The translations under genes and the position numbers were made by a program. This document shows positions 1-64,000 of a stretch of 64,000 nt of DNA, in pieces. The stretch lies in assembly GCF_014191605.1 (NCBI RefSeq), contig NZ_JACHWU010000001.1:372001-436000 (forward strand), in the 5' to 3' direction. This stretch comes from Prauserella isguenensis. GTDB lineage: Bacteria > Actinomycetota > Actinomycetes > Mycobacteriales > Pseudonocardiaceae. Below the pieces are notes generated by a model, which saw only the letters and a list, made by a program, of their open reading frames with translations, was not told where the DNA came from and searched no databases. Each line of letters opens with the position of its first letter. The stretch's first letter is position 1.

Positions 1-190
1 GACGCAGTCACCTGATCAACGGCCGCCGTCCGGTACCCGCCCGCGGACCGGCAACCACACCGTGCCGTCCACATCGGACCTCAGTTGCCCACGGCACATT
101 TTCCGGCTGATCGGGAAACACAACGTGTGGGTCGTACGTTTAACGGGTAGCTGCAGCACGCAGCCGGCATACGACTTCGGGGAGTGAACC

Positions 191-400
191 GTGAACGCAC
201 ACAGCCCGACCGCTCCGACCCAGAACCCGCAGCCGTCGCTGCCTCGCGTCGACGAACCGAACGACGAGCAGCGCCGCCGGGCCGTGCGCGCGATCGCCTC
301 CGCGGCACGCGATGCCGAGGACTGCGCCATGCTCCTCGACGCTCTCGGCCTGGATCCCGAAGAGGGACGGACCAATCTGCCGTCGCAGCGCGATCAGTGA
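191..400 (+). CDS. small conserved actinobacterial protein (69 aa)
   Basis: A 69-residue soluble protein starting at GTG 191, 4 bases after a GGGAG-type ribosome site. The second half is rich in Arg, Ala and Asp/Glu (an RRRAVRAIASAARDAEDCA stretch, then LDALGLDPEEGR) and looks like a short helical hairpin. Similar short proteins are common in actinomycetes, but I know no function for them. It stands alone on this strand. No membrane segment or metal motif is visible. The pattern of conserved-looking residues, not homology to a known domain, is why it is called a gene. Confidence 0.6.
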   Translation: MNAHSPTAPTQNPQPSLPRVDEPNDEQRRRAVRAIASAARDAEDCAMLLDALGLDPEEGRTNLPSQRDQ

Positions 401-668
401 CACGCAGCCGGTGAGCACGAGGAGCTGATCCGCCCACGCCGCGGATCTCACCCCGGCGGGTCCTCTCGGACCTCGGCCGGGCCCATGTCGGTGGCCCAGC
501 GTGTCGGGGCAGCGCCGGGTCCGGCCGGCCCCCACTACCAGGTCGCCCCTCGAGCGGGGCCCGCTCGAGGGCAGCCCTCCGACCGAGCCGGCCCACGAAG
601 CCGGTGCGCATCGGCGGCCGTGCGCACGCGCGAGTACCGGGCAGGAGCCGCCGACCTCCCATGGTTGG
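401..668. other. gap with no recognised gene
   Basis: Between the small plus-strand gene and the minus-strand Cys/His protein I see only long GC-rich shadow frames, with no ribosome sites, hairpins or recognisable domains. Nothing functional is claimed. Confidence 0.5.
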
Positions 669-920
669 TTACGACGCGCGCAGCAGCTGTTCCTGCGGGA
701 CATCCGAGGCCATCGCCGACGAGTCGACGTGCGCGAGGGGCTGGAAGTGCTCCGTACAGCCACAACCGCCGTCGACCGTTCCACAGTCGATGACCAGCGA
801 ATGCCGCTCGACTCCGAAGCTGAGACAGGCCATGTCCGTGCACTCGACGAACCCGGACTCGTGTTCCACGAGCGTTCCGTGGCAATGATCGATGCCGGCC
901 GCACAGCTCGAACAGGTCAT
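669..920 (-). CDS. small Cys/His-rich protein, possible metal binder (83 aa)
   Basis: The protein begins MTCSSCAAGIDHCHGT and carries cysteines and histidines in pairs along its length (CSSC, HCH, an ECTD..C unit, DC, CGC). That spacing suggests a small zinc- or other metal-binding fold. The frame is open further upstream to 1478, but that extension is antisense to the Ku tail and is Arg-rich shadow sequence, so the ATG at 920 is preferred. The C-terminus (DVPQEQLLRAS) is hydrophilic. Small proteins of this type are widespread in actinomycetes without a known job. Function is unknown. Confidence 0.65.
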   Translation of the reverse strand: MTCSSCAAGIDHCHGTLVEHESGFVECTDMACLSFGVERHSLVIDCGTVDGGCGCTEHFQPLAHVDSSAMASDVPQEQLLRAS

Positions 921-1071
921 GGGTCTTTGGTACCACCACCCCTCCGCATCTCCGGACGGGACACGCCCTGATGTGATATCGGCTCTGACGTCGGCTTGGC
1001 AGAACCGTCCGCATCGCATCCCCGGGGTGCGGGACGGGCCGGCACGCTGGAGAATCGAGTACCGCCGAGCG

Positions 1072-2280
1072 TCAGGCGGATTTGCGGGTCGAGCGACCCG
1101 AACCACCGCTCCGAGTCTTTCGCTCCTCGGACTCCTCGCCTGCCGAGCCCGCGGATTTGCCTGCGGCCGAGCCGGCACTGTCCGATTCCTTCGTGCCCGA
1201 GCTCTTCCCACCCGAGCTCTTCCCACCCGAGCTCTTTCCTCCTGCGTTCTTTCCTCCTGAGCCCTTGCGTGCCGAAGCCTTGCCTGTCGAAGCCTTGCTG
1301 CTGGAGGACTTGCCGCCGGAAGACGTTGCCGTCGATTCCCTGCCGCCCGACGATGTGCCATCGCCCGACTTCGTACCTGTCGACCTGCGGCTCGCCGACT
1401 TCGTGCCCGTGGAACCGTTCGACGACGCCTTGGAGCCGGACGAGCGGGAACTGCGACTTCCGGCGCCGGACGTCCCACCGTCCTCGGCCGAGTCGGAGTC
1501 CCTCGCCTCTTTCGCCGCCGTCACACTGGCCTGGAGGGCGGACATCAGATCGGTGGCCTCGGGTTCCGCCTCCACCTCGGGTGGAGGCGCGGTTTCCTTG
1601 CCCTCGATCTTCGACTGAATCAGGTCCAGAAGCGCCTCGCGATAGCTGTCCCGATACTTGTCGGGCTCGAAGACGCTGTCCGAGAGCGAATCGATGAGCG
1701 AGCTCGCCATCGACATTTCCTGCGATCGAACCTCCGGCGGATCCTCCCGGAGGAATGGGAAATCGACCTCGCGCACCTCGTCGGGCCACAGCATCGTCGT
1801 CAACACCATGACGTCCGAGACCACCCGCAGCACGGCCAGCGATTCGCGTTGCCGAATGGCGACCTTCGTGATGGCGACCTGTCCGGACTTGTGCAGTGCG
1901 TCGCGCAGCAGCACGTACGGCTTGGTCGCGGCCTTCTGCGGTTCGAGGTAGTAGCTCTTGTCGAAATAGATCGGGTCGATCGCTTCGAGTGGGACGAACT
2001 CCTGGACGTCGATGGACCGAGAGGTGGAGATCGGCAACTCGGACAGTTCCTTGTCCGTCAGCACGACCATGCCACCGTCGGAGAGTTCGTAGCCCTTGGC
2101 GATGTCGGCGTACGGCACCTCCTCGCCGTCCACCGTGCACACACGTTTGTACTGAATGCGTCCGCCGTCGGCCTCGTGCACCTGTCGCAGCGACACGTTC
2201 TTGCTTTCCGTCGCTGCGTACAGATGGATCGGAATAGTCACGAGCCCGAAGGACACCGCACCTTTCCACATGACGCGCAT
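1072..2280 (-). CDS. ku: Ku, DNA end-binding protein of non-homologous end joining
   Basis: Bacterial Ku forms a homodimeric ring on double-strand break ends and recruits LigD. Residues 1 to about 255 match the Ku core (start MRVMWKGAVSFGLVTIPIHL, later EFVPLEAIDPIYFDKSYYLEP). From about residue 265 to 402 there is an unusually long Lys/Ser/Gly/Thr-rich tail with repeated GGKSSGGKSS units. Such basic tails bind DNA in other actinobacterial Ku proteins. The core alone is about the usual length, so the tail makes this protein long (402 aa). No LigD lies beside it in this window. The gene is monocistronic, with a divergent gap upstream to the HTH protein. Confidence 0.95.
   Translation of the reverse strand: MRVMWKGAVSFGLVTIPIHLYAATESKNVSLRQVHEADGGRIQYKRVCTVDGEEVPYADIAKGYELSDGGMVVLTDKELSELPISTSRSIDVQEFVPLEAIDPIYFDKSYYLEPQKAATKPYVLLRDALHKSGQVAITKVAIRQRESLAVLRVVSDVMVLTTMLWPDEVREVDFPFLREDPPEVRSQEMSMASSLIDSLSDSVFEPDKYRDSYREALLDLIQSKIEGKETAPPPEVEAEPEATDLMSALQASVTAAKEARDSDSAEDGGTSGAGSRSSRSSGSKASSNGSTGTKSASRRSTGTKSGDGTSSGGRESTATSSGGKSSSSKASTGKASARKGSGGKNAGGKSSGGKSSGGKSSGTKESDSAGSAAGKSAGSAGEESEERKTRSGGSGRSTRKSA
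1195..1260 (-). repeat. tandem repeats in the Ku C-terminal tail
   Basis: The DNA repeats the 15-base unit GAGCTCTTCCCACCC about three times and then continues as degenerate copies (tttcctcctg). On the coding strand this encodes GGKSS/GGKSA units. Such in-frame repeats expand and contract by slippage without breaking the frame. Confidence 0.7.
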
Positions 2281-2320
2281 ACCGGGAACGGTACGCGTTT
2301 TCGCAGTTCATCGACACCGT

Positions 2321-2914
2321 TCACCGCCCCACCCTGCGGTCGACGGCAGCACGCCGGGCCTCCTCGACCTCGGCGTTCACGCCGTCGACCTGGGCCGCCA
2401 GATCCGGATGACTGTCACGCAGATGGGCCACTGCCGACACCATCGGACCGATCAACAACACCGGGTCGTCGTTGCCGAGCGTGCGGGACACCACGTCGAC
2501 ATGAGGCCTCGCCTCGTCGTCCACGTCGTCCAGCGAGCCGACCAGCGCTGCCAGCTTGCGGACCACCTCGGAGTTGTCCTGTGCCCACGCTCGGACCGCC
2601 CGTTGCCCCGCACGGCGATCACGCTCCGCCTGTACTCGTGCGTCGGCCGTCAGGCCGGCTTCTTGTTCCGGCTTGCGCATCCGCAGATAGCGCCGTTCCG
2701 CCGCCTGTCTACTCGCAACACCGAGCACGGGGGCGAGATCCGCCCAGCTCACCCCCATCCGCCGTGCCGCCCCTATCAACCGGGGCTCCCAGTCGGCGAG
2801 CTCGTTGCGCAGCTCGCGCAACGTCGCCAGTGCGGACACCACATCGTCCGCGCCGACCACGTCATGATGCGCAGCCCGCTCGACCGTCTCGTGCAGCTCC
2901 TCGTACCGATCCAC
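2321..2914 (-). CDS. HTH protein, HSP18 transcriptional regulator-like
   Basis: A 197-residue, mostly helical protein. A central HTH-like segment (GVSWADLAPVLGVASRQAAERRYLRM) sits at about residues 55-80, followed by an acidic C-terminal half. Actinobacterial genomes annotate such proteins as HSP18 regulators or type III effector-like. I recognise the family by pattern only. The frame is open to 2986, but GTG 2914 is chosen because a good promoter lies 6 bases before it (-35 TTGACA 2950-2945, 18-base spacer, -10 TACGTT 2926-2921), which would give a leaderless mRNA. It stands alone upstream of ku. Confidence 0.7.
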   Translation of the reverse strand: MDRYEELHETVERAAHHDVVGADDVVSALATLRELRNELADWEPRLIGAARRMGVSWADLAPVLGVASRQAAERRYLRMRKPEQEAGLTADARVQAERDRRAGQRAVRAWAQDNSEVVRKLAALVGSLDDVDDEARPHVDVVSRTLGNDDPVLLIGPMVSAVAHLRDSHPDLAAQVDGVNAEVEEARRAAVDRRVGR

Positions 2915-2920
2915 GACGTC

Positions 2921-2950
2921 AACGTAACGACGACAATCGACACTTGTCAA
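2921..2950 (-). promoter_or_regulatory. sigma-A-type promoter for a leaderless transcript
   Basis: Reading the minus strand, TTGACA (2950-2945) and TACGTT (2926-2921) are separated by 18 bases, and GTG follows 6 bases later at 2914. That spacing fits transcription starting at or next to the start codon, which is common in actinomycetes. Confidence 0.5.
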
Positions 2951-3105
2951 CGGACTGACGACGGTGGTACGACTGAACGGAAGCAATCAGAAGGCCCACC
3001 GCAGTGCCGGGACATCGCCGACCGAGCACTCGACGGCCGGCACGTAGTGCGCGGTGATTACGCCCGTATCGGGGTTGACGGGCAGGGTCGCGCCGGCACT
3101 AAAGT

Positions 3106-3134
3106 TTCTTGTGACGATAAGAATGTTCCATAAT
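3106..3134 (+). promoter_or_regulatory. candidate promoter of the glcDEF operon
   Basis: An AT-rich island at 3099-3145 in otherwise GC-rich DNA contains TTCTTG (3106-3111), a 17-base spacer and CATAAT (3129-3134). It would give a leader of about 190 bases before glcD. The leader (3140-3331) has no recognisable gene. The AT island may also hold the operator of a glycolate-responsive regulator, but no such regulator gene is adjacent. Confidence 0.45.
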
Positions 3135-3331
3135 CCGAAATAGCCCGGGATAGCCGACGACGGATCGACGCTCGGGTGCCGAACCACCAGCGTGGTACCC
3201 GACCACCGAAGCCCGAGTACGTGAACGAGGACCGGGACGCCTCCGGCCCACCCAGACGAGCCGGACAGCAACGCCGACGTCCGAATCCGCACGGTTCGGG
3301 ACCGCCGCACGATCGCGGAAGGAGAGCAACG

Positions 3332-4783
3332 ATGCTCGACCGCGCAGCACACGACGCGCTGGTCGCGGCCGTCGGATCAGAGAACGTGATCTCCGATCCG
3401 GTACAGCTGCGCAGTTACGAATGCGACGGGCTGACCGGCTTTCGACAAACGCCGTCACTCGTCGTTCTGCCCCGCAGCACCGAGGACGTCGCACAGGCGG
3501 TGCGCGCCTGTCACCGGCACCGGCTCCCGTTCGTCGCTCGCGGCGCGGGCACCGGTCTGTCCGGGGGCGCGATGCCCGTGGCCGACGGTGTCGTGATCTC
3601 ACTGCAGCGCATGCGGGAGATCGTGGACATCGACCCGGTCGACCGGCGAGCCGTACTACAGCCGGGGGTCACCAACCTCGACATCACGAAAGCTGCGGCG
3701 GCGCACGGCCTGTACTACGCGCCGGATCCGTCGAGTCAACAGGTGTGCACGATCGGCGGCAACATCGCGGAGAACTCCGGCGGTGCTCATTGCCTGAAGT
3801 ACGGCTTCACCACGAACCACGTCCTCTCCATGACCGTCGTGCTGCCCGACGGCGAGGTCGTGACGCTCGGCGAAGACACCGACGAGCAGCTCGGCCCCGA
3901 CCTGCGCGGCGTGGTCATCGGCTCGGAAGGAACGCTCGGAATCGTCTGCGAGATCACGGTGCGGCTCCTCCGGGTGCCGGAAACCGTCCGCACGCTCCTC
4001 GCGGACTTCCCCTCCGTGACGGCTGCGGGTGAAGTGGTCAGCGACCTCGTCGCGGCGGGCATCATCCCGGCCGCTGTCGAAATGATGGACAACCTGGCGA
4101 TCCAGGCGGCCGAGAAAGCCGTCGGTGCCGGCTACACGCTGACGACTCCGGCCGCGCTGGTCGTGGAACTCGATGGGCCCGCATCCGAATGTGAGAGGCA
4201 GTTCGACCAGGTTCGCACGATCTGCGAGCGTCACGGGTGCACCCGGCTCCACATCGCGGAGACGGCGGCGGAACGAGCCAAGATCTGGAAGGGCAGGAAG
4301 GCGGCCTTCGCTGCGGTGGGGAGGATCAGCCCTGACTACATCGTGCAAGACGGGGTCGTCCCCCGGACACGGCTCGCCGAGGTCCTGAGCCGGATCGAAG
4401 AGATGGGCCGCGATGCGGGCCTCCGCGTGGCGAACGTCTTCCATGCGGGTGACGGCAACCTGCACCCGCTGGTGCTGTTCGACGAGGACGCGGGCGAGAT
4501 GGAGCGCGCCGAGCAACTGTCCACCGACATCGCCGAGCTGTGCGTGGAGCTCGGAGGATCACTGTCCGGCGAGCACGGCATCGGCACGGACAAGGCTTGT
4601 TCCATGCCGCGGATGTTCGGGGAGGCCGACCTTTCCACGATGGACAGCGTGCGGGCCGCATTCGACCCGCAACGCCTGTGCAACCCGGGCAAGCTCCTGC
4701 CCACACCGAGACTGTGCGGGGAAAAGCCGGGCCGGTACCGGCCGCACCCGCTGGAAGAGGCCGGGGTGATCGAGCGCCTATGA
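3332..4783 (+). CDS. glcD: glycolate oxidase subunit GlcD (FAD-linked)
   Basis: GlcD is the flavin subunit that oxidises glycolate (or D-lactate) to glyoxylate, passing electrons through GlcE and GlcF to the respiratory chain. The 483-residue protein has the PCMH-type FAD fold (GAGTGLSGGAMP at about 70, GGNIAENSGGAHCLKYG at about 140) and the C-terminal FAD-oxidase domain with HAGDGNLHP and SGEHGIG. ATG 3332 follows GGAGAG at good spacing. The stop overlaps the glcE start by 4 bases (ATGA), so the three genes are translationally coupled. D-lactate dehydrogenases share the fold. The glcDEF order favours glycolate oxidase. Confidence 0.93.
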   Translation: MLDRAAHDALVAAVGSENVISDPVQLRSYECDGLTGFRQTPSLVVLPRSTEDVAQAVRACHRHRLPFVARGAGTGLSGGAMPVADGVVISLQRMREIVDIDPVDRRAVLQPGVTNLDITKAAAAHGLYYAPDPSSQQVCTIGGNIAENSGGAHCLKYGFTTNHVLSMTVVLPDGEVVTLGEDTDEQLGPDLRGVVIGSEGTLGIVCEITVRLLRVPETVRTLLADFPSVTAAGEVVSDLVAAGIIPAAVEMMDNLAIQAAEKAVGAGYTLTTPAALVVELDGPASECERQFDQVRTICERHGCTRLHIAETAAERAKIWKGRKAAFAAVGRISPDYIVQDGVVPRTRLAEVLSRIEEMGRDAGLRVANVFHAGDGNLHPLVLFDEDAGEMERAEQLSTDIAELCVELGGSLSGEHGIGTDKACSMPRMFGEADLSTMDSVRAAFDPQRLCNPGKLLPTPRLCGEKPGRYRPHPLEEAGVIERL

Positions 4784-6105
4784 CCGCCACGATTGTGACG
4801 CCGACGGACCTCCGGTCGGCGTGCGAAGCCTTCACCGAGTCGCGGGGCAAGGTCCGGATCCAAGGGGCGGGCACGGCCTCCGCATGGGCGGGAGCCGCCG
4901 ACGCCGCCGACGTCGTCGTCGACGCGACGGCTCTCACCGGGATCCGCACGTACAACCCCGCCGACATGACGGTCTCCGTCGGGGCGGGCACCCCGCTCGC
5001 ACAACTGCACGATGAAGCCGCCCGGCACGGCCAGCGCATCGCGTTCGACGGTGCGCGGGTACGGCGCGGTGCCACGGTCGGCGGGCTGATCGCCACGGCC
5101 GATTCCGGCCCGCTGGCGCTCGGTTTCGGCTCCATGCGCGACCTGGTCATCGGAGCGACCGTGGTGCTGGCCGACGGCACCCCCGCCCGAACGGGCGGGC
5201 ACGTCATCAAGAACGTGGCGGGCTACGACCTGGCAAAACTGATGCACGGTTCGTACGGCACCTACGGACTGCTGACCGAGGTCGTGCTGCGGTTGCACCC
5301 CACTCCGGAGGCACAACGCACGGTGGCGTTGGACTGCACGCTGGCCGACGCGACCGGTCATACGCGGTCGCTGCTGGCCGCGGCGCAGGAGCCGGTGTCG
5401 CTCGAGTGGGCCGACGGCACACTACTCGTCCGCATCGAAGGCACGGCCGACGGCACAGAAACGCGCACCCGCTCGCTCGCCACGCTGACCGGTGGCCGGG
5501 TTCTGGCCGACGACGAGGCAGCGGACGCATGGGAGCGGCACGCGCGGCTGGTCGACGACGCGACGGTACGGATCGGCTGTCGGCCGAGTCGGCTTCCCGG
5601 AGTCCTCGACCGGTTCGGAGCCCCTGCCGCAGCGGGCCTGGCCACCGGGGTCGCGACACTCTCGCTACCGGCGGACCGCGTCGACCAGGTGCACGATGCC
5701 GTTACCGACGTGGGCGGCACCTCGGTGACTCGAGGTGCTGCGGGTTCGCAGGCACGGCCGTGGGGCCAGCAGCCGTCCGCGTTGCGTGTGTTGCAAGCGG
5801 TCAAGCGGGAACTCGACCCGGCCCGCCGACTGGATTCCGGGCGTTTCGGATCCTGGTTCGACTCGCCCGCCGCAACCTCGGAGGCAGACGTCGACGCGGT
5901 CCCGGAATCCTCTGCCACGACGCCGGCGACCGGACCGCTCGCGCACGAACGGGCGATGGGCCGGGGATCTGCCGACACCGCGCTCACGGACGGAGCGTCG
6001 GCGGCGTCACCGCCCGACCCGACGTTACGGACGACATCCCTGACGCGGACACCGACCGATTCCGGTGGGGAAGGGCCTACCGGCACGGAACAGGAGGACT
6101 CGTGA
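4780..6105 (+). CDS. glcE: glycolate oxidase subunit GlcE
   Basis: GlcE is the second FAD-binding subunit of the glycolate oxidase complex. The first 200 residues form a PCMH-type flavin fold (VRIQGAGTASAWAG; GATVGGLIATADSGPLALGFGS; HVIKNVAGYDLAKLMHGSYG). At 441 residues it is longer than the usual 350-400. The extra is a low-complexity tail rich in Ser, Thr, Ala and Pro from about residue 355, which looks disordered. The ATG lies in the glcD stop, and its own stop overlaps the GTG of glcF. Confidence 0.9.
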   Translation: MTATIVTPTDLRSACEAFTESRGKVRIQGAGTASAWAGAADAADVVVDATALTGIRTYNPADMTVSVGAGTPLAQLHDEAARHGQRIAFDGARVRRGATVGGLIATADSGPLALGFGSMRDLVIGATVVLADGTPARTGGHVIKNVAGYDLAKLMHGSYGTYGLLTEVVLRLHPTPEAQRTVALDCTLADATGHTRSLLAAAQEPVSLEWADGTLLVRIEGTADGTETRTRSLATLTGGRVLADDEAADAWERHARLVDDATVRIGCRPSRLPGVLDRFGAPAAAGLATGVATLSLPADRVDQVHDAVTDVGGTSVTRGAAGSQARPWGQQPSALRVLQAVKRELDPARRLDSGRFGSWFDSPAATSEADVDAVPESSATTPATGPLAHERAMGRGSADTALTDGASAASPPDPTLRTTSLTRTPTDSGGEGPTGTEQEDS

Positions 6106-7385
6106 CGGATTCGAGTTTCGACGCGACCAACCCGCCGTCGCGCGAACTGCTCAACGACTGCGTCCACTGCGGGTTCTGCCTGCCGACGTGCCCGACGTAT
6201 CAGTTGTGGGGCGAAGAGATGGACTCGCCGCGCGGCCGGATCTACCTGATGGATCTGGCGGAACGCGGCGAGATCGAACTCGAAGGCGCATTCACCGAAC
6301 ACATCGACGCCTGCCTCGGCTGCATGGCGTGCGTGACGTCGTGTCCCTCCGGCGTGCAGTACGACCGGCTGCTGGAAGCGACGCGGCCACAGGTCGAGCG
6401 GAACGTGCCGCGTGCCCGGTCGGACCGGTGGTTCCGCAACGGGATCTTCGCGCTGTTCCCCTACCGCAGGCGACTGCGTGCGGCGGCCGTCGGCGGCGCG
6501 CTCTACCAGAAGTCACGGTTGCCGGCACTCGCCGCACGCGTCCTGCCACCACGACTGCGGGCCGCGCAGGCGCTGATGCCGCAGGTCCGGCTGCGCTCCG
6601 CGTTCGCGAGCCTGCCACGCCGGGTACGGGCCGAAGGCGAACCACGCAGGCGCGTGGCGTTGCTCTCCGGGTGCGTGCAGGACGTGTTCTTCCACGAGGT
6701 GAACACCGCGACCCAGCGTGTGCTCGCCGCGGAGGGCTGCGAGGTGCTGACGCCACGCGACCAGGGGTGCTGCGGGGCCCTGGGGCTACACGCCGGACGG
6801 GAACCGCATGCCCGTGAGCGCGCGAAGCACACGATCGCGACGTTCGAGAAGCTGCCGGTGGACAACATCGTGGTGAACGTGGCGGGATGCGGGTCGTCCA
6901 TGAAGGAGTACGGCCACCTGCTTGCGGACGATCCGGAGTGGACGGACCGTGCCGAAGCGTTCAGTGCGAAGGTCCGTGACATCACCGAGTTGCTCGCCGA
7001 ACTGGAGCCACGCGCCGAGCGGCACCGGATCGACGCGAAGGTGGCTTACCACGACGCGTGCCATCTCGGCCATGCGCAAGGAATCCGGGAACAGCCCCGG
7101 TCGGTGCTGCGGACCATCCCGGGCGTCGACCTGGTCGACCTTCCGGACGCCGAGATCTGTTGCGGTTCCGCCGGGATCTACAACATGGTCAATCCCGAAC
7201 CGGCGGAGGAGCTCGGCGAACGGAAGGCACGCAACGTGCAGGCGGTCTCGCCCGAACTACTGGTCACCGCCAACCCAGGCTGCCTGCTCCAGCTGCGGCG
7301 GTACCTCGACGACGTTCCCATGCTGCATCCGGTGCAGTTACTCGACGCGTCCATCCGGGGCCGCCGACCGACGGAGGACCCATGA
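6102..7385 (+). CDS. glcF: glycolate oxidase iron-sulfur subunit GlcF
   Basis: GlcF carries electrons from the flavin subunits to the membrane. Two [4Fe-4S] ferredoxin motifs are complete: Cys20/23/26/30 (CVHCGFCLPTCP) and Cys71/74/77/81 (CLGCMACVTSCP). Two CCG heterodisulfide-reductase-type motifs follow (DQGCCGALG and EICCGSAG). The 427-residue length is normal. GTG 6102 overlaps the glcE stop (GTGA). It is the last gene of the operon and ends about 36 bases before the convergent conservon. Confidence 0.93.
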   Translation: MTDSSFDATNPPSRELLNDCVHCGFCLPTCPTYQLWGEEMDSPRGRIYLMDLAERGEIELEGAFTEHIDACLGCMACVTSCPSGVQYDRLLEATRPQVERNVPRARSDRWFRNGIFALFPYRRRLRAAAVGGALYQKSRLPALAARVLPPRLRAAQALMPQVRLRSAFASLPRRVRAEGEPRRRVALLSGCVQDVFFHEVNTATQRVLAAEGCEVLTPRDQGCCGALGLHAGREPHARERAKHTIATFEKLPVDNIVVNVAGCGSSMKEYGHLLADDPEWTDRAEAFSAKVRDITELLAELEPRAERHRIDAKVAYHDACHLGHAQGIREQPRSVLRTIPGVDLVDLPDAEICCGSAGIYNMVNPEPAEELGERKARNVQAVSPELLVTANPGCLLQLRRYLDDVPMLHPVQLLDASIRGRRPTEDP

Positions 7386-7421
7386 CCGAGTGAACGTTGC
7401 CCGGGTTCAGGGCGTCGAGAT

Positions 7422-8018
7422 TCAGGGCGTCGCGGAGTGGGCCAGGTCGTACTGGTGCATGACGTGCTCGACGAGCCTGATCAGCACGTCCCGTGCCGAC
7501 GCACGGTCACGGGCGTCGCACAGCATGAGCGGCACAGTGGGCGCGATGTCGAGGGCGTCCCGCACCTCTTCGGCCGTGTACCGGTGGGCCCCGTCGAAGC
7601 AGTTGACACCCACGATGAACGGCACGCTGCGCCGCTCGAAGAAGTCGACGGCCGGGAAACACGTCTCGAGACGGCGGGGATCGGCCAGTACGACCGCACC
7701 GATCGCACCCTCGGCGAGCTCGTTCCACATGAACCAGAACCGGTCCTGCCCCGGAGTGCCGAACAGGTACAGGATCAGCTCGGGGCTGATCGTGATCCGG
7801 CCGAAGTCCAGCGCCACGGTCGTGCTGACCTTCGACTCGACACCCGTCAGGTCGTCGATGCCCGCGGAAGCCTCGGTGATCGCCTCTTCGGTCCGCAGCG
7901 GCGGTACCTCGCTGACGGAACCCACCAAGGTCGTCTTACCGACGCCGAAACCACCGGCGATCAGCAGTTTCGCGGCCGTGGCCTCTCCACTGCCAGGTTC
8001 GGGATGTCCGGGTGTCAT
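7422..8018 (-). CDS. cvnD: conservon GTPase CvnD (MglA/Ras-like)
   Basis: A small GTPase of the conservon type, which works with the membrane kinase CvnA and the roadblock protein CvnB like a bacterial G-protein-coupled sensor. The 198-residue protein has the P-loop GGFGVGKTTLVGS (about residue 21), a G3-like LFGTPGQDRFW and a G4-like VNCFDGAH. ATG 8018 is used; the upstream frame to 8099 has no ribosome site. It lies 117 bases after cvnB. The usual CvnC gene (DUF742) is not between them. Confidence 0.9.
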   Translation of the reverse strand: MTPGHPEPGSGEATAAKLLIAGGFGVGKTTLVGSVSEVPPLRTEEAITEASAGIDDLTGVESKVSTTVALDFGRITISPELILYLFGTPGQDRFWFMWNELAEGAIGAVVLADPRRLETCFPAVDFFERRSVPFIVGVNCFDGAHRYTAEEVRDALDIAPTVPLMLCDARDRASARDVLIRLVEHVMHQYDLAHSATP

Positions 8019-8135
8019 GGAAAACCGCCTGCGTACGTTTCGTGTTCGGATCCGCTGGAGCGACCTCGCGGTGGTGACACATGTTCGCAGGCGATCCAAC
8101 CACGCGGACAGCGACGTGCCGATCGCGAGGGTCTG

Positions 8136-8525
8136 TCAGGCCCTCGGCGCCGCGCTGAGTACCGCCCCGACCCGCTTCACCATCATGTTCATGGAGTAGG
8201 CCACCATCCCCATGTCCGCATCGGCCGACGTCAACAGCGCGAGGCACGCCCCGCTGCCCGCCGCCGTGACGAACAGGAACGCGTGGTCCATCTCCACGAG
8301 CGTCTGGCGTACCCCTCCGCCACCGAACTGCCGGCCGGTCCCCTTCGCAAGGCTCTGGAACGCCGACGCGACAGCCGACAGGTGCTCGGCCTCCTCGGCG
8401 GCCATGTTGCTGGAGTTGCCCATCAACAGGCCGTCGGACGACAGCACCACGGCCCTGTCGGCGCCTGCGACCTGTTGCACCAGGTCGTCGAGGAGCCAGC
8501 CGAGTTCACTACCCCTACTTGTCAT
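8136..8525 (-). CDS. cvnB: conservon roadblock/LC7 protein CvnB
   Basis: A 129-residue roadblock/LC7-fold protein, the usual partner (GAP-like platform) of the CvnD GTPase. It matches the family from the first residues (LGWLLDDLVQQVAGADRAVVLSSDGLL) to the end. Its ATG overlaps the stop of cvnA by 4 bases, so the two are coupled. Confidence 0.92.
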   Translation of the reverse strand: MTSRGSELGWLLDDLVQQVAGADRAVVLSSDGLLMGNSSNMAAEEAEHLSAVASAFQSLAKGTGRQFGGGGVRQTLVEMDHAFLFVTAAGSGACLALLTSADADMGMVAYSMNMMVKRVGAVLSAAPRA

Positions 8526-11500
8526 CGTGGTCCTTCCCCGCTCGCGAAAAAGCCTGTGCCTTCCCGCTTCCCCTGGTCCTGCCGCGCACGTTCCGTGCCA
8601 CGTTGGAATCCCGCGAACCTGTTCCTCACCGCGTCGGCGTTCGCGCCGCCCGCCTCCGGTGTCTCCGCAGCAGGCGACTCGGGCGCGTCCTGCGGCGACT
8701 CCCGTAGCTGCGGGGCGAGATTCTCCTGCTTACGCCTCCGCGGCAACGGCGGCTTCGACTGCGCCCCGGCCCCGCCGGCGGCGGACGGCGGCACCGCGGC
8801 CTGCTGACCCGAGTGGTGCAGCGGGTTCCGCGGCCGCGGCGGCAGCCCGGGTGCCGATGCCCCGCCCGTCGACTGCGGCCCCGTCGGCCCGGGCTGCGAT
8901 GCCGGAGGCTCAGCGGGCTGCTGCTCCGGGCGTCGGTGCCGGCGACGTGGCAGTTCCGCCCCGGACTGCCGATGCTCTTCCGACCGGGCGCCACCGTCTG
9001 CCGGAGGCTCCGCACCGGGGGCTTCGTCACGCAGAAAGCGATCCTGCACCGACGGCACGCGTCCCTGCGGGTCCACCGGGCGGTTCACACCCGGGGAAGC
9101 CGACGGCTCGGAACGCGGGTCCGCCCAGGGGCGCTGCCGCGACGCCCGCCGCGGTGCCGGTTCCGGCCGCGCGGACCGCGGACCCTGCTGCTGCCGCTCG
9201 GAGGGCTGGTCGGGTCGCGGCCGGACGTCCGCGGCTTGTCCCGCGCTGTCGGTGTCCGGCCATTCCCGCACCGAACCGTCCTGTGCCTGCGCCCGGGACG
9301 ACGGCTCCACGGCACGTCCCGGATCCCGCTGTTCTTCCGCCGCCGGCTCGGCATCGGCCGACGAGCCGAACCATCCACTGCCGGGAGCTTCGACCTTCGG
9401 CTGCGATCCGGACAGGATCGCGCTCACCGAAGCCGCCGAGGCGAAGCCGACTCCCGGGGCCGCGCCGCCGACGCCCGCACCGGAACCCTCCTGCCGCGCA
9501 TCCCGAGCAGCGACGTCCTCCGCGCGCTCCCCCTGGCCGCCGACCTGCGCATCGCCGGCCCGTGCCGGGCCCGTCCCGTCGGCCGGTTCCGCGGGCGGCC
9601 AGCCGACGGCCGGCCCGGATCCCGTGTCGGGACCGCCGGGCCGCTCGTGTTCGGGCAGCGTGCCGAGCAACTCGGGATCCAACCGGACGACCGCGCGGGT
9701 GCCGCCGTGGATCGCTTCCCGCAGCCGTACCTGAATGCCGTGCCGCGCGGCCAGTCGTGCGACCACGAACAGGCCGAGGCGCGGTTCGTCGGACAACGCC
9801 ATGAAACTGAAGTCCGGCGGTTCGGCCAACAGGGTGTTCAGGCGTTCGGCGTCCGCCTCCTCGATGCCGAGGCCCTGATCCTCGACCTCGAGGACCACGC
9901 CCTTCGTAGCGGCCGCGTCGCCGCGCACCACCACGCGCGAATCCGGCGGTGAGAACGCGGTCGCGTTGTCGAGCAGCTCGGCCAACAGGTGCACGACGTC
10001 GCCGACTGCGGGCCCGATCACAGCGACATCCGGCAACGCCGCCACGTCGACGCGCCGGTACTGCTCGATCTCGGCGTTGGCGCCCCGGACGAGGTCGGCG
10101 ATCGACACGGGGTTGCGCCACCGCCTACCCGGCTGCTGTCCGCCGAGGATGATCAGGTTCTCCGCGTTGCGGCGGGCCCGCGTGGCGAAGTGGTCGACGC
10201 GGAACAGCATCTCGAGCTGCTGCGGGTCGTCGAGGTGCTGCTCGGCGTCGTCGAGCGCCTTCAACTGGCGGTGCACGAGGACCTGGCTGCGGTGGGCGAT
10301 GTTGAGGAAGACCGTCTTCGTGCCCTCGCGCACGCGCGATTCCTCGATCGCCGCCGCCACCGCGGTGCGCTGCGCCTTCTGGAACGCGTCGGCGACCTGG
10401 CCGATCTCGTCCTCACCGTGGTCGGCGGATTCGAGTTCGACGACGTCCACGTTCTCGCCCGCCTGCACGCGACCGACCAAGTCGGGCAGGCGGTTCTCGG
10501 CGAGGTCGAGGGTCTCCTCCCTGAGCCGGACGAGCCTCCGGACGAGCCATTGCGCGAGCCGCCACGCGAAGAAGATCAGCAGCGATCCGACGGCGAGCGA
10601 GGCTCCACCTGCGACGAGCGCACCGATGAGGGTGCGGTCGGCGCGTTCGACGCCTTCGTTCGTCGCGTGGGTGCTCTGTTGGATGTACAGCGACATCAGC
10701 GTCCCGCCGACCTCGCTCGCCGCCTCGTGCCAGCGTTCGGGAGACACGGGAACCCGCTGGGTGCCGCCGCCTTCGAGGAACGCGTTCTCGACCCGCGTCA
10801 CGACCCGCCACGCGTCGCTGCCGACGAGGCGCTCGTAGTCGGCGCGCACCGCGGGAGTCATCGACGCACGCGCGAGCTGCGCCCGGTAGGCACCGACCTG
10901 GCCGGCGTAGGTGCGGAACTCCTCTGCGCTCAGGCCGCCCGCGGCGTGTCCTGCGGCGGCGAGGGCGTCGGCCCGTGCCATGCCGTCGGCGGCGGTGAAC
11001 AGTGGCATCGACTGGACGCGCAGATACGCCGTCTCGGCGTCGGGGGTCAGTCTGGCGACGCCGGTGAGGCCGGCCGCGACGGTGTCGATGATCCGGTTGT
11101 AGAGGTCGTAGGCGTCCTGCAGTGTCGGCGCGTTCGGACCGCCCGCGTCGTCGACGCGGCTCCGGAACTGTTGGAGTTCGCCGAGCTGCCCGCGGAGCCG
11201 CTCGATGACACCGCGGATCTCGTCGGACGCGCCGTCGACCATGCCGTCGACGTCGTCCATCAGGTTCTTGGTCGCCGCGTCGGTCTCCGTGCGCTGCTCG
11301 GTGAGTTCCCGCTGCGGCGACGACCCGGCGAGTGCCTGGAGTGTGAGTCTCCGCTCAGCCCGAATCGCGCCGAAGAAGTCGACACCGGGTTCGGCCGCCT
11401 CGTGCACGCGGACGACGAAGTCGCGACCCTTGACCGCGTCGTAGATCAGGTAGCCGGACACGACGACGCCGACGACCAGCAATGCCACGCTGGGTATGAG

Positions 11501-11554
11501 CGCCGCGGCGAGCACACGTCCGCGGAGTGAACGCCTGGAAGGCTTGGTGACCAC
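8522..11554 (-). CDS. cvnA: conservon sensor histidine kinase CvnA
   Basis: A 1010-residue membrane sensor kinase. It has an N-terminal membrane segment (about residues 13-35), an extracellular helical region resembling nitrate/nitrite-type NIT sensing domains (about 40-305), a second membrane segment (about 308-332), a HAMP-like linker, then the kinase (VVHLLAELLDNATAFSPPDS N-box, VEDQGLGIEE) at about 430-640. The last 370 residues are Pro/Ala/Arg/Gln-rich and probably disordered, typical of CvnA. The start is GTG 11554. It heads the cvnABD operon. Confidence 0.92.
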   Translation of the reverse strand: MVTKPSRRSLRGRVLAAALIPSVALLVVGVVVSGYLIYDAVKGRDFVVRVHEAAEPGVDFFGAIRAERRLTLQALAGSSPQRELTEQRTETDAATKNLMDDVDGMVDGASDEIRGVIERLRGQLGELQQFRSRVDDAGGPNAPTLQDAYDLYNRIIDTVAAGLTGVARLTPDAETAYLRVQSMPLFTAADGMARADALAAAGHAAGGLSAEEFRTYAGQVGAYRAQLARASMTPAVRADYERLVGSDAWRVVTRVENAFLEGGGTQRVPVSPERWHEAASEVGGTLMSLYIQQSTHATNEGVERADRTLIGALVAGGASLAVGSLLIFFAWRLAQWLVRRLVRLREETLDLAENRLPDLVGRVQAGENVDVVELESADHGEDEIGQVADAFQKAQRTAVAAAIEESRVREGTKTVFLNIAHRSQVLVHRQLKALDDAEQHLDDPQQLEMLFRVDHFATRARRNAENLIILGGQQPGRRWRNPVSIADLVRGANAEIEQYRRVDVAALPDVAVIGPAVGDVVHLLAELLDNATAFSPPDSRVVVRGDAAATKGVVLEVEDQGLGIEEADAERLNTLLAEPPDFSFMALSDEPRLGLFVVARLAARHGIQVRLREAIHGGTRAVVRLDPELLGTLPEHERPGGPDTGSGPAVGWPPAEPADGTGPARAGDAQVGGQGERAEDVAARDARQEGSGAGVGGAAPGVGFASAASVSAILSGSQPKVEAPGSGWFGSSADAEPAAEEQRDPGRAVEPSSRAQAQDGSVREWPDTDSAGQAADVRPRPDQPSERQQQGPRSARPEPAPRRASRQRPWADPRSEPSASPGVNRPVDPQGRVPSVQDRFLRDEAPGAEPPADGGARSEEHRQSGAELPRRRHRRPEQQPAEPPASQPGPTGPQSTGGASAPGLPPRPRNPLHHSGQQAAVPPSAAGGAGAQSKPPLPRRRKQENLAPQLRESPQDAPESPAAETPEAGGANADAVRNRFAGFQRGTERARQDQGKREGTGFFASGEGPR

Positions 11555-11929
11555 GCCTCAAGGCCCTTTCATCGACGCCGGATGACTGCCCAGGGCCCCC
11601 GCCCCCCCGTCGAGCTGCTGCACGTCGGGTCGGACCGCCGGATGAACCGCCGACCCGACCACGCTGCGCGGAGGTTATGCAGCGCATTCTGGACAGTCAA
11701 CGCTGGTGACCCGATCACTGTGCAGACTCTCGGCATACAGCAGGCGAACGAGCTGCGCTTTCAATCCTCGGACGATCGGCAGCTCGGTAACTCGACGTGA
11801 CCAAGGTCATGCCCCATCCGGAGGACGACGAAGGTCGGAACGAACCGATCAGTAACCCTCTCGGACAACCCGACGATACGCATACCGGACACTGTCCGCG
11901 CCCGTACACATTCCCGGGAGGTGAGTCAC
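11555..11929. other. divergent intergenic region with an inverted repeat
   Basis: This 375-base gap separates cvnA (minus) from the small membrane gene (plus). It contains an inverted repeat with 10-base arms, GTCGGGTCGG at 11624-11633 and CCGACCCGAC at 11650-11659, about 70 bases upstream of cvnA, which could be a leader hairpin. No gene is supported. Confidence 0.4.
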
Positions 11930-12145
11930 ATGCTCAGGCGTCCTTCGAGTGACATCCGACCCCAACAGCCGCCCGTCGAGCGGGTGCTGTTCGTGGTGCT
12001 GTCCGTAGCCTTCGCGGTGACCGCGGCCCTGCAGTTCTTCCTCGCCGACGCGATGTCGGTCTGGTGGCCGTTCGTACTGGCGGCGGCACTCACCGTCGCG
12101 TCGCTGATCTGCCTCTACGCCGCACTCCACGACCCCGGCGACTGA
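11930..12145 (+). CDS. small two-span membrane protein (71 aa)
   Basis: A short protein with two hydrophobic segments, about residues 18-38 (VLFVVLSVAFAVTAALQFFL) and 44-65 (VWWPFVLAAALTVASLICLY), joined by a short polar turn. ATG 11930 sits 8 bases after GGAGG. A GTG at 11921 overlaps the ribosome site and is not used. The fold class is common, but I do not recognise a function. Confidence 0.65.
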   Translation: MLRRPSSDIRPQQPPVERVLFVVLSVAFAVTAALQFFLADAMSVWWPFVLAAALTVASLICLYAALHDPGD

Positions 12146-12150
12146 CGTCG

Positions 12151-12600
12151 TCAGGCGGTACCGCCGCTCCGCCTGCCGGGCATTTCCGCCGTCCAGCACA
12201 CGGCGGTGCCGTCGAGTGCCGTCGTGCCGTCGTCGCGCGTGACCCGCGTGGCCAGCTTCGTGATCGGCTTGTCGTCCCTGACCTCGGTGACCTCCACGCG
12301 TCCCGTGATCGTGTCGCCCGGCCGCACCGGGGCGGTGAAGTTCCAGGACACGTTGAGGAAGACCGTTCCGGGCCCCGGCAACTTCTCCGCGATCACGGCG
12401 TTGAGGATCGCGCTGGTGACCCCGCCCTGGACGACGATCTCCCCGAAACGCGAGGACGCGGCGGCGGCCTCGTCGTAGTGCAGCGGGTTGCGGTCCCCGC
12501 TCAGCTCGGTGAACCGGAGAATGTCGTCGGGCCCCACCTGCCGGGACAGCTCCGCGGCGGCACCCACTTCCGGTTTGCCGTTCGGCCAGACAGCGGACAT
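12151..12600 (-). CDS. MaoC-like hydratase/dehydratase (hot-dog fold)
   Basis: A 149-residue MaoC-type protein of the R-specific enoyl-CoA hydratase or FAS-II HadB type. The hydratase motif region is present (FTELSGDRNPLHYDEAAAASSRFGEIVVQGGV, with the D/H pair in the DRNPLHYD segment at about 35). ATG 12600 follows AAAGGAG at good spacing. The gene is one base beyond the end of the MFS gene, so the two probably form one transcript. Substrate is unknown. Confidence 0.85.
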   Translation of the reverse strand: MSAVWPNGKPEVGAAAELSRQVGPDDILRFTELSGDRNPLHYDEAAAASSRFGEIVVQGGVTSAILNAVIAEKLPGPGTVFLNVSWNFTAPVRPGDTITGRVEVTEVRDDKPITKLATRVTRDDGTTALDGTAVCWTAEMPGRRSGGTA

Positions 12601-12601
12601 G

Positions 12602-13810
12602 TCACTCCTTTGTGGACGGGTTTGTGGACGGGACCGCGGCACGGGTACGCGACCCGAAGGCGCGCATGGCCAGCGCACCGATCACCGGGCCGGGGACCAG
12701 CGCGAGGAACGCGTACCGCCAGCCGACCACGGCGGCCACCAGCGGCACGACCTGGATGCTGACCGCGGTCAGGGCGAAGCCGATCGCGGTCTGGGCGGTC
12801 AATGCCGTGCCGACGTACCGGGAGTCGGCCGTTTCGCTCAACGACACCGAGAACACCCCCGAGTCGGCGATCACGGCGGCACCCCACACCGCACAGAAGG
12901 CGACCAGCACCACCGTCGGCGCGTCGAGCGCGAGGGGCGAGAGCAGGCAGCAGGCGCCGCTGACCGCGAGCGCGGACACCGCGGCCGGGGAACGGCCGTA
13001 CCGGTCGGATATCCAGCCACCGAGGAAACACCCGGCCGCGCCGGCGACGCCCATGGTCGCGAACACGAGGAGCTCGACCACGTGCGGCGCGTCCGCCGCC
13101 TCACGTGCCAGCAGGAACGTCGGGATCCACGTCCACAGCGCGTAGAGCTCCCACATGTGGCCGAAGTAGCCGAGGTTGGCCAGCCGCGGCCCGCGCTGGG
13201 TGAACATGGTGAGGGCGTAACGCGGGTTCGGCAGTGGACTGCCCGCCGCGAGATGCGGACCCGGCCGCACGATCGTGACCGCCACGAGCGCGCCGAGCCC
13301 GCCGAGCACGGACGCGGCCAACAGCACCGACCGCCACGGCAGCGATCCGAGCCCCGCGATCAGGTGCGGCACCGACGAGCCGAGGGTCAGCGCCGCGATC
13401 AGCATCCCCATCGACATGCCCCTGCCGGAACGTCCCGACCAGGACACCATGAGTTTCATGCCCACCGGGTAGACGCCCGCCAGGAAGACGCCGGTGAGAA
13501 ACCGCAGCGGCAGCGCTGCCGCCATACCGCTGACCAGCATCGCCAACACGAGCGTGCAGAGCGCGGCCAGCGCCGCACTGGTCGCGAGGAGCAGGTGCGG
13601 GCGCACCCGGTCGGCGAGGTTCAGTGCGGCCGAGCCGACGGCGCCCACGACGAAGCCGATCTGCACCGACGCCGTCAGCCACACGGCGGCCGCGGCCGAG
13701 ATACCCCACTCGTCCCGGAGCGTGGGCACCACCGCGGACATGGAGAACCAGACCGCCAGCCCGAGCACCTGGACGGCCGCGATCGCGATCCTACGTTGCA
13801 GTGGGCTCAT
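12602..13810 (-). CDS. MFS transporter, 12 membrane segments
   Basis: A 402-residue major facilitator protein with two six-helix halves. The family signature loop appears as an RFLTGVFLAGVYPVGMKLM region, and the central loop contains a DRYGRSP motif. No close substrate signature is visible. It lies directly upstream of the MaoC-like gene and is probably co-transcribed with it. Confidence 0.85.
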   Translation of the reverse strand: MSPLQRRIAIAAVQVLGLAVWFSMSAVVPTLRDEWGISAAAAVWLTASVQIGFVVGAVGSAALNLADRVRPHLLLATSAALAALCTLVLAMLVSGMAAALPLRFLTGVFLAGVYPVGMKLMVSWSGRSGRGMSMGMLIAALTLGSSVPHLIAGLGSLPWRSVLLAASVLGGLGALVAVTIVRPGPHLAAGSPLPNPRYALTMFTQRGPRLANLGYFGHMWELYALWTWIPTFLLAREAADAPHVVELLVFATMGVAGAAGCFLGGWISDRYGRSPAAVSALAVSGACCLLSPLALDAPTVVLVAFCAVWGAAVIADSGVFSVSLSETADSRYVGTALTAQTAIGFALTAVSIQVVPLVAAVVGWRYAFLALVPGPVIGALAMRAFGSRTRAAVPSTNPSTKE

Positions 13811-14035
13811 GGGTGCGCCGTCACCGACAACGTTTTCCGAACCGTCCTGGCCTCACCCGCGAACCTCCATCGGCATCGATCGCTCGGACGACCGTATCCA
13901 GCGGCGAGGCCGCACGGAACCGCCGAGGCGGCGAACGTGCGGCGCCGAAACCGTGCGACCCGCACCACCCGGCGCGGCCGACAGGCTCGCCGCGGGGTGT
14001 TCCCGCAGGTCACCGCGGCACCGACGCGGTGGGAG

Positions 14036-15631
14036 TCAGCCTTCGGCGAGCAGCGGTTCGAGTTCCAGGTCCGGTTGGGCGCGCAGCAGGATGCGCAGGG
14101 ACATCTCGTCCTCGAAGACGGCGAGCTCGGTGCCGTCGGCCCGGTCGAGGACCTCGCTGCGCCTGCCCGCGTCGACGATGCTGCGCTGCGACGAGTCGCC
14201 GAGCTTACGCACGGCGCTGTAGGGCAGGCGGTCGAGCTTCACCGGCGCGTTGAACTCGTGCTCCATCCGGTGGGTCGCCACCTCGAACTGCATCGGCCCG
14301 ACCGCGGCGAGCACCGGGGCGCCGTCACCGCGCAGGTCGGATGTCAGCAGCTGCACCACACCCTCGGCACCGAGCTGGTCGATACCCTTGCGGAACTGCT
14401 TGGCCTTGCTCAGGTCGGACGGCGTCGCGACGGCGAAGTGCGCGGGCGCGAACTGCGGCAACCCGGGGAACCGCACCGCGGGTTTGCCCGAGTACAACGT
14501 GTCGCCGACCCGCAACGCCGTGGCGTTCACGAGCCCGATCACGTCCCCGGGATACGCCGTGTCCACTGTGGATCGTTTCTGCCCGAAGACCTGCTGCACG
14601 TACTTCGTCGCGAACGGCCGCTTCGTCGTGGCGTTGGTGACGACCATGCCGCGCTCGAACACGCCCGAGCACACGCGCGCGAACGCCACCTGGTCGCGGT
14701 GGGCCGGGTCCATGCCGGTCTGCACCTTGAACACGAAGGCGGAGAACTCGGCGTCGAGGGGCCGCGGCGCGCCGTCGGCGTCCTTGCGCGACTCTGGGCG
14801 GGGAGCGAGATCGACGACCAGGTCGAGCAGGTGGCGCACCCCGAAGTTGAGCACGGCGGCGCCGAACAGCACCGGCGTGGCGCTCGCGTCGCGGAACCGT
14901 TCCTCGTCGAACTCGCCGCCGGAGTCGAGCAGCAGGTCGTACTCCTCGCACGCGGTCGTCCAGTCCTCACCGACCTCGGCCTCGGCCTGTTCGGGCGAGA
15001 GGTGTTCCTCGGGTGCGGCCTTCGCGCCGCCCGCGGTCCGCGCGTAGCGGACGAACTGCCCGGTCGGCACGTCGAGTACGCCCTGGAAGTGCCCCGGCGA
15101 GCCGACGGGCCAGGTCAGCGGCATCGGCTGCAGGTCGATGCGCTCGACCAGCTCGTCGCACAGTTCGAGCGCGTCGCGCCCCGGCCGGTCCCACTTGTTG
15201 ATGAACGTCAGCACCGGAATGCCCCGGTGCCGGCACACGTCGAACAGCTTCAACGTCTGCGGCTCGAGACCCTTGGCCGCGTCCAGCAGCATCACCGCCG
15301 AGTCGACCGCCGACAACACGCGGTAGGTGTCCTCGGAGAAGTCCGCGTGACCGGGCGTGTCCAGCAGGTTGATGACGCAGTCGCGGTACTCGAACTGCAG
15401 CGCCGCCGACGTGATCGAGATGCCACGCGCCTGCTCCATCGACATCCAGTCCGACACGACGCCCTGCCTGCCGCCCTTGCCGTGCACGGAGCCCGCCTCG
15501 GAGATCACGCGTGCGTGCAGGGCGAGCGCCTCGGTCAGCGTCGACTTACCGGCGTCGGGATGGCTGATGACGGCGAACGACCGCCTGCGCCGCGCCTCCT
15601 GGAGGGGAGCGGCGTCGTGAGGAGTGGACAC
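14036..15631 (-). CDS. prfC: peptide chain release factor 3
   Basis: RF3 is the GTPase that recycles class-I release factors after translation termination. The 531-residue protein has the G1 loop SHPDAGKST, G3 DTPGHADFSEDTYR, G4 NKWDRPGRD, then the beta-barrel and C-terminal RF3 domains (EVATHRMEHEFN). The start is GTG 15631, three bases after GGAGG, a short spacing. The upstream frame to 16588 is antisense to the next gene and is rejected. Confidence 0.94.
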   Translation of the reverse strand: MSTPHDAAPLQEARRRRSFAVISHPDAGKSTLTEALALHARVISEAGSVHGKGGRQGVVSDWMSMEQARGISITSAALQFEYRDCVINLLDTPGHADFSEDTYRVLSAVDSAVMLLDAAKGLEPQTLKLFDVCRHRGIPVLTFINKWDRPGRDALELCDELVERIDLQPMPLTWPVGSPGHFQGVLDVPTGQFVRYARTAGGAKAAPEEHLSPEQAEAEVGEDWTTACEEYDLLLDSGGEFDEERFRDASATPVLFGAAVLNFGVRHLLDLVVDLAPRPESRKDADGAPRPLDAEFSAFVFKVQTGMDPAHRDQVAFARVCSGVFERGMVVTNATTKRPFATKYVQQVFGQKRSTVDTAYPGDVIGLVNATALRVGDTLYSGKPAVRFPGLPQFAPAHFAVATPSDLSKAKQFRKGIDQLGAEGVVQLLTSDLRGDGAPVLAAVGPMQFEVATHRMEHEFNAPVKLDRLPYSAVRKLGDSSQRSIVDAGRRSEVLDRADGTELAVFEDEMSLRILLRAQPDLELEPLLAEG

Positions 15632-15754
15632 AATCCTCCAGGCTACTCGCGCGACCGCGCCGCTTCCCATGCGCGGGTGGCGGCGCGCGACCGCTCGGTG
15701 GGGCGGCACGGCCCTCCGTCGCACGTCGCGCGTTCGCCCCTCCCGCATTGCACG

Positions 15755-15766
15755 AGAACATGTTCT
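15755..15766. promoter_or_regulatory. 12-bp palindrome AGAACATGTTCT, candidate TetR-type operator
   Basis: A perfect palindrome centred about 15 bases before the start of the oxidoreductase. Its core fits the known KstR (cholesterol regulator) consensus TNNAACNNGTTNNA except for the first T. It is not a LexA box because the half-sites are 2, not 4, bases apart. Binding by a KstR-like repressor is inference. Confidence 0.4.
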
Positions 15767-15775
15767 ACTTACCGC

Positions 15776-16618
15776 ATGCGTCACGGGATCGTCATGTTCA
15801 CCAGCGACCGCAGCATCGCGCCCGCCTCGGCGGCACGTGTGGCGGAGGAGGCCGGTTTCGCCTCCTTCTGCGTCCCCGAGCACACGCACATCCCGGTCCG
15901 CCGCGACGCCGCACACCCGCGGACGGGCGACTCGTCCCTGCCCGACGACCGCTACGTACGCACGCTCGACCCGTGGGTCGCGCTGTCGACGGCCGCCGCC
16001 GTCACGACCCGCATCCGCCTGGGAACGGCCGTCGCGCTGCCCGCCGAGCACGATCCCCTCGCACTGGCGAAGACGATCGCCTCGCTCGACCACCTCGCAG
16101 GCGGGCGCGTGACGCTCGGCGTCGGCTTCGGCTGGAACACCGACGAGCTCGCCGACCACGGCGTACCTCCCGGCAAACGCCGAACGGTGCTCCGCGAGTA
16201 CGTCGAAGCCATGCGCGCGCTCTGGACCGCCGACGAGGCGGCCTACGACGGCGAGTTCGTCTCGTTCGGGCCGAGCTGGGCCTGGCCGAAACCCGCCGGG
16301 GACGTCCCGGTCGTCGTCGGCGCGGCGGGCACGGCGAAGACGTTCGACTGGATCACCCGCACCGGCCACGGCTGGATGACGACCCCCGGCGAGGACGACC
16401 TCACCGACAAGATCGCGACCCTGCACCGGACGTGGCGGGAAGCGGGTCGCGTCGGCGTGCCCGAGGTCGTCGCGCTGGCGGGCAGGCCGGACCTCGAACA
16501 GCTCGACGCGTGGGCGGCGGCAGGCGTCACCGAGACCCTGTTCGGATTGCCCGACCGCACCGAACCCGAGGTCGCCGAGTACCTGCACCGCCTCGCCGAC
16601 ACCCTCGCCCGCAGGTAG
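15776..16618 (+). CDS. LLM-class (luciferase-like) F420-dependent oxidoreductase
   Basis: A 280-residue TIM-barrel protein of the bacterial luciferase superfamily, F420-linked type. Recognisable stretches are IVMFTSDRSIAPASAARVAEEAGFAS, RIRLGTAVALPAEHDPLALAKTIASLD and RVTLGVGFGWN. Substrate unknown. ATG 15776 gives the complete N-terminal strand. The gene is monocistronic and convergent with the next one. The palindrome at 15755-15766 overlaps its promoter region. Confidence 0.85.
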   Translation: MRHGIVMFTSDRSIAPASAARVAEEAGFASFCVPEHTHIPVRRDAAHPRTGDSSLPDDRYVRTLDPWVALSTAAAVTTRIRLGTAVALPAEHDPLALAKTIASLDHLAGGRVTLGVGFGWNTDELADHGVPPGKRRTVLREYVEAMRALWTADEAAYDGEFVSFGPSWAWPKPAGDVPVVVGAAGTAKTFDWITRTGHGWMTTPGEDDLTDKIATLHRTWREAGRVGVPEVVALAGRPDLEQLDAWAAAGVTETLFGLPDRTEPEVAEYLHRLADTLARR

Positions 16619-16626
16619 GCGCGACG

Positions 16627-17181
16627 TCAGCCGGCGAGGTCGATCGTCGGGAGCCGGGACAGCTCCGCGGCGGGCATGTCACCGACGGCCGCGCGCAGGA
16701 GTTCCTGCTGCTCATTCATCCGCGCGTCGACGAGCTTGCCGAGTTCGTAGGCGAGCGCGCCGGTCTGGCGGACCGTGACGTCGTCGGGCGCGGGCCGCGG
16801 CGCCGACGTCACCGCGACGCCGCCCGCCCTGCCGGTCTCGTCCTGCGCGGCGCCGACGCCGCACTGCTCCCGCCGCGCCGACACGTAGTGGTCGCGCAGT
16901 CGCAGCAGCAGTTCGTGCCACTCGGTGACCTCGCCCTGCAGCGACGTCTCCGCCACGTCGGAGGCCGCCAGTCGCGGCTCCCCCTCGAAGCACCGCGCGT
17001 ACGCCAGTACGGCGGTCGTCCACAGCGCTTCGGCCGTCAACTCGTCGGGCGGCGTGGAACCGCCTGCCAGGCGTTCGCAGCACTCCAGCACGGTCTGCAC
17101 GTCGCCGAGCAGCTCGGCCAGCCCCGCGAGTTCGCGTGATGCCGGAGTGTCGAGCGCACGGACGGTGTCGGGAACGGTCAT
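16627..17181 (-). CDS. conserved hypothetical protein (184 aa)
   Basis: A soluble, mainly helical protein with no membrane segment or catalytic motif I can name. ATG 17181 is chosen because it starts at the conserved-looking MTVPDTVRALDTPASRELAGL. A GTG at 17229 would add 16 residues. It lies immediately upstream, in the opposite direction, of the truncated monooxygenase operon, so it may mark the edge of a deletion. Confidence 0.6.
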   Translation of the reverse strand: MTVPDTVRALDTPASRELAGLAELLGDVQTVLECCERLAGGSTPPDELTAEALWTTAVLAYARCFEGEPRLAASDVAETSLQGEVTEWHELLLRLRDHYVSARREQCGVGAAQDETGRAGGVAVTSAPRPAPDDVTVRQTGALAYELGKLVDARMNEQQELLRAAVGDMPAAELSRLPTIDLAG

Positions 17182-17244
17182 CGTCGCCAAGCCCTTCGTC
17201 GGATCCTGTGTCGGGGTCGACGCGGCCACCCATAGGGGCGGGCG

Positions 17245-17472
17245 TCATCGGTTTCTGCCGCCGCGCCCGGAACCCGCGGCAACACCCTCGTGGCACAGCC
17301 GCATCTCGATCTCGACCCGAAGAAGATGTGGACGCTCGACCACCTTCGCCGGTGCCCGCCGTTCCCGAGCCCGAACGTCAGTCTGGGCGAGATGACCGAC
17401 TCCGAACGGCAGGCCTTCCACGCCGACTACGTCCGGCAGGGTCCGGGCGGCAGGCCGGCGCCCGCCGAGTGA
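17245..17472 (+). pseudogene. prmA: C-terminal stub of the propane monooxygenase large subunit
   Basis: About the last 60 residues read as PrmA/MimA-like sequence: [36 protein letters not shown], then [13 protein letters not shown] and the stop. The intact protein should be about 540 residues and carries the di-iron site in its missing N-terminal helical core. The frame stays open for a few codons upstream ([12 protein letters not shown]) but no longer looks like PrmA, and the convergent gene at 16627-17181 leaves no room for the rest. It is followed at the expected place by prmB, C and D. A short ORF with a GTG at 17290 remains and may be translated, but it cannot be catalytic. Confidence 0.75.
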
Positions 17473-17500
17473 AGCGCTCGCGCGCCGGAGCGAGGGGGCC

Positions 17501-17531
17501 GCGCGGGGCGGGCCACGGACCCGCCCCGCGC
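17501..17531 (+). terminator. perfect 12-bp GC-rich hairpin between the prmA stub and prmB
   Basis: GCGCGGGGCGGG (17501-17512) and its exact complement (17520-17531) flank a 7-base loop. There is no T-run, so it could be a processing or attenuation hairpin that lowers expression of the downstream genes rather than a full terminator. Confidence 0.5.
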
Positions 17532-17577
17532 CGGCGCCGTCCGGATCACGCGAGTCAGCGACGAAGGTGAGGTGAGC

Positions 17578-18615
17578 ATGACCGAGAAGCACCGGGTGCG
17601 GTTCGAGCCCGTCGGGATCGAGGTCGAGGTCGACGAGGATCAGACGATCCTGCGCGCGGCCGCCGAGCAGGGCGTGATGCTGATGCACGGTTGCAAGGAG
17701 GGCCAGTGCGGGTCGTGCAAGTCGTTCGTCCTGGACGGTGACGACCTCGAGCACGACAGGTACTCCACGTTCGCGCTTCCGGATTTCGAGGCCGAGGAGG
17801 GATACACGCTCCTGTGTCGCGCGCACCCATACGAGGACCTGACCATCGAGCTGCTCAACTACGACGAGGAGATGATCCGCTCGGGGCTGCCGATCCGATC
17901 CGCGACGGTCGGGGTGGTGTCGAACGACAACGTCACCCACGACATGCGCCGGCTCGTGGTGCGGCTGATCGAACCGGAGGAGCTGCGGTTCTTCCCCGGC
18001 CAGTACGTCGACTTCGCCGTACCCGGTACCGGCGAGACCCGTTCGTTCTCGATGGCGAACACGTCGACGGCCGACGGCACGCTCGAGTTCGTCATCAAGG
18101 TGTACCCGGGCGGGCTGTTCTCCGAGTACCTCGACACCAAGGTGCAGCCGGGCGACCGGCTGGAGATCACCGGCCCGTTCGGGGTCTTCACCCTGCGAGA
18201 CGGGCGGGACGCGCCGCTGCTGTTCGTCGGCGGCGGTGCGGGGATGGCACCGATCCTGTCGCTGCTGCGGTCGATGGCCGAGCGCGGCGTCGATCGGCCC
18301 GCGACGTTCTACTACGGCGCGCGGACCGAACGTGATCTGTGTTTCGACGACGAACTCCGCGAGCTCGAGACGCGGCTGCCGCGGTTCCGGTACGTGCCTG
18401 CACTGTCGGACGCTGCGGACGGCGCGTGGGCGGGTGCCACCGGATTGATCACCGACGTGGTGCGCACGTCGGAAACCGACCTGTCCGGTGTGGACGCCTA
18501 CGTGTGCGGGCCGCCGCCGATGGTGGAGGCGGCGGTCGAGCTGCTTCCCGCTCTCGGCGTCGACGAGAAACGGGTCTTCTACGACAAGTTCACGACCACC
18601 GGCGACGACGGGTGA
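17578..18615 (+). CDS. prmB: propane monooxygenase reductase (PrmB/MimB type)
   Basis: This flavoprotein passes electrons from NAD(P)H to the di-iron hydroxylase. The 345-residue protein has an N-terminal plant-type [2Fe-2S] ferredoxin domain (Cys motif CKEGQCGSCKS, fourth Cys in LLCRAHP), then an FAD-binding domain (RSFSMANT) and an NAD-binding domain (GGGAGMAPILSLLRSM; YVCGPPPMVEAA). ATG 17578 is used; a GTG 6 bases earlier overlaps the ribosome site. It is the first intact gene of the operon. Confidence 0.92.
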   Translation: MTEKHRVRFEPVGIEVEVDEDQTILRAAAEQGVMLMHGCKEGQCGSCKSFVLDGDDLEHDRYSTFALPDFEAEEGYTLLCRAHPYEDLTIELLNYDEEMIRSGLPIRSATVGVVSNDNVTHDMRRLVVRLIEPEELRFFPGQYVDFAVPGTGETRSFSMANTSTADGTLEFVIKVYPGGLFSEYLDTKVQPGDRLEITGPFGVFTLRDGRDAPLLFVGGGAGMAPILSLLRSMAERGVDRPATFYYGARTERDLCFDDELRELETRLPRFRYVPALSDAADGAWAGATGLITDVVRTSETDLSGVDAYVCGPPPMVEAAVELLPALGVDEKRVFYDKFTTTGDDG

Positions 18616-18666
18616 GACCGGGCTTGCAGCCCGTGCCACCGGCGCCGACGAGACGAAGGAACCGTG

Positions 18667-19857
18667 ATGACGGCTACCCAGGAACCAGTCCCGACGCAGA
18701 CCGAGCGCAGCGTGCCGAAACCGGTGTTCACCGACGCCGAGGCGGGCGCACGCGAGTTCCCTGATTCGAACCTGCGACGGTTCAACTACTTCATCCCGCG
18801 TAAGCGCAAGCAGAGCCACTACGAGGACGTCACCGTCGAGGTGCAGCCCGATCCGCGGCACTACCTGTCGCAGGGCTGGCTGTACGGCTTCGCCGACGGC
18901 AAGGGCGGCTATCCGCTCGAGTGGACCGTGCTCAAGGCGTGGGGCAGCGACCGTCCGGAACCGAAACGCTACCCGGGTTCCGGCGGCCAGGGCTACGAGT
19001 GGCCCGCCCACGGCTGGCACGAGTTCCGCGATCCCAACGAGGAGTGGGAACAGAGCATCTACCGCAACAACTCCAACGTGGTGCGCCAACTCAACCAGAA
19101 CGTCGACGCCGCGAGGCAGAGCAAGGCGTTCGACCAGTGGAACCCGAACTGGGTGCAGTTCGTGGCCCAGCACGTCGGTGCGTGGATGCACGTCGACCAC
19201 GGGCTCGGGCTGTACCTGTTCGCCAACGCCAACCGCAGGGGCCCGACCAACATGCACAACACGGCGATCTCCGTGAACAGCATGCACCGGATCCGCTCGG
19301 CGCAGGACCTGGCGCTGTACAACCTGACGCTGTCCGAGGAGATCGACGAGTTCGACGGTGAGGCCCACCTGCGTACCTGGCAGGAGGACCCGGCGTGGCA
19401 GGGCGTGCGCAGTGTGGCCGAGCAGCTGACATCCACATGGGACTGGGCCGAGGCCGTGTTCGCCGCCAACGTGGTGTTCGAGCCGCTGCTCGGTGAGCTG
19501 TTCCGCAGCAACCTCGTCCAGCAGGCCGCGCCGGGCAACGGCGACTTCGTCACCCCGACGCTCATCGGCGCCGCCGAGTACGACTACGCGGAACGCGACC
19601 TGCGCTACACCAAGGCTCTGTTCCAGCCGCTGGTGACCGACAAGGAGTTCGCCGAGCACAACACGCGGGCGATGCAGGCGTGGCTGGAGGCGTGGGTGCC
19701 GCGGTGCCTGGCGGCCGCGCGCACGCTGCAGCCCCTGTGGTCGCAGCCGGACGCGAAACCACCGCGATTCGAGGACGCACTCGACCGAGCCAAGAGCCGG
19801 TTCGGCGGAATCCTGGCCGACCTCGGCCTGCGCAACCCGAAGGAGCTGAACCAGTGA
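18667..19857 (+). CDS. prmC: propane monooxygenase hydroxylase small subunit
   Basis: The beta subunit of the soluble di-iron hydroxylase. It packs against the alpha subunit and has no active site of its own. The 396-residue helical protein has the typical start (ARE FPDSNLRRFNYFIPRKR region, then YEDVTVEVQPDPRHYLSQGW). ATG 18667 lies 6 bases after AAGGA. The stop overlaps the prmD start (GTGA). With PrmA missing it has no catalytic partner encoded in this window. Confidence 0.92.
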   Translation: MTATQEPVPTQTERSVPKPVFTDAEAGAREFPDSNLRRFNYFIPRKRKQSHYEDVTVEVQPDPRHYLSQGWLYGFADGKGGYPLEWTVLKAWGSDRPEPKRYPGSGGQGYEWPAHGWHEFRDPNEEWEQSIYRNNSNVVRQLNQNVDAARQSKAFDQWNPNWVQFVAQHVGAWMHVDHGLGLYLFANANRRGPTNMHNTAISVNSMHRIRSAQDLALYNLTLSEEIDEFDGEAHLRTWQEDPAWQGVRSVAEQLTSTWDWAEAVFAANVVFEPLLGELFRSNLVQQAAPGNGDFVTPTLIGAAEYDYAERDLRYTKALFQPLVTDKEFAEHNTRAMQAWLEAWVPRCLAAARTLQPLWSQPDAKPPRFEDALDRAKSRFGGILADLGLRNPKELNQ

Positions 19858-20231
19858 CCACCACGAGCACCGGCACGCCGACGCGCGATTTCGAGTCGAA
19901 CAACACCGCTTCGGGCATGTGCGGCTACACGCTGATGAACAACCAGGTGGGCGAGGTCATCGCGGAGGTGATGCGTGGCAAGGACAACGTCACCGTCACT
20001 CCGTTGCCCTCGATGATCCGCATCGACGCCGAGGGCCGCGTCGACGTCGTCTACTCCGAGATCGACGAAGCCGCGGGCGAGGAGGACGGCTGGTTCGACC
20101 AGGCCGAGTTCGAGGAGAGCATGTCGACCCATTACGGGCGCATGATCCACCTCGACGACCGGACGATCCTGTTCGCCAATCCCGAGGACGCCGCCGAGTA
20201 CCTGGACTTCGACCTCCGACCGGTGCGGTAA
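19854..20231 (+). CDS. prmD: monooxygenase coupling/effector protein (MmoB-like)
   Basis: The small regulatory component that binds the hydroxylase and couples electron use to substrate oxidation. The 125-residue protein has the MmoB/DmpM pattern (GYTLMNNQVGEVIAEVMRGK; PSMIRIDAEGRVDV). GTG 19854 overlaps the prmC stop. Normal length. Confidence 0.9.
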   Translation: MTTTSTGTPTRDFESNNTASGMCGYTLMNNQVGEVIAEVMRGKDNVTVTPLPSMIRIDAEGRVDVVYSEIDEAAGEEDGWFDQAEFEESMSTHYGRMIHLDDRTILFANPEDAAEYLDFDLRPVR

Positions 20232-20332
20232 CGCCGGCGGGAGAACCGGAGGCGTCGGGCCCGACAGGCACGGCGGCTCGGCTGCCGGGCCCGGCGCCTC
20301 CACCACCGCGACACAGCAAGGGAGCAGTGCCC

Positions 20333-21373
20333 ATGTACACCAAGGACGGCGAGAGCTACTTCATCGTCGACAGCCACGTGCATCTCTGGGACGGCAGCCC
20401 GGAGAACCAGGCGAACCGGTACGGCAAGGGTTTCATCGAGTGCTTCTACGACTATCACCGCAACCTCTCCCCCGAGGGGTGGGTGTGGCCGTTGGAGAAG
20501 TTCGAGAAGTACGGCGAAGCCACCCTGATGAAGGATCTGTTCGAGGACGGCTACGTCGACAAGGCGATCTTCCAGCCGACGTACCTGACGGACTTCTTCA
20601 CCAACGGGTTCAACACGACCGAGCAGGACGGTTTCCTGGCCGAGCGGCATCCGGACAAGTTCATCGTCAACGGCGCGTGGGATCCGCGTGACGGCGAGGC
20701 GGGCCTGGCCGCGCTGGAACGGCTCGCGCAGCGGTGGAACCTGCGCGGCGTGAAGCTGTACACGGCCGAGTGGAAGGGCGATTCGAAGGGCTGGAAGCTC
20801 ACCGACGACTGGTCCTACCGGTACCTGGAGAAGTGCCAGGAACTGGGGATCCGCAACATCCACGTCCACAAGGGACCGACGATCTACCCGCTCAACCGCG
20901 ACGCGTTCGACGTCGCCGACGTGGACGACGTCGCCACCGCTTTCCCCGAGTTGAACTTCATCATCGAGCACGTCGGCCTGCCGCGGCTCGAGGACTTCTG
21001 CTGGATCGCCACCCAGGAGCCGAACGTCTACGGCGGACTCGCCGTCGCGATGCCGTTCATCCACTCGCGGCCGCGGTACTTCGCCCAGATCATCATGGAA
21101 CTGCTGTACTGGCTGGACGAGAACCGCATCACGTTCGCGAGCGACTACGCCATCTGGCACCCGAAGTGGCTGATCGAGCAGTTCGTCGACTTCCAGGTGC
21201 CCGAGGACATGCAGGGCGAGTACGGCACCCTCACTCCGGACGTCAAGCGCAAGATCCTCGGCGTGAACGCGGCGAAGCTCTACGAGATCGAGGTGCCGCG
21301 GGAGGCCACGGTTCCCGACGAGGTCGCCGACAGCACCGAGGCGGTCGGCTCGGCTCCGGCGGTGCCGGCATGA
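20333..21373 (+). CDS. amidohydrolase-family protein of the propane operon
   Basis: A 346-residue TIM-barrel metal-dependent hydrolase of the amidohydrolase_2 type. This gene follows prmD/mimD in known propane and dimethylsulfide-type clusters. The metal-binding start is DSHVHLWDG, and later IRNIHVHKGP, FIIEHVGLPR and TFASDYAIW contain the other expected His/Asp ligands. ATG 20333 follows AAGGGAG. The substrate in this pathway is not established. A paralogue (27486-28511) has the same layout but reads DAHVALWD, so the second His of the first motif is changed. Confidence 0.85.
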   Translation: MYTKDGESYFIVDSHVHLWDGSPENQANRYGKGFIECFYDYHRNLSPEGWVWPLEKFEKYGEATLMKDLFEDGYVDKAIFQPTYLTDFFTNGFNTTEQDGFLAERHPDKFIVNGAWDPRDGEAGLAALERLAQRWNLRGVKLYTAEWKGDSKGWKLTDDWSYRYLEKCQELGIRNIHVHKGPTIYPLNRDAFDVADVDDVATAFPELNFIIEHVGLPRLEDFCWIATQEPNVYGGLAVAMPFIHSRPRYFAQIIMELLYWLDENRITFASDYAIWHPKWLIEQFVDFQVPEDMQGEYGTLTPDVKRKILGVNAAKLYEIEVPREATVPDEVADSTEAVGSAPAVPA

Positions 21374-22211
21374 CGGCGACGACGACGAGCCTGGCCGAAC
21401 GCGCGGGGGAGGCACTCGCGACGGTCGACGACCCCGAGCTCGGCAGGCCGATCACCGAGCTCGGGTTCGTGCTGGCGGCGACGGTGCTGTCCACGCCCGC
21501 GGGAACGGGCGTGGACGTGCGGCTGCGCCTGCCGACGTACTTCTGCGCGCCGAATTTCGCCTACCTCATGGTCGCCGACGCCTACGACGCGCTCGTGGCG
21601 GTGCGCGGGCTCGACTGGGCCGAGGTGAGACTCACCGACCACTTCGCGGCCGAGGAGATCAACGCGGGCGTGGCAGCGCGCGACGGGTTCGCTGACGCGT
21701 TCGAGGGTCAGGCCGTCGGCGAGCTCGACGAGCTGCGGCGCACGTTCCGCCGCAAAGCGCACCTGGCGTGCCTGGAACGCACGTGCCGCAAGCTGCTCGA
21801 CGACGGCTGGCGGATCGACGCGCTCGCCCGCGCCACGCTCGGCGAGGTCCCCGCGTCGGCCGAACGCGACAGCCTCACGCGGAGACGCCGGGAACTGGGT
21901 CTTCCCGCATCGGCAGACACCCCACTGTTCGTCGACGAATCGGGCGCTCCGATTCCCGAGGAGCAGGTCGAGCAGCGATTGCGGTTCGCGAAGACCGTGC
22001 GGGTGAGCATCGACGGCAACACGGGCTGGTGCCGCGGACTGCTGCGGACGCGGTACGGCGACGACGCGACGGCCCAGGAGGGCAGGGCGGCCCAGGAGGG
22101 CAGGGCGGCCCCGGAGGGCAGATCGGCCCCGGAGAGCACGGCACAGCCGGCGGCGGCAGCGAACCCCGGCGGTGCGGAAACCCCGCGCAGCGCAGAGAAA
22201 CGGGAGGTGTC

Positions 22212-22215
<4 letters not shown>
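21370..22215 (+). CDS. DUF59 (iron-sulfur assembly) fusion protein
   Basis: The first about 95 residues are a DUF59/MIP18-like domain (DPELGRPITELGFV, and the conserved Cys of YFCAPNFAYLMV), linked to Fe-S cluster assembly. A helical region follows (FRRKAHLACLERTCRK). In monooxygenase operons this protein probably helps metal loading of the hydroxylase (inference). Its ATG lies in the stop of the amidohydrolase. The tail (residues 240-281) is a run of QEGRAA/PEGRSA repeats encoded by four near-identical 18-base units, absent from the paralogue at 26716-27486. Confidence 0.85.
22073..22140 (+). repeat. tandem 18-base repeats in the DUF59 gene
   Basis: The unit CCCAGGAGGGCAGGGCGG and close variants occur about four times in a row and encode (A)QEGRA/PEGRS. 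The copies keep the frame, so slippage only changes tail length. Confidence 0.65.
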
Positions 22216-24972
<2,757 letters not shown>

Positions 24973-25328
24973 AGCGCGCACACCCACCGGGGAAGAGCCG
25001 GCCGGGCCGGTTTCGGCCGACACCGGTCGACCTGGCCGTGGACCGGCGAGTCGCGGCGTCTCGGTCCACGGCCAGGGCCTCGTCAGGACGGTGCGGCCGG
25101 CCGGCCTCCGCCCTGGTTTTCGCAGGCGGGCGGCCGGGTATTCCTCGATACTCGCCCGCTCGGGAGTGGCGAGAACACGCCGGCTCCGACGAGCCGGCAG
25201 GGAACCCGTCGCCGTCGGGGGCGACGGGTTCCTCCCTAACCGCCCTCATCTCGGTGAGACGGGGGCGGTGCGGGCCACGGCCGCAGACCGGCGCGGGCTG
25301 CGCCCTCCGGCCGGCCTGAGCCCGGTGG
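24973..25328. other. intergenic region between converging operons
   Basis: This 356-base gap separates the chaperonin gene from the convergent monooxygenase-fold gene. It contains the strong terminator hairpin at 25201-25232 and otherwise GC-rich sequence without a supported gene. Confidence 0.5.
25201..25232. terminator. bidirectional terminator hairpin, 13-bp perfect stem
   Basis: GGAACCCGTCGCC (25201-25213) pairs exactly with 25220-25232 across a 6-base loop and is followed by TCCC on the plus strand. It lies between convergent groEL and the second cassette and can end transcription from both sides. Confidence 0.8.
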
Positions 25329-25652
25329 CTACTTCACCGCCATCTCGCCCAGTTCCGACCAGTCCTCCTGGTCGACCGTCGTGTTGATCACCCGCGGAGT
25401 CTCGGCGAGGTACGGCGGCAGCGTCTGTTGCGCGGCCTTGAAGTGCTCGGAGTTGACGTGGGCGGCACCGGCGTCGCCGTCACGGAACGCCTCCACGAGC
25501 ACGTACTCGTTCGGGTTCTCGAGGCTGCGCGACCAGTCGAACCACAGGCAGCCGGGTTCCCTGCGCGTGGCGTGGGTGAAGGCCTTCGAGATCTCGGGCC
25601 AACGGTCGGCGTGCTCGGGTTTGACCCGGAACTTCGCGGTGATGAAGATCAT
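25329..25652 (-). CDS. antibiotic biosynthesis monooxygenase (ABM) fold protein
   Basis: A 107-residue ABM/YgiN-type ferredoxin-like barrel (start MIFITAKFRVKPEHADRWPE, then REPGCLWFDWSRSLENPNEYVLVEAF). Small proteins of this fold act on quinols or reactive carbonyls, or just bind them. It is the last gene of the minus-strand second cassette, 41 bases after the alcohol dehydrogenase. Its substrate is unknown. Confidence 0.85.
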   Translation of the reverse strand: MIFITAKFRVKPEHADRWPEISKAFTHATRREPGCLWFDWSRSLENPNEYVLVEAFRDGDAGAAHVNSEHFKAAQQTLPPYLAETPRVINTTVDQEDWSELGEMAVK

Positions 25653-25693
25653 CGATTCGTCTCCTCGTCGTCGTGTGTGCCCGGTGCCCAGGC

Positions 25694-26719
25694 TCAGGGT
25701 GTGAGGATGGCGCGGCCGCGGATGCGGCCCGCTTCCAGATCGTCGATGGCGTCCTGGAAGCGTTCCAACCGGTACTTACTGGTGTGCAGCCGCACCTTGC
25801 CCTGTGCGGCCAACACCATCAACTCGCAGAGGTCGTTGTAGGAGCCCACCAGGTTGCCGATGAAGTTGATCTCGGCCGAGATGATGTCGATCGTCGGGAT
25901 GTCGATGTTCTCGCCATATCCCACCACGTGATAGTCGCCTGCGCGACGCAGCATGCGCACACCCTCGGCGGTCGCGCCGCCCTCACCGACGAAGTCGACC
26001 ACGACCTCCGCACCGTTGCCGCCGGTCAGCTCCAGCACCTGCGCCACGTGTGTGCCGTCGGCGACCACACCCTGGTCGGCCCCGATCGACACCGCAAGCT
26101 GCACGGCGTCGGCGTTGCGGTCGACGACGATGAGCTCCGCGGCGGTGAGTGCCTTGAGCACCTGGATGCCGATGTGGCCCAGGCCGCCCGCACCGATGAC
26201 GACGCACCGGTCACCGGGGCGCAACGTCCGGGCCGCCTTGGCCGCCGCGTGATAGGCCGTCAGCCCGGCGTCGGCAAGCGCCGCCACATCGGCGGGCTCC
26301 AGCGAGTCGTCGATCTTGACGACGCTGCGCGCCGACGTCTTGAGGTACTCGGCGTAACCACCGTGGGTGTCGATCCCGGGGAACAGGCTCTGCTGGCAAT
26401 GCACGTCGTCACCCGACCGGCAAGCCCGGCACAGGCCGCACGTCACCAACGGGTGCACGATGACCTTGTCGCCCTCGGCCACGTTGGTGACCGCGCTGCC
26501 CACGGCGTGGACCCAGCCCGCGTTCTCGTGACCGATCGTGTAAGGCAGCGTGACCCCGGACTTCTCCGCCCACTGGCCTTCGAGGATGTGGATGTCCGTG
26601 CGGCACACACCGGCGCCGCCGATCTTCACCACGACGTCGTAGGGCCCGGCCGGCTCCGGCATCGGGATCTCGGTCGGCTGCAGCTTCTCGTGGTAGCCGA
26701 CTACTTGAATCGCTTTCAT
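25694..26719 (-). CDS. zinc-dependent alcohol dehydrogenase, second copy
   Basis: A 341-residue paralogue of the dehydrogenase at 22212-23237, with the same zinc sites (GGAGVCRTDIH, GHENAGWVHAVG, CGLCRACRSGDDVHC), Rossmann motif (GAGGLGHIGIQ) and DIPTIDIIS region. ATG 26719 overlaps the stop of the DUF59 gene. It is part of the minus-strand operon 28511 to 25329. The two copies clearly arose by duplication, but the second has its own promoter. Confidence 0.92.
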   Translation of the reverse strand: MKAIQVVGYHEKLQPTEIPMPEPAGPYDVVVKIGGAGVCRTDIHILEGQWAEKSGVTLPYTIGHENAGWVHAVGSAVTNVAEGDKVIVHPLVTCGLCRACRSGDDVHCQQSLFPGIDTHGGYAEYLKTSARSVVKIDDSLEPADVAALADAGLTAYHAAAKAARTLRPGDRCVVIGAGGLGHIGIQVLKALTAAELIVVDRNADAVQLAVSIGADQGVVADGTHVAQVLELTGGNGAEVVVDFVGEGGATAEGVRMLRRAGDYHVVGYGENIDIPTIDIISAEINFIGNLVGSYNDLCELMVLAAQGKVRLHTSKYRLERFQDAIDDLEAGRIRGRAILTP

Positions 26720-27486
26720 GACACCTTTTCCTGGAAAGCTCGGGGCGACTGGTCGGCCGCCGAATCGGGGTAGCGGGTACGCAGCAGGCCACGGCAGAAG
26801 TGTGCGTTGCCGTCCATCGACACACGCAGTGAACGCGCGACCCGCAGCCTCCACGGCACCTCGTCCCGCGGCGAGGGCTCTCCGTCCGCGCCGACCAGCG
26901 CGGGCCGATCGTCGCCGGTGGGGAGCCCGAGCGTGCGACGGTGCCGCAGCAGCGCGCGAGTGGCGTCGTCGTCGGGAAGGTCGCCCAGCGTGACGTCGTG
27001 CAGACCTTCCTCCGGCAGGTCGGGATGTGCACGCAGATACCGTGTGAGCACCCGCTCCATCGCCGCCGTGTGCGCCTTGCGCCGGAACGTCAGCCGCAGC
27101 TCGTCGAGGTCCTGGTCGGCCTCGTCTCCGAACGTGCCGCGATAACCGGCGTCGGCCGCCAGACCACGGTTGATGATCTCCGAATCGTGGTGGTCGTCGA
27201 GTCGCACCGTGACGGGCATGCCCAGCGGTAGCAACGCGTCCTTCGCGTCCGACGCCATGAGGTAGGCGAAGTTGGGCGCGCAGAACGACGTCGGCAGCCG
27301 CAAGTGCACCACCAGCTCACCGTCGGTGACGTCCGCCGAACGGACGAACCCGAGGTCGGTGATCGGCTCGTCGAGTTCGGGATCGACGACGGTGCCGAGC
27401 GCCTCGCGTGCCCGCTCCAGGACGTCCGCGTCCGGAGTACCGTCCGTGGCCTCCGTGCCGGTCTGCTCGTTCGCCGCGGCACGCAT
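26716..27486 (-). CDS. DUF59 fusion protein, second copy
   Basis: A 256-residue paralogue of 21370-22215: the N-terminal DUF59 domain (DPELDEPITDLGFV, conserved Cys in SFCAPNFAYLMA) and the helical half (FRRKAHTAAMERVLTRYL). It lacks the QEGRAA repeat tail. ATG 27486 overlaps the stop of the amidohydrolase and its own stop overlaps the next ATG, so the three genes are translationally coupled. Confidence 0.85.
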   Translation of the reverse strand: MRAAANEQTGTEATDGTPDADVLERAREALGTVVDPELDEPITDLGFVRSADVTDGELVVHLRLPTSFCAPNFAYLMASDAKDALLPLGMPVTVRLDDHHDSEIINRGLAADAGYRGTFGDEADQDLDELRLTFRRKAHTAAMERVLTRYLRAHPDLPEEGLHDVTLGDLPDDDATRALLRHRRTLGLPTGDDRPALVGADGEPSPRDEVPWRLRVARSLRVSMDGNAHFCRGLLRTRYPDSAADQSPRAFQEKVS

Positions 27487-28511
27487 CACGCCACCGCCAC
27501 GGCGTCGGCCCTGTCCGCCGTGTCGTCGGCGGGCAGTCGGCATTCGGCAGGAACGTCGATGTCGTACATCTTCGCCGCGTTGAGACCGAGGATCTTCTTC
27601 TTCTGCGCCGTGGTCAGCGGCGCGTACTCGGTCATGTCCTCCGGGATCCGGAAGTCGACGAACCGCTCGACGAGCCACTTCGGCGTCCAGATCGCGTAGT
27701 CGCTGGAGAACTGGATGCGGTCCTCGTCCAGCCAGTACAGCAGCTCACCGATGATCTGGGCGAAGTACCGCGGCCGCGAGTGGATGAACGGCATCGCCAC
27801 GGCCAGGCCCGCGTGCACGTTCGGCTCCTGCGTGGCGATCCAGCAGAAGTCCTCGAGCCGCGGCAGGCCGCAGTGCTCGACGACGAAGTTCAGGTCGGTG
27901 AAGTCCGTGGCCACCTTGTCGATGTCGGCCACGTCGAAGGCGTCGCGGTCCAACGGGCGGATCGTCGGGCCCTTGTGGATGTGAATGTTGCGGATGCCCA
28001 GCTCCTGACACGCCTCCAGGTAGCGATAGGACCACGGGTCGTCGAGCTTGTAACCGCGCGAATCACCCTGCCACTCGGCGGTGTAGAGCTTGGCGCCCTT
28101 CAACCCGAACCGTTCGGCGTCGCGTTTGAGCTGATCCAGTCCCGCCTGCTCGAACCGCGGATCCCAGCAGTGGTTGTAGGTCAGCTTGTCCGGGTACCGC
28201 TGCGCGAGCGCGAACGCCTCCTCCGTCTGACCGAACCCGTTGTTGTAGAACGCGCTCAGCAGTGCGGGCTGGAAGATCGCGTGATCCACGTAGCCGTCGG
28301 TGAACAGGTCACGCATCAACCTCTCGCCGCCCTGATACAGGTACTCCTCGTACGGCCAGACCTCGGATTCCGGGCTGAGGTTGCGGTGGTAGTCGTAGAA
28401 GCAGTCGATGAACTGCTTTCCGTGGATGTTGCGCTGGTTCTCGGGACGGGCGTCCCAGAGTGCGACGTGCGCATCGAGAATGAAGTACTTCTCGCCGTCC
28501 TTGGTGTACAT
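27486..28511 (-). CDS. amidohydrolase-family protein, second copy
   Basis: A 341-residue paralogue of 20333-21373 (FYDYHRNLSPE, NIHIHKGPT, QFSSDYAIW). The first motif reads LDAHVALWD, replacing the second metal-ligand His by Ala, so metal binding may differ. ATG 28511 follows GGGAGGAG at good spacing. It is the first gene of the second cassette, with the repeated GAGACAC site upstream. Confidence 0.85.
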   Translation of the reverse strand: MYTKDGEKYFILDAHVALWDARPENQRNIHGKQFIDCFYDYHRNLSPESEVWPYEEYLYQGGERLMRDLFTDGYVDHAIFQPALLSAFYNNGFGQTEEAFALAQRYPDKLTYNHCWDPRFEQAGLDQLKRDAERFGLKGAKLYTAEWQGDSRGYKLDDPWSYRYLEACQELGIRNIHIHKGPTIRPLDRDAFDVADIDKVATDFTDLNFVVEHCGLPRLEDFCWIATQEPNVHAGLAVAMPFIHSRPRYFAQIIGELLYWLDEDRIQFSSDYAIWTPKWLVERFVDFRIPEDMTEYAPLTTAQKKKILGLNAAKMYDIDVPAECRLPADDTADRADAVAVA

Positions 28512-28591
28512 GGGTCTCCTCCCGTACGTGGCGCCGGTGGCACGTGGTGCGGGAACGCTACGAGCGCCAGGAGTCGCCGGGGACCCCATGC

Positions 28592-28634
28592 GTGTCTCAC
28601 TTTGAGACACCTGGGCCGCTGAGTTTCGAGACAC
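28592..28634. promoter_or_regulatory. GTGTCTCA/TGAGACAC operators between divergent genes
   Basis: A perfect inverted repeat, GTGTCTCA-CTT-TGAGACAC (28592-28610), is followed by a second right half-site CGAGACAC (28627-28634) whose left half is degenerate. Right half-sites are 24 bases apart. They sit between the second cassette and the AcoR-like regulator, the usual place of binding sites for such activators. Confidence 0.65.
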
Positions 28635-28686
28635 GCTGTGGTTGTCTGACCCAGGAAGGCGCAATGACGCGCTCGGGAGGCTCGAC

Positions 28687-30138
28687 ATGCAACGCGACGA
28701 CTTCTCGCTCCCCGCGAACCCACCGGGCGGCGCTCCACGACTGCGCGCGTCCTGGCGCCGCAGCGAACGCTACGGCCTGGCCGCCGACGACATCCGGCCC
28801 GTGTTCACCGGCTCGGTCGACACCGAATCGCTGCTGTACGAATGCGGGCGCGAGGTACTGCGCGGCCTGCAGAAGACGCTGGCGAACGAGCCGGTCAGCA
28901 TGATGATCACCGACCCGGACGGGCTGGTGCTGAGCCGACTGTCGGAGGACGCGACGATCAACCGCTCGCTGGATCGCGTGCACCTGGCCCCGGGGTTCTA
29001 CTTCGCCGAACGCAATGCCGGGACGAACGGCCTCGGTCTCGCGCTGGCCGACCGCGCGCCGTCGCTGGTCCGTGCCGATGAGCACTACTGCACCGGTCTG
29101 CGCGGTTACACGTGCGCGGCCGCACCCGTGGTCGATCCGTCGGGTGACGTCGCAGGCAGCGTCAACCTCACGACCTGGTCGGATTCGGCCCCCGAACTGT
29201 TGATGGCGCTGGCCCAGTCGGCGGCGGCCAACACGTCGGCGCTGATGCTGGCCAGGGGTGCGGGCAGGTTCGCTCCGCCCACGCCGCACGGCGAGGTGTT
29301 CCGTGTCTACGCCGACCGCTCACGCGCGCCGGAGGAGGCGCTGCCGACCACCGGTTGGCGCGGCGCGTTCGCCGAGGCACGCACCGCGTTCCGGCGCGGA
29401 CTGGCCGTCGCCGTGGTCGGCGAGCCGGGTACGGGCAAGACGGCCCTCGCCTCGCTGGCCCGCCGCGAACTGCGGCGGGAGCGTGTCCTCAGCGCGAGGC
29501 CGCCCGCACCCGAGGACGTCGAGTCGTGGTTCGAGCTGTGGGTCCCCGAACTCGGCAAGGACAGCACCTGCGTGATCGTCTCCGGGGTGGACAGTATGCC
29601 CGCATGGGCGACGACGGAGCTGGCGCACCTGTTCACCAGGGTGCGAGCCACCCGCGACATGCAGCCCTACGTGGTCACGGCCTCGTCGGCCGACACGCTG
29701 CCGGACGAGCTCCGCGAGCTGATCGACGTCGTCGTCGACGTACCGGCCCTGCGGTTCCGTCCGGACGACATCATGCCGCTGGCCAAACACTTCGCCCACC
29801 AGGCTCGGGGCCGGGACATCGACTTCACCCCGGCGGCCGCCCGTGCACTGACGGCGTTCGACTGGCCGGGCAACGTCCGTGGCCTCCGTCGGGTCGTCCG
29901 AGAGGCGGCCGCCAGGACGGATCGGATCGACCTCCACCACCTCGCACCCGAGGTCTTCACCGGCCCCGGCCGGCCGCTGACCAGGCTGCAGTCGGTGGAA
30001 CGGGACGAGATCGTCCGCTGCCTGACCGAACCGGGCACGACCGTGAGCGAAGCGGCGGAGCAGTTGGGGCTCGGCAGGGCGACGATCTACCGCAAGATCC
30101 GCCAGTACCGCATCACGGTCCCCGACCGCACCCCCTGA
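28687..30138 (+). CDS. AcoR/MimR-like GAF-AAA-Fis transcriptional activator
   Basis: A 483-residue enhancer-binding-type regulator. It has a GAF-like sensory part (residues 1 to about 200, GFYFAERNAGTNGLGLAL, GLRGYTCAAAPV), an AAA-like ATPase region with Walker A GEPGTGKTAL (about 245) and a C-terminal Fis-type HTH (VSEAAEQLGLGRATIYRKIRQY). The GAFTGA loop that contacts sigma-54 is not visible, so it is likely a sigma-54-independent relative, as expected in actinomycetes. ATG 28687 follows GGGAGG. It probably controls the adjacent cassette through the GAGACAC sites. Confidence 0.88.
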   Translation: MQRDDFSLPANPPGGAPRLRASWRRSERYGLAADDIRPVFTGSVDTESLLYECGREVLRGLQKTLANEPVSMMITDPDGLVLSRLSEDATINRSLDRVHLAPGFYFAERNAGTNGLGLALADRAPSLVRADEHYCTGLRGYTCAAAPVVDPSGDVAGSVNLTTWSDSAPELLMALAQSAAANTSALMLARGAGRFAPPTPHGEVFRVYADRSRAPEEALPTTGWRGAFAEARTAFRRGLAVAVVGEPGTGKTALASLARRELRRERVLSARPPAPEDVESWFELWVPELGKDSTCVIVSGVDSMPAWATTELAHLFTRVRATRDMQPYVVTASSADTLPDELRELIDVVVDVPALRFRPDDIMPLAKHFAHQARGRDIDFTPAAARALTAFDWPGNVRGLRRVVREAAARTDRIDLHHLAPEVFTGPGRPLTRLQSVERDEIVRCLTEPGTTVSEAAEQLGLGRATIYRKIRQYRITVPDRTP

Positions 30139-30173
30139 GTCCAGGGCTCCCGCGGGACCACGAAAACTGGCAC

Positions 30174-30224
30174 GAGACCCGTTCGCCGGTATGTCCACAG
30201 TGGACTCTTCGGCGAACGGGTCTC
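30174..30224. terminator. bidirectional terminator, 15-bp perfect stem
   Basis: GAGACCCGTTCGCCG (30174-30188) pairs with 30210-30224. The loop holds a second small hairpin (GTCCAC-A-GTGGAC). It lies between the plus-strand activator and the minus-strand DUF779 gene. Confidence 0.8.
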
Positions 30225-30288
30225 GCGGGTCGGAGTGAGCCGGAGTGGGCCGGTGCGGAACCTGCCGGTCCGGTGACGGATTCGCCGG

Positions 30289-30657
30289 TCAGCCGAGCTC
30301 GGCCAGTTCCTCGTCGGTGAGTAGCCGCGAGCGGATCAGGAACCGCACTCCGTCCGGGGCCTCGAGCGAGAATCCGCTGCCGCGCCCCTCGACCACGTCG
30401 ATGGTCAGGTGCGTGTGCTGCCAGTACTCGAACTGCGCCCGCGACATCCACACCGGAACGGGGTCGTGCATCCCGGCGACGTCGAGGTCGCCGAGGTGCA
30501 CGTCCGCTGCGCCGGTGCGGAACTCACCGGCCGGATAGCACATGGGAGCGCTACCGTCGCAACAGCCGCCGGACTGGTGGAACATCAACGGTCCGTGCTC
30601 CGCGGCCAGTCGTCGCAGCAGATCCGCCGCGGCGTCGGTGAGATCCACTCTGCTCAT
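30289..30657 (-). CDS. DUF779 protein, partner of aldehyde dehydrogenase
   Basis: A 122-residue protein of family DUF779 with conserved Cys/Met motif FHQSGGCCDGSAPMCYP at about 26. DUF779 genes almost always follow an NAD aldehyde dehydrogenase gene, as here, 5 bases downstream, but their function is not known. It is the distal gene of the aldehyde dehydrogenase operon. Confidence 0.88.
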   Translation of the reverse strand: MSRVDLTDAAADLLRRLAAEHGPLMFHQSGGCCDGSAPMCYPAGEFRTGAADVHLGDLDVAGMHDPVPVWMSRAQFEYWQHTHLTIDVVEGRGSGFSLEAPDGVRFLIRSRLLTDEELAELG

Positions 30658-30662
30658 GGTCG

Positions 30663-32186
30663 TCAGAAGAAACCCTGCGCATCGGGCGAGTACGACACCA
30701 GCAGGTTCTTCGTCTGCTGGTAGTGGTCGAGCATCATCCGGTGGTTCTCCCGGCCGATACCAGACTGCTTGTACCCGCCGAACGCCGCGTGCGCGGGGTA
30801 GGCGTGGTAGCAGTTCGTCCACACTCGACCGGCCTCGATGTCGCGGCCCGCACGGAACGCGGTGTTGCCGTCCCGCGACCACACGCCGGCACCGAGGCCG
30901 TAGAGCGTGTCGTTGGCGGTCTTGATGGCGTCGTCGTAGTCGTCGAACGTCGCCACCGACACGACCGGCCCGAAGATCTCCTCCTGGAAGACACGCATCT
31001 TGTTGTCGCCCGCGAACACGGTCGGCTTGACGTAGTAACCGCCGGAAAGCTCGCCGCCCAGGTCGGCCTTCTCGCCACCGGTGAGGACCTTCGCGCCCTC
31101 CTGCTTGCCGATGTCGATGTAGGACAGGATCTTCTCGAACTGGTCGTTCGAGGCCTGCGCACCGATCATGGTGTCGGTGTCGAGCGGGTTGCCCTGCTGG
31201 ATCTTCTCGACGCGCGCGACGCCGTCGCTGATGAACCTGTCGTAGATCGACGCCTGCACCAGGGCACGCGACGGGCACGTGCACACCTCGCCCTGGTTGA
31301 GGGCGAACATCGCGAAGCCCTCCTGCGCCTTGTTGTAGAAGGCGTCGTCGGCGGCGGCGACGTCGGAGAAGAAGATGTTCGGGCTCTTGCCGCCCAGCTC
31401 GAGCGTCACGGGAATGATGTTCTCGCTGGCGTACTGCATGATCAGCCTGCCGGTGGTGGTCTCACCGGTGAAGGCGACCTTCCGGATGCCCGGGTGCTGA
31501 GCCAGCGGCTTGCCCGCCTCGGCGCCGAAGCCGTTGACGATGTTCAGCACACCCGCGGGCAGCAGGTCGGCGATCAGCGACAGCAGCACGTGGATCGAGG
31601 CCGGGGTCTGCTCGGCGGGCTTGAGCACCACGCAGTTGCCCGCGGCCAGCGCGGGAGCGACCTTCCACGTCGCCATGAGAATCGGGAAGTTCCACGGGAT
31701 GATCTGGCCGACCACACCGAGCGGCTCGTGGAAGTGGTACGCCACGGTGTCGGCGTCGATCTGCGAGATCGAGCCCTCCTGCGCACGGATCGAACCGGCG
31801 AAGTAGCGGAAGTGGTCGATGGCCAGCGGAATGTCGGCGCCCAGCGTCTCGCGGACGGGCTTGCCGTTCTCCCAGCTCTCGGCCACGGCGATGGCCTCGA
31901 GATTGGCCTCCATGCGGTCCGCGATCCGGTTGAGCAGTACGGCACGCTCGGCGGGCGACGTGCGGCCCCACGCGTCGGCGGCACCGGTGGCCGCGGCCAC
32001 GGCACGGTCGATGTCCTCGGACGTGCCACGCGCGATCTCGGTGAACACCTTGCCGGTGACCGGCGTCGGATTCTCGAAGTACTGACCCTTGGCCGGAGGC
32101 ACGTACTCACCGCCGATGAAGTGGTCGTACCGCGGTTCGAACGCGACGACGCTGCCTGGCTGCCCCGGTGCGGCGTAAGTAGTCAT
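30663..32186 (-). CDS. NAD-dependent aldehyde dehydrogenase (acetaldehyde/propanal type)
   Basis: A 507-residue ALDH of the ExaC/AldA type. The catalytic Glu ([11 protein letters not shown]) and Cys ([15 protein letters not shown]) and the cofactor motif [13 protein letters not shown] are all in place. It oxidises short aldehydes to acids. ATG 32186 is used; the upstream frame runs into the regulatory region. The promoter at 32229-32262 carries the TGCAAC pair that also precedes the diol dehydratase, so this enzyme probably removes the aldehyde made by the dehydratase. Confidence 0.93.
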
Positions 32187-32228
32187 CCGAAAAGAGCCTC
32201 TCTGCTCGATGTCACTGCCTGATCGCCG

Positions 32229-32262
32229 AACGTAGGAACCGCGACGTTGCAGGCGCGTTGCA
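32229..32262 (-). promoter_or_regulatory. TGCAAC-pair promoter of the aldehyde dehydrogenase operon
   Basis: Reading the minus strand: TGCAAC (32262-32257), 5 bases, TGCAAC (32251-32246), 11 bases, TACGTT as -10 (32234-32229), then 42 bases to the ATG. The same layout precedes the diol dehydratase (34045-34078). The box next to the -10 occupies the -35 region, so the activator probably replaces a -35 contact. Confidence 0.7.
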
Positions 32263-32401
32263 ACACCGCGTCGCGATGTCGCGGCGCGCCGTGACGGGTC
32301 ACGAGGGGTCACCTCGTGCCACTTCCTTGCTCTCGGGAGCGCGACCGGGGCATGCTCGAACGAACAGCACCGCCCGTCACCGTCGCCGCCGCGGAGTGTC
32401 C

Positions 32402-33928
32402 ATGAGATCCCAACCCGCCCCGAACGCCCTGCACAGCGTGTCGGACCCGTTCGCTCAGCAGCGTGTGCTGAAGCAGATCCGCGACGCCGCGCTCAGTGAC
32501 GAGGAGCTCGGCGGGAAGAACGGTGGGGCGGCACCGCGGACCGTCATCTCCGAGTCCTGGCGCCGGTCGCTGGCCACCGGCGTCGATCCGGACGACTACC
32601 TCCCCCCGGTGGTGTACGACGACGACGAACTCGACGACGTACGCACCTCCCACCCGTTGCACGCCGTACTGCCACCGCTGCGGGAACTGCTGGTGAGCAT
32701 CGCCGACGAGGCGCAGCACATCACGATCCTCACCGACGCCGACGGCACGATCCTATGGCGGGAGGGCCCGTCCGGGCTGTGCCGGCTGGCGGACCCGGTC
32801 GGCCTGCACGAGGGCACGCGGTGGGCGGAATCGGCGATCGGCACGAACGCGATGGGCACCGCGCTGGCGACGGACGCACCGGTGCAGATCTATTCGGCCG
32901 AGCACCTCGTGCGCACCTACCACTCGTGGACATGTGCCGCCGCCCCGATACACGACCCCGACACCGGCCGGGTACTCGGCGCCATCGACATCAGCGGCAG
33001 GCTCGACACGCTGCATCCGGCGATGGTGTCGCTGGTCAACGCCACCGCGCAGGTCGCGGAGAACCACCTACGGCTGCGGATGCAGGACTCCGACGAACGC
33101 CTGCGCAGGAGGAACCTGCCTCGCCTGGAACGGCTCGGCGGAGAACCGGGAGCACTGCTCACCACGTCCGGCAGGGTGATCGCCGCGAGCCCGCTCGGCA
33201 CGTTCCCCCACCGGGTCGCCGTCGAACCCGGCACGGACCGGGTCGACCTCGACGGTCGCGAAGCACTGCTCGAACCGCTGTCCGGTGGGTATCTCCTCCG
33301 CATGCCGCGGAAGGAAGGCAAGACGATCCCCGCACGCCCCGCCAGACCGACGCTGCAGCTGTCGTTCCTCGGCACCGCCCCCGAGGCGCAGCTGGACGGG
33401 CGAAGCGTGCCGTTGACACTGCGCAGGGCGGAGATCCTCGCCCTGCTGGCACTGCATCCCGACGGGCTGACCGCGGACCAGCTGGCACTGCACCTCTACG
33501 GCGACGCCGGCAACCCCACGACGGTGCGCGCCGAGGTGCACCGCCTGCGCAGCGAACTCGGGGATGCGCTCCTCGCGAAGCCGTACCGCTTGGCCGCCGA
33601 CGTGGACGCCGACTTCCTGCGCGTGCGCGACGCCCTCGCGACCGGCGACCTCACGACCGCGGCCTCGATCGCCACCGCACCGCTGCTGGCCCGCTCGGAG
33701 TCGCCGACGATTCGCGCGGAGCGGGAGCAGCGGACCGTCGCCCTGCGCACCGCCGTGCTCGACAGCGGCGATCCCGAGGCCCTCTGGGCGCTGTCCGAGG
33801 GCGAACCGGGCCGCGACGACATCGAGGTGTTCGAGCACCTGACGCGGGTCCTTCGGGCGGGTGACCCGCGTCGCCCGGTCGCGGATGCACGACTGGCCTG
33901 GCTGCTCGACAGCGACGACGATGGCTGA
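32402..33928 (+). CDS. GAF-domain transcriptional regulator with C-terminal wHTH
   Basis: A 508-residue regulator. An N-terminal GAF domain (about 75-210; [54 protein letters not shown]) resembles the sensing part of AcoR proteins, but there is no AAA domain. A linker leads to a winged-helix-like domain ([17 protein letters not shown], then [21 protein letters not shown]) near residues 320-385. It lies divergently from the aldehyde dehydrogenase and is the likely reader of the TGCAAC sites (inference from position). A hairpin with 9-bp arms follows the stop. Confidence 0.85.
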
Positions 33929-33950
33929 CGAGACCTGTGGCGGCCCGTGA

Positions 33951-33971
33951 GGACGCCGTGGGACGGCGTCC
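33951..33971 (+). terminator. 9-bp perfect hairpin after the GAF regulator
   Basis: GGACGCCGT (33951-33959) pairs with ACGGCGTCC (33963-33971) over a 3-base loop, 22 bases after the stop at 33928. No T-run follows, so termination strength is uncertain. Confidence 0.5.
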
Positions 33972-34044
33972 GCGGTCGAAGGCCGGGTGGCCGGGACCGC
34001 ACCGCCGTTCCACAACCGTAGATCGCGCACGAGGCCCGGGCGCC

Positions 34045-34078
34045 TGCAACGTCGGTGCAACGCCCCTGCGCATAGGTT
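34045..34078 (+). promoter_or_regulatory. TGCAAC-pair promoter of the diol dehydratase operon
   Basis: TGCAAC (34045-34050), 5 bases, TGCAAC (34056-34061), 11 bases, TAGGTT as -10 (34073-34078), and the ATG of the small subunit 37 bases later. The spacing is identical to that before the aldehyde dehydrogenase, and a 15-base sequence (GCGCCTGCAACGTCG, 34040-34054) is shared with it in reverse complement. Confidence 0.7.
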
Positions 34079-34115
34079 CGACACCCGATACCGGCTTCAA
34101 CGCAGAAGGCAGGTG

Positions 34116-34550
34116 ATGGCGGTGACACTTCCCGACCAGGTGGAACTCGATCCGGGCAGCGACTACCCGCTCGCGGCACACCGACCGGAGCTGCTCCGCA
34201 CTCCGACGGGCAAACCGATCGACGAGCTGACCATGCAGGCGGTGCTCTCCGGCGACGTCGCCGCCGAGGACCTGCGCATCTCGCCCGACACGCTGCGGTT
34301 GCAGGCGCAGGTCGCCGAACGGGTGGGCCGCACGCAGCTGGCACGCAACTTCCGCCGCGCCGCCGAGCTGACCGCGCTACCGGACGATCTCGTGCTGTCC
34401 ATCTACAACTCGCTGCGGCCGAACGCCTCGACGAAACAGCAGCTCACCGACATCGCCGACCGGCTCGAAGGCGAGTACTCCGCGACGTTGTGCGCCGAAC
34501 TGGTGCGCGAAGCCGCCGACGTCTACGAGCGCCGGGACATCCTGGCCTGA
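34116..34550 (+). CDS. pduE: B12-dependent diol/glycerol dehydratase small subunit
   Basis: A 144-residue gamma subunit of adenosylcobalamin-dependent diol dehydratase. The family core is clear (LRPNASTKQQLTDIADRLEG, EYSATLCAELVREAADVYERR). ATG 34116 follows AGGCAGG. It is first in this operon, whereas in most bacteria the small subunit comes last after large and medium. The name follows the family; the substrate (1,2-propanediol, glycerol or ethylene glycol) is not fixed by sequence. Confidence 0.88.
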   Translation: MAVTLPDQVELDPGSDYPLAAHRPELLRTPTGKPIDELTMQAVLSGDVAAEDLRISPDTLRLQAQVAERVGRTQLARNFRRAAELTALPDDLVLSIYNSLRPNASTKQQLTDIADRLEGEYSATLCAELVREAADVYERRDILA

Positions 34551-34818
34551 CGCCACCGCACACCGGTGCCGTCCCTTGGAGCGGTTCACGCACGGTGCTT
34601 CCGACCCAGGCCTTCCGGCACAGCTCCTGCGGCACCGGACCTTTCCGACACACGACACTTCCCGGGCACGACGTTCCTCGAACATCGGGGCACGTTCGGG
34701 AGACGGCACTTTCCGAACCGACACCGCCCGATCCGACACCGCCCGGCGCGACTCGGCCTCCGCCCGCACCGGCCTTCCGATCAACTCCATCCTCCGCACG
34801 CGACAGGGAGATCCGACG
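34551..34818. other. leader between dehydratase small and large subunit genes
   Basis: A 268-base gap inside the operon. It contains a 13-base direct repeat CCGACACCGCCCG (34718-34730 and 34733-34745). I looked for a cobalamin riboswitch B12 box and see none. The frame through it is open but the encoded sequence (RHRTFPTHDTSRARRSS...) does not look like a protein. Confidence 0.4.
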
Positions 34819-36525
34819 ATGACTGCGGAACCACTTCCGGTATCGACTCCGGCATCCAAACGCACCGAGGCGCTCGAGGAACGGCCGGTCAACCTCGACG
34901 GGTTCGTCGAGGAGTGGCCCGAGGTCGGCATGGTGGCGATGGACAGCCCGTACGACCCGACACCGAGCGTGCGGGTGGCCGACGGCGTCATCGTGGAGAT
35001 GGACGGCAAGCCGCGCGCCGAGTTCGACTTCCTCGACCAGTTCATCGCCGACCACGCGATCGACGTGTCGGTGACCGAACACGCCATGGCACTCGAACCG
35101 GTCGAGGTGGCGCGCATGCTCGTCGACCCGACGGTGACACGCTCGGAGGTCGTCGAGGTCGCTGGCGGCCTGACCCCCGCCGCCCTGCTCGAGGTTGTCA
35201 AGACGATGAACGTCGTCGAGATGATGCAGGCGCTGCAGAAGATGCGCGCCCGGCGCACACCTGCCAACCAGGCGCACTCCACGAGCGCACGCGACAACCC
35301 GGTGCAGGTCGCTGCTGAGGCGGCCGAGGCGTCGCTGCGCGGGTTCCGGGAGCTGGAGACGACTCTGGGCGTGGTGCGCTACGCGCCGCTCGTGGCGATC
35401 GCACTGCAGGTCGGGGCCCTCGCGGGTACTCCGGGCGCGCTGACCCAGTGCGCGCTCGAGGAGGCCACCGAGCTGGAACTCGGCATGCGCGGCATCACCG
35501 CCTACGCCGAGACGATCTCCGTCTACGGCACGGAGCCGGTGTTCTGCGACGGCGACGACACTCCGTGGTCGAAGGCCTTCCTGGCCTCGGCCTACGCCTC
35601 GCGCGGCATCAAGATGCGATTCACCTCCGGCACCGGTTCCGAGGTGCAGATGGGTAACGCCGAGGGCCGCTCGATGCTGTACCTGGAGATCCGCTGCATC
35701 CTCGTCGCGAAGGGGGCCGGCGTGCAGGGGCTGCAGAACGGGTCGATCAGCTGCATCGGCGTTCCGGGCGCCGTTCCCGCGGGCATCCGCGCGGTGCTCG
35801 CGGAGAACCTGCTCGCCAGCACCGCCGACCTCGAATGCGCGTCCGGCAACGACCAGTCGTTCTCGCACTCCGACATGCGCCGCACCGCGCGCCTGCTGCC
35901 GCAGCTGCTGTCGGGCACCGACTTCGTGTGCTCCGGGTACTCGGCCGTGCCCAACTACGACAACATGTTCGCCGGGTCCAACCTGGACTCGACGGACTAC
36001 GACGACTGGAACACCATTCAGCGGGACCTGCAGGTCGACGGCGCGCTGCGGCACGTTCCCGAGGAAGAGCTGCTGGCGGCGCGCAGCAGGGCGGCCCGCG
36101 CGTTGCAGGCGGTGTTCGCCCAGCTCGGGCTGCCGACGATCACCGACAAGGAGGTCGAGGCGGCCACCTACGCGCACGGCAGTCAGGACCTGCCGATGCG
36201 GGACGTGCTGGAGGACCTCAAGGCCGCGCAGTCGGTCATGGACCGCGGGATCACCGGACTCGACGTGATCAAGGCGCTCGAGGCGGCCGGGTACAGCGAC
36301 ATGGCGCACACGCTGCTGTCGGTGCTGCGGCACCGAGTGTCGGGCGACCTGCTGCACACGTCGGCGATCCTCACGCCCGAGCTGGAGACCCTGTCCGCAG
36401 TCAACGACGCCAACGACTACGCGGGTCCCGGCAGCGGCTACCGCCCCGCGGGCGAACGCTGGCGCGAGATGAAACGCCTTCGCCACGTCGTCAGCGCCAG
36501 TAATCCCGAAGAGGAAATCGGCTGA
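34819..36525 (+). CDS. pduC: B12-dependent diol/glycerol dehydratase large subunit
   Basis: The catalytic alpha subunit, which converts 1,2-diols to aldehydes by a radical mechanism in a TIM barrel with adenosylcobalamin. Family signatures are strong ([23 protein letters not shown] with the substrate-binding Gln and His, [36 protein letters not shown]-like [30 protein letters not shown]). Length 568, normal for PduC. ATG 34819 lies 8 bases after GGGAG. Medium subunit and reactivase follow directly. Confidence 0.94.
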
Positions 36526-36541
36526 AAGGACACCTCCTGCC

Positions 36542-37132
36542 ATGACCAGTATGGAAGCGCGACCCGAACGGGTGCTCGACGCGGTCGAACGGGGCGAGGC
36601 CGCGGTGGGGATCCGTCCGGACGAGGTGGTCATCGGTATCTCGCCCGCGTTCGGGGACTCCTTCACCAAGACGATCGTGGAGATCCCGCACGCCGAGGTG
36701 CTGCGGGAGCTTCTCGCGGGCGTCGAGGAACAGGGCGTGCACGCGCGGGTGATCCGCTACCGCAGCGGTTCGGATCTCGCGGTGATCGCCCACGCGGCGG
36801 CGCGGTTGTCCGGCTCGGGCATCGGTGTCGGCCTACTGTCCCGCGGTACGACGATGATCCACCAGAAGGACCTCGTCCGGCTGTCCAATCTGGAGCTTTT
36901 TCCGCAGGCGCCGTTGCTCGACCCGGAAACGTTCCGCAAGGTCGGCCGCAATGCCGCGCGCTACGCCAAGGGTGAGTCGCCCGAGCCCGTCCCCGCACGC
37001 AACGACTACATGGCCCGGCCGCGCTGGCAGGCCAAGGCGGCGTTACTGCACATCAAGGAGACGGAGTTCGTGACGGCGGGCGCCGCACCGGTCGAGCTCG
37101 ACGTCCGGATCCGGCTGGCCGACGCCGGTTGA
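36542..37132 (+). CDS. pduD: B12-dependent diol/glycerol dehydratase medium subunit
   Basis: The 196-residue beta subunit that helps bind the corrin ring ([65 protein letters not shown]). It is shorter than enterobacterial PduD (about 224) because it lacks the N-terminal extension that targets PduD to microcompartments. That fits the absence of shell genes here. ATG 36542, 16 bases after the large subunit. Confidence 0.9.
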
Positions 37133-37136
37133 CGCC

Positions 37137-38963
37137 GTGACTCTGCTGGTCGGCGTCGACATCGGCAACTCCACCACCGAGGCGTGCCTGGCCGAGCTCG
37201 GCCCCGACGGTCCTCGCTACCTGGGCGGGGCGCTCGCGCCGACGTCCGGGGTGAAGGGCACGGCGGAGAACGTGCCGGGCGTGGTCAAGGTGGTGCAGGA
37301 GGCGCTGTCCGCAGTGGGGCGCGCCCCACACGAGCTGGCGACGGTGTTGGTCAACGAGGCCACACCGGTCATCAGCGGGTTGGCGATGGAGACGATCACC
37401 GAGACCGTCATCACCGAGTCGACGATGATCGGGCACAACCCGGACACGCCCGCCGGCGCGGGGCTCGGCACGGGCACCACGGTGGCGTTCGGCGAGCTCG
37501 ACGAGTGCGGGCCGGGCGAGCGGGTGATCTGCGTGGTCGGTGCGGGCGTGGACTTCGAGGACGCCGCCGCCGGCATCGCTGCCGCGCGTGATCGCGGCGT
37601 CGAGGTGACCGGTGCAGTGGTGCACGCCGACGACGCGAACCTCGTCGTCAACCGGCTGCCGCAGCCGATCCCGGTGGTCGACGAGGTGACGCTGATCGAG
37701 AAGGTGCCGCTGGGCATGCCCGCGGCCGTCGAAGTGGCCGAACCGGGCAGGACCGTGCGCACGCTGTCCAACTCGTACGGCATCGCGACGCTGTTCGACC
37801 TCGATCCCGACCAGACCCGTCTCGTCGCTCCGGTGGCCAGGGCGCTGGTGGGCAACCGGTCTGCCGTCGTGGTGCGCACGCCGTCCGGGGACATCGCCGA
37901 CCGCCGCATCCCCGCGGGCACGCTGACGCTCATCGGCGAGCACGCCCGGCTGTCGGTGGGTATCGACGCGGGTGCCGAGGAGATCATGGCCACCCTGCGT
38001 CGGGTGACCCCGCTGGCCGACGCGACCGGCGAACCGGGCACTCACGTGGGCGGGATGCTGGCCACGGTGCGCGACGCCATGGCGGAAACACTGTCGGACA
38101 CGGCCGATGAGCCGGACGTGCGTATCCAGGACGTGCTGGCGGTCGACACGTTCGTCCCGCAGCACGTCACCGGCGCGCTCGCGGGTGAGTTCGCGCTCGA
38201 GAACGCGGTGGCACTCGCCGCGATGGTGCGCACGAGCAGAGCTCCGATGGAGGCGCTCGCCGAACAGCTGCGGTCGGCGCTCGGCGTGGACGTCGTCGTG
38301 GGCGGGGTCGAGGCGGACATGGCCGTGCTGGGTGCGCTGACCACTCCGGGCACCGAGCGGCCGTTGGCGGTGCTCGATCTCGGCGGGGGCTCGACCGACG
38401 CCGCGCTGGCCACCGGCGACGGCGAGGTTCGTTCGGTCCACCTGGCGGGCGCGGGCGACCTGGTGACGAAGCTGATCGACTCCGAGCTCGGCCTCGACAA
38501 TCGCGAGGTCGCCGAGGACATCAAGAAGAACCCGCTCGCGAAGGCGGAGAGCTTCTTCCACGTGCGCATGGAGGACGGGACGGCGCGCTTTTTCGACGAA
38601 CCGCTGCCCGCGGAGGCGTTCGCGCGCGTGGTCGTGCTCGGCGAGGAGGGCATGCGGCCCGTCCCGACGCGGCACTCGCTGGAGAAGGTCCGTCAGGTGC
38701 GCAGGTCGGCCAAACACAAGGTGTTCGTCGTGAACGCCCTGCGTGCCCTGGAACGGGTCGCGCCGGGCGGTAACCTGCGCGAGATCGGTTTCGTCGTGGT
38801 GCTCGGCGGGTCGGCGTTGGACTTCGAGATCCCGGACATGATCGCCGAGGCTGTCGCGGGTGCCGGGATCGTGTGCGGCACGGGCAACGTGCGTGGCCGC
38901 GAGGGCCCGCGCAACGCCGTCGCGACCGGCCTGGTGGACGCCCACGCGGGGCGCGCCCTATGA
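37137..38963 (+). CDS. ddrA: diol dehydratase reactivase large subunit
   Basis: An actin-like ATPase that exchanges damaged cobalamin from the dehydratase. The nucleotide-binding motifs are VGVDIGNSTTEACLAEL at the start and AVLDLGGGSTDAALAT at about 420. The 608-residue length is standard for DdrA/PduG. GTG 37137 is 4 bases after the medium subunit, and the stop overlaps the next ATG. Confidence 0.92.
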   Translation: MTLLVGVDIGNSTTEACLAELGPDGPRYLGGALAPTSGVKGTAENVPGVVKVVQEALSAVGRAPHELATVLVNEATPVISGLAMETITETVITESTMIGHNPDTPAGAGLGTGTTVAFGELDECGPGERVICVVGAGVDFEDAAAGIAAARDRGVEVTGAVVHADDANLVVNRLPQPIPVVDEVTLIEKVPLGMPAAVEVAEPGRTVRTLSNSYGIATLFDLDPDQTRLVAPVARALVGNRSAVVVRTPSGDIADRRIPAGTLTLIGEHARLSVGIDAGAEEIMATLRRVTPLADATGEPGTHVGGMLATVRDAMAETLSDTADEPDVRIQDVLAVDTFVPQHVTGALAGEFALENAVALAAMVRTSRAPMEALAEQLRSALGVDVVVGGVEADMAVLGALTTPGTERPLAVLDLGGGSTDAALATGDGEVRSVHLAGAGDLVTKLIDSELGLDNREVAEDIKKNPLAKAESFFHVRMEDGTARFFDEPLPAEAFARVVVLGEEGMRPVPTRHSLEKVRQVRRSAKHKVFVVNALRALERVAPGGNLREIGFVVVLGGSALDFEIPDMIAEAVAGAGIVCGTGNVRGREGPRNAVATGLVDAHAGRAL

Positions 38964-39394
38964 GCGGAATCGTCGACCGCCGTGGGCAGCGGGACCGCCA
39001 CTCACCGCCGACCGTCGTCGCCCGGTGCGTCGGTGACCACGGCGTCCGTGAGCTGCTGGCGGGGCTCGAGGAAGAGGGCGTCCCCGTGCGACTCGCCGAC
39101 CCGGCCGATGCGAGTGCCGACGCGGGCGGCGCGACGTGTGGCGACGGGGCGAGTGCCACGGCCGTCGAACTGGCGCACGCCGCAGCCCGCGCATCCACGC
39201 TGGACGTCGGCGTCGGCATCGACTCCGAAGGCCGGGTCTGCGTACACCACGCGAAACGCCCCGCCGACCGGCCGGTGGTCACCACGGACGCCGCCCGTGC
39301 CCGATGGTGCGGGCACAACGCCGCCCGACTCGTCATCGGACTGCCGTTGAAGGAACCACCCGAACAGATGGAGGAAACGTGGCCGCATCACTGA
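38960..39394 (+). CDS. ddrB: diol dehydratase reactivase small subunit
   Basis: A 144-residue small reactivase subunit, structurally like the dehydratase beta subunit (VVARCVGDHGVRELLAGLEEEGVP; ARASTLDVGVGIDSEGRVCVHH). ATG 38960 lies in the stop of ddrA and the stop overlaps the next start. Residues 1-15 are charged and may be flexible. Confidence 0.85.
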   Translation: MSGIVDRRGQRDRHSPPTVVARCVGDHGVRELLAGLEEEGVPVRLADPADASADAGGATCGDGASATAVELAHAAARASTLDVGVGIDSEGRVCVHHAKRPADRPVVTTDAARARWCGHNAARLVIGLPLKEPPEQMEETWPHH

Positions 39395-39783
39395 CACTCG
39401 CGGACGCCAAGGCCGTGCTCGAGGCCGCACTGGCCAAGGCCGAGGAGATCGCTCAGCCGATGAACGTCGCCGTCGTGGACGCCGGGGCGCACCTGGTGAC
39501 GTTCGCCAGACAGGACGGCGCGATCCTGGCGAGCATCGACATCGCGACCCGCAAGGCCCGCACGTCGGCGCTACTGAGAATGACGACCGCACAGCTCGGG
39601 GAGGCAGCACAGCCCGGCGCTCCGCTGTACGGGGTCGAGACGACCAACGGTGGTCTCGTGGTCTTCGGCGGCGGTATCCCGTTGGAACGCGACGGCGAGG
39701 TCATCGGTGCGATCGGCGTGAGCGCGGGCAGCGTCGAACAGGACACCGAGGTCGCCGAGGCAGGTGTCGCGGCCCTGCCCTGA
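39379..39783 (+). CDS. GlcG/HbpS-like protein (PduO C-terminal type)
   Basis: A 134-residue HbpS/GlcG-fold protein (LTLADAKAVLEAALAKAEE, VAVVDAGAHLVTFARQDGA, GGIPLERDGEVIGAIGVSAG). In PduO this domain is fused to the cobalamin adenosyltransferase and binds heme or corrin. Here it stands alone as the last gene of the operon, so a cofactor-handling role is likely. No adenosyltransferase domain is encoded nearby. GTG 39379 overlaps ddrB. Confidence 0.85.
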   Translation: MAASLTLADAKAVLEAALAKAEEIAQPMNVAVVDAGAHLVTFARQDGAILASIDIATRKARTSALLRMTTAQLGEAAQPGAPLYGVETTNGGLVVFGGGIPLERDGEVIGAIGVSAGSVEQDTEVAEAGVAALP

Positions 39784-39800
39784 CGCGTGCGGAACAGCGC

Positions 39801-39886
39801 CCCGGGGCGTGGCCGTGCTCCACACCTGCGGCTCCACAGCCGCGACTCCACCGCTGCGGCCTTCGCGCGGCCCGGGGCGTGGCCGT
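39801..39886 (+). repeat. two 16-base direct repeats, 70 bases apart
   Basis: CCCGGGGCGTGGCCGT occurs at 39801-39816 and 39871-39886, between the HbpS-like gene and truncated grpB. No function is assigned; it may be the trace of a small insertion or deletion. Confidence 0.5.
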
Positions 39887-39956
39887 CCGACCGTCACGTG
39901 GCCCTGATCGAGGAGCTCCTGGGCGCATGTCCGCAGTCCGGCTAGCGTGCGGTCAC

Positions 39957-40325
39957 ATGACACGCGAACCTCTCGACGACGAGAAGCTGGCCGCAACGCT
40001 CGTCCACGGGCCGACACCGACGAGCGTGGAGATCGTCGACTACGACCCGGAGTGGCCCAGGCGGTTCGCGCGCAGGGCCGCCGAGCTGCGCGAGCTCCTG
40101 GGCGAGCGGGCGCGGCTCATCGAGCACATCGGGTCGACGTCTGTTCCCGGGCTTGCGGCCAAACCGGTGGTGGACATCGTGGTCGGGATCGACGACCCGG
40201 ACGACGAACCCGCCTACCTGCGCCGCCGACGCGCCACGTGGCTCCGACCCGAGGCCCGCCGCCGGCAGGCTCAGCCGTCTGCCGCGCCGGCGCCGCCCGT
40301 GTGGGTCGGACTGCTGGTCAGGTAG
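39957..40325 (+). pseudogene. truncated GrpB-family protein
   Basis: The first about 88 residues match the GrpB/UPF0157 family (nucleotidyltransferase-like fold: VDYDPEWPRRFARRAAELRELLG, IEHIGSTSVPGLAAKPVVDIVVGID). After AYLRRRRATW the sequence becomes Arg/Pro-rich and unrelated, and the usual 80-residue C-terminal half (with the H-x-H region) is missing. The last third overlaps the convergent oxidoreductase. Likely a deleted remnant. Confidence 0.7.
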
Positions 40326-41203
40326 GTGGCGGCCATGTCCTTGTCGCCGTGGTCGGCGACGCCCTCGCCGAAGCGGTGCCGGATGGTCCGCAGCATCGGC
40401 AGGTCGAGGCCCGCATCCTCGGCAGCGTCGTCGATGAGGCGGGTGTCCTTGGCCGCAAGTGCGAGCGTCATCGACGGCTCGAAGTCGCGGGAGATCATCA
40501 TCGCTCCCTTGGCCTGCAGGTAGGGCAGGTCGAGCGGTCCGTCCGCGACGGCATCGAGGAACTGCTGCGGGTCGACGTCGAGGCCTTCGGCCAGCGCGAC
40601 CGTCTCGGCGGTCGCCTCGACGATCGACATCACCCACGCGTTGGCGACCAGCTTGAGCCTGCTGCCCGCGCCGGCCTCGCCGACCCAGATCGTCTTCTTC
40701 GCGACCGCGTCGAACACCGCCTCGGCGCGCTCGCGGACGTCGTCGGGGCCGGAGGCGAGCACGACGAGGTCGCCGCTTTCGGCGGGCGCCCTGGTCCCGA
40801 GCACGGGAGCGTCGACGAACGTCACACCGTGCCCGTCGGCCAGCTCGGCGAGCCGCTGCGTCCCGTCGAGGCCGACCGTGCTGGTCTGCAGCCACACGGC
40901 CCCTTCGGCCAGGGAGTCCAGTTCGCCGCCCAGGGATTCGATGATCGCACCGGTGTCGGCGAGCATCGTCACGACCACGTCGGCACCGGTCACGGCGCCC
41001 GCCACGTCGTCGGCCACCACCACATCGTCGTCGGCCAGCGGCTGCGCCTTCTCTCGCGAACGGTTCCACGCGCGTACCGCGAAGCCCGCCTGCGCGAGGT
41101 TGCGCGCCATCGGCAGGCCCATCAGTCCACCTGCGCCGAGGAAGGCCACGGTCGCGGCGCCACCCTCGGCGTCGGTGGCGCCGGTCTTCTTCGTGTCGGC
41201 CAC
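40271..41203 (-). CDS. NAD(P)-binding beta-hydroxyacid dehydrogenase family protein
   Basis: A 310-residue member of the 3-hydroxyisobutyrate/6-phosphogluconate dehydrogenase-like family. The Rossmann motif is FLGAGGLMGLPMARNL (about 22), the substrate-binding motif FVDAPVLGTRAPAESGDL and the catalytic Lys segment GSRLKLVANAWV. GTG 41203 is 8 bases after AAGGA; the frame upstream to 41362 is not coding. Its specific substrate is unknown; some relatives reduce imines. Confidence 0.88.
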   Translation of the reverse strand: MADTKKTGATDAEGGAATVAFLGAGGLMGLPMARNLAQAGFAVRAWNRSREKAQPLADDDVVVADDVAGAVTGADVVVTMLADTGAIIESLGGELDSLAEGAVWLQTSTVGLDGTQRLAELADGHGVTFVDAPVLGTRAPAESGDLVVLASGPDDVRERAEAVFDAVAKKTIWVGEAGAGSRLKLVANAWVMSIVEATAETVALAEGLDVDPQQFLDAVADGPLDLPYLQAKGAMMISRDFEPSMTLALAAKDTRLIDDAAEDAGLDLPMLRTIRHRFGEGVADHGDKDMAATYLTSSPTHTGGAGAADG

Positions 41204-41307
41204 GGGCTCGTCCTTCCACCTGCGACGACGCCGCGGAACGGTCGCCGCCGCTGTTCGTACTGCTGCCCTCCATGGTCGACGATCGGCGCCGTACGCGCCT
41301 GCTGGAA

Positions 41308-41321
41308 CAACCGATCGGTTG
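41308..41321. promoter_or_regulatory. 14-bp palindrome CAACCGATCGGTTG, candidate operator
   Basis: A perfect palindrome in the divergent gap between the oxidoreductase and the pyridoxamine oxidase-like protein, overlapping a TTGACC -35-like element (41319-41324). Such palindromes are typical of TetR repressors. No regulator gene is adjacent. Confidence 0.45.
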
Positions 41322-41355
41322 ACCTCGACTATGGTCCAAGTTCTACGGTCGGTGC

Positions 41356-41775
41356 ATGGCACTCACTTTCGGCTCGACCGAATTGGACTACCTGAGCTCC
41401 CAGCGCATCGGCAGGCTCGCGACCGTCGACGCCCACAGCGCACCGCAGAACAACCCGGTGGGCTACTGGATCGACCGGAACACGCACAGGATCGACATCG
41501 GCGGCTACAACCTCGGGCGGTCCCGCAAGTTCCGGAACGTCCGGAGTAATCCGCACGTCTGCCTGGTGGTGGACGACCTCGCTTCGGTGGACCCGTGGCG
41601 AGTGCGCGGCGTGGAGATACGCGGTACGGCCGAAGCGCTCGAGGACACCGAACCGCCGACCGGCGGGATGAGCCCCGAGGTCATCCGCATCACTCCACTG
41701 TGGATCGGAAGCTGGGGACTCACCGACGACAGCTTCGCGATGCACGTGCGCCGCGCCACCGACCCGGCCGCCTGA
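41356..41775 (+). CDS. PPOX-class F420/FMN-binding protein
   Basis: A 139-residue split-barrel flavin/F420-binding protein (ELDYLSSQRIGRLATVDAHSAPQNNPVGYW, NVRSNPHVCLVVDDLASV, VRGVEIRGTAEAL). Members reduce or oxidise small molecules with F420 or FMN. ATG 41356 gives the full N-terminal strand. The palindrome upstream suggests regulation. Confidence 0.85.
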   Translation: MALTFGSTELDYLSSQRIGRLATVDAHSAPQNNPVGYWIDRNTHRIDIGGYNLGRSRKFRNVRSNPHVCLVVDDLASVDPWRVRGVEIRGTAEALEDTEPPTGGMSPEVIRITPLWIGSWGLTDDSFAMHVRRATDPAA

Positions 41776-41802
41776 TCCCGGCGCGGCCGCGCGTCTCCGC
41801 GG

Positions 41803-42252
41803 TCAGGACTCGGCGAGCACCGCCAGTCGGTCCACGGAGGCCTGCAACTCGGCGCTCGTCGTGGCCTGCGCCCGCGCGAACCGGTTCTCGTCGGTCAGCC
41901 GCGACCAGTCGTAGGTGTGGGTGACGACGGTGGACGTCGCGTCGACGGGTTCGAGCTCCCACCGCCACAGGTGGCCGGGCGGAGTGTCGCCGGGGTCCGA
42001 CGGCAACCACGCGATCAGCCGCCCCTCGACGAACTCGACGACCCGGTTCTCCCGGATGCCGCCGTTGGTGAGCGTCATGATGAACACCTCGCCCACCTCG
42101 CGCACCCGCTGACCGGCGGGTGCTTCGGCGAGGTTGTCGTTGCCGTCCCAACGAGGCTGGAGCGACGGGTCGGCGATGAGGTCGAAGATCCGTTCGGCGT
42201 CGGCCGCGATCGTCCGCCGGGCGGTGACGACATACGTACTGGGCGTGGTCAT
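41803..42252 (-). CDS. SRPBCC/START-like protein (149 aa)
   Basis: A polyketide-cyclase/SRPBCC-type hydrophobic-pocket protein (starts MTTPSTYVVTARRTIAADAERIFDLIADPSLQPRWDG). Length and secondary-structure pattern fit one domain. Ligand unknown. It is convergent with the PPOX gene and lies 59 bases before the oxidase gene on the same strand. Confidence 0.8.
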   Translation of the reverse strand: MTTPSTYVVTARRTIAADAERIFDLIADPSLQPRWDGNDNLAEAPAGQRVREVGEVFIMTLTNGGIRENRVVEFVEGRLIAWLPSDPGDTPPGHLWRWELEPVDATSTVVTHTYDWSRLTDENRFARAQATTSAELQASVDRLAVLAES

Positions 42253-42311
42253 GCCCACGATTGTGCCGCCCGTCGCTCGCCGGGGCGAGAGCCCGACCGG
42301 CCCGACGGGTG

Positions 42312-43238
42312 TCAGCAGGCCAACGCGGCGACCTCGTCGGCACATCCCCAGGACACGGTGACGCCGACACCGCCATGGCCGTAGCAGTGGATCACCGGAG
42401 GCGCCGTGCGCCCGTCGACCCGTTCGACCCGTATCTCGGGCCTCGCGGGTCGCAGCCCGACCCGCACGCCCAGCACCTCGGCGTCGGCCAGCGCCGGCAC
42501 GAGTTCGCGGCACCGGAGGAGAATGTCGCCGGTGGTGGCTGCGTCCGGTTCGAGATCCGCCCGACCGGGCTCCTCCGTTCCGCCGCACACGACGTGGTCA
42601 CCGTGGGGCAGGACGTAACTGAAGTCGTCCTCGTCGACCACCCACTCGGTCAGCCCCGGGTCGGCGACGTGCACGACCTGCCCTCGCGCCGCGACCATCG
42701 ACGTGTCGCCCGCGAGCTCCACGGCGCCCAGCCCGGCGGCGTTCACCACGAGGTCGGCGTGGTCGACGTCGCCGAGGTCGCGCACCCGCCGGCGCTCGGT
42801 GCGCACCCCGGCGCGTGCCGCGGCGGCCGCCAACCACTGCAGATACCTGCCCGTGTCGACGAGCGGTGTCGTGAACTCCAGGGCGTCGGTCCACGGAGCG
42901 CCGAGGTCGGTACGCCGGGCCATGCCGCCCACGGCTTCGGCCCACTCGGGCACCGGGCGTTCGGCGCGGCGCAGCAACCTGCCGGGCACGAACCGCACCC
43001 CCGTTCCCGGCACGTCGGCCAGCCGGCGGAACTCCTCCACGGTCGTGGCCGTCCACCGGGCGCAGCGGTCCACGGGCTCGGCGTGGCGGGGGTAGATCAG
43101 CCCGCCCGCAACGACCGACGTCGTGTCTCCGGGCTCGCGATCGGTCACGACGGTCACGTCCCGGCCGCGTTCGGCCAGCCGCACGGCGCAGCTCAACCCG
43201 ACGACGCCGGCGCCGACGACCACCACCCGTTCGCCCAT
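42312..43238 (-). CDS. FAD-dependent D-amino-acid oxidase family protein
   Basis: A 308-residue DAO-family flavoenzyme. The dinucleotide motif VVVVGAGVVGLSCAVRLAERG is at the start and the C-terminal GGVGVTVSWGCADEVA closes the FAD fold. GGLIYPRHAEP and HGDHVVCGGTEEP are family stretches. ATG 43238 follows GGAGGGG. The substrate, D-amino acid or glycine-type, is not settled. A short tandem repeat (GGTTCGAC three times, 43249-43272) lies upstream. Confidence 0.85.
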   Translation of the reverse strand: MGERVVVVGAGVVGLSCAVRLAERGRDVTVVTDREPGDTTSVVAGGLIYPRHAEPVDRCARWTATTVEEFRRLADVPGTGVRFVPGRLLRRAERPVPEWAEAVGGMARRTDLGAPWTDALEFTTPLVDTGRYLQWLAAAAARAGVRTERRRVRDLGDVDHADLVVNAAGLGAVELAGDTSMVAARGQVVHVADPGLTEWVVDEDDFSYVLPHGDHVVCGGTEEPGRADLEPDAATTGDILLRCRELVPALADAEVLGVRVGLRPARPEIRVERVDGRTAPPVIHCYGHGGVGVTVSWGCADEVAALAC

Positions 43239-43426
43239 GCACCCCTCCGGTTCGACGGTTCGACGGTTCGACGGCATCAGGCTAGCCGTCCTTTCGCCGG
43301 CGGGACCGTGGTTTCAGCGTGAACCGGCTCGCAGCCGCATCCGCGTGACGTGAACCGGCTCACCGGAGGCGGGCCTGCTCCCGCGATTCGGGCGCAAGCC
43401 CTCGTCGCGCCGGTACCGTGGGACGC

Positions 43427-43906
43427 GTGCAGGTTCGCGAGTTCACCGATGCCGACTGGGACGCCGTGTGGCCGATCGTCCAGGAGGTCATCAAGGCAGA
43501 GGACACGTACGCCGTCGAGCCCGACCTGACGCCCGAGCAGGCGTACGAGTTCTGGGTGGCGGGGCAGCACACGGTCGTCGCGGTCGACGACACGGGCATT
43601 CTCGGCACCGCGCACATGAGTCCGGTCCGCCCGGCACGCGGCAGCCACATCGTGAACGCGAGTTTCATGGTGTCGAGCGCCGCGCGGGGCAAGGGTGTCG
43701 GCGAAACGCTGGTGCGCTACGCGCTCGACCGTGCCCGAGCGGACGGTTACGCGGGGATGCAGTTCAACGCGGTCGTCGAGACGAACACGTCGGCGGTGAA
43801 GCTGTACGAGCGGCTGGGGTTCCGCATCATCGGCACGGTCCCCGGTGCGTTCGACCACCCGATTCACGGCCGCGTGGGGCTGCACATCATGTACATCGAC
43901 CTCTGA
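43427..43906 (+). CDS. GNAT-family acetyltransferase
   Basis: A 159-residue GCN5-type N-acetyltransferase with the acetyl-CoA loop ARGKGVGETLVRYA and the C-terminal motif TNTSAVKLYERLGFRIIGTVPGAFDHP. GTG 43427 fits a leaderless start, since TACCGT lies 8 bases upstream; GTG 43418 is the alternative. Substrate unknown. Confidence 0.87.
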   Translation: MQVREFTDADWDAVWPIVQEVIKAEDTYAVEPDLTPEQAYEFWVAGQHTVVAVDDTGILGTAHMSPVRPARGSHIVNASFMVSSAARGKGVGETLVRYALDRARADGYAGMQFNAVVETNTSAVKLYERLGFRIIGTVPGAFDHPIHGRVGLHIMYIDL

Positions 43907-43936
43907 TCGAGGCGACCCGGCCCACGGGCGGCCCAG

Positions 43937-45103
43937 TCACGCCGTGAAGGCGCGCTGCGCGAACCGCTGTCCGATGCGGCGGTGGGACTCGTCGTCGGGG
44001 TGGAGTGCGTCCGGCAGCGGGAGTTCGTCGTGGTCGGCGGGGCCGTACAGGTCCAGACCGTCCACATAGAACAGATTCGGGTCGTGAGTGGACCGTTGCT
44101 CGACGATCCGACGCAGCGCGTCGCGGATGACCGTCAACGTCAGCCGTCCCGCCTTCGCCTCGGCCGGGTCTCCGGTGGCCGTGAACCGGATCCGGCCCTC
44201 GCGCAGGGCCTCGACGTCGAACGTGCCGGGCCCCGGAGTGTCCTCGTGGATCGGGCAGTACAGCGGCGAGACGACCGACAGCGGGGTCGTCGGATGGCCT
44301 TCGCGGATCGTGTCGAGGAAGCCGTGCACAGCCGGGGTGAACGTCCGCGTGCGCATGGTGTCCCCGTTGACGATGTTGATGCCGATCTCGAGACTGAGCG
44401 CGTCCGCGGGCGTGTCGCGGAAGATGCGGGCGACGAACGGGTCGAGCATCATGGCGCCGCTGTAACCGAGGTTGAGCAGGTCGACGTCGGCGGACGCGGC
44501 GGCGACCGCGGGCCACGTGGCGGAGGCGCTCGCGGCGTTGGATCCCTGACTGATCGAGCTGCCGTGATGCAGCCACACGCGGCGGCCCGTGCGCGGCACC
44601 GGCGCGACGGGGGCGTCGGCACGCAGGTCGACGAGCTCGGCCTGTTCGTTGTGCGGCAGCCAGAGCTCGACGTCCTTTTCGCCTGCGGGCAGGTCGGTGA
44701 ACGTGAGCGTGGCGGCGGGTCCGCGTTCGACGTGAGACTCGCCTGTCGACATGTCGATATGAATGGCGTCGCCGCCGGTCGCGGTGGCCTGCGCGGCGAG
44801 CTTGCCGTCGATGAGCAAGTCGTACACCCCGTCAGGACGGGGCGGCACGCCGCGGTAGAGCTTGCGGGTACGGACGACGTCGAGTTCGACCGTCGTCGCT
44901 GCGGTACGCAGCGCGAGGCGCACGCCCGCGGGCTGCGCCTCCGCCATGGCCAACTGCGCACCCTCGGCCTGCCCGCCGAAGCACTGCGCACGCGCCCACG
45001 CGGGCAGACGGTGCGGCAACACGCCGCGATCGGTGCGTTCGAGCTCGAGGGCACCGACGAGGAGTTCGTCGGTGATGGGACTGCTGGCCGGTCCGGACGT
45101 CAT
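43937..45103 (-). CDS. SGNH/GDSL-type hydrolase (two-domain)
   Basis: A 388-residue SGNH hydrolase. An N-terminal beta-sandwich (residues 1 to about 165) precedes the hydrolase domain. The catalytic Ser is in WLHHGSSISQGSNA, the Gly block in NLGYSGAMML, the Asn in SLEIGINIVNG and Asp-x-x-His in DALHPDDESH. Activity is probably esterase or lipase-like. ATG 45103 is used. Confidence 0.85.
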   Translation of the reverse strand: MTSGPASSPITDELLVGALELERTDRGVLPHRLPAWARAQCFGGQAEGAQLAMAEAQPAGVRLALRTAATTVELDVVRTRKLYRGVPPRPDGVYDLLIDGKLAAQATATGGDAIHIDMSTGESHVERGPAATLTFTDLPAGEKDVELWLPHNEQAELVDLRADAPVAPVPRTGRRVWLHHGSSISQGSNAASASATWPAVAAASADVDLLNLGYSGAMMLDPFVARIFRDTPADALSLEIGINIVNGDTMRTRTFTPAVHGFLDTIREGHPTTPLSVVSPLYCPIHEDTPGPGTFDVEALREGRIRFTATGDPAEAKAGRLTLTVIRDALRRIVEQRSTHDPNLFYVDGLDLYGPADHDELPLPDALHPDDESHRRIGQRFAQRAFTA

Positions 45104-45160
45104 ACCCGCACCCTGCCACGCACGAACCGCCCTGCGCACACGGTTTTACGACCGCCGCAG

Positions 45161-45197
45161 GGTGGTGGAGTCCGGGTCGCATCCGGACTCCACCACC
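45161..45197 (-). terminator. 15-bp perfect hairpin after the M23 peptidase gene
   Basis: GGTGGTGGAGTCCGG (45161-45175) pairs with 45183-45197 across 7 bases, 22 bases beyond the stop of the minus-strand peptidase gene and before the GDSL gene. Confidence 0.65.
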
Positions 45198-45218
45198 GCG
45201 CATCGCCGCGTCGGCGGT

Positions 45219-46193
45219 TCAGCCGACGAGGGCGCGCCAGGTCAGTGGGCCGCACACGCCGTCGACGACGAGCCGGTTGACGTCCTGGAAGGAGCGGATC
45301 GCCGACACCGTCACCGATCCGCAGTCGCCGTCGATGAGCAGGCCGGCACTGCGGATGTTGAGTGCCGTCTGGGCAGCCTTCACGTGGTTGCCGTTGCGAC
45401 CGGAACGGACCGTGGCCACGAGCTCCGGCCAGGTCTTCGGGCCGACCTGACCGTCGGCGTACAGGCCCCGCGACGACTGGAACGACTTCACGGCGGAGAC
45501 GGACACGGGGCCGTAGTCGCCGTCGATCACCAGGTTCGTGCCGCGATAGCGCATCAGATACTGGATCGCCTCGACGACCTCGCCGGACGCACCGGGGTCG
45601 ATGGACGACCAGCCGCCGCCGAGGTCCACACCACGGGCCCGCATGAACGAGACCGGGTCGACGATGCCGTTCAACCCACCGGTGTGGGTTTCGAAGTGCA
45701 GGTGGGGACCGGTGACGTTGCCGGTCGTTCCCATGTCGCCGATCCACTCACCGGCCGACACCCGGGAACCCTCGCTGACGCGGAAACGGCTCAGATGGCC
45801 GTAATACGTGTACGTGCTGTTTCCGTGGAACAGGATGATGCCGTTGCCGGTGCGGCCGCCGAGTACACCCCAGCCGACGCGGTAGGCGCGTCCGCCCGCC
45901 GCCGCGTAGACGGCCGTGCCCGTCGAGTTGGTGACGTCCTGGCCCGCGTGCGGTACGCCGCCGCGGTCCGCACCGAAGTGGCCGCCGGACGGGAAGTAGC
46001 CCAGCGCGGGGTTGCGCCACGCGCCGTTCTTCAGCGACGCCGCCGATGCCGTCCCGGGCGTCCCCAGCAGCCCGAGTGCCAGCGCTCCGGCGCCCATTGC
46101 CGTGCCGGACAGCATCGCCCGCCGCGAAAGACCGCGGCGTTCGGCTGCGTCGGTGTCGGGTCTGTCGTCCGGCACTCCACAGTGCTCGCACAT
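45219..46193 (-). CDS. secreted M23 (LytM) peptidase with two peptidoglycan-binding domains
   Basis: A 324-residue Tat-exported cell wall hydrolase. A twin-arginine signal (RRGLSRRAMLSG, then GALALGLLGTPGTASA) ends at about residue 52. The LytM/M23 domain carries the zinc ligands HAGQDV and GPHLHFE. Two PG_binding_1 repeats follow (VIDGDYGPVSVSAVKSFQSSRGL and LIDGDCGSVTVSAIRSFQDVN). It probably cleaves peptide cross-links. ATG 46193. Confidence 0.93.
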   Translation of the reverse strand: MCEHCGVPDDRPDTDAAERRGLSRRAMLSGTAMGAGALALGLLGTPGTASAASLKNGAWRNPALGYFPSGGHFGADRGGVPHAGQDVTNSTGTAVYAAAGGRAYRVGWGVLGGRTGNGIILFHGNSTYTYYGHLSRFRVSEGSRVSAGEWIGDMGTTGNVTGPHLHFETHTGGLNGIVDPVSFMRARGVDLGGGWSSIDPGASGEVVEAIQYLMRYRGTNLVIDGDYGPVSVSAVKSFQSSRGLYADGQVGPKTWPELVATVRSGRNGNHVKAAQTALNIRSAGLLIDGDCGSVTVSAIRSFQDVNRLVVDGVCGPLTWRALVG

Positions 46194-46348
46194 GTCGTCG
46201 CCCTTTCGTAGCCGGTAACGGTCTTCACGCTACGAATGGGACAACTCGGGCGGAACCTACGAACGTCCGAGACTCCGCGCGAGCGGATGAACAGTGGCTG
46301 ACCGCCCGTCGGCCGGTTCGTGGTGCCGGCGGTCGGTGCCCGTCGGCG

Positions 46349-47209
46349 TTACGGCTTGCGGCCGACGGCGGCGGCGATGCAGTGGGCGGCCGACGGCAGC
46401 TCGCCCACGCCGGGTCCGTCGGGCCACCAGTCGTCGTTGATGACCAGGCCCGGCTCGATCAGGTCGAGACCTTCGAGCATCTCCAGGATCTCGGTACGCG
46501 TGCGCCAGTACCCGCGGCCGGTGCCGCCCGCGCCCCGCATGATCTCCTGCACGCGCATCGCGGTCTCGGTGTGCTCGTTCTCCGGGTCGATGAAGTGCGT
46601 GAACGCGACGTAGGAGCCGGACGGCAGTGCGTCGATGTAGGCGCGCATCACGTCGACGGGCGGCATCCCGAACTCGGCGTCGTGGTGGTGCAGCGTCGCG
46701 ACCTGCAACAGCCCCATCGGCCGGGAGAAGTCGAGGAACTCCCGCACCATCTCGTTGTCGAGCACCTGCTCGGGCCGGAAGATGTCGGCGCCGAGGAACC
46801 GCGTGTGCTCGTTCTCCTCGAGGATCGCGCGGCCGTGCGCCAGCACCACCGGGTCGTTGTCGACGTAGACCACCCGTGCCTCGTCGTTGAGCCGTTGCAC
46901 GACCTCGTGCGTGTTCTCCGCGGTAGGCAGGCCGGAACCGCAGTCGAGGAACTGGTCGAGACCCACCTTGGCCGCGAGGAAGCGCGCGGCGCGAATGAGG
47001 AACATCCGGTTGCTGATCGCGATCTGGCGGACCTCCGGCACGGCCTCGTCCATGCGGTGGATCAGCTCACGGTCGACCTCGTAGTTCGTCTTCCCGCCGA
47101 TGGCGAAGTCGTAGGCACGGGCGATGCTCGGCGTCGTCGTGTCGATGCTCACCACGTTGGACGAGATGGACTCGGACTCGGACTCGGAACGGGAAGCAGA
47201 CATTCGCAT
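46349..47209 (-). CDS. SAM-dependent methyltransferase, DUF574 family
   Basis: A 286-residue actinobacterial DUF574 methyltransferase: SIARAYDFAIGGKTNYEVDRE at the start, the SAM site DQFLDCGSGLPTAENTHEV, then VYVDNDPVVLAHG. The family is abundant in actinomycetes and poorly characterised. ATG 47209 follows GAGGTCG; M3 at 47203 is an alternative. Confidence 0.9.
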   Translation of the reverse strand: MRMSASRSESESESISSNVVSIDTTTPSIARAYDFAIGGKTNYEVDRELIHRMDEAVPEVRQIAISNRMFLIRAARFLAAKVGLDQFLDCGSGLPTAENTHEVVQRLNDEARVVYVDNDPVVLAHGRAILEENEHTRFLGADIFRPEQVLDNEMVREFLDFSRPMGLLQVATLHHHDAEFGMPPVDVMRAYIDALPSGSYVAFTHFIDPENEHTETAMRVQEIMRGAGGTGRGYWRTRTEILEMLEGLDLIEPGLVINDDWWPDGPGVGELPSAAHCIAAAVGRKP

Positions 47210-47370
47210 CGACCTCGCTACACGGGCACATCACAACGACGGGGACTCGCGCACGCAGCGTAGCCCAATCGGCGGTGCCGTCGGCAGGGTGTCGTCCCCG
47301 AAACGGTGCACACCACCCACGACGACCCGTCTCTCGTCACACCCGGCGGGCTCGGTCAGCCGTAGTGGCC

Positions 47371-47398
47371 GGGGCGGAGGTCACGTGGCCTCCGCCCC
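47371..47398 (-). terminator. 10-bp hairpin over the stop of the methyltransferase gene
   Basis: GGGGCGGAGG (47371-47380) pairs with 47389-47398. The stem overlaps the last codons and stop of the minus-strand methyltransferase gene, so it is probably its terminator. Confidence 0.5.
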
Positions 47399-47998
47399 GC
47401 GGCTGAGCACCGCGACGAGGAACCCCGAGTCCGGCTCGAACGGGCGGAGGTCCCACGTGTCGAAGGCGTGATCGGTGTGGAACCCCGCAGCGGCGGCGTC
47501 GGCGAAGAAGTCGTCGGCGGTGTACCCGCGGTCGGTTCCGAACCCGACCGCGGCGCGTCCGCCCGGCGCCAGCCACTCGTGGAAGCGGCTCAGCACGGCA
47601 CCGCGCGTGCTCGGCGCCAAGAACGGCATCACGTTGCCCGCACACACGACCAGGTCGAACGGCGTGTCGACGCCCTGGGCCGCGAGGTCGAGTTCGGCGA
47701 GGTCGCCGACCACCCACCGGGGCCCGGGGTGGTCTTCCCGGGCGGCGGCGATCAGGACAGGGTCGACGTCCACACCGACGACGTCGTGGCCCGCAGCCGC
47801 CAACGCCGCGCCGACCCGCCCGGGACCGCATCCGGCGTCGAGGATGCGTGAGCCGCGTGAGGCCATCGCATCCACCAGCCGCGCCTCACCGGCGAGGTCG
47901 TCACCGGCACGCGCGAGGCCACGCATCCGTTCGACGTACCAGTCGGAGTGGCCGGGGTTCTCAGCCACCTTCTGCATCCACAGGCTCGTTTCCACCAC
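47381..47998 (-). CDS. SAM-dependent methyltransferase (class I)
   Basis: A 205-residue class I methyltransferase with the SAM motif ILDAGCGPGRVGAALAAAG and post-I VVGVDVDP. It begins with the actinobacterial form ETSLWMQKVAENPGHSDWYVERMRGLA. GTG 47998 is chosen; the -10-like GACAAT (48010-48005) lies 6 bases before it and would give a leaderless mRNA. Substrate unknown. Confidence 0.85.
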   Translation of the reverse strand: MVETSLWMQKVAENPGHSDWYVERMRGLARAGDDLAGEARLVDAMASRGSRILDAGCGPGRVGAALAAAGHDVVGVDVDPVLIAAAREDHPGPRWVVGDLAELDLAAQGVDTPFDLVVCAGNVMPFLAPSTRGAVLSRFHEWLAPGGRAAVGFGTDRGYTADDFFADAAAAGFHTDHAFDTWDLRPFEPDSGFLVAVLSRGAEAT

Positions 47999-48118
47999 GA
48001 CACCATTGTCCAACCGCGGCACGACCACCCCGGCCGCGACCCGACAGTCACCGCTCGGCGACCGGCGTGCGCGACGCAACGCGGCCGGCGCACCCGCCGG
48101 TTCGTCCTCGGCACCAGA

Positions 48119-48451
48119 TCAATCGAGGCCCCACGGATCGTGCTTGGCGAGCTTCAGCAGGTCGGCCAGCTCGCGGCGACTCCGCTGCCGGGATGCGCGG
48201 CGGTCGGCGCGAAACCGGTCGGACGCACGGCACAGCGGGCAGCAGCAGGGGCGAGTGCCCGTGTAGCGCAGATCCCAGAAGCAGGAACCCCGGGCGACCG
48301 AACCGCCGTTGCCCGCGACGTGCTTGAGGTCTTCCTTCAACGTGCCGGGAAGGTCACACACACCGTCGCGGTGATCGTGGACGGCGACGCCGCGCAACGA
48401 GCCGTCCCAGAGGCGGACGCGGAACGGCTGGGTCTTGTCGGTACGGGACAT
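48119..48451 (-). CDS. conserved hypothetical basic protein (110 aa)
   Basis: A 110-residue protein, basic at its C-terminus. It has a short Cys cluster (RPCCCPLCRASDRFRADRRASRQRSRRELAD) that could bind a metal. The start MSRTDKTQPFRVRLWDG at 48451 lies 7 bases after GGAG. Six further residues are possible from 48469. I do not recognise its function. Confidence 0.6.
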   Translation of the reverse strand: MSRTDKTQPFRVRLWDGSLRGVAVHDHRDGVCDLPGTLKEDLKHVAGNGGSVARGSCFWDLRYTGTRPCCCPLCRASDRFRADRRASRQRSRRELADLLKLAKHDPWGLD

Positions 48452-48594
48452 GTGACGCTCCGAGCTCATGCGGCAGCGCCGGTCCCGCGGGAGTGCAGGT
48501 GGGCGCTACCGCCGTGATAGCTCGGCGTCACGCGGTCTGCGGTGCATGTTCGGCAGGTTACTGACGCCGGTGGGCTCCCACAACGTGCTCGACG

Positions 48595-49011
48595 TGAGGC
48601 GCCGCCGTTGATGCTGCTGCTGGCCTATACCGGCATGCGCCGGGGCGAGGCTGCTGCTCTCCGCGTTCGGAATGTCGACCTGGCGAACCGGCGGGTGCGG
48701 GTCGCCGCCACGCTCGACGAGGTCAACGGCAAGCACGCCGAGGGGCTGCCCAACGGTGGCAAGCGGCGAACGGTGCCGATCCCGGCATCAGTGGCCGATG
48801 AGCTCCGCCCACTCGTCGAACACCGCGACCAGGACGCACGCGTGTTCACCACAGCTCGGGGCAACGCACTGCGGAAGAACAACTGGCGCACGCGCGAGTT
48901 CCTGCCCGCGGTCGCCGCGGCGAAAATCGATGTGGAGGGCCTGACCCCTCACAAGCTCCGGCACACCGCGGCGTCGCTCTGCATCGCTGCCGGCGCGGAC
49001 GTGAAGGTGGA
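48595..49011 (+). pseudogene. tyrosine recombinase (phage-type integrase) remnant
   Basis: The catalytic-domain core is recognisable: MLLLAYTGMRRGEAAALRVRNVDL (Arg I), the KRRTVPIP turn and LTPHKLRHTAASLCIAAGADVKV (H-x-x-R). The N-terminal core-binding domain is missing upstream of about 48595, and after ADVKV the frame runs into the tRNA terminator, so the C-terminal helix with the catalytic Tyr is gone. It lies outside the attachment site at 49062-49104, on the side of the chromosomal tRNA's downstream flank. It is probably a leftover of an earlier insertion at the same tRNA. Confidence 0.8.
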
Positions 49012-49031
49012 TCTGCATCGCGCAACGAAAG

Positions 49032-49056
49032 ACCCCCAGGCCTGTGACCTGGGGGT
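49032..49056 (-). terminator. tRNA-Arg transcription terminator
   Basis: ACCCCCAGG (49032-49040) pairs with CCTGGGGGT (49048-49056) over a 7-base loop. On the minus strand it lies just after the tRNA 3' end and is followed by a short T-run (TCTTT). It is the native terminator of the tRNA. Confidence 0.75.
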
Positions 49057-49061
49057 TTCTG

Positions 49062-49104
49062 CGCGCCTGTAGGGATTCGAACCCCAAACCTTCTGATCCG
49101 TAGT
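49062..49104 (-). other. attachment site: 3' part of a tRNA-Arg gene
   Basis: On the minus strand the segment reads from the anticodon loop (ACTACGGA) through the anticodon 3' stem (TCAGA), the T-arm (TGGGG-TTCGAAT-CCCTA) to the acceptor 3' strand CAGGCGC. The matching tRNA 5' half is missing: upstream of ACTACGGA the sequence is unrelated (GCC instead of the expected TCTG). This is the standard product of integrase-mediated insertion at the anticodon loop: one end of an element keeps a duplicate 3' half. The element side is to the right (higher coordinates). Confidence 0.8.
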
Positions 49105-49416
49105 GGCGACGTTGGCCTACGCATACCGGGTGACCGGCGGTGTCAGTGGCATCAGTGGCGTCCATCCGGGCATGTTTGGCGCCGTTGTGCACCACTTCGT
49201 GGATGGGAGTGTGGATGGCCGTTCCTCCCCCGTCCCCTTCGCCCGTGCCGATGCTTTGCGCCGTGGTGGTCGAGTCAAGGGTGAGCGGAGCTCATCGCGG
49301 AGCGACGCCGGAGGCGCCCTTGAGTCGGCCGGCACGGCGTAAGACGGTCTCGGGGCTGAAGGAGGCGGGGTTGCGCGGGAAGCACAGCACAGACCCAGCG
49401 GCCGATAGTGCTCGCG
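49105..49416. other. element end region, no supported gene
   Basis: This 312-base stretch between the attachment site and the zinc-ribbon protein has direct repeats of TCAGTGGC (49141-49165 area, GTGTCAGTGGCATCAGTGGC). The 11-mer GGCATCAGTGG also occurs at about 63456-63466 near the excisionase gene. Such repeats could be integrase arm sites, but this is speculation. Confidence 0.35.
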
Positions 49417-49761
49417 CTAGTTCATGTGCGCGTCCACGGCGTATCCACATGTCCAGTCACTCCGACATGTCGGGCACCTATACGTACACTTCAGCCACCC
49501 GACATCGTCGCGATCGACCGCATATGGCCATGTCATCTCGCTCTTGTCGCGGCATGTCGGGCAACGATCGGCGTACGGCGCGGTGAGCGTCATGTCGTGG
49601 ACGGCCTCTAGAAAGCCGCGAAGTGTTGCTCCTCCACCGGCCAGCTCATTCGAGAAGTCCGACAACGCACGTCGAAGTGCATGGTAGCCATCATGAGTCG
49701 CTAGCCCTTCGTGGTCGAAGCTGCGAACCAAATCCCTATACGTGCCTTCGCCTGCTTCCAT
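49417..49761 (-). CDS. zinc-ribbon protein of the mobile element (114 aa)
   Basis: The C-terminal half has two Cys-x2-Cys pairs about 30 residues apart (CPTCRDKSE and CPTCRSDW), giving a four-Cys zinc ribbon. The N-terminal half is helical (LVRSFDHEGLATHDGYHALRRALSDF). ATG 49761 is 7 bases after GGAGG. The operator-like inverted repeat CTGACC-TGATT-GGTCAG (49797-49813) lies 36 bases upstream. Function unknown; it is likely a cargo gene. Confidence 0.7.
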   Translation of the reverse strand: MEAGEGTYRDLVRSFDHEGLATHDGYHALRRALSDFSNELAGGGATLRGFLEAVHDMTLTAPYADRCPTCRDKSEMTWPYAVDRDDVGWLKCTYRCPTCRSDWTCGYAVDAHMN

Positions 49762-49796
49762 ATGTAACCCTCCCGGGATCGAATGACGACGTGACG

Positions 49797-49813
49797 CTGA
49801 CCTGATTGGTCAG
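49797..49813. promoter_or_regulatory. inverted repeat upstream of the zinc-ribbon gene
   Basis: CTGACC and GGTCAG are separated by 5 bases. It is 36 bases from the ATG at 49761 and could be an operator. No known regulator consensus is matched. Confidence 0.35.
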
Positions 49814-49901
49814 GCGCAGCCGCCATGTCGGCATAGGCTCTGTCGCCGTTGCACTCGTTAGCAGTTCGTGCCCAGAACGAGTTCGTATAGTTCTCTGCGC
49901 C

Positions 49902-50501
49902 TCAGGGTGTCCGTTCCCACGCGGCGCGCATGTGTTCGCACCAGAGCGGTTGTCCGGCGGCGGTGCGTGGGAAGTTGGCCCAGAACGCACGCGCGACCGG
50001 GTCGTCGTTCACGGTGGTCGTTGCCCACGTGTAGCTCGACCCTCGGACCAGGGCGGCCGTGACGGTCGTCCGGGCGAAGCCCCGGCGGCGCTGACTCTGT
50101 TCGGTTCTCACGTGCTCGATCAGGCCGCGGCGACAGACGCCGCACAGCGTCACGTCGACTTCGCTCACGATGTCCTGGTCGAGGTAGAGCCGGATCTGGC
50201 CGACGCCGCCGGTCGTCGGTGGCGGTTGTGCGATCAGCTTCAGGCCGATGGCTGTCGTGTTGGCTGTGCTGATGGGGGTCTGTTGGCGTGGGTCGATCAG
50301 GCACCACTGGTAGCCGCACGATTCGCAGTCGACGCCCGGCTGACGCATCACGGTCCGCCACTGAGGGCGCAGGTCAGAGCTGGAGCACTTCGGGCACGTG
50401 TGGGGGTAGTCGTATCGGAGGCTGCCCTTGTCGGTGATCACATGCCGCAGCTCCGGCCTCACCGGTAGCCGCTCGGGCCCGAACTCTCCCCGCATAGACA
50501 T
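49902..50501 (-). CDS. zinc-ribbon plus GNAT-like acetyltransferase protein (199 aa)
   Basis: The N-terminal part has CPKCSSSD and CESCGYQW Cys pairs (zinc ribbon), and a CGVCRRGLIEHVRTEQS stretch links to a GNAT-like domain with the acetyl-CoA-binding pattern QRRRGFARTTVTAALV and the end ATTTVNDDPVARAFWANF. ATG 50501 is 7 bases after AGGAGG. It is driven by an SOS-type promoter (50563-50591) with a stable hairpin in the 5' leader. The substrate is unknown. An SOS-induced acetyltransferase in an integrative element could modify a host protein or antibiotic (speculation). Confidence 0.65.
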   Translation of the reverse strand: MSMRGEFGPERLPVRPELRHVITDKGSLRYDYPHTCPKCSSSDLRPQWRTVMRQPGVDCESCGYQWCLIDPRQQTPISTANTTAIGLKLIAQPPPTTGGVGQIRLYLDQDIVSEVDVTLCGVCRRGLIEHVRTEQSQRRRGFARTTVTAALVRGSSYTWATTTVNDDPVARAFWANFPRTAAGQPLWCEHMRAAWERTP

Positions 50502-50518
50502 CGCCGCACCTCCTGAGC

Positions 50519-50555
50519 GGCGCCGGCCGACCGCTTCCCCCGATCGGCCGGCGCC
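50519..50555 (-). promoter_or_regulatory. 5' leader hairpin, 12-bp perfect stem
   Basis: GGCGCCGGCCGA (50519-50530) pairs with TCGGCCGGCGCC (50544-50555) across 13 bases. It begins about 7 bases after the -10 box of the minus-strand promoter and ends about 6 bases before the ribosome site, so it occupies nearly the whole leader. It could protect the mRNA 5' end or control translation. Confidence 0.6.
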
Positions 50556-50562
50556 ACCTCAT

Positions 50563-50591
50563 AAGTTAGAACGTACGTTCGATGATCGCAA
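50563..50591 (-). promoter_or_regulatory. LexA-type SOS promoter
   Basis: On the minus strand, TTGCGA (50591-50586) and TAACTT (50568-50563) are exactly 17 bases apart. The spacer contains the perfect palindrome GAACGTACGTTC (50580-50569), which fits the actinobacterial LexA box core GAAC-N4-GTTC, with TCGAAC on one side. Binding between -35 and -10 is the classic repressed layout. Confidence 0.6.
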
Positions 50592-50758
50592 CGCGACGCA
50601 GGTCACCAGCCGACCGACCTGACCGGGTGGGCGACTTGGACCAGGACAGGCCCCGGCGCCTGTACCTACAGGTGAGCCTTGCGAAACGACTTCCCCCCAG
50701 TAAACGATCTTAGAAGTTGCACATCAGCTCACCACCCGACCGCGTGGAGGACCGCTCG
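50582..50758 (+). other. leader of the reverse transcriptase gene, possible non-coding RNA
   Basis: About 180 bases precede the RT start. It contains a small hairpin (CCTGTA-CC-TACAGG, 50659-50672) and a weak promoter candidate (TTGCGA 50679-50684, 16 bases, TAAACG 50701-50706). Defence RTs often have a structured RNA next to the gene, so this is a place to look for one. There is no protein in it. Confidence 0.3.
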
Positions 50759-52387
50759 GTGACCGCCAACGCTGCACTACAGAGGCTGACCAAGGACCAG
50801 CTACTGGCCGCCCTCAAGAACGTCCAACGCTCCAACGACATGTTGCCGCCGCGCGAGGATGACAAGGTCGCCGGCCGAATAGCCAATCGGTTCGTCGACG
50901 GCATACTAGCTCGAATAGCCGCCAATGATTACGTCTGCGCACCCGCACTCCTCGTGCCAGTACCGAAGCGAGCCTTTACAACACGGCCTGCCGCTGTTGC
51001 AACTCTTCGGGATCGCATCATCTACGAAGCACTCGTATGCGCGGCACGTCCCAAAATAAGCCGACACTTGATCTCGTCTGAATCACTAATTTGGCCGCGG
51101 GCCGACGAATCGCTACCATCGTGGAACAACTTTGAGCGAGCACCATTAGAAGCAGGCGGAGGATGGGTCGTCTCCGCCGACGTCGCCGGATTCTATGAGT
51201 CAGTCGACCACAGCCGCCTTGACGTGGCGCTGGCAGACGCAGGGGTGTCTAGTGACATAAGACAGGCAATTCAAACTCACCTAAGGTCGCTCATGGGAGC
51301 GAACCGAGGCCTTCCCCAAGGTGTCGATACATCTGACTCACTGGCCACGCTTTATCTGTCACCTGTTGACAGCTCATTGCGCCGTAGCGATATCAGGTTC
51401 TGGCGACACGGCGACGATTACAGGATCGTGACCACAGACTACCCTTCGGCGCTCCAGGCAATATTTGAATTAGAGCAAGCACTCAGAAGGAACAGTCTTC
51501 TACTAAACTCAGGAAAGCTCAAGATAGAAAAGCTGGGCCAGTACAGTATAGCTTTACAAGACGTGGACCTAACCACGGAAAAATTCCGTGAAAAAATGCG
51601 CAAAGCTCGCGAGCAGGCACTGCACGAATCCACGGGAGAAGAATTAGCAAAGGCCGCCGAGGATGCCGGACTGGATGACGACATGCAGTGGCGCTTTTTC
51701 TACCATCAGACGATGGCGAAGGATGAATTCTTGGAGGCGCTTGCACCGTCGCTCACACCCAAGCCGGTTGAGATTGTCACCGAGATGTTCAAGGACCTAG
51801 TTGATAGGCGTCCAAAGGAGAAGCTGCCACAAAACCTAGCCCACGCAAGACTAGTTTTTTGCCTTAGGAGACTGGCGCAAGCAAAGTCCCGAGACGCACT
51901 CCCATGGATCGGCGAACTGCTCATCAGACGACCCGACGATACACAAGACCTGGCCAATTACCTACTCGCGCTCGTCGACTCTGAACCTGATCAGGTAGTC
52001 AGGGCATGCCAGTTCGCGCTAACAAACAAGAAACATCTCCTAGACTGGGAACGTGCCTGGATATTTCGGGTCCTCAGTAGGGCACCCGAGCGTGTTCATA
52101 AGGCGATCATATCGACAGCTCAGGACATAGCGGTATCTGATACATACGGCTGGCTTTCTCGTATCGAAGCGTTGCGACTTCTAGCACGACGTGGTCGGTT
52201 GGATAAAAACATCACCTTGAGAGTTGCGCGACAAGTTCCTGAAAGTTTTCAAGGGGATTTCGTTGGCATCGTAGCCATGGCCGAGCACGCTGGCAACTGG
52301 GCAGCATTTTACCTGGATGGTGCAAAACAGGATGCTTTACAGGCCGTGGTGATCGACGGTGTACGCGCTCAGCGTCAACGTGCTTGA
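50759..52387 (+). CDS. reverse transcriptase, probable defence RT (Abi/UG type)
   Basis: A 542-residue reverse transcriptase. RT finger motif PVPKRAFTTRPAAVATLRDRI (about 68), motif A SADVAGFYESVD (Asp141), motif B NRGLPQG (184-188) and motif C RHGDD (about 216-220) followed by YRIVT are all present. It lacks group II intron maturase domains; residues 260-542 are helical and unlike known nucleases. GTG 50759 is 8 bases after GGAGG. The gene is only about 45-50% G+C in places, far below its neighbours, with rarer codons, so it is recently acquired. It resembles Abi/UG-type RTs that protect against phages; the exact class cannot be set here. Confidence 0.8.
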   Translation: MTANAALQRLTKDQLLAALKNVQRSNDMLPPREDDKVAGRIANRFVDGILARIAANDYVCAPALLVPVPKRAFTTRPAAVATLRDRIIYEALVCAARPKISRHLISSESLIWPRADESLPSWNNFERAPLEAGGGWVVSADVAGFYESVDHSRLDVALADAGVSSDIRQAIQTHLRSLMGANRGLPQGVDTSDSLATLYLSPVDSSLRRSDIRFWRHGDDYRIVTTDYPSALQAIFELEQALRRNSLLLNSGKLKIEKLGQYSIALQDVDLTTEKFREKMRKAREQALHESTGEELAKAAEDAGLDDDMQWRFFYHQTMAKDEFLEALAPSLTPKPVEIVTEMFKDLVDRRPKEKLPQNLAHARLVFCLRRLAQAKSRDALPWIGELLIRRPDDTQDLANYLLALVDSEPDQVVRACQFALTNKKHLLDWERAWIFRVLSRAPERVHKAIISTAQDIAVSDTYGWLSRIEALRLLARRGRLDKNITLRVARQVPESFQGDFVGIVAMAEHAGNWAAFYLDGAKQDALQAVVIDGVRAQRQRA

Positions 52388-52446
52388 CGGACGCTGCGAG
52401 ACCGGCCACGTAGCTTTTGGTGGTAAGTGCATTAGCATCGCAAACG

Positions 52447-52473
52447 AACGGGCCGGTTATCCGCCGGCCCGTT
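52447..52473 (+). terminator. terminator after the reverse transcriptase, 10-bp stem
   Basis: AACGGGCCGG (52447-52456) pairs with CCGGCCCGTT (52464-52473) over 7 bases and is followed by TCTTTC. It lies between the convergent RT and the minus-strand micro-ORF. Confidence 0.8.
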
Positions 52474-52487
52474 TCTTTCAGATCGCG

Positions 52488-52556
52488 TCAGTGGCCGCAC
52501 TTGCAGCAGATCCATTTGCCGTTGACGTAGTGCTTGTAGCAGCCTTCGCGGCACAT
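52488..52556 (-). CDS. 22-residue Cys-rich micropeptide
   Basis: A very short ORF (ATG 52556, stop 52488) with a near-perfect Shine-Dalgarno AAAGGAGGTGA 8 bases upstream. The peptide starts MCREGCYKHYVNGKW and ends with a Cys-Cys-Lys-Cys cluster: five Cys, two His and several Lys in 22 residues, fit for a small zinc knuckle. It follows the 140-residue gene after 38 bases on the same strand, so it is probably co-transcribed. Confidence 0.55.
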   Translation of the reverse strand: MCREGCYKHYVNGKWICCKCGH

Positions 52557-52594
52557 GCTGGTCACCTCCTTTCTGGGGTGCGTGGGCGTTGGGG

Positions 52595-53017
52595 TCAGTC
52601 GCCGGCGACGTAGTCGAGGAAGTCCTCGAGGTGTTCGACGGCGTCGAGTAGGCCGCGGCTGTGGGCGGTGAGTACGCGCCGGCCGTGCTCGTCGGTCTCC
52701 TCGGTCAGGCCGCCGCGGAGTCCGTTCGCGAAGCGCAAAACGAGGTCGGCGCGGATGCTGTGTTGGCGGGCTTCGGCGTCCACGAGTGGGCGCAGGTGGG
52801 CGCGTTCCCATTCGGTGAGGGCGAGCTCTTCGCCGCGTGGGCCGGCCGGGTAGCGGTTGCCTCGCCAGCCGCAGTCGCAGGCGGCCTGGTGGCACTCGTA
52901 GGCGGTTTCGTCGGCGAGCCAGTGGTCGGAGTGGGTGTTGTCGGCGAGGATTTGTGCGGCGTAGCCCTCGTGGTAGCCGATTCGGTGGGCGTAGGGGCCT
53001 TCGTAGATCTGTCCCAT
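52595..53017 (-). CDS. mobile-element hypothetical protein (140 aa)
   Basis: A 140-residue acidic protein typical of actinobacterial conjugative elements. The middle has a Cys/His motif (ECHQAACDCGWRGNRYP). ATG 53017 follows GGAGGAAGGA at good spacing. Function unknown; it precedes the Cys-rich micropeptide. Confidence 0.65.
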   Translation of the reverse strand: MGQIYEGPYAHRIGYHEGYAAQILADNTHSDHWLADETAYECHQAACDCGWRGNRYPAGPRGEELALTEWERAHLRPLVDAEARQHSIRADLVLRFANGLRGGLTEETDEHGRRVLTAHSRGLLDAVEHLEDFLDYVAGD

Positions 53018-53409
53018 GTGGGTTCCTTCCTCCGGTTGTTGGTCAGTCGGCCGGGTCTTGGGGCTGCGGGGCAGGCCCGGTGGTTTTCGGGGCCTGCCCG
53101 CAGGCGAGCGCAACCACGGCGCCGGAGGCTCGCCAGCAAGGAGCAAGGGCAGAAGATCTTGGGCGCGCGCTTTTTGCGGCCAAGATGTTGTGCCCGCCTT
53201 GCTGGTGAGGTGGCGTCGTGGTATCGGAACTTGTGCCGCGGCAGTCGGGGTGAGTGGCTACGTTTGTCGCGTCCCGGGAAGGGCAGCGCCGCAGGCGCAA
53301 CTGGGGTTCTGGGCCGTGCGGCCTTGAGCTCGTGCCGCAGCGCAGGCCTACTGCGCGTTGTCTGTGTGGCCGCTGCGGACTGTCGGTGGGGCGTGCGAGT
53401 CTCGATGGC
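53018..53409. other. gap without supported gene
   Basis: A 392-base region between divergent genes. It is GC-rich with open frames on both strands (Arg/Gly-rich), none with a ribosome site or domain. No promoter stands out. Confidence 0.4.
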
Positions 53410-53814
53410 ATGGAGGTCACCGAGGCTGACGTGCAGCGGATTCCGCCGCAGAATGTGCGGGTTCCGCTGGATGAGTTCGCCCGGGTGTGGGTCGAGGCCG
53501 GCCATCGCGCGGCGGCGGACCGGGATTGGTACGCCTCCGGGGTGTCGATGACGTGTCGCTGGATGGCGCACGGCTCGATCGAGCTCAACGGCCGTCGCCT
53601 GCCGGCCTCGGCTCCAGTGACCCGTCGCAAGGACCGGGCTTATGAAGAGCTGATCGAGGCTGAGGTGTTGGCGGCGGAGAAGCTGGCGTTGCAGCGGCCG
53701 GTGCCGGCCTGGCTGGCCGAACGGCCGGGCTGGTGCGAGGCGGTGTGCGCGACGCTGCGTTGGGCGTGGCGTCGCAGCGGCCCGCCGCCGCTCCAGGTCG
53801 TGGCAGCCCCTTAG
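53410..53814 (+). CDS. mobile-element hypothetical protein (134 aa)
   Basis: A 134-residue protein starting MEVTEADVQRIPPQNVRVPLDEFARVWVEAG. It is soluble and partly helical (RKDRAYEELIEAEVLAAEKLAL). A 52-residue upstream extension to 53254 is Arg-rich and lacks support. Proteins of this type recur in actinobacterial integrative elements. I know no function. Confidence 0.6.
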   Translation: MEVTEADVQRIPPQNVRVPLDEFARVWVEAGHRAAADRDWYASGVSMTCRWMAHGSIELNGRRLPASAPVTRRKDRAYEELIEAEVLAAEKLALQRPVPAWLAERPGWCEAVCATLRWAWRRSGPPPLQVVAAP

Positions 53815-53928
53815 TGCAATCCGGCCTCTAGATCTCCGAAGATCCACCTCTTGTGCCTGAGTGCTGCTTGCCTGCTCAGCCGCGCCTCTGTCGGTAACCT
53901 ATTCAGAAGGTGGACAAAGGAGACTGCC

Positions 53929-55029
53929 ATGGGTTTCGGCATCCGCATCGCACCTGGTGTCCGGATCAGCGCCTCGTCTCGTGGAGTCCGAGCCGGCTTA
54001 GGTCCTCGTGCAGCCCGAGTACATGTCGGTGGCGGGCGGACAGGCCTTTCGAGTGGTGTCGGCCCGGTCACCTACTACACCGGCGCTGGGGCAAAGCGAT
54101 CGCGCCGGTCTAGGGCAGGTCCGCCCCACTCGTCAGTGGCCAAGCTTGAACAGCAAGCTCGCGAGGCACAGCGTGAGGCTCGCATGGCCGACGTCGCGGC
54201 CATAGAAGAAGCGCTGACGACCCAACATCTTGAAGAGTTCGCTCCCGCAGCTCCACCACAAGCGGCCGATGTCGCTGTACCCAGCGTGAGGGCCACTGCA
54301 CGACGTCTCCGCCGTGAAGCTGTACAGGGCTTGCCACGGTGGCGGGTTGGGGAACGCCGAAAGGCGAAGAGGGCCGCCAAGGCATCCGCACCTGACGTGG
54401 CCGCCGCTGCGCGCGAAGAGGCGCTCGAAGAACAGCGTCGCGCCCAGGCTGCTGCCGATGCTGAATGGGACGCCCTACTGAACAACGACTCGGAAATGAT
54501 TATGGCCGTTCTGGAAGCGGCGTTCGAAGACAACTCCTCTCCGGCTGCACCGATCGATTGCCGAGCCGATTCGGCCACAGTCGTAATCGTCATCGGATCC
54601 GCCAATGTGGTTCCTGACCAGCAGTTGGCGACCACTCCCTCCGGCGAGCCAACCCTCCGTAAGAGGACTAAGACAGAGCGCAACAGCGTGTATATGAACT
54701 TCCTCGGTTCAACTGTGCTGGCCACCGTGAAGGAGGCGTTTGCAGTAGCGCCAGGGCTGTACACCATCGAGGTCCTCGTCGTACGTAAGGACGAGGATGC
54801 GTCAAGCCCAGATGACTACATCGCGGCGATATACGCCGCCCACTTCCACCGGGACCGGGTTAACGATATTCCTTGGGATCGTGTGGATCTTGTGCATGAA
54901 CTCATGACCGCGGACGACGCCCTTCTTCGCCGTCGGGGCCAGGCAGGAACGGTCGCGCCTTTGGGGCTGGAGCACGAACCCGAACTGGCCGACGTCGTAC
55001 GCCGGATTCGAGATTCGCTCCATAACTAG
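53929..55029 (+). CDS. DUF4236-domain protein (366 aa)
   Basis: The first about 52 residues are the DUF4236 domain (GFGIRIAPGVRISASSRGVR, LGPRAARVHVGG, TGLSSGVGPVTYYTGAG), a family linked to phage and mobile elements. A charged coiled-coil-like stretch rich in Ala, Glu and Arg follows (about 65-190), then a globular domain (about 200-360, TVVIVIGSANVVPDQQLATTP, VYMNFLGSTVLATVKEAF). ATG 53929 is 8 bases after AAAGGAG. The function of DUF4236 proteins is unknown. Confidence 0.8.
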   Translation: MGFGIRIAPGVRISASSRGVRAGLGPRAARVHVGGGRTGLSSGVGPVTYYTGAGAKRSRRSRAGPPHSSVAKLEQQAREAQREARMADVAAIEEALTTQHLEEFAPAAPPQAADVAVPSVRATARRLRREAVQGLPRWRVGERRKAKRAAKASAPDVAAAAREEALEEQRRAQAAADAEWDALLNNDSEMIMAVLEAAFEDNSSPAAPIDCRADSATVVIVIGSANVVPDQQLATTPSGEPTLRKRTKTERNSVYMNFLGSTVLATVKEAFAVAPGLYTIEVLVVRKDEDASSPDDYIAAIYAAHFHRDRVNDIPWDRVDLVHELMTADDALLRRRGQAGTVAPLGLEHEPELADVVRRIRDSLHN

Positions 55030-55066
55030 CCAGAGATCGCGTTCCGTTCCTATCGCCCCAGGGTCC

Positions 55067-58000
55067 TTACCGGGTGCCGATCTCGGCGACGTCGTCGGGG
55101 GCCGCTTCGGCGGCTTCGGCCTGTTCCTCGACCTGCCAACGCGCGAGCTGCGCCGCGTGGGCTTCCTCGGCCTCGCGGGCCTGGTCGGCGGCCTGACGCT
55201 GCGCGATCTCGGCCAGCGCGCGCTGGGCACGGTCGACGGTGTCGGCGGTCTCGTCGGCCGAGGGCACCCGCACGGCGTCCTCATCGGCCTGCGCCGCCTC
55301 GTCGGCAACCTGGTCGCGCACGTCCTCGAGGCCGGTCTCGACCACCGTCTCGACCTGCTCGGACTCCGCCGGCGGCTCCACGTCGGCGGCAAGCTCGTCC
55401 CCCGCTACCTGCTGCGCGTCGGCGGCGATTTCGGTGCCGGCGGCCTGGTCGGCGTTGCGTTCGGCGGCGACGTCGGCGAGGTCGTGCTCGGCGGTGATCT
55501 CGCGGTGAGGGTCCTCGGCGGCCTCGGCCTCGGCGTGTGCCTGGAGCCATTCGGCGGCCGTGACTGTCTCCTCGATGGCCGGCTCGTCGGCGTGCCGGGC
55601 GGACAGTTCCGCGGCGGCACGGTCGGCGGCCGCGCGGGTGGCGGCGGTGTGGGCGAGCCACTTTCCGCGGGCCTTCTCGGCTGTGTCGAGCTCGGCCGTG
55701 CGGGCCTCGAGCGTCTCGGCCAGCGCGGCGGCCTCGTCGGCCTCACGGCGCACCCGCTCCCGATCGGCCTCGTCCGTGGCGGCGTCCGCTTCGGCGGCCC
55801 ACAGGGCGGCGGTGTGGCGGTGCTGCTCGGCGGTCTCGCGGATGCCGGCGAGCTCGTTGGCCACGTAGCGCGGCGCCCACGCGTTTTCCCGTTCGGCGGC
55901 GCGCACGCGCATGCGTAGCTGGCCGTCGCTCATCTCGAGCTCGTCACGGTCGGCCTCGGGCCGGCCGAGCACACGCCAGGCCGAACGCCACGAGGCGTAG
56001 GCCTCGACCTGGCCGGCCTTCGGCGGCGTGCCCAGCGCTTCGGCCGGGTCGTCGTGGCCGGTGAGCTCGCGGTGGGCGGCGACGGTGCCGACGTTGCGGA
56101 CCCATTCGGCCGCCTGCTCGGGGTCGTCGGGGCAGGGCCCGAACGTCTCGAGGGCCCACGGCTCGGGCTCGGCGGCCTGCTGCCGGCCGAGTTCGAGTTG
56201 GCGCTGGTCGGCCGTGGCCGCCAGCGAGGCGAGGTAGGTCTGCCACTCCGGGTCGGCGACCTGCGGCACGCGCTCGGCGTAGCTGTCGGTGGTCGGGTCG
56301 AGCCGGCGCAGGGTGGTGATGCGGTGGCGCAGCACCGAGGTCAGCTGCCGCGCGCCGTCGAGGCTGTCCTCGACCACCGCCGCCCGCAGCACGTGCTGCG
56401 GGTCGTGGCCGGCCAGCTCGGCCCGGCGCAGCACCTTCGACAGGTCCGCGGCGCCGTCCTCGGCGGCCAGTTGGGCCCGCTGCTCGGCCGACAGCACACC
56501 GTCGGCGGCGAGCTGGTCGAGCCAACCGGCGGTGCGGCCGGCCGTGGCGAGCTCGACGGCGTCGGCGAACAACTCGGCCGGCGTGCGCACGGACTCGACG
56601 TCCTGGGCGGATTCGGTGGCCGTGGCCAGCGCCGACCGTGTGGGGTCGGCTCCTTCGAGGGTCGAGGCGAGCACGGCGGCCGGGTTGCGGTGCAACGCCT
56701 CGGCCGTCTCCCCCGTCGCCGCGTCTTCGGCGACGGCGCGGGTGACGACGTGGGCGGTGTTGCCCTCACGGCCCCGTGAGAGGCCCACGTAGAGCGCTTC
56801 CGGGCCGGTGCGGCCGGTGACGACGATGTGGCTGGTGTCGACGGTCATGCCCTGGGCCGCGTGGACGGTCGAGGCGTAGCCGAGCGCCACGTGCTCGGCC
56901 ACGTAGTCGGCGGGCAGGGTCATGCGGTCGCCGAGCTGTTCGCCCTCGGCGCCGCGGCCGACGATCGGGGCGACGACGAGGTGTCCGTCGTCGCCGGCCT
57001 CGAGCACGCGGTATTGCTCGCGGTTGATCGGGCCGCGCCGGTTGCCCTGGTAGCCGGCGAGTTCCCAGCCGTTGAGGCGTGCCTGCACCAGATCGCCGAC
57101 ACCGGCGTAGGTGCCTTGCAGTCCGAGCGGCACCCCGGTTTCGGAGACCTGGCCGAGGCGGACGAGTTCGGCGCGCAGCTGCGACGACAGTTCGGCGGCC
57201 TGCTCGTTGGTGTCGACCACCAGCACCGAGTGTTTGCCGGCCAGGGTGTCGCCGAGCCAGGCGCGGGTGGCGGCCTGTTCGGTCTGCTCGATCGCTCCGC
57301 CGTCGCGCAGCCGGCCGTGGCGGTGGTAGGTGTCGAGCACGGTTTCGTCGCCGGCGCGCAGCCGCAGCGAGGCCTCGCGTTCCCACTCGCCGGTGAACCG
57401 GCGAGCGTCGACGAGCTCGTAGGACGCGCCGCGGGCGGCGACCAGGTCCATGCCGCCGCCGGCGCCGACCGCGGCGAGCTGCTTGTGGTCGCCGACCAAC
57501 AGCAGTTTCGCCCCGGCCGCGGCGACGTGGCCGTGGATGGCCGACAGGTCGGCGGTGTCGGTCATCGCCGACTCGTCGACGACCACCACGTCGCCGGCGT
57601 GCAGGCGCCACTGCTGGTCGTCGGCGGCGGCGCTGCCGCCGGCGAGGCGTTCCTGCGTGGCCAGCCAGCGCGCGACGTTGCGTGCGGCGACGCCTTCGCC
57701 GGCCAGCACGTCGGTTGCCCGTTGGCTCGTGGCCAGGCCGACGACCTTCCGCGCCGTCGCATCGCCCCACATCTGCGGGTCCTGCCAGGCCTTCGCCACG
57801 GTGCCGACCACGAAGGACTTGCCCGTGCCGGCCGGTCCGATCAGCGACTCGACTTGCGAGCCCGAGGTGAGCACGCCGCGCACGGCCGCGGCCTGGTCCG
57901 CGCCGAGCTCGATACCGCTCTCGCGGAGCTGCTGCAGGAACCGCTGCGCGCCGGCGTCGGTCATCGCCGCGCCCGCGTTCTCGGCCGTGGCGGCGGCCAG

Positions 58001-59506
58001 GGCGCGTTCGGTGTGGACGTGGTCCGGCGTGGCGTACAGCCGTCCGGCCGGGGCGTCGTAGGCCGAGCGTCCATCGGCCAGCCGCAGCTCGCCGGGCAGG
58101 GCCGCGTCGCCCGGACGCTGGGCCTCCAGCGCGACCGCGGCCTCGAGCGCGGTGTCGGTGAGGCTGTCCAACAGCCGCGCCACGTCGGCGCCGTCGGCGA
58201 GGCCGACGTGGTCGGGCAGCGCGTCACTGATCGCGCGGGTCAAATCGGCGCGGGTCCAGGCGGCCTTGCGCGCCTGCACGTCCGCGAGGGCGGTCTCGAC
58301 CACCGCCCGCGGCGACCACTCCGCCGCTGCGGGCTGCTGCCGGCCGGTGGCCAGCACCCCGTCGGCAACCCCGGCCAGGCCGCCGGCGACCTCGGCGCGC
58401 AGCTGCCGGTCCCACCGGTCCAGGCGCTCCTCGATCGTCTCACCGTCGTGGCTCTTGGCGCTGCGGGTGGCGAACGCGGCTTGGCGCTGCAGCCGGTCCA
58501 GCTCGAGCGAGGTCGGCTTGCGGTCGAACTTCGTCTCGAACGCCTCGACCAGCTCGCGCGTGCGCTCGGTGATCGCCCGCCGCCTGTTGGAGAACAGCTC
58601 CATCACATCCGGCGCGATCCCGACGACCTCGCGGGACTTGCCGTCCGGCCGGGCCGCGAACGCCACGCCGAGTGCGCGGGTCAGGTGCTCCTCGGTGGTG
58701 CGCTCGCCCACCGCCGAGGCCGCACCGCGGAACTTGTGGATGGCCTTCGAATCGAGGGTGCGCCACTTACCGTCGGCGCCCTGGACGCGGTTCAGGATCG
58801 CGTTGTGGATGTGCAGCTGCGGGTCGTGGTCGCGGTTGTCGTGCTGAAAGAAGCTCGCCACGGTCCAGTCGTGCGCGTCGATGTAGCGGCCGGCCGCCCC
58901 GCCGTGGTGGCCGATGCGCGAGTAGCCGGCGTGCTCGGACAGGTAATCCAGCGCCGCGCGGTTTCCCGCCCAGATCGCATCCTCGACGGCGCGGCGGTGC
59001 GTCGCCCACGCCTCGGCACCGGTCTCGTCCCCGGCGGTGCGGGCGGCGACCTCCTGGGCCTCGAACGCCGTGTGCAACACAGTGATCGACTTCTGGACGC
59101 TGAACGTCGCATCCAGGAACGCCACGTTCCGCTGCGCCCGCTTGCCCGCGTCGAGTCGGAGTTCGGCGCGGCGTTCAGGACCGGCGTCCGGCTCGCGTTC
59201 CAGCGCCTCGGCGTAGAGCTGGTCCTCCGTACGGTATTTCCGTCCGGTGTGGCCCAGAGTGGACGCCTCGTCCCACTGCTGTGGCGTCCTGAACACCTCG
59301 TCCCGCGGGTCGAGGAACCGCTCGTACAGCGCGGTCATGTCCTGGCTGTCCACCAGGCCCTGCAGACCCAGGGCCTCGGCACCGGCGCCGTACCAGCGGC
59401 CCGGCGGCTCCCCCGCGGCCACGGCGCCGGTGTAGTAGTTCTCCCGGCCCGTGGCCACCGCGCCCAACAAGTACTCCGCGCTGTGTCCCGTCGAGATCGT
59501 CAGCAC
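55067..59506 (-). CDS. MobF-type relaxase/helicase (TrwC/TraA family)
   Basis: A very large conjugative relaxase, 1479 residues from GTG 59506 (GTG 59515 is possible). The N-terminal TrwC domain has the HUH three-His metal site (HDNRDHDPQLHIHNAI, about 222-237). A RecD-like helicase domain follows, with Walker A GPAGTGKS, Walker B VVVDESAM and motif GDHKQL, and motif VI YVGLSRG. The last 300 residues are Ala/Glu-rich coiled coil (EAEEAHAAQLAR). It nicks DNA at oriT and unwinds the strand for transfer. The oriT itself is not identified; the 217-base gap to 59732 is a candidate. Confidence 0.95.
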   Translation of the reverse strand: MLTISTGHSAEYLLGAVATGRENYYTGAVAAGEPPGRWYGAGAEALGLQGLVDSQDMTALYERFLDPRDEVFRTPQQWDEASTLGHTGRKYRTEDQLYAEALEREPDAGPERRAELRLDAGKRAQRNVAFLDATFSVQKSITVLHTAFEAQEVAARTAGDETGAEAWATHRRAVEDAIWAGNRAALDYLSEHAGYSRIGHHGGAAGRYIDAHDWTVASFFQHDNRDHDPQLHIHNAILNRVQGADGKWRTLDSKAIHKFRGAASAVGERTTEEHLTRALGVAFAARPDGKSREVVGIAPDVMELFSNRRRAITERTRELVEAFETKFDRKPTSLELDRLQRQAAFATRSAKSHDGETIEERLDRWDRQLRAEVAGGLAGVADGVLATGRQQPAAAEWSPRAVVETALADVQARKAAWTRADLTRAISDALPDHVGLADGADVARLLDSLTDTALEAAVALEAQRPGDAALPGELRLADGRSAYDAPAGRLYATPDHVHTERALAAATAENAGAAMTDAGAQRFLQQLRESGIELGADQAAAVRGVLTSGSQVESLIGPAGTGKSFVVGTVAKAWQDPQMWGDATARKVVGLATSQRATDVLAGEGVAARNVARWLATQERLAGGSAAADDQQWRLHAGDVVVVDESAMTDTADLSAIHGHVAAAGAKLLLVGDHKQLAAVGAGGGMDLVAARGASYELVDARRFTGEWEREASLRLRAGDETVLDTYHRHGRLRDGGAIEQTEQAATRAWLGDTLAGKHSVLVVDTNEQAAELSSQLRAELVRLGQVSETGVPLGLQGTYAGVGDLVQARLNGWELAGYQGNRRGPINREQYRVLEAGDDGHLVVAPIVGRGAEGEQLGDRMTLPADYVAEHVALGYASTVHAAQGMTVDTSHIVVTGRTGPEALYVGLSRGREGNTAHVVTRAVAEDAATGETAEALHRNPAAVLASTLEGADPTRSALATATESAQDVESVRTPAELFADAVELATAGRTAGWLDQLAADGVLSAEQRAQLAAEDGAADLSKVLRRAELAGHDPQHVLRAAVVEDSLDGARQLTSVLRHRITTLRRLDPTTDSYAERVPQVADPEWQTYLASLAATADQRQLELGRQQAAEPEPWALETFGPCPDDPEQAAEWVRNVGTVAAHRELTGHDDPAEALGTPPKAGQVEAYASWRSAWRVLGRPEADRDELEMSDGQLRMRVRAAERENAWAPRYVANELAGIRETAEQHRHTAALWAAEADAATDEADRERVRREADEAAALAETLEARTAELDTAEKARGKWLAHTAATRAAADRAAAELSARHADEPAIEETVTAAEWLQAHAEAEAAEDPHREITAEHDLADVAAERNADQAAGTEIAADAQQVAGDELAADVEPPAESEQVETVVETGLEDVRDQVADEAAQADEDAVRVPSADETADTVDRAQRALAEIAQRQAADQAREAEEAHAAQLARWQVEEQAEAAEAAPDDVAEIGTR

Positions 59507-59732
59507 CGCGACCACCCCGCAACCGGGCCGGAATCGGCCCCGCGGCGGCGCGCAGCGCCCGCCGCGGCCTCCGCGCAGGACCGCAGGTCCGCGCCCCCAC
59601 GGATCGTGATGCCTAGGTGTGTTCCCTTCTTCTTCTCTTCTCCCTTCTCAAAAACATCAGCTCCTCCTGACTCCAACTCGATCGCTACTACTTCGCTGAT
59701 CACTGGGGAGGCTCGAAGGCTCGTCGTGCTCA
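59507..59732. other. gap upstream of the relaxase, polypyrimidine tract
   Basis: A 226-base region between relaxase and membrane protein genes contains a 20-base pyrimidine run (around 59628-59650). No gene. Because it abuts the relaxase gene it is the most plausible place for the transfer origin, but no inverted repeat characteristic of nic could be made out. Confidence 0.35.
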
Positions 59733-60662
59733 TCACTGGGCTTCCTGCACGTCGTTGGTGGTGACCAAATGCAGCTCGGTCGGCCTCTCGCGGAGGGCTT
59801 TGAGGACTTCGCCTGCGGTGCCTCGGGACACTCCCGCCGTCTCGGCAAGACGGCTCACGGTCGGCAGCGCGCCATGCGTGTCCGAGTACTGGACGGCCGC
59901 CGCGTGGGCGCGCTCGCGCTGCGAACCGCCGGACGGCCGCGCCCCCACCGGCCCGGAAACCGGCCGCGCCTGGACGGGTTCGGACGGCGCGGCATCCACC
60001 GGTTCCGTACAGCCGACCGGCTGGACAGGCTCCGACTGAACGGACGCGGGACCGGACGGCTCCGGCCGGACGGCCGGAAGCTGCACCGTCGGACGCTCGT
60101 CCCCCGCCGGCGTCGCCTCCTCCGACGGCCGGACGGCCGGCGCGGTGCTGTCCGCCTTGTCGGTAACCGGCGCCGGACGCTCGGCTGGGGCAGTCGTCTC
60201 GGCCTCCGGGGTCTCCGCTTCGGCTGATGCGTCGTTTCCGGTGTCCTCGGCGCGGTCGGCGTGAGCGATCAGGAACAGCAGGTGCGCCGCGATCGCCGCG
60301 GCCACAGCCGGCCACGCGCCGATCCCGAACCGCAGCTCCGGCGACGTGGTGTGCACCCCGCCGGCGAGGTAGGCCGCCTGGGCTAGGCCCGACACGCCGG
60401 CGGCGAGCACGACCACGAACCAGGCGTAGCGGCGAGCGTGGGCGGCCAGCGCGATCGTCGCGAGGTAGGCCACCAGCGCGAGCCCGTCGGTGATCACCGG
60501 GTACACCCAGGCGATCCCGGCCGGCACATGCGCGGCCACCGTGACCTCGAACAGGCCGTGCGCCGTGGCCGCCGCCGCGCCCAGCGCGACCAGCAACCCG
60601 GGGATCCACAATGCCCAGCGGCGGATACCGCCGCGGCTCGACGTGGTGGGCTGAGTACTCAT
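59733..60662 (-). CDS. DUF2637 membrane protein with C-terminal HTH (SpdA-like)
   Basis: A 309-residue protein. Residues 15-145 hold four hydrophobic segments of the DUF2637 family (WALWIPGLLVALGAAAATAHGLF, ITDGLALVAYLATIALAAHA, YAWFVVVLAAGVSGLAQAAYL, WPAVAAAIAAHLLFLIAH). A Pro/Glu/Thr-rich linker follows. The last 60 residues form an HTH (GALPTVSRLAETAGVSRGTAGEVLKALRERP). DUF2637 proteins are typical of actinobacterial conjugative elements and plasmids. ATG 60662 overlaps the stop of the upstream gene. Confidence 0.85.
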   Translation of the reverse strand: MSTQPTTSSRGGIRRWALWIPGLLVALGAAAATAHGLFEVTVAAHVPAGIAWVYPVITDGLALVAYLATIALAAHARRYAWFVVVLAAGVSGLAQAAYLAGGVHTTSPELRFGIGAWPAVAAAIAAHLLFLIAHADRAEDTGNDASAEAETPEAETTAPAERPAPVTDKADSTAPAVRPSEEATPAGDERPTVQLPAVRPEPSGPASVQSEPVQPVGCTEPVDAAPSEPVQARPVSGPVGARPSGGSQRERAHAAAVQYSDTHGALPTVSRLAETAGVSRGTAGEVLKALRERPTELHLVTTNDVQEAQ

Positions 60663-61327
60663 CGGCGCATCCCTCCGCGGGTTCGGCGCGGCGCGGCGGC
60701 CGCGAACTGCTCGTCGCTCGGTTCCGGCGCCGGCCGGCGGCGACTCGTCGCCCACCACTCGGCGAGCTGGCCGGCCGACTCAGCCAGCGGCGCGACCGGC
60801 GCCCCGGCCGGGCTCGTGTGGTTCTCCAACGAGCACTTGCCCGCACGGGCCGACAGGCGCCGCACCACACCGGGCCGGTAGCGGTCGTGCCAGTCGGCCA
60901 CCCGCAACACCCCGCCCGCCTGGTCGAAGTAGGCGCTCGACCAGGCCTGCATCAGCCACAGCAGCTCCTCGACCACCTCCGGGTGCCAGGCCCAGCAATC
61001 CGGCAGCACCTCGGCGGCGTCCGGGTAGCGCAGGAACACCGTCTGCAGCCACGCCACGAGCTCGGCCATGAGGTGCTGGGCCTGCTCGTCGTCCTCGGGC
61101 AGCGCCAGCCAGGACGCCACCGTGCTCTGACCGGGGGCCGTGACCAACTGGCGCAACTTCTCGACCGTCTCGGCCAACTGCTGCTCGATCGCGTCCAGCC
61201 GGGCGCCCCACGCCTCGACCGGGCCGAGCCTGTTGTCGAGCTGGTCGAACCGGCGGCGCAACCCGTCGACCTCCAGCGCCACACCGCTCACGGCCTCGGC
61301 CGTCGCGTACTCGGGCGTCTCGCTCAT
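60659..61327 (-). CDS. conjugation-operon hypothetical protein with coiled coil (222 aa)
   Basis: A 222-residue protein. A coiled-coil segment at about 15-60 (VDGLRRRFDQLDNRLGPVEAWGARLDAIEQQLAETVEKLRQL) is followed by a Trp-rich globular domain (LVAWLQTVFLRYPDAAEVLPDCWAWHPEVVEELLWLMQAW). ATG 61327 overlaps the TraG stop and its own stop overlaps the DUF2637 gene, so all three are coupled. Its place next to the coupling protein suggests a role in transfer. Confidence 0.75.
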   Translation of the reverse strand: MSETPEYATAEAVSGVALEVDGLRRRFDQLDNRLGPVEAWGARLDAIEQQLAETVEKLRQLVTAPGQSTVASWLALPEDDEQAQHLMAELVAWLQTVFLRYPDAAEVLPDCWAWHPEVVEELLWLMQAWSSAYFDQAGGVLRVADWHDRYRPGVVRRLSARAGKCSLENHTSPAGAPVAPLAESAGQLAEWWATSRRRPAPEPSDEQFAAAAPRRTRGGMRR

Positions 61328-63132
61328 CGCTGCACACCTCCGTCCACATCGGAGTGCACGTGCTGCGGACCGCGGGCCCGGTCGACGTCGAGGTGGACGC
61401 CGAGCTTGCGGCGGGCGTTGGCGAACTTGTCCTGGGAGGCCCATTCCTCGACACGGTCGGCGAACCGCAGCCACGCCTCGCTCCATCGCGTCAGCCGCTC
61501 GTACCGACGGGCCGCGCGAGTCTCGGCCCGGACGTCGTGGCGCTTCCACGCCATGCGCACCCGGCCGACCGCGGCCGGCATGTTCCGTCGGATCATCAGC
61601 ACCCGTCCCGCAGGAAGCTGCGCGATCTGCGACTGCGTCAGCACCGGCACCCGCTGTGAGGACACCGACTTCAGCTCGCCGTCCTCGTCCCAGGTCGGGG
61701 TCTCCTCGTAGCGCTCACCGGCCAGCGCGGAATAGGCGGCGAGGTCCTCGGAATCCCGCGTGGCGCCGTAGATCATCAGCGCGGCGGAGTTGTTCAGGAT
61801 CGTCGCGGCGCCGTCATCACCCCAGCGCTGCCGCAACTGACTGCGGGACTGCGCGGCGATGTGGATGGTGACGTTGCGCCCGCCCATGTCGGCCGTCCAG
61901 TTGTCCAGCGGAACCGGGCAGATCAGCGCGGCCTCGTCCAGCGCCATCGTCAACGGCGGGTCCAGCCGGCCGCCGGGCTCGAACGCCGCCAGCCGCCGGG
62001 CCTCGCGGGCGATGTGCCCGGTCAACGCGGTCACCAGCGGCGCGACCTGTGAATCCTCGGCGCCGAGCATGAACACCGTGCCGCGGCTGTCCAACAACTC
62101 CGCCACGTCGAACGAACCCTCGGCCGCAGCGGCCGACGCCGTCGCGTCGGTCAGCCACCCGAGCGCGGGCATGATCGTCGAACAGATCGACGACCGGGTG
62201 CGTTCGTTGGTCCCGAGGAACTGCAACGCGTCCTGCTCGAATGCCGGCTCGGGCGAGCGACGCAGGAACCGCTGTACCTCCGTGCCTGCGTTGTCGGGGT
62301 CGGCCACCCACGCGAGCACATCGCGCATCGAGCCCTCACCCAGCGCGGCGGCGTGCATCAGCGAGGCCAACACCCGGCGGGCCTGGGACTGCCAGAACTC
62401 CATGTCCCCACCGCCGACCGAGGTCGCAGCCCCCGACAACAGGTCCGCCGCACGCACGGTGGCCGTCTTCGGCTCCTCGCAACCCGACAGCGGGTCGAAC
62501 GTCACCGACGACTCCATGCCGCCCAGCCCGGACGGGTTGAACACCCTCACCGGTCCCGTCCGGGCACGGCACGCGCCGGTCAGCTCCACCAGGTCGGTCC
62601 GCGTGCTGGTGGCGATCACCGCACCGGGCGCGTCGAGAATGCGGCCGGCCAACTCGCCGGTCTTACCCGTGCGCGGCCCGCCCAGACGCAGCGTCACGTC
62701 CTCGATCGGCGACCACACACGCAGCGGGCCCACCCGCGCCAACGGCGTCGCCAGCTCGGTGATCGGCACCGTCCAGCGGCGCCACCACGACATCTGCCGC
62801 AGGTGTGGCCGCAGCACCGCGGCCTTGCGACGCACCGCGAACCACGACGCCGTGCGCAGGATCGTCCACGGCGAGGCCACCCCGTCGTTGCGCTTCGACC
62901 GACGCGACCACCGCGACACCGTGCCGACCGTGCCCGTCCGACGACGCGCCACCAGCACGACCACCGTCACCAGCGGCAACGCCCCGGCGATCATCAGCCA
63001 CGGCCAGAACTCCTGCCCCGGCGTCTCGGCCGGCATCCGCGACATCAGCCAACCCAGGCCGAACAACACCACACCGCCGGCAACCACTCGACGCGTGAAC
63101 TTCGCGCGACTCTTCCTCGTACCCAGGCTCAT
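61324..63132 (-). CDS. traG: type IV coupling protein TraG/VirD4
   Basis: A 602-residue VirD4-like ATPase that brings the relaxase-DNA complex to the transfer channel. Two N-terminal membrane segments (about 15-32 and 42-62), then the Walker A LGGPRTGKTGELAG and Walker B TMALDEAAL in a TraG/TraD RecA-like core, with FMLGAEDSQVAPLVTALTGH and DNWTADMGGRNVTIHIAAQS. ATG 63132 overlaps the excisionase stop. No T4SS channel genes (VirB4 etc.) are visible in the window; they may lie beyond 64000. Confidence 0.95.
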   Translation of the reverse strand: MSLGTRKSRAKFTRRVVAGGVVLFGLGWLMSRMPAETPGQEFWPWLMIAGALPLVTVVVLVARRRTGTVGTVSRWSRRSKRNDGVASPWTILRTASWFAVRRKAAVLRPHLRQMSWWRRWTVPITELATPLARVGPLRVWSPIEDVTLRLGGPRTGKTGELAGRILDAPGAVIATSTRTDLVELTGACRARTGPVRVFNPSGLGGMESSVTFDPLSGCEEPKTATVRAADLLSGAATSVGGGDMEFWQSQARRVLASLMHAAALGEGSMRDVLAWVADPDNAGTEVQRFLRRSPEPAFEQDALQFLGTNERTRSSICSTIMPALGWLTDATASAAAAEGSFDVAELLDSRGTVFMLGAEDSQVAPLVTALTGHIAREARRLAAFEPGGRLDPPLTMALDEAALICPVPLDNWTADMGGRNVTIHIAAQSRSQLRQRWGDDGAATILNNSAALMIYGATRDSEDLAAYSALAGERYEETPTWDEDGELKSVSSQRVPVLTQSQIAQLPAGRVLMIRRNMPAAVGRVRMAWKRHDVRAETRAARRYERLTRWSEAWLRFADRVEEWASQDKFANARRKLGVHLDVDRARGPQHVHSDVDGGVQR

Positions 63133-63407
63133 GCCACACCCCCGGACAGCGCGGCTCGTGCGGCCCATTCGGCGACGTCGACGCAGCGGCCTGCTGCGAT
63201 CACCTCGTCGACCAGGCGCTCGACCACCTGGCGCGGCACGACGTAACGTCCGCCGATCTTGACGGCCGGAAACCGGCCGCTGCGGAGATGCCGGTAGAGC
63301 GTCGACTGATCCATACGCAGCAGATCAGCGGTCTCCGCGACGTTGTAGAAGGCGAGGCGCGGCCTGTCGGCCCCTGCTCCCCCTGCCGGATTGCTTGCCT
63401 GTTCCAC
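63129..63407 (-). CDS. excisionase-type helix-turn-helix protein (MerR-like)
   Basis: A 92-residue protein with an HTH_17-type domain (AFYNVAETADLLRMDQSTLYRHLRSGRFPAVKIGGRYVVPRQV), as in Xis proteins. It is the first gene of the coupling-protein operon and its stop overlaps the traG start. Xis proteins bind DNA to direct excision, but this one is beside transfer genes rather than next to an integrase, so it may act mainly as a regulator. The GTTTAG repeats upstream are likely bound by it or by the divergent HTH protein. Confidence 0.8.
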   Translation of the reverse strand: MEQASNPAGGAGADRPRLAFYNVAETADLLRMDQSTLYRHLRSGRFPAVKIGGRYVVPRQVVERLVDEVIAAGRCVDVAEWAARAALSGGVA

Positions 63408-63422
63408 GGTCTCCTCCAGTCG

Positions 63423-63529
63423 GTTTAGGCCCCTAAACTCACCATCCGCACTTTTGGCATCAGTGGTGTTTAGGGGGGATAAACTGCACTGTAGGGCCCC
63501 ATCGCGAAGCCCGTCAAGCCCCTCTAAAC
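63423..63529. promoter_or_regulatory. three GTTTAG/CTAAAC operator repeats
   Basis: GTTTAGG-CC-CCTAAAC (63423-63438, perfect 7-bp arms), GTTTAGGGGGGATAAAC (63468-63484, imperfect) and a half-site CTCTAAAC (63522-63529) lie in the divergent gap between the excisionase operon and the HTH gene. Spacing of about 45 bases recurs. The last copy is 7 bases before the plus-strand ATG, so binding would block it, as expected of autorepression. Confidence 0.6.
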
Positions 63530-63536
63530 TCTGGGC

Positions 63537-64000
63537 ATGGCGGACTTGGACGACTTCGACTCAGTCCGGGCAGATGACGACCCGGTGCGCAGGGCGCGGC
63601 GGGCGACCGCGCTGATGACGCACTACCAGCAGCGGGCCACCGAACTGGCCCGCCTACGCAAGGCAGCGATCGAGGAAGCGCACCGCGACAAGGACCTGAG
63701 CTACACCGAGATCGCCACAGCGCTGGGTATCTCCAAGGGCCGGATCACGCAGATCAGAGGCTCGGCCCCTGGCCCCGAGCGCGCCTTCTTCGGCGTCGGC
63801 CCGGTCACGGTCGGCGTCCCTCTCCGCCGCGGCGAAGACCACCGCATGCGCACCTACATCGATGCCTCCGACGCGCAGGCGCAAGAGCAAGCGGAAACGC
63901 TCCTCGGGAGCTTCTCGCTCGCCAGCGAACGCCTCTCGATCGAACCGGACCGGCAAGACCTTCCGGACGGCGACGCCGTCATCATCTGCGGCCCGCGCTC
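63537..64000 (+). CDS. HTH regulator of the mobile element (partial, runs off the window)
   Basis: The N-terminal half has a sigma-70 region 4-like helix-turn-helix (DLSYTEIATALGISKGRITQIRG at about residues 53-75). It continues into a globular domain (RAFFGVGPVTVGVPLRRGEDHRM, then VIICGPR at the end) that recurs in proteins of actinobacterial integrative elements. The reading frame is open to the end of the window (154 codons seen), so the C-terminus is unknown. Divergent from the excisionase operon, with shared operator repeats. Confidence 0.75.
   Translation, partial: MADLDDFDSVRADDDPVRRARRATALMTHYQQRATELARLRKAAIEEAHRDKDLSYTEIATALGISKGRITQIRGSAPGPERAFFGVGPVTVGVPLRRGEDHRMRTYIDASDAQAQEQAETLLGSFSLASERLSIEPDRQDLPDGDAVIICGPR

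Follow-up and report, generated by a model that had tools for sequence, protein, structure and literature searches.

Two promoters on either side of a regulator gene in Prauserella isguenensis share an operator built of direct repeats, one before an aldehyde dehydrogenase (ALDH) gene and the other before a diol dehydratase operon. We consider it likely that a GAF-SARP activator reads these repeats, recruits RNA polymerase and switches the dehydratase, the ExaC-type ALDH and, more weakly, an acyl-CoA ligase gene. The evidence is computed and consists of the site itself, its conservation and fixed geometry, its association with the regulator, a correlation between operator bases and the recognition helix, a predicted fold and the nature of the target genes. 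The features are listed below by their positions in the window, which is the whole stretch of 64,000 nucleotides that was analysed.

28642-30138, plus strand: second GAF regulator, with an AAA-lid and a Fis-type helix-turn-helix, located beyond the ALDH gene
30663-32186, minus strand: ALDH of the acetaldehyde dehydrogenase ExaC family (NF050026, 955.7 bits; cut-off, 900)
32229-32262, minus strand: ALDH operator-promoter (TGCAAC at 32257-32262, N5, TGCAAC at 32246-32251, N11, TACGTT at 32229-32234)
32402-33928, plus strand: regulator of 508 amino acids with a GAF domain and an OmpR/SARP-type winged helix (wHTH), the proposed reader (Pfam, AlphaFold2 model, Foldseek and operator association)
34045-34078, plus strand: diol dehydratase operator-promoter (TGCAAC at 34045-34050, N5, TGCAAC at 34056-34061, N11, TAGGTT at 34073-34078)
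34116-34550, plus strand: diol/glycerol dehydratase small subunit, first gene of the operon (PF02287, 9.1e-57)
34819-36525, plus strand: diol/glycerol dehydratase large subunit, B12 dependent (PF02286, 4.1e-295; NF011979 above cut-off)
36542-37132, plus strand: diol/glycerol dehydratase medium subunit (PF02288; NF011616 above cut-off)
37137-38963, plus strand: diol dehydratase reactivase alpha subunit, PduG (TIGR04491 above cut-off)
38960-39394, plus strand: small protein related to the dehydratase medium subunit (PF02288, 1.9e-22)

The dehydratase operon (34116-39394) runs in the order small, large, medium, reactivase, unlike enteric pdu operons, in which the order is large-medium-small. Judging from its position, the last gene (38960-39394) probably encodes the reactivase small subunit. 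The GAF-Fis regulator was kept beside the ALDH gene in five of the six same-genus loci examined (L070 to L074, not L075). Among the matches listed, the closest named records for the GAF-wHTH regulator came from Prauserella aidingensis (96%), P. halophila (90%) and P. alba (90%). The P. isguenensis genome also encodes a shorter paralogue of about 400 amino acids (41% identity) outside the window, at G000:C1:658271-659386 (L209:7272-8405), with no ALDH match within the fetched 15 kb; many shorter matches of that kind were present in relatives.

Both promoters carry the same two boxes, the same N5 and N11 spacers and a -10-like hexamer at the same distance, on opposite strands, as a reading of the sequence alone had described. 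The span 32229-34078 comprises the two promoters and the regulator gene between them, and 42 bases separate the -10-like hexamer of the ALDH promoter from the start codon at 32186. A search of all 15 contigs of the genome (4,949,102 bp) revealed two exact copies of TGCAACN5TGCAAC, both at these promoters, and no copy of the control pattern, the same motif read backwards. The chance expectation, calculated from first-order (dinucleotide) composition of the window scaled up to the genome, was 0.27 for the box pair and 0.0004 when TANNNT was added. The genome scan that the same reading had proposed found the exact sites confined to the two operons, rather than common and unassociated with these pathways. 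A 15-base stretch had also been described as shared by the promoters. It exists (GCGCCTGCAACGTCG, at 32242-32256 on the minus strand and 34040-34054 on the plus strand), but it pairs the proximal box of the ALDH promoter with the distal box of the dehydratase promoter; being out of register, it does not align equivalent promoter parts. When up to three mismatches were allowed, the genome yielded 9 matches versus 22 for the control, so a mismatch scan alone is uninformative for listing the regulon.

We then compared genomes. The pattern TGCAACN5TGCAACN11TA was found at 55 sites in 42 of 120 genomes, P. isguenensis included, versus a single site for the reversed control. Both types of site, one forward and one reverse, were present in all seven genomes of the genus. 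Outside P. isguenensis, 51 of 53 sites fell in loci (43 were fetched) that contain a regulator match together with an ALDH gene or a pdu operon; the ALDH side accounts for 42 of these sites and the dehydratase side for 9. The other two were near neither. Two sites in genome G045 (L040 and L041) had no regulator within the fetched stretch. The gene downstream of one of them, at a distance of 369 bp, resembles iron alcohol dehydrogenases (ErcA model, below cut-off); the other site is near a contig end. In a sample of the phylum, 13 of 396 genomes (P. isguenensis included) carried the site followed by TANNNT, and the control was absent. This sample gave 14 sites outside P. isguenensis; a regulator match accompanied 12, 8 of which preceded an ALDH gene, and two sites had neither.

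A second set of named loci was fetched by means of the regulator and comprised the best 80 of at least 559 confirmed, which favours close relatives. Within the 600 bp divergent from the regulator, the box pair at a spacing of 5 was exact in 61 of the 80 loci and present with at most one mismatch in 77. Any other spacing from 0 to 20 gave at most one exact and six near loci. Sixty shuffled hexamers matched a mean of 1.2 loci of 80; the maximum, 71, was obtained with CAACGT, which is the true repeat shifted by two bases. The consensus over the 77 sites was TGCAACGTNNN TGCAACGTNNN NNNNCC TANNNT. The G and T that follow the box had frequencies of 0.88 and 0.90 in the proximal repeat and 0.97 and 0.57 in the distal one, and the -10 positions were T (0.95), A (1.00) and T (0.99). 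Each of the three loci that fail at one mismatch carries a pair: L146 has an exact one before a more distant ALDH, L178 a two-mismatch pair before pduE, and L180 a two-mismatch pair in the usual place. Counting ExaC-type ALDH genes with more than 60% identity and a complete start, the pair was exact before 61 of 62 and near before all 62, in every case 27 to 61 bases ahead of the start codon. For pduE genes, 20 of 24 had the pair with at most one mismatch, and the remaining four had it with two or three. By comparison, 15 of 1,600 random 220-bp windows from the same loci, true sites included, contained a pair. The comparison across genomes thus supports the proposal that aldehyde-forming and aldehyde-removing enzymes belong to one putative regulon.

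Some loci depart from the common arrangement. Umezawaea tangerina (L044 and L170) has two adjoining ALDH-regulator pairs, each with its own exact operator, and the second ALDH has just 53% identity. In Saccharomonospora sp. CUA-673 (L075 and L151), the regulator match is split over two frames, from either sequencing error or decay, and both operators are intact. Three Saccharopolyspora loci (L149, L152 and L163) combine an exact double box with the -10-like hexamer CACGMT, not TANNNT.

The protein encoded between the two promoters had been named as the natural reader, and its presence tracks the operator. We surveyed 75 ALDH genes in 120 genomes and examined 74 upstream regions. Where a regulator match lay within 4 kb (68 ALDH genes), 57 regions had a TGCAAC pair (40 exact, 11 with one mismatch and 6 with two), 10 had a GCCAAC pair at the same N5 spacing (at most two mismatches) and one had neither. 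Of the six ALDH genes with no match within 4 kb, five had neither pair, and at the sixth the GCCAAC boxes were exact and the regulator match lay some 4 kb away. The sole regulator-linked ALDH gene without a site, G078:C1:849868, has a shorter-type paralogue as its neighbour. At L239:5614-8389 of G078, a second ALDH gene directly behind a codirectional shorter regulator has neither type of box, which suggests a branch with another operator.

The two groups of boxes also differ in the recognition helix of the regulator, in which the P. isguenensis protein has A377 and R381. Residue 381 was arginine in all 32 helices shown for the TGCAAC group and histidine in all 11 shown for the GCCAAC group. 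Regulators of the GCCAAC group matched piecewise at 29 to 45% identity and many of the TGCAAC group at 31 to 50%; since these ranges overlap, distance alone does not explain the change of box. For residue 377 we used the 80 named loci, of which 77 have a site with no more than one mismatch; among these 77, the residue varied with the first base of the proximal box. With T at this base, the residue was alanine or serine in 62 of 62; with G or C, it was glycine in 14 of 15, the exception being L188. The 14 Gly377 loci are all from Pseudonocardia and retain T in the distal box, so that the proximal box alone is altered, though both protomers would carry Gly377. Three more loci, L180 from Pseudonocardia, L178 from Klenkia and L215 from another family, likewise pair glycine with a G- or C-box. 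L226, with alanine and C, is a further exception. All the counts at residues 377 and 381 are raw counts of helices or loci, not of independent changes. Residues 377 and 381 may, together with the box bases, constitute a readable recognition code. Locus association and this covariation support the earlier assignment, and the GAF-wHTH protein (32402-33928) is very probably the operator reader.

We examined the architecture of this protein by profile searches and structure prediction. A GAF domain (residues about 104 to 222; PF01590, 4.9e-11) is followed by a winged helix-turn-helix (about 317 to 403) and by seven predicted helices (404 to 506). Pfam returned GAF and Trans_reg_C alone. The Trans_reg_C match (3.5e-4) scored 21 bits, below the curated cut-off of 26.2; at E values up to 1, it recurred in 38 of 39 homologues, with a best value of 1.3e-5. 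There was no AAA+ domain or Fis-type helix-turn-helix and no Pfam match to a receiver domain, and the Pfam BTA domain was matched neither in the regulator nor in the 39 homologues. The AlphaFold2 model, built from a 39-sequence alignment, had a mean pLDDT of 82.9 and a pTM of 0.57, and the arrangement of one half relative to the other is uncertain. In a Foldseek search with this model, DhaR chains ranked first (1.1e-13), followed by AfsR initiation complexes (8k60, 1.1e-5; 8hvr, 3.5e-5), for which the target TM-scores were 0.46 to 0.49 over alignments of 223 to 230 columns. The DhaR structure 4lrx also matched by sequence (E value, 2.2e-5), and the full-length DhaR model NF008485 gave 62.6 bits against a cut-off of 551. 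AfsR was not matched in sequence searches with the regulator and was seen by fold alone. The regulator is thus predicted to combine a GAF domain like that of DhaR with a DNA-binding half that is AfsR/SARP-like.

Likeness to known regulators is divided between the two halves. The protein shares a GAF-containing N-terminal sensor half with E. coli DhaR, which regulates the dihydroxyacetone kinase operon; it differs from DhaR in that AAA+ and the Fis-type helix-turn-helix are missing and in its DNA-binding half, which is unrelated. Response regulators of the OmpR family, such as GlnR and PhoB, have a winged helix of weak sequence similarity to that of the regulator (matches 8hig, 8hih and 8hml, labelled as OmpR-family or transcriptional regulators), but they carry a receiver domain. 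PhoB likewise reads direct-repeat operators near -35. What recalls the SARPs (Streptomyces antibiotic regulatory proteins) is the DNA-binding domain of OmpR type, after which the model predicts seven helices where SARPs have their bacterial transcriptional activation (BTA) domain, and an operator of direct repeats with an 11-bp period (hexamer spacing of 5 in 77 of 80 loci). The differences are that the winged helix here is C-terminal (about 317 to 403), behind the GAF domain, whereas the SARP DNA-binding domain is N-terminal, and that the targets here belong to aldehyde metabolism, whereas those of SARPs are antibiotics. The trailing helices are also shorter, about 100 residues versus about 150 for AfsR.

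The geometry of the operator resembles that of the AfsR box. If the -10 hexamer is assumed to occupy -12 to -7, the pair of 11-bp repeats extends from -40 to -19. A -35 element separated from the -10 by 17 bp would then coincide with the N5 spacer and the base just before it, the last of the distal box; the consensus there reads CGTNNN. On this placement, the -35 position is overlapped by the distal repeat, and the proximal one occupies the spacer, contrary to the sequence-only reading, in which the proximal box had taken the place of a -35 element. The AfsR box consists of two 11-bp repeats from -40 to -19, with the upstream repeat over -35 (PMC10936776); given the assumed -10 placement, the arrangement here is alike. 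The same paper gives direct repeats with an 11-bp period for SARP operators and a rule that the 3' repeat lies 8 bp from the -10 (PMC10936776). The corresponding distance here is 9 bp from an 8-bp unit, 11 from the hexamer and 6 from the full 11-bp unit. AfsR contacts the first 8 bp of each repeat, and in the AfsR-promoter structure T88 and R92 of the recognition helix touch bases at the third and fifth repeat positions (PMC10936776). By the spacing of the arginine, residues 377 and 381 would be the counterparts of T88 and R92. The residues would then correspond and the bases would not, as the variable bases here are the first two of the repeat.

The same position on the promoter could also serve repression, with the GAF-wHTH protein binding the sites and being released by a ligand. 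The ALDH site does lie within the intergenic region common to the regulator gene, and a protein seated over the -35/-10 spacer could block polymerase. However, a near match faces the regulator gene in just 4 of 80 loci, so there is no conserved autorepression site; CGTNNN at the would-be -35 suits promoters that need help; and AfsR activates from the same position (PMC10936776). We regard repression as improbable.

A different reader, the GAF-Fis regulator (28642-30138), is very unlikely. It adjoins the ALDH gene in the window and in the five same-genus loci mentioned above, its N-terminal part is akin to that of the GAF-wHTH protein (33% identity over about 200 residues), and among NCBIfam models DhaR matches it best, at a score below cut-off. 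Fis-type dimers, however, usually read inverted repeats, whereas the boxes here are direct repeats with a period of 11 bp. Moreover, site and GAF-Fis regulator do not stay together: in other genera, the loci fetched with a site (L033 to L069 and L118 to L194) contained no close homologue, and changes in the operator track the GAF-wHTH protein instead. It is equally hard to credit an alternative (ECF-type) sigma factor for which the repeats would serve as core promoter elements. A directional site at a limited distance from the start codon (27 to 61 bases, as given above for 62 ALDH genes) would suit this reading. ECF promoters, however, have a single -35 and a single -10, whereas the two boxes here are identical, one helical turn apart and followed by an ordinary TANNNT; in the GCCAAC group, both boxes change together, in step with the helix of the neighbouring regulator.

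Genes beyond the two operons also carry the operator. In the P. isguenensis genome, the best PrpE-like gene (723.7 bits; TIGR02316 cut-off, 827.4) is preceded, at about 50 bp, by a two-mismatch match (G000:C1:1632676-1632709). The box pair, with one mismatch, is kept in six of the seven genomes of the genus (five of the six besides P. isguenensis) and was found in none of 17 upstream regions outside the genus. The -10 is weak (GAGAGT in P. isguenensis). Chance was considered as the source of this match and is countered by the PrpE-like gene about 50 bp on and by the conservation within the genus. Similar ligase genes elsewhere scored below the propionate models, and four of five scanned were above the broader acetate-CoA ligase model; we therefore call the product propionate/acetate-CoA-ligase-like, either acid being a candidate substrate. 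In other loci with an operator and a nearby regulator, the site preceded acyl-CoA-ligase genes (L121 and L136), a MadR-like response regulator gene (L142, Pseudonocardia) or a flavin monooxygenase-like gene (L236), the best models in each case being below cut-off. These assignments do not account for the operator targets at L227, L231, L237, L238, L296 and L297.

The genus of G078, which we take to be probably Mycobacterium, had exact sites in 53 of 148 genomes (72 sites; control, 1). We examined 20 regions, picked mainly for multiple or unusual sites and covering 25 of the 72. Ten of these sites preceded ALDH genes and three preceded acyl-CoA-ligase genes of the PrpE/AcsA kind. Two preceded an ethanolamine permease-eutB operon (eutC was identified in one), two glpK (glycerol kinase) and five a protein that by eye resembles LuxR-type regulators; three were unassigned or weakly assigned. 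The one LuxR-like protein scanned matched no NCBIfam model at 1e-30. The ligase, eut and glpK regions yielded no regulator match, and their sites are therefore apparently unlinked. Within this genus, five of six pduE regions had a site with one mismatch. Short-type eut operons are described for actinobacteria (PMC9397018). The P. isguenensis genome has an ethanolamine ammonia-lyase operon of its own (large subunit, G000:C4:336184-337509; L310), near which no operator was found; other genomes place the operator before eut genes.

Our model is as follows. Two protomers would sit side by side on the two 11-bp repeats (TGCAACGTNNN twice), which would span approximately -40 to -19, over the missing -35, and end 6 bp before the TANNNT -10. 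The bound protomers would recruit RNA polymerase with the main sigma factor. Binding by the regulator, activation rather than repression and contact with sigma are what we infer from the evidence above, the mechanism of activation by analogy with AfsR. SARPs activate by contacting region 4 of sigma as well as the polymerase. One signal would thereby turn on the aldehyde-forming diol dehydratase and the aldehyde-removing ExaC dehydrogenase and, more weakly, the unlinked propionate/acetate-CoA-ligase-like gene. This would provide a shell-free path from 1,2-propanediol or a related diol to an acyl-CoA. With 1,2-propanediol as the substrate, dehydratase, ExaC and ligase would in turn form free propionaldehyde, propionate and propionyl-CoA. 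Ethanolamine ammonia-lyase, whose genes the operator precedes elsewhere, would form acetaldehyde. A short-chain aldehyde is the common thread, and so our guess for the ligand is such an aldehyde or its parent alcohol or diol.

In enteric bacteria, acetaldehyde is held within protein shells (PMC9397018). The shell family PF00936 gave no match in the P. isguenensis genome, in a search that was positive in 2 of 14 named genomes, and aldehyde production and removal must therefore be balanced otherwise. The shared operator is a concrete candidate answer to this problem. We tentatively propose, with somewhat less than even confidence, that one GAF-SARP family governs an actinobacterial aldehyde regulon, in which synchronised transcription does the work of the microcompartment shells of enteric bacteria. 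In such a regulon, diol dehydratase and ethanolamine ammonia-lyase, as B12-dependent enzymes that release free aldehydes, would be coordinated with the enzymes of aldehyde removal, the dehydrogenase and the acyl-CoA ligase.

The proposal bears on an observation in Mycobacterium smegmatis. In a mnoS/R mutant, the ALDH MSMEG_1543 and the propanediol dehydratase MSMEG_1546 drop together, and its authors report no detectable MnoR sites for them (PMC11303327). Like the system described here, MnoS/MnoR, which serves the mno operon, belongs to actinobacterial alcohol and diol metabolism; it is a two-component system, unlike the single GAF-wHTH regulator. The joint regulation of MSMEG_1543 and MSMEG_1546 is unexplained, and our results suggest a regulator of the GAF-wHTH family as a candidate. 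Among the open-licence papers listed, we found no description of this regulator family or its operator. The proposal gives the family a target sequence, a reader and a pathway and, if true, would extend SARP-like DNA binding from antibiotic clusters into primary metabolism.
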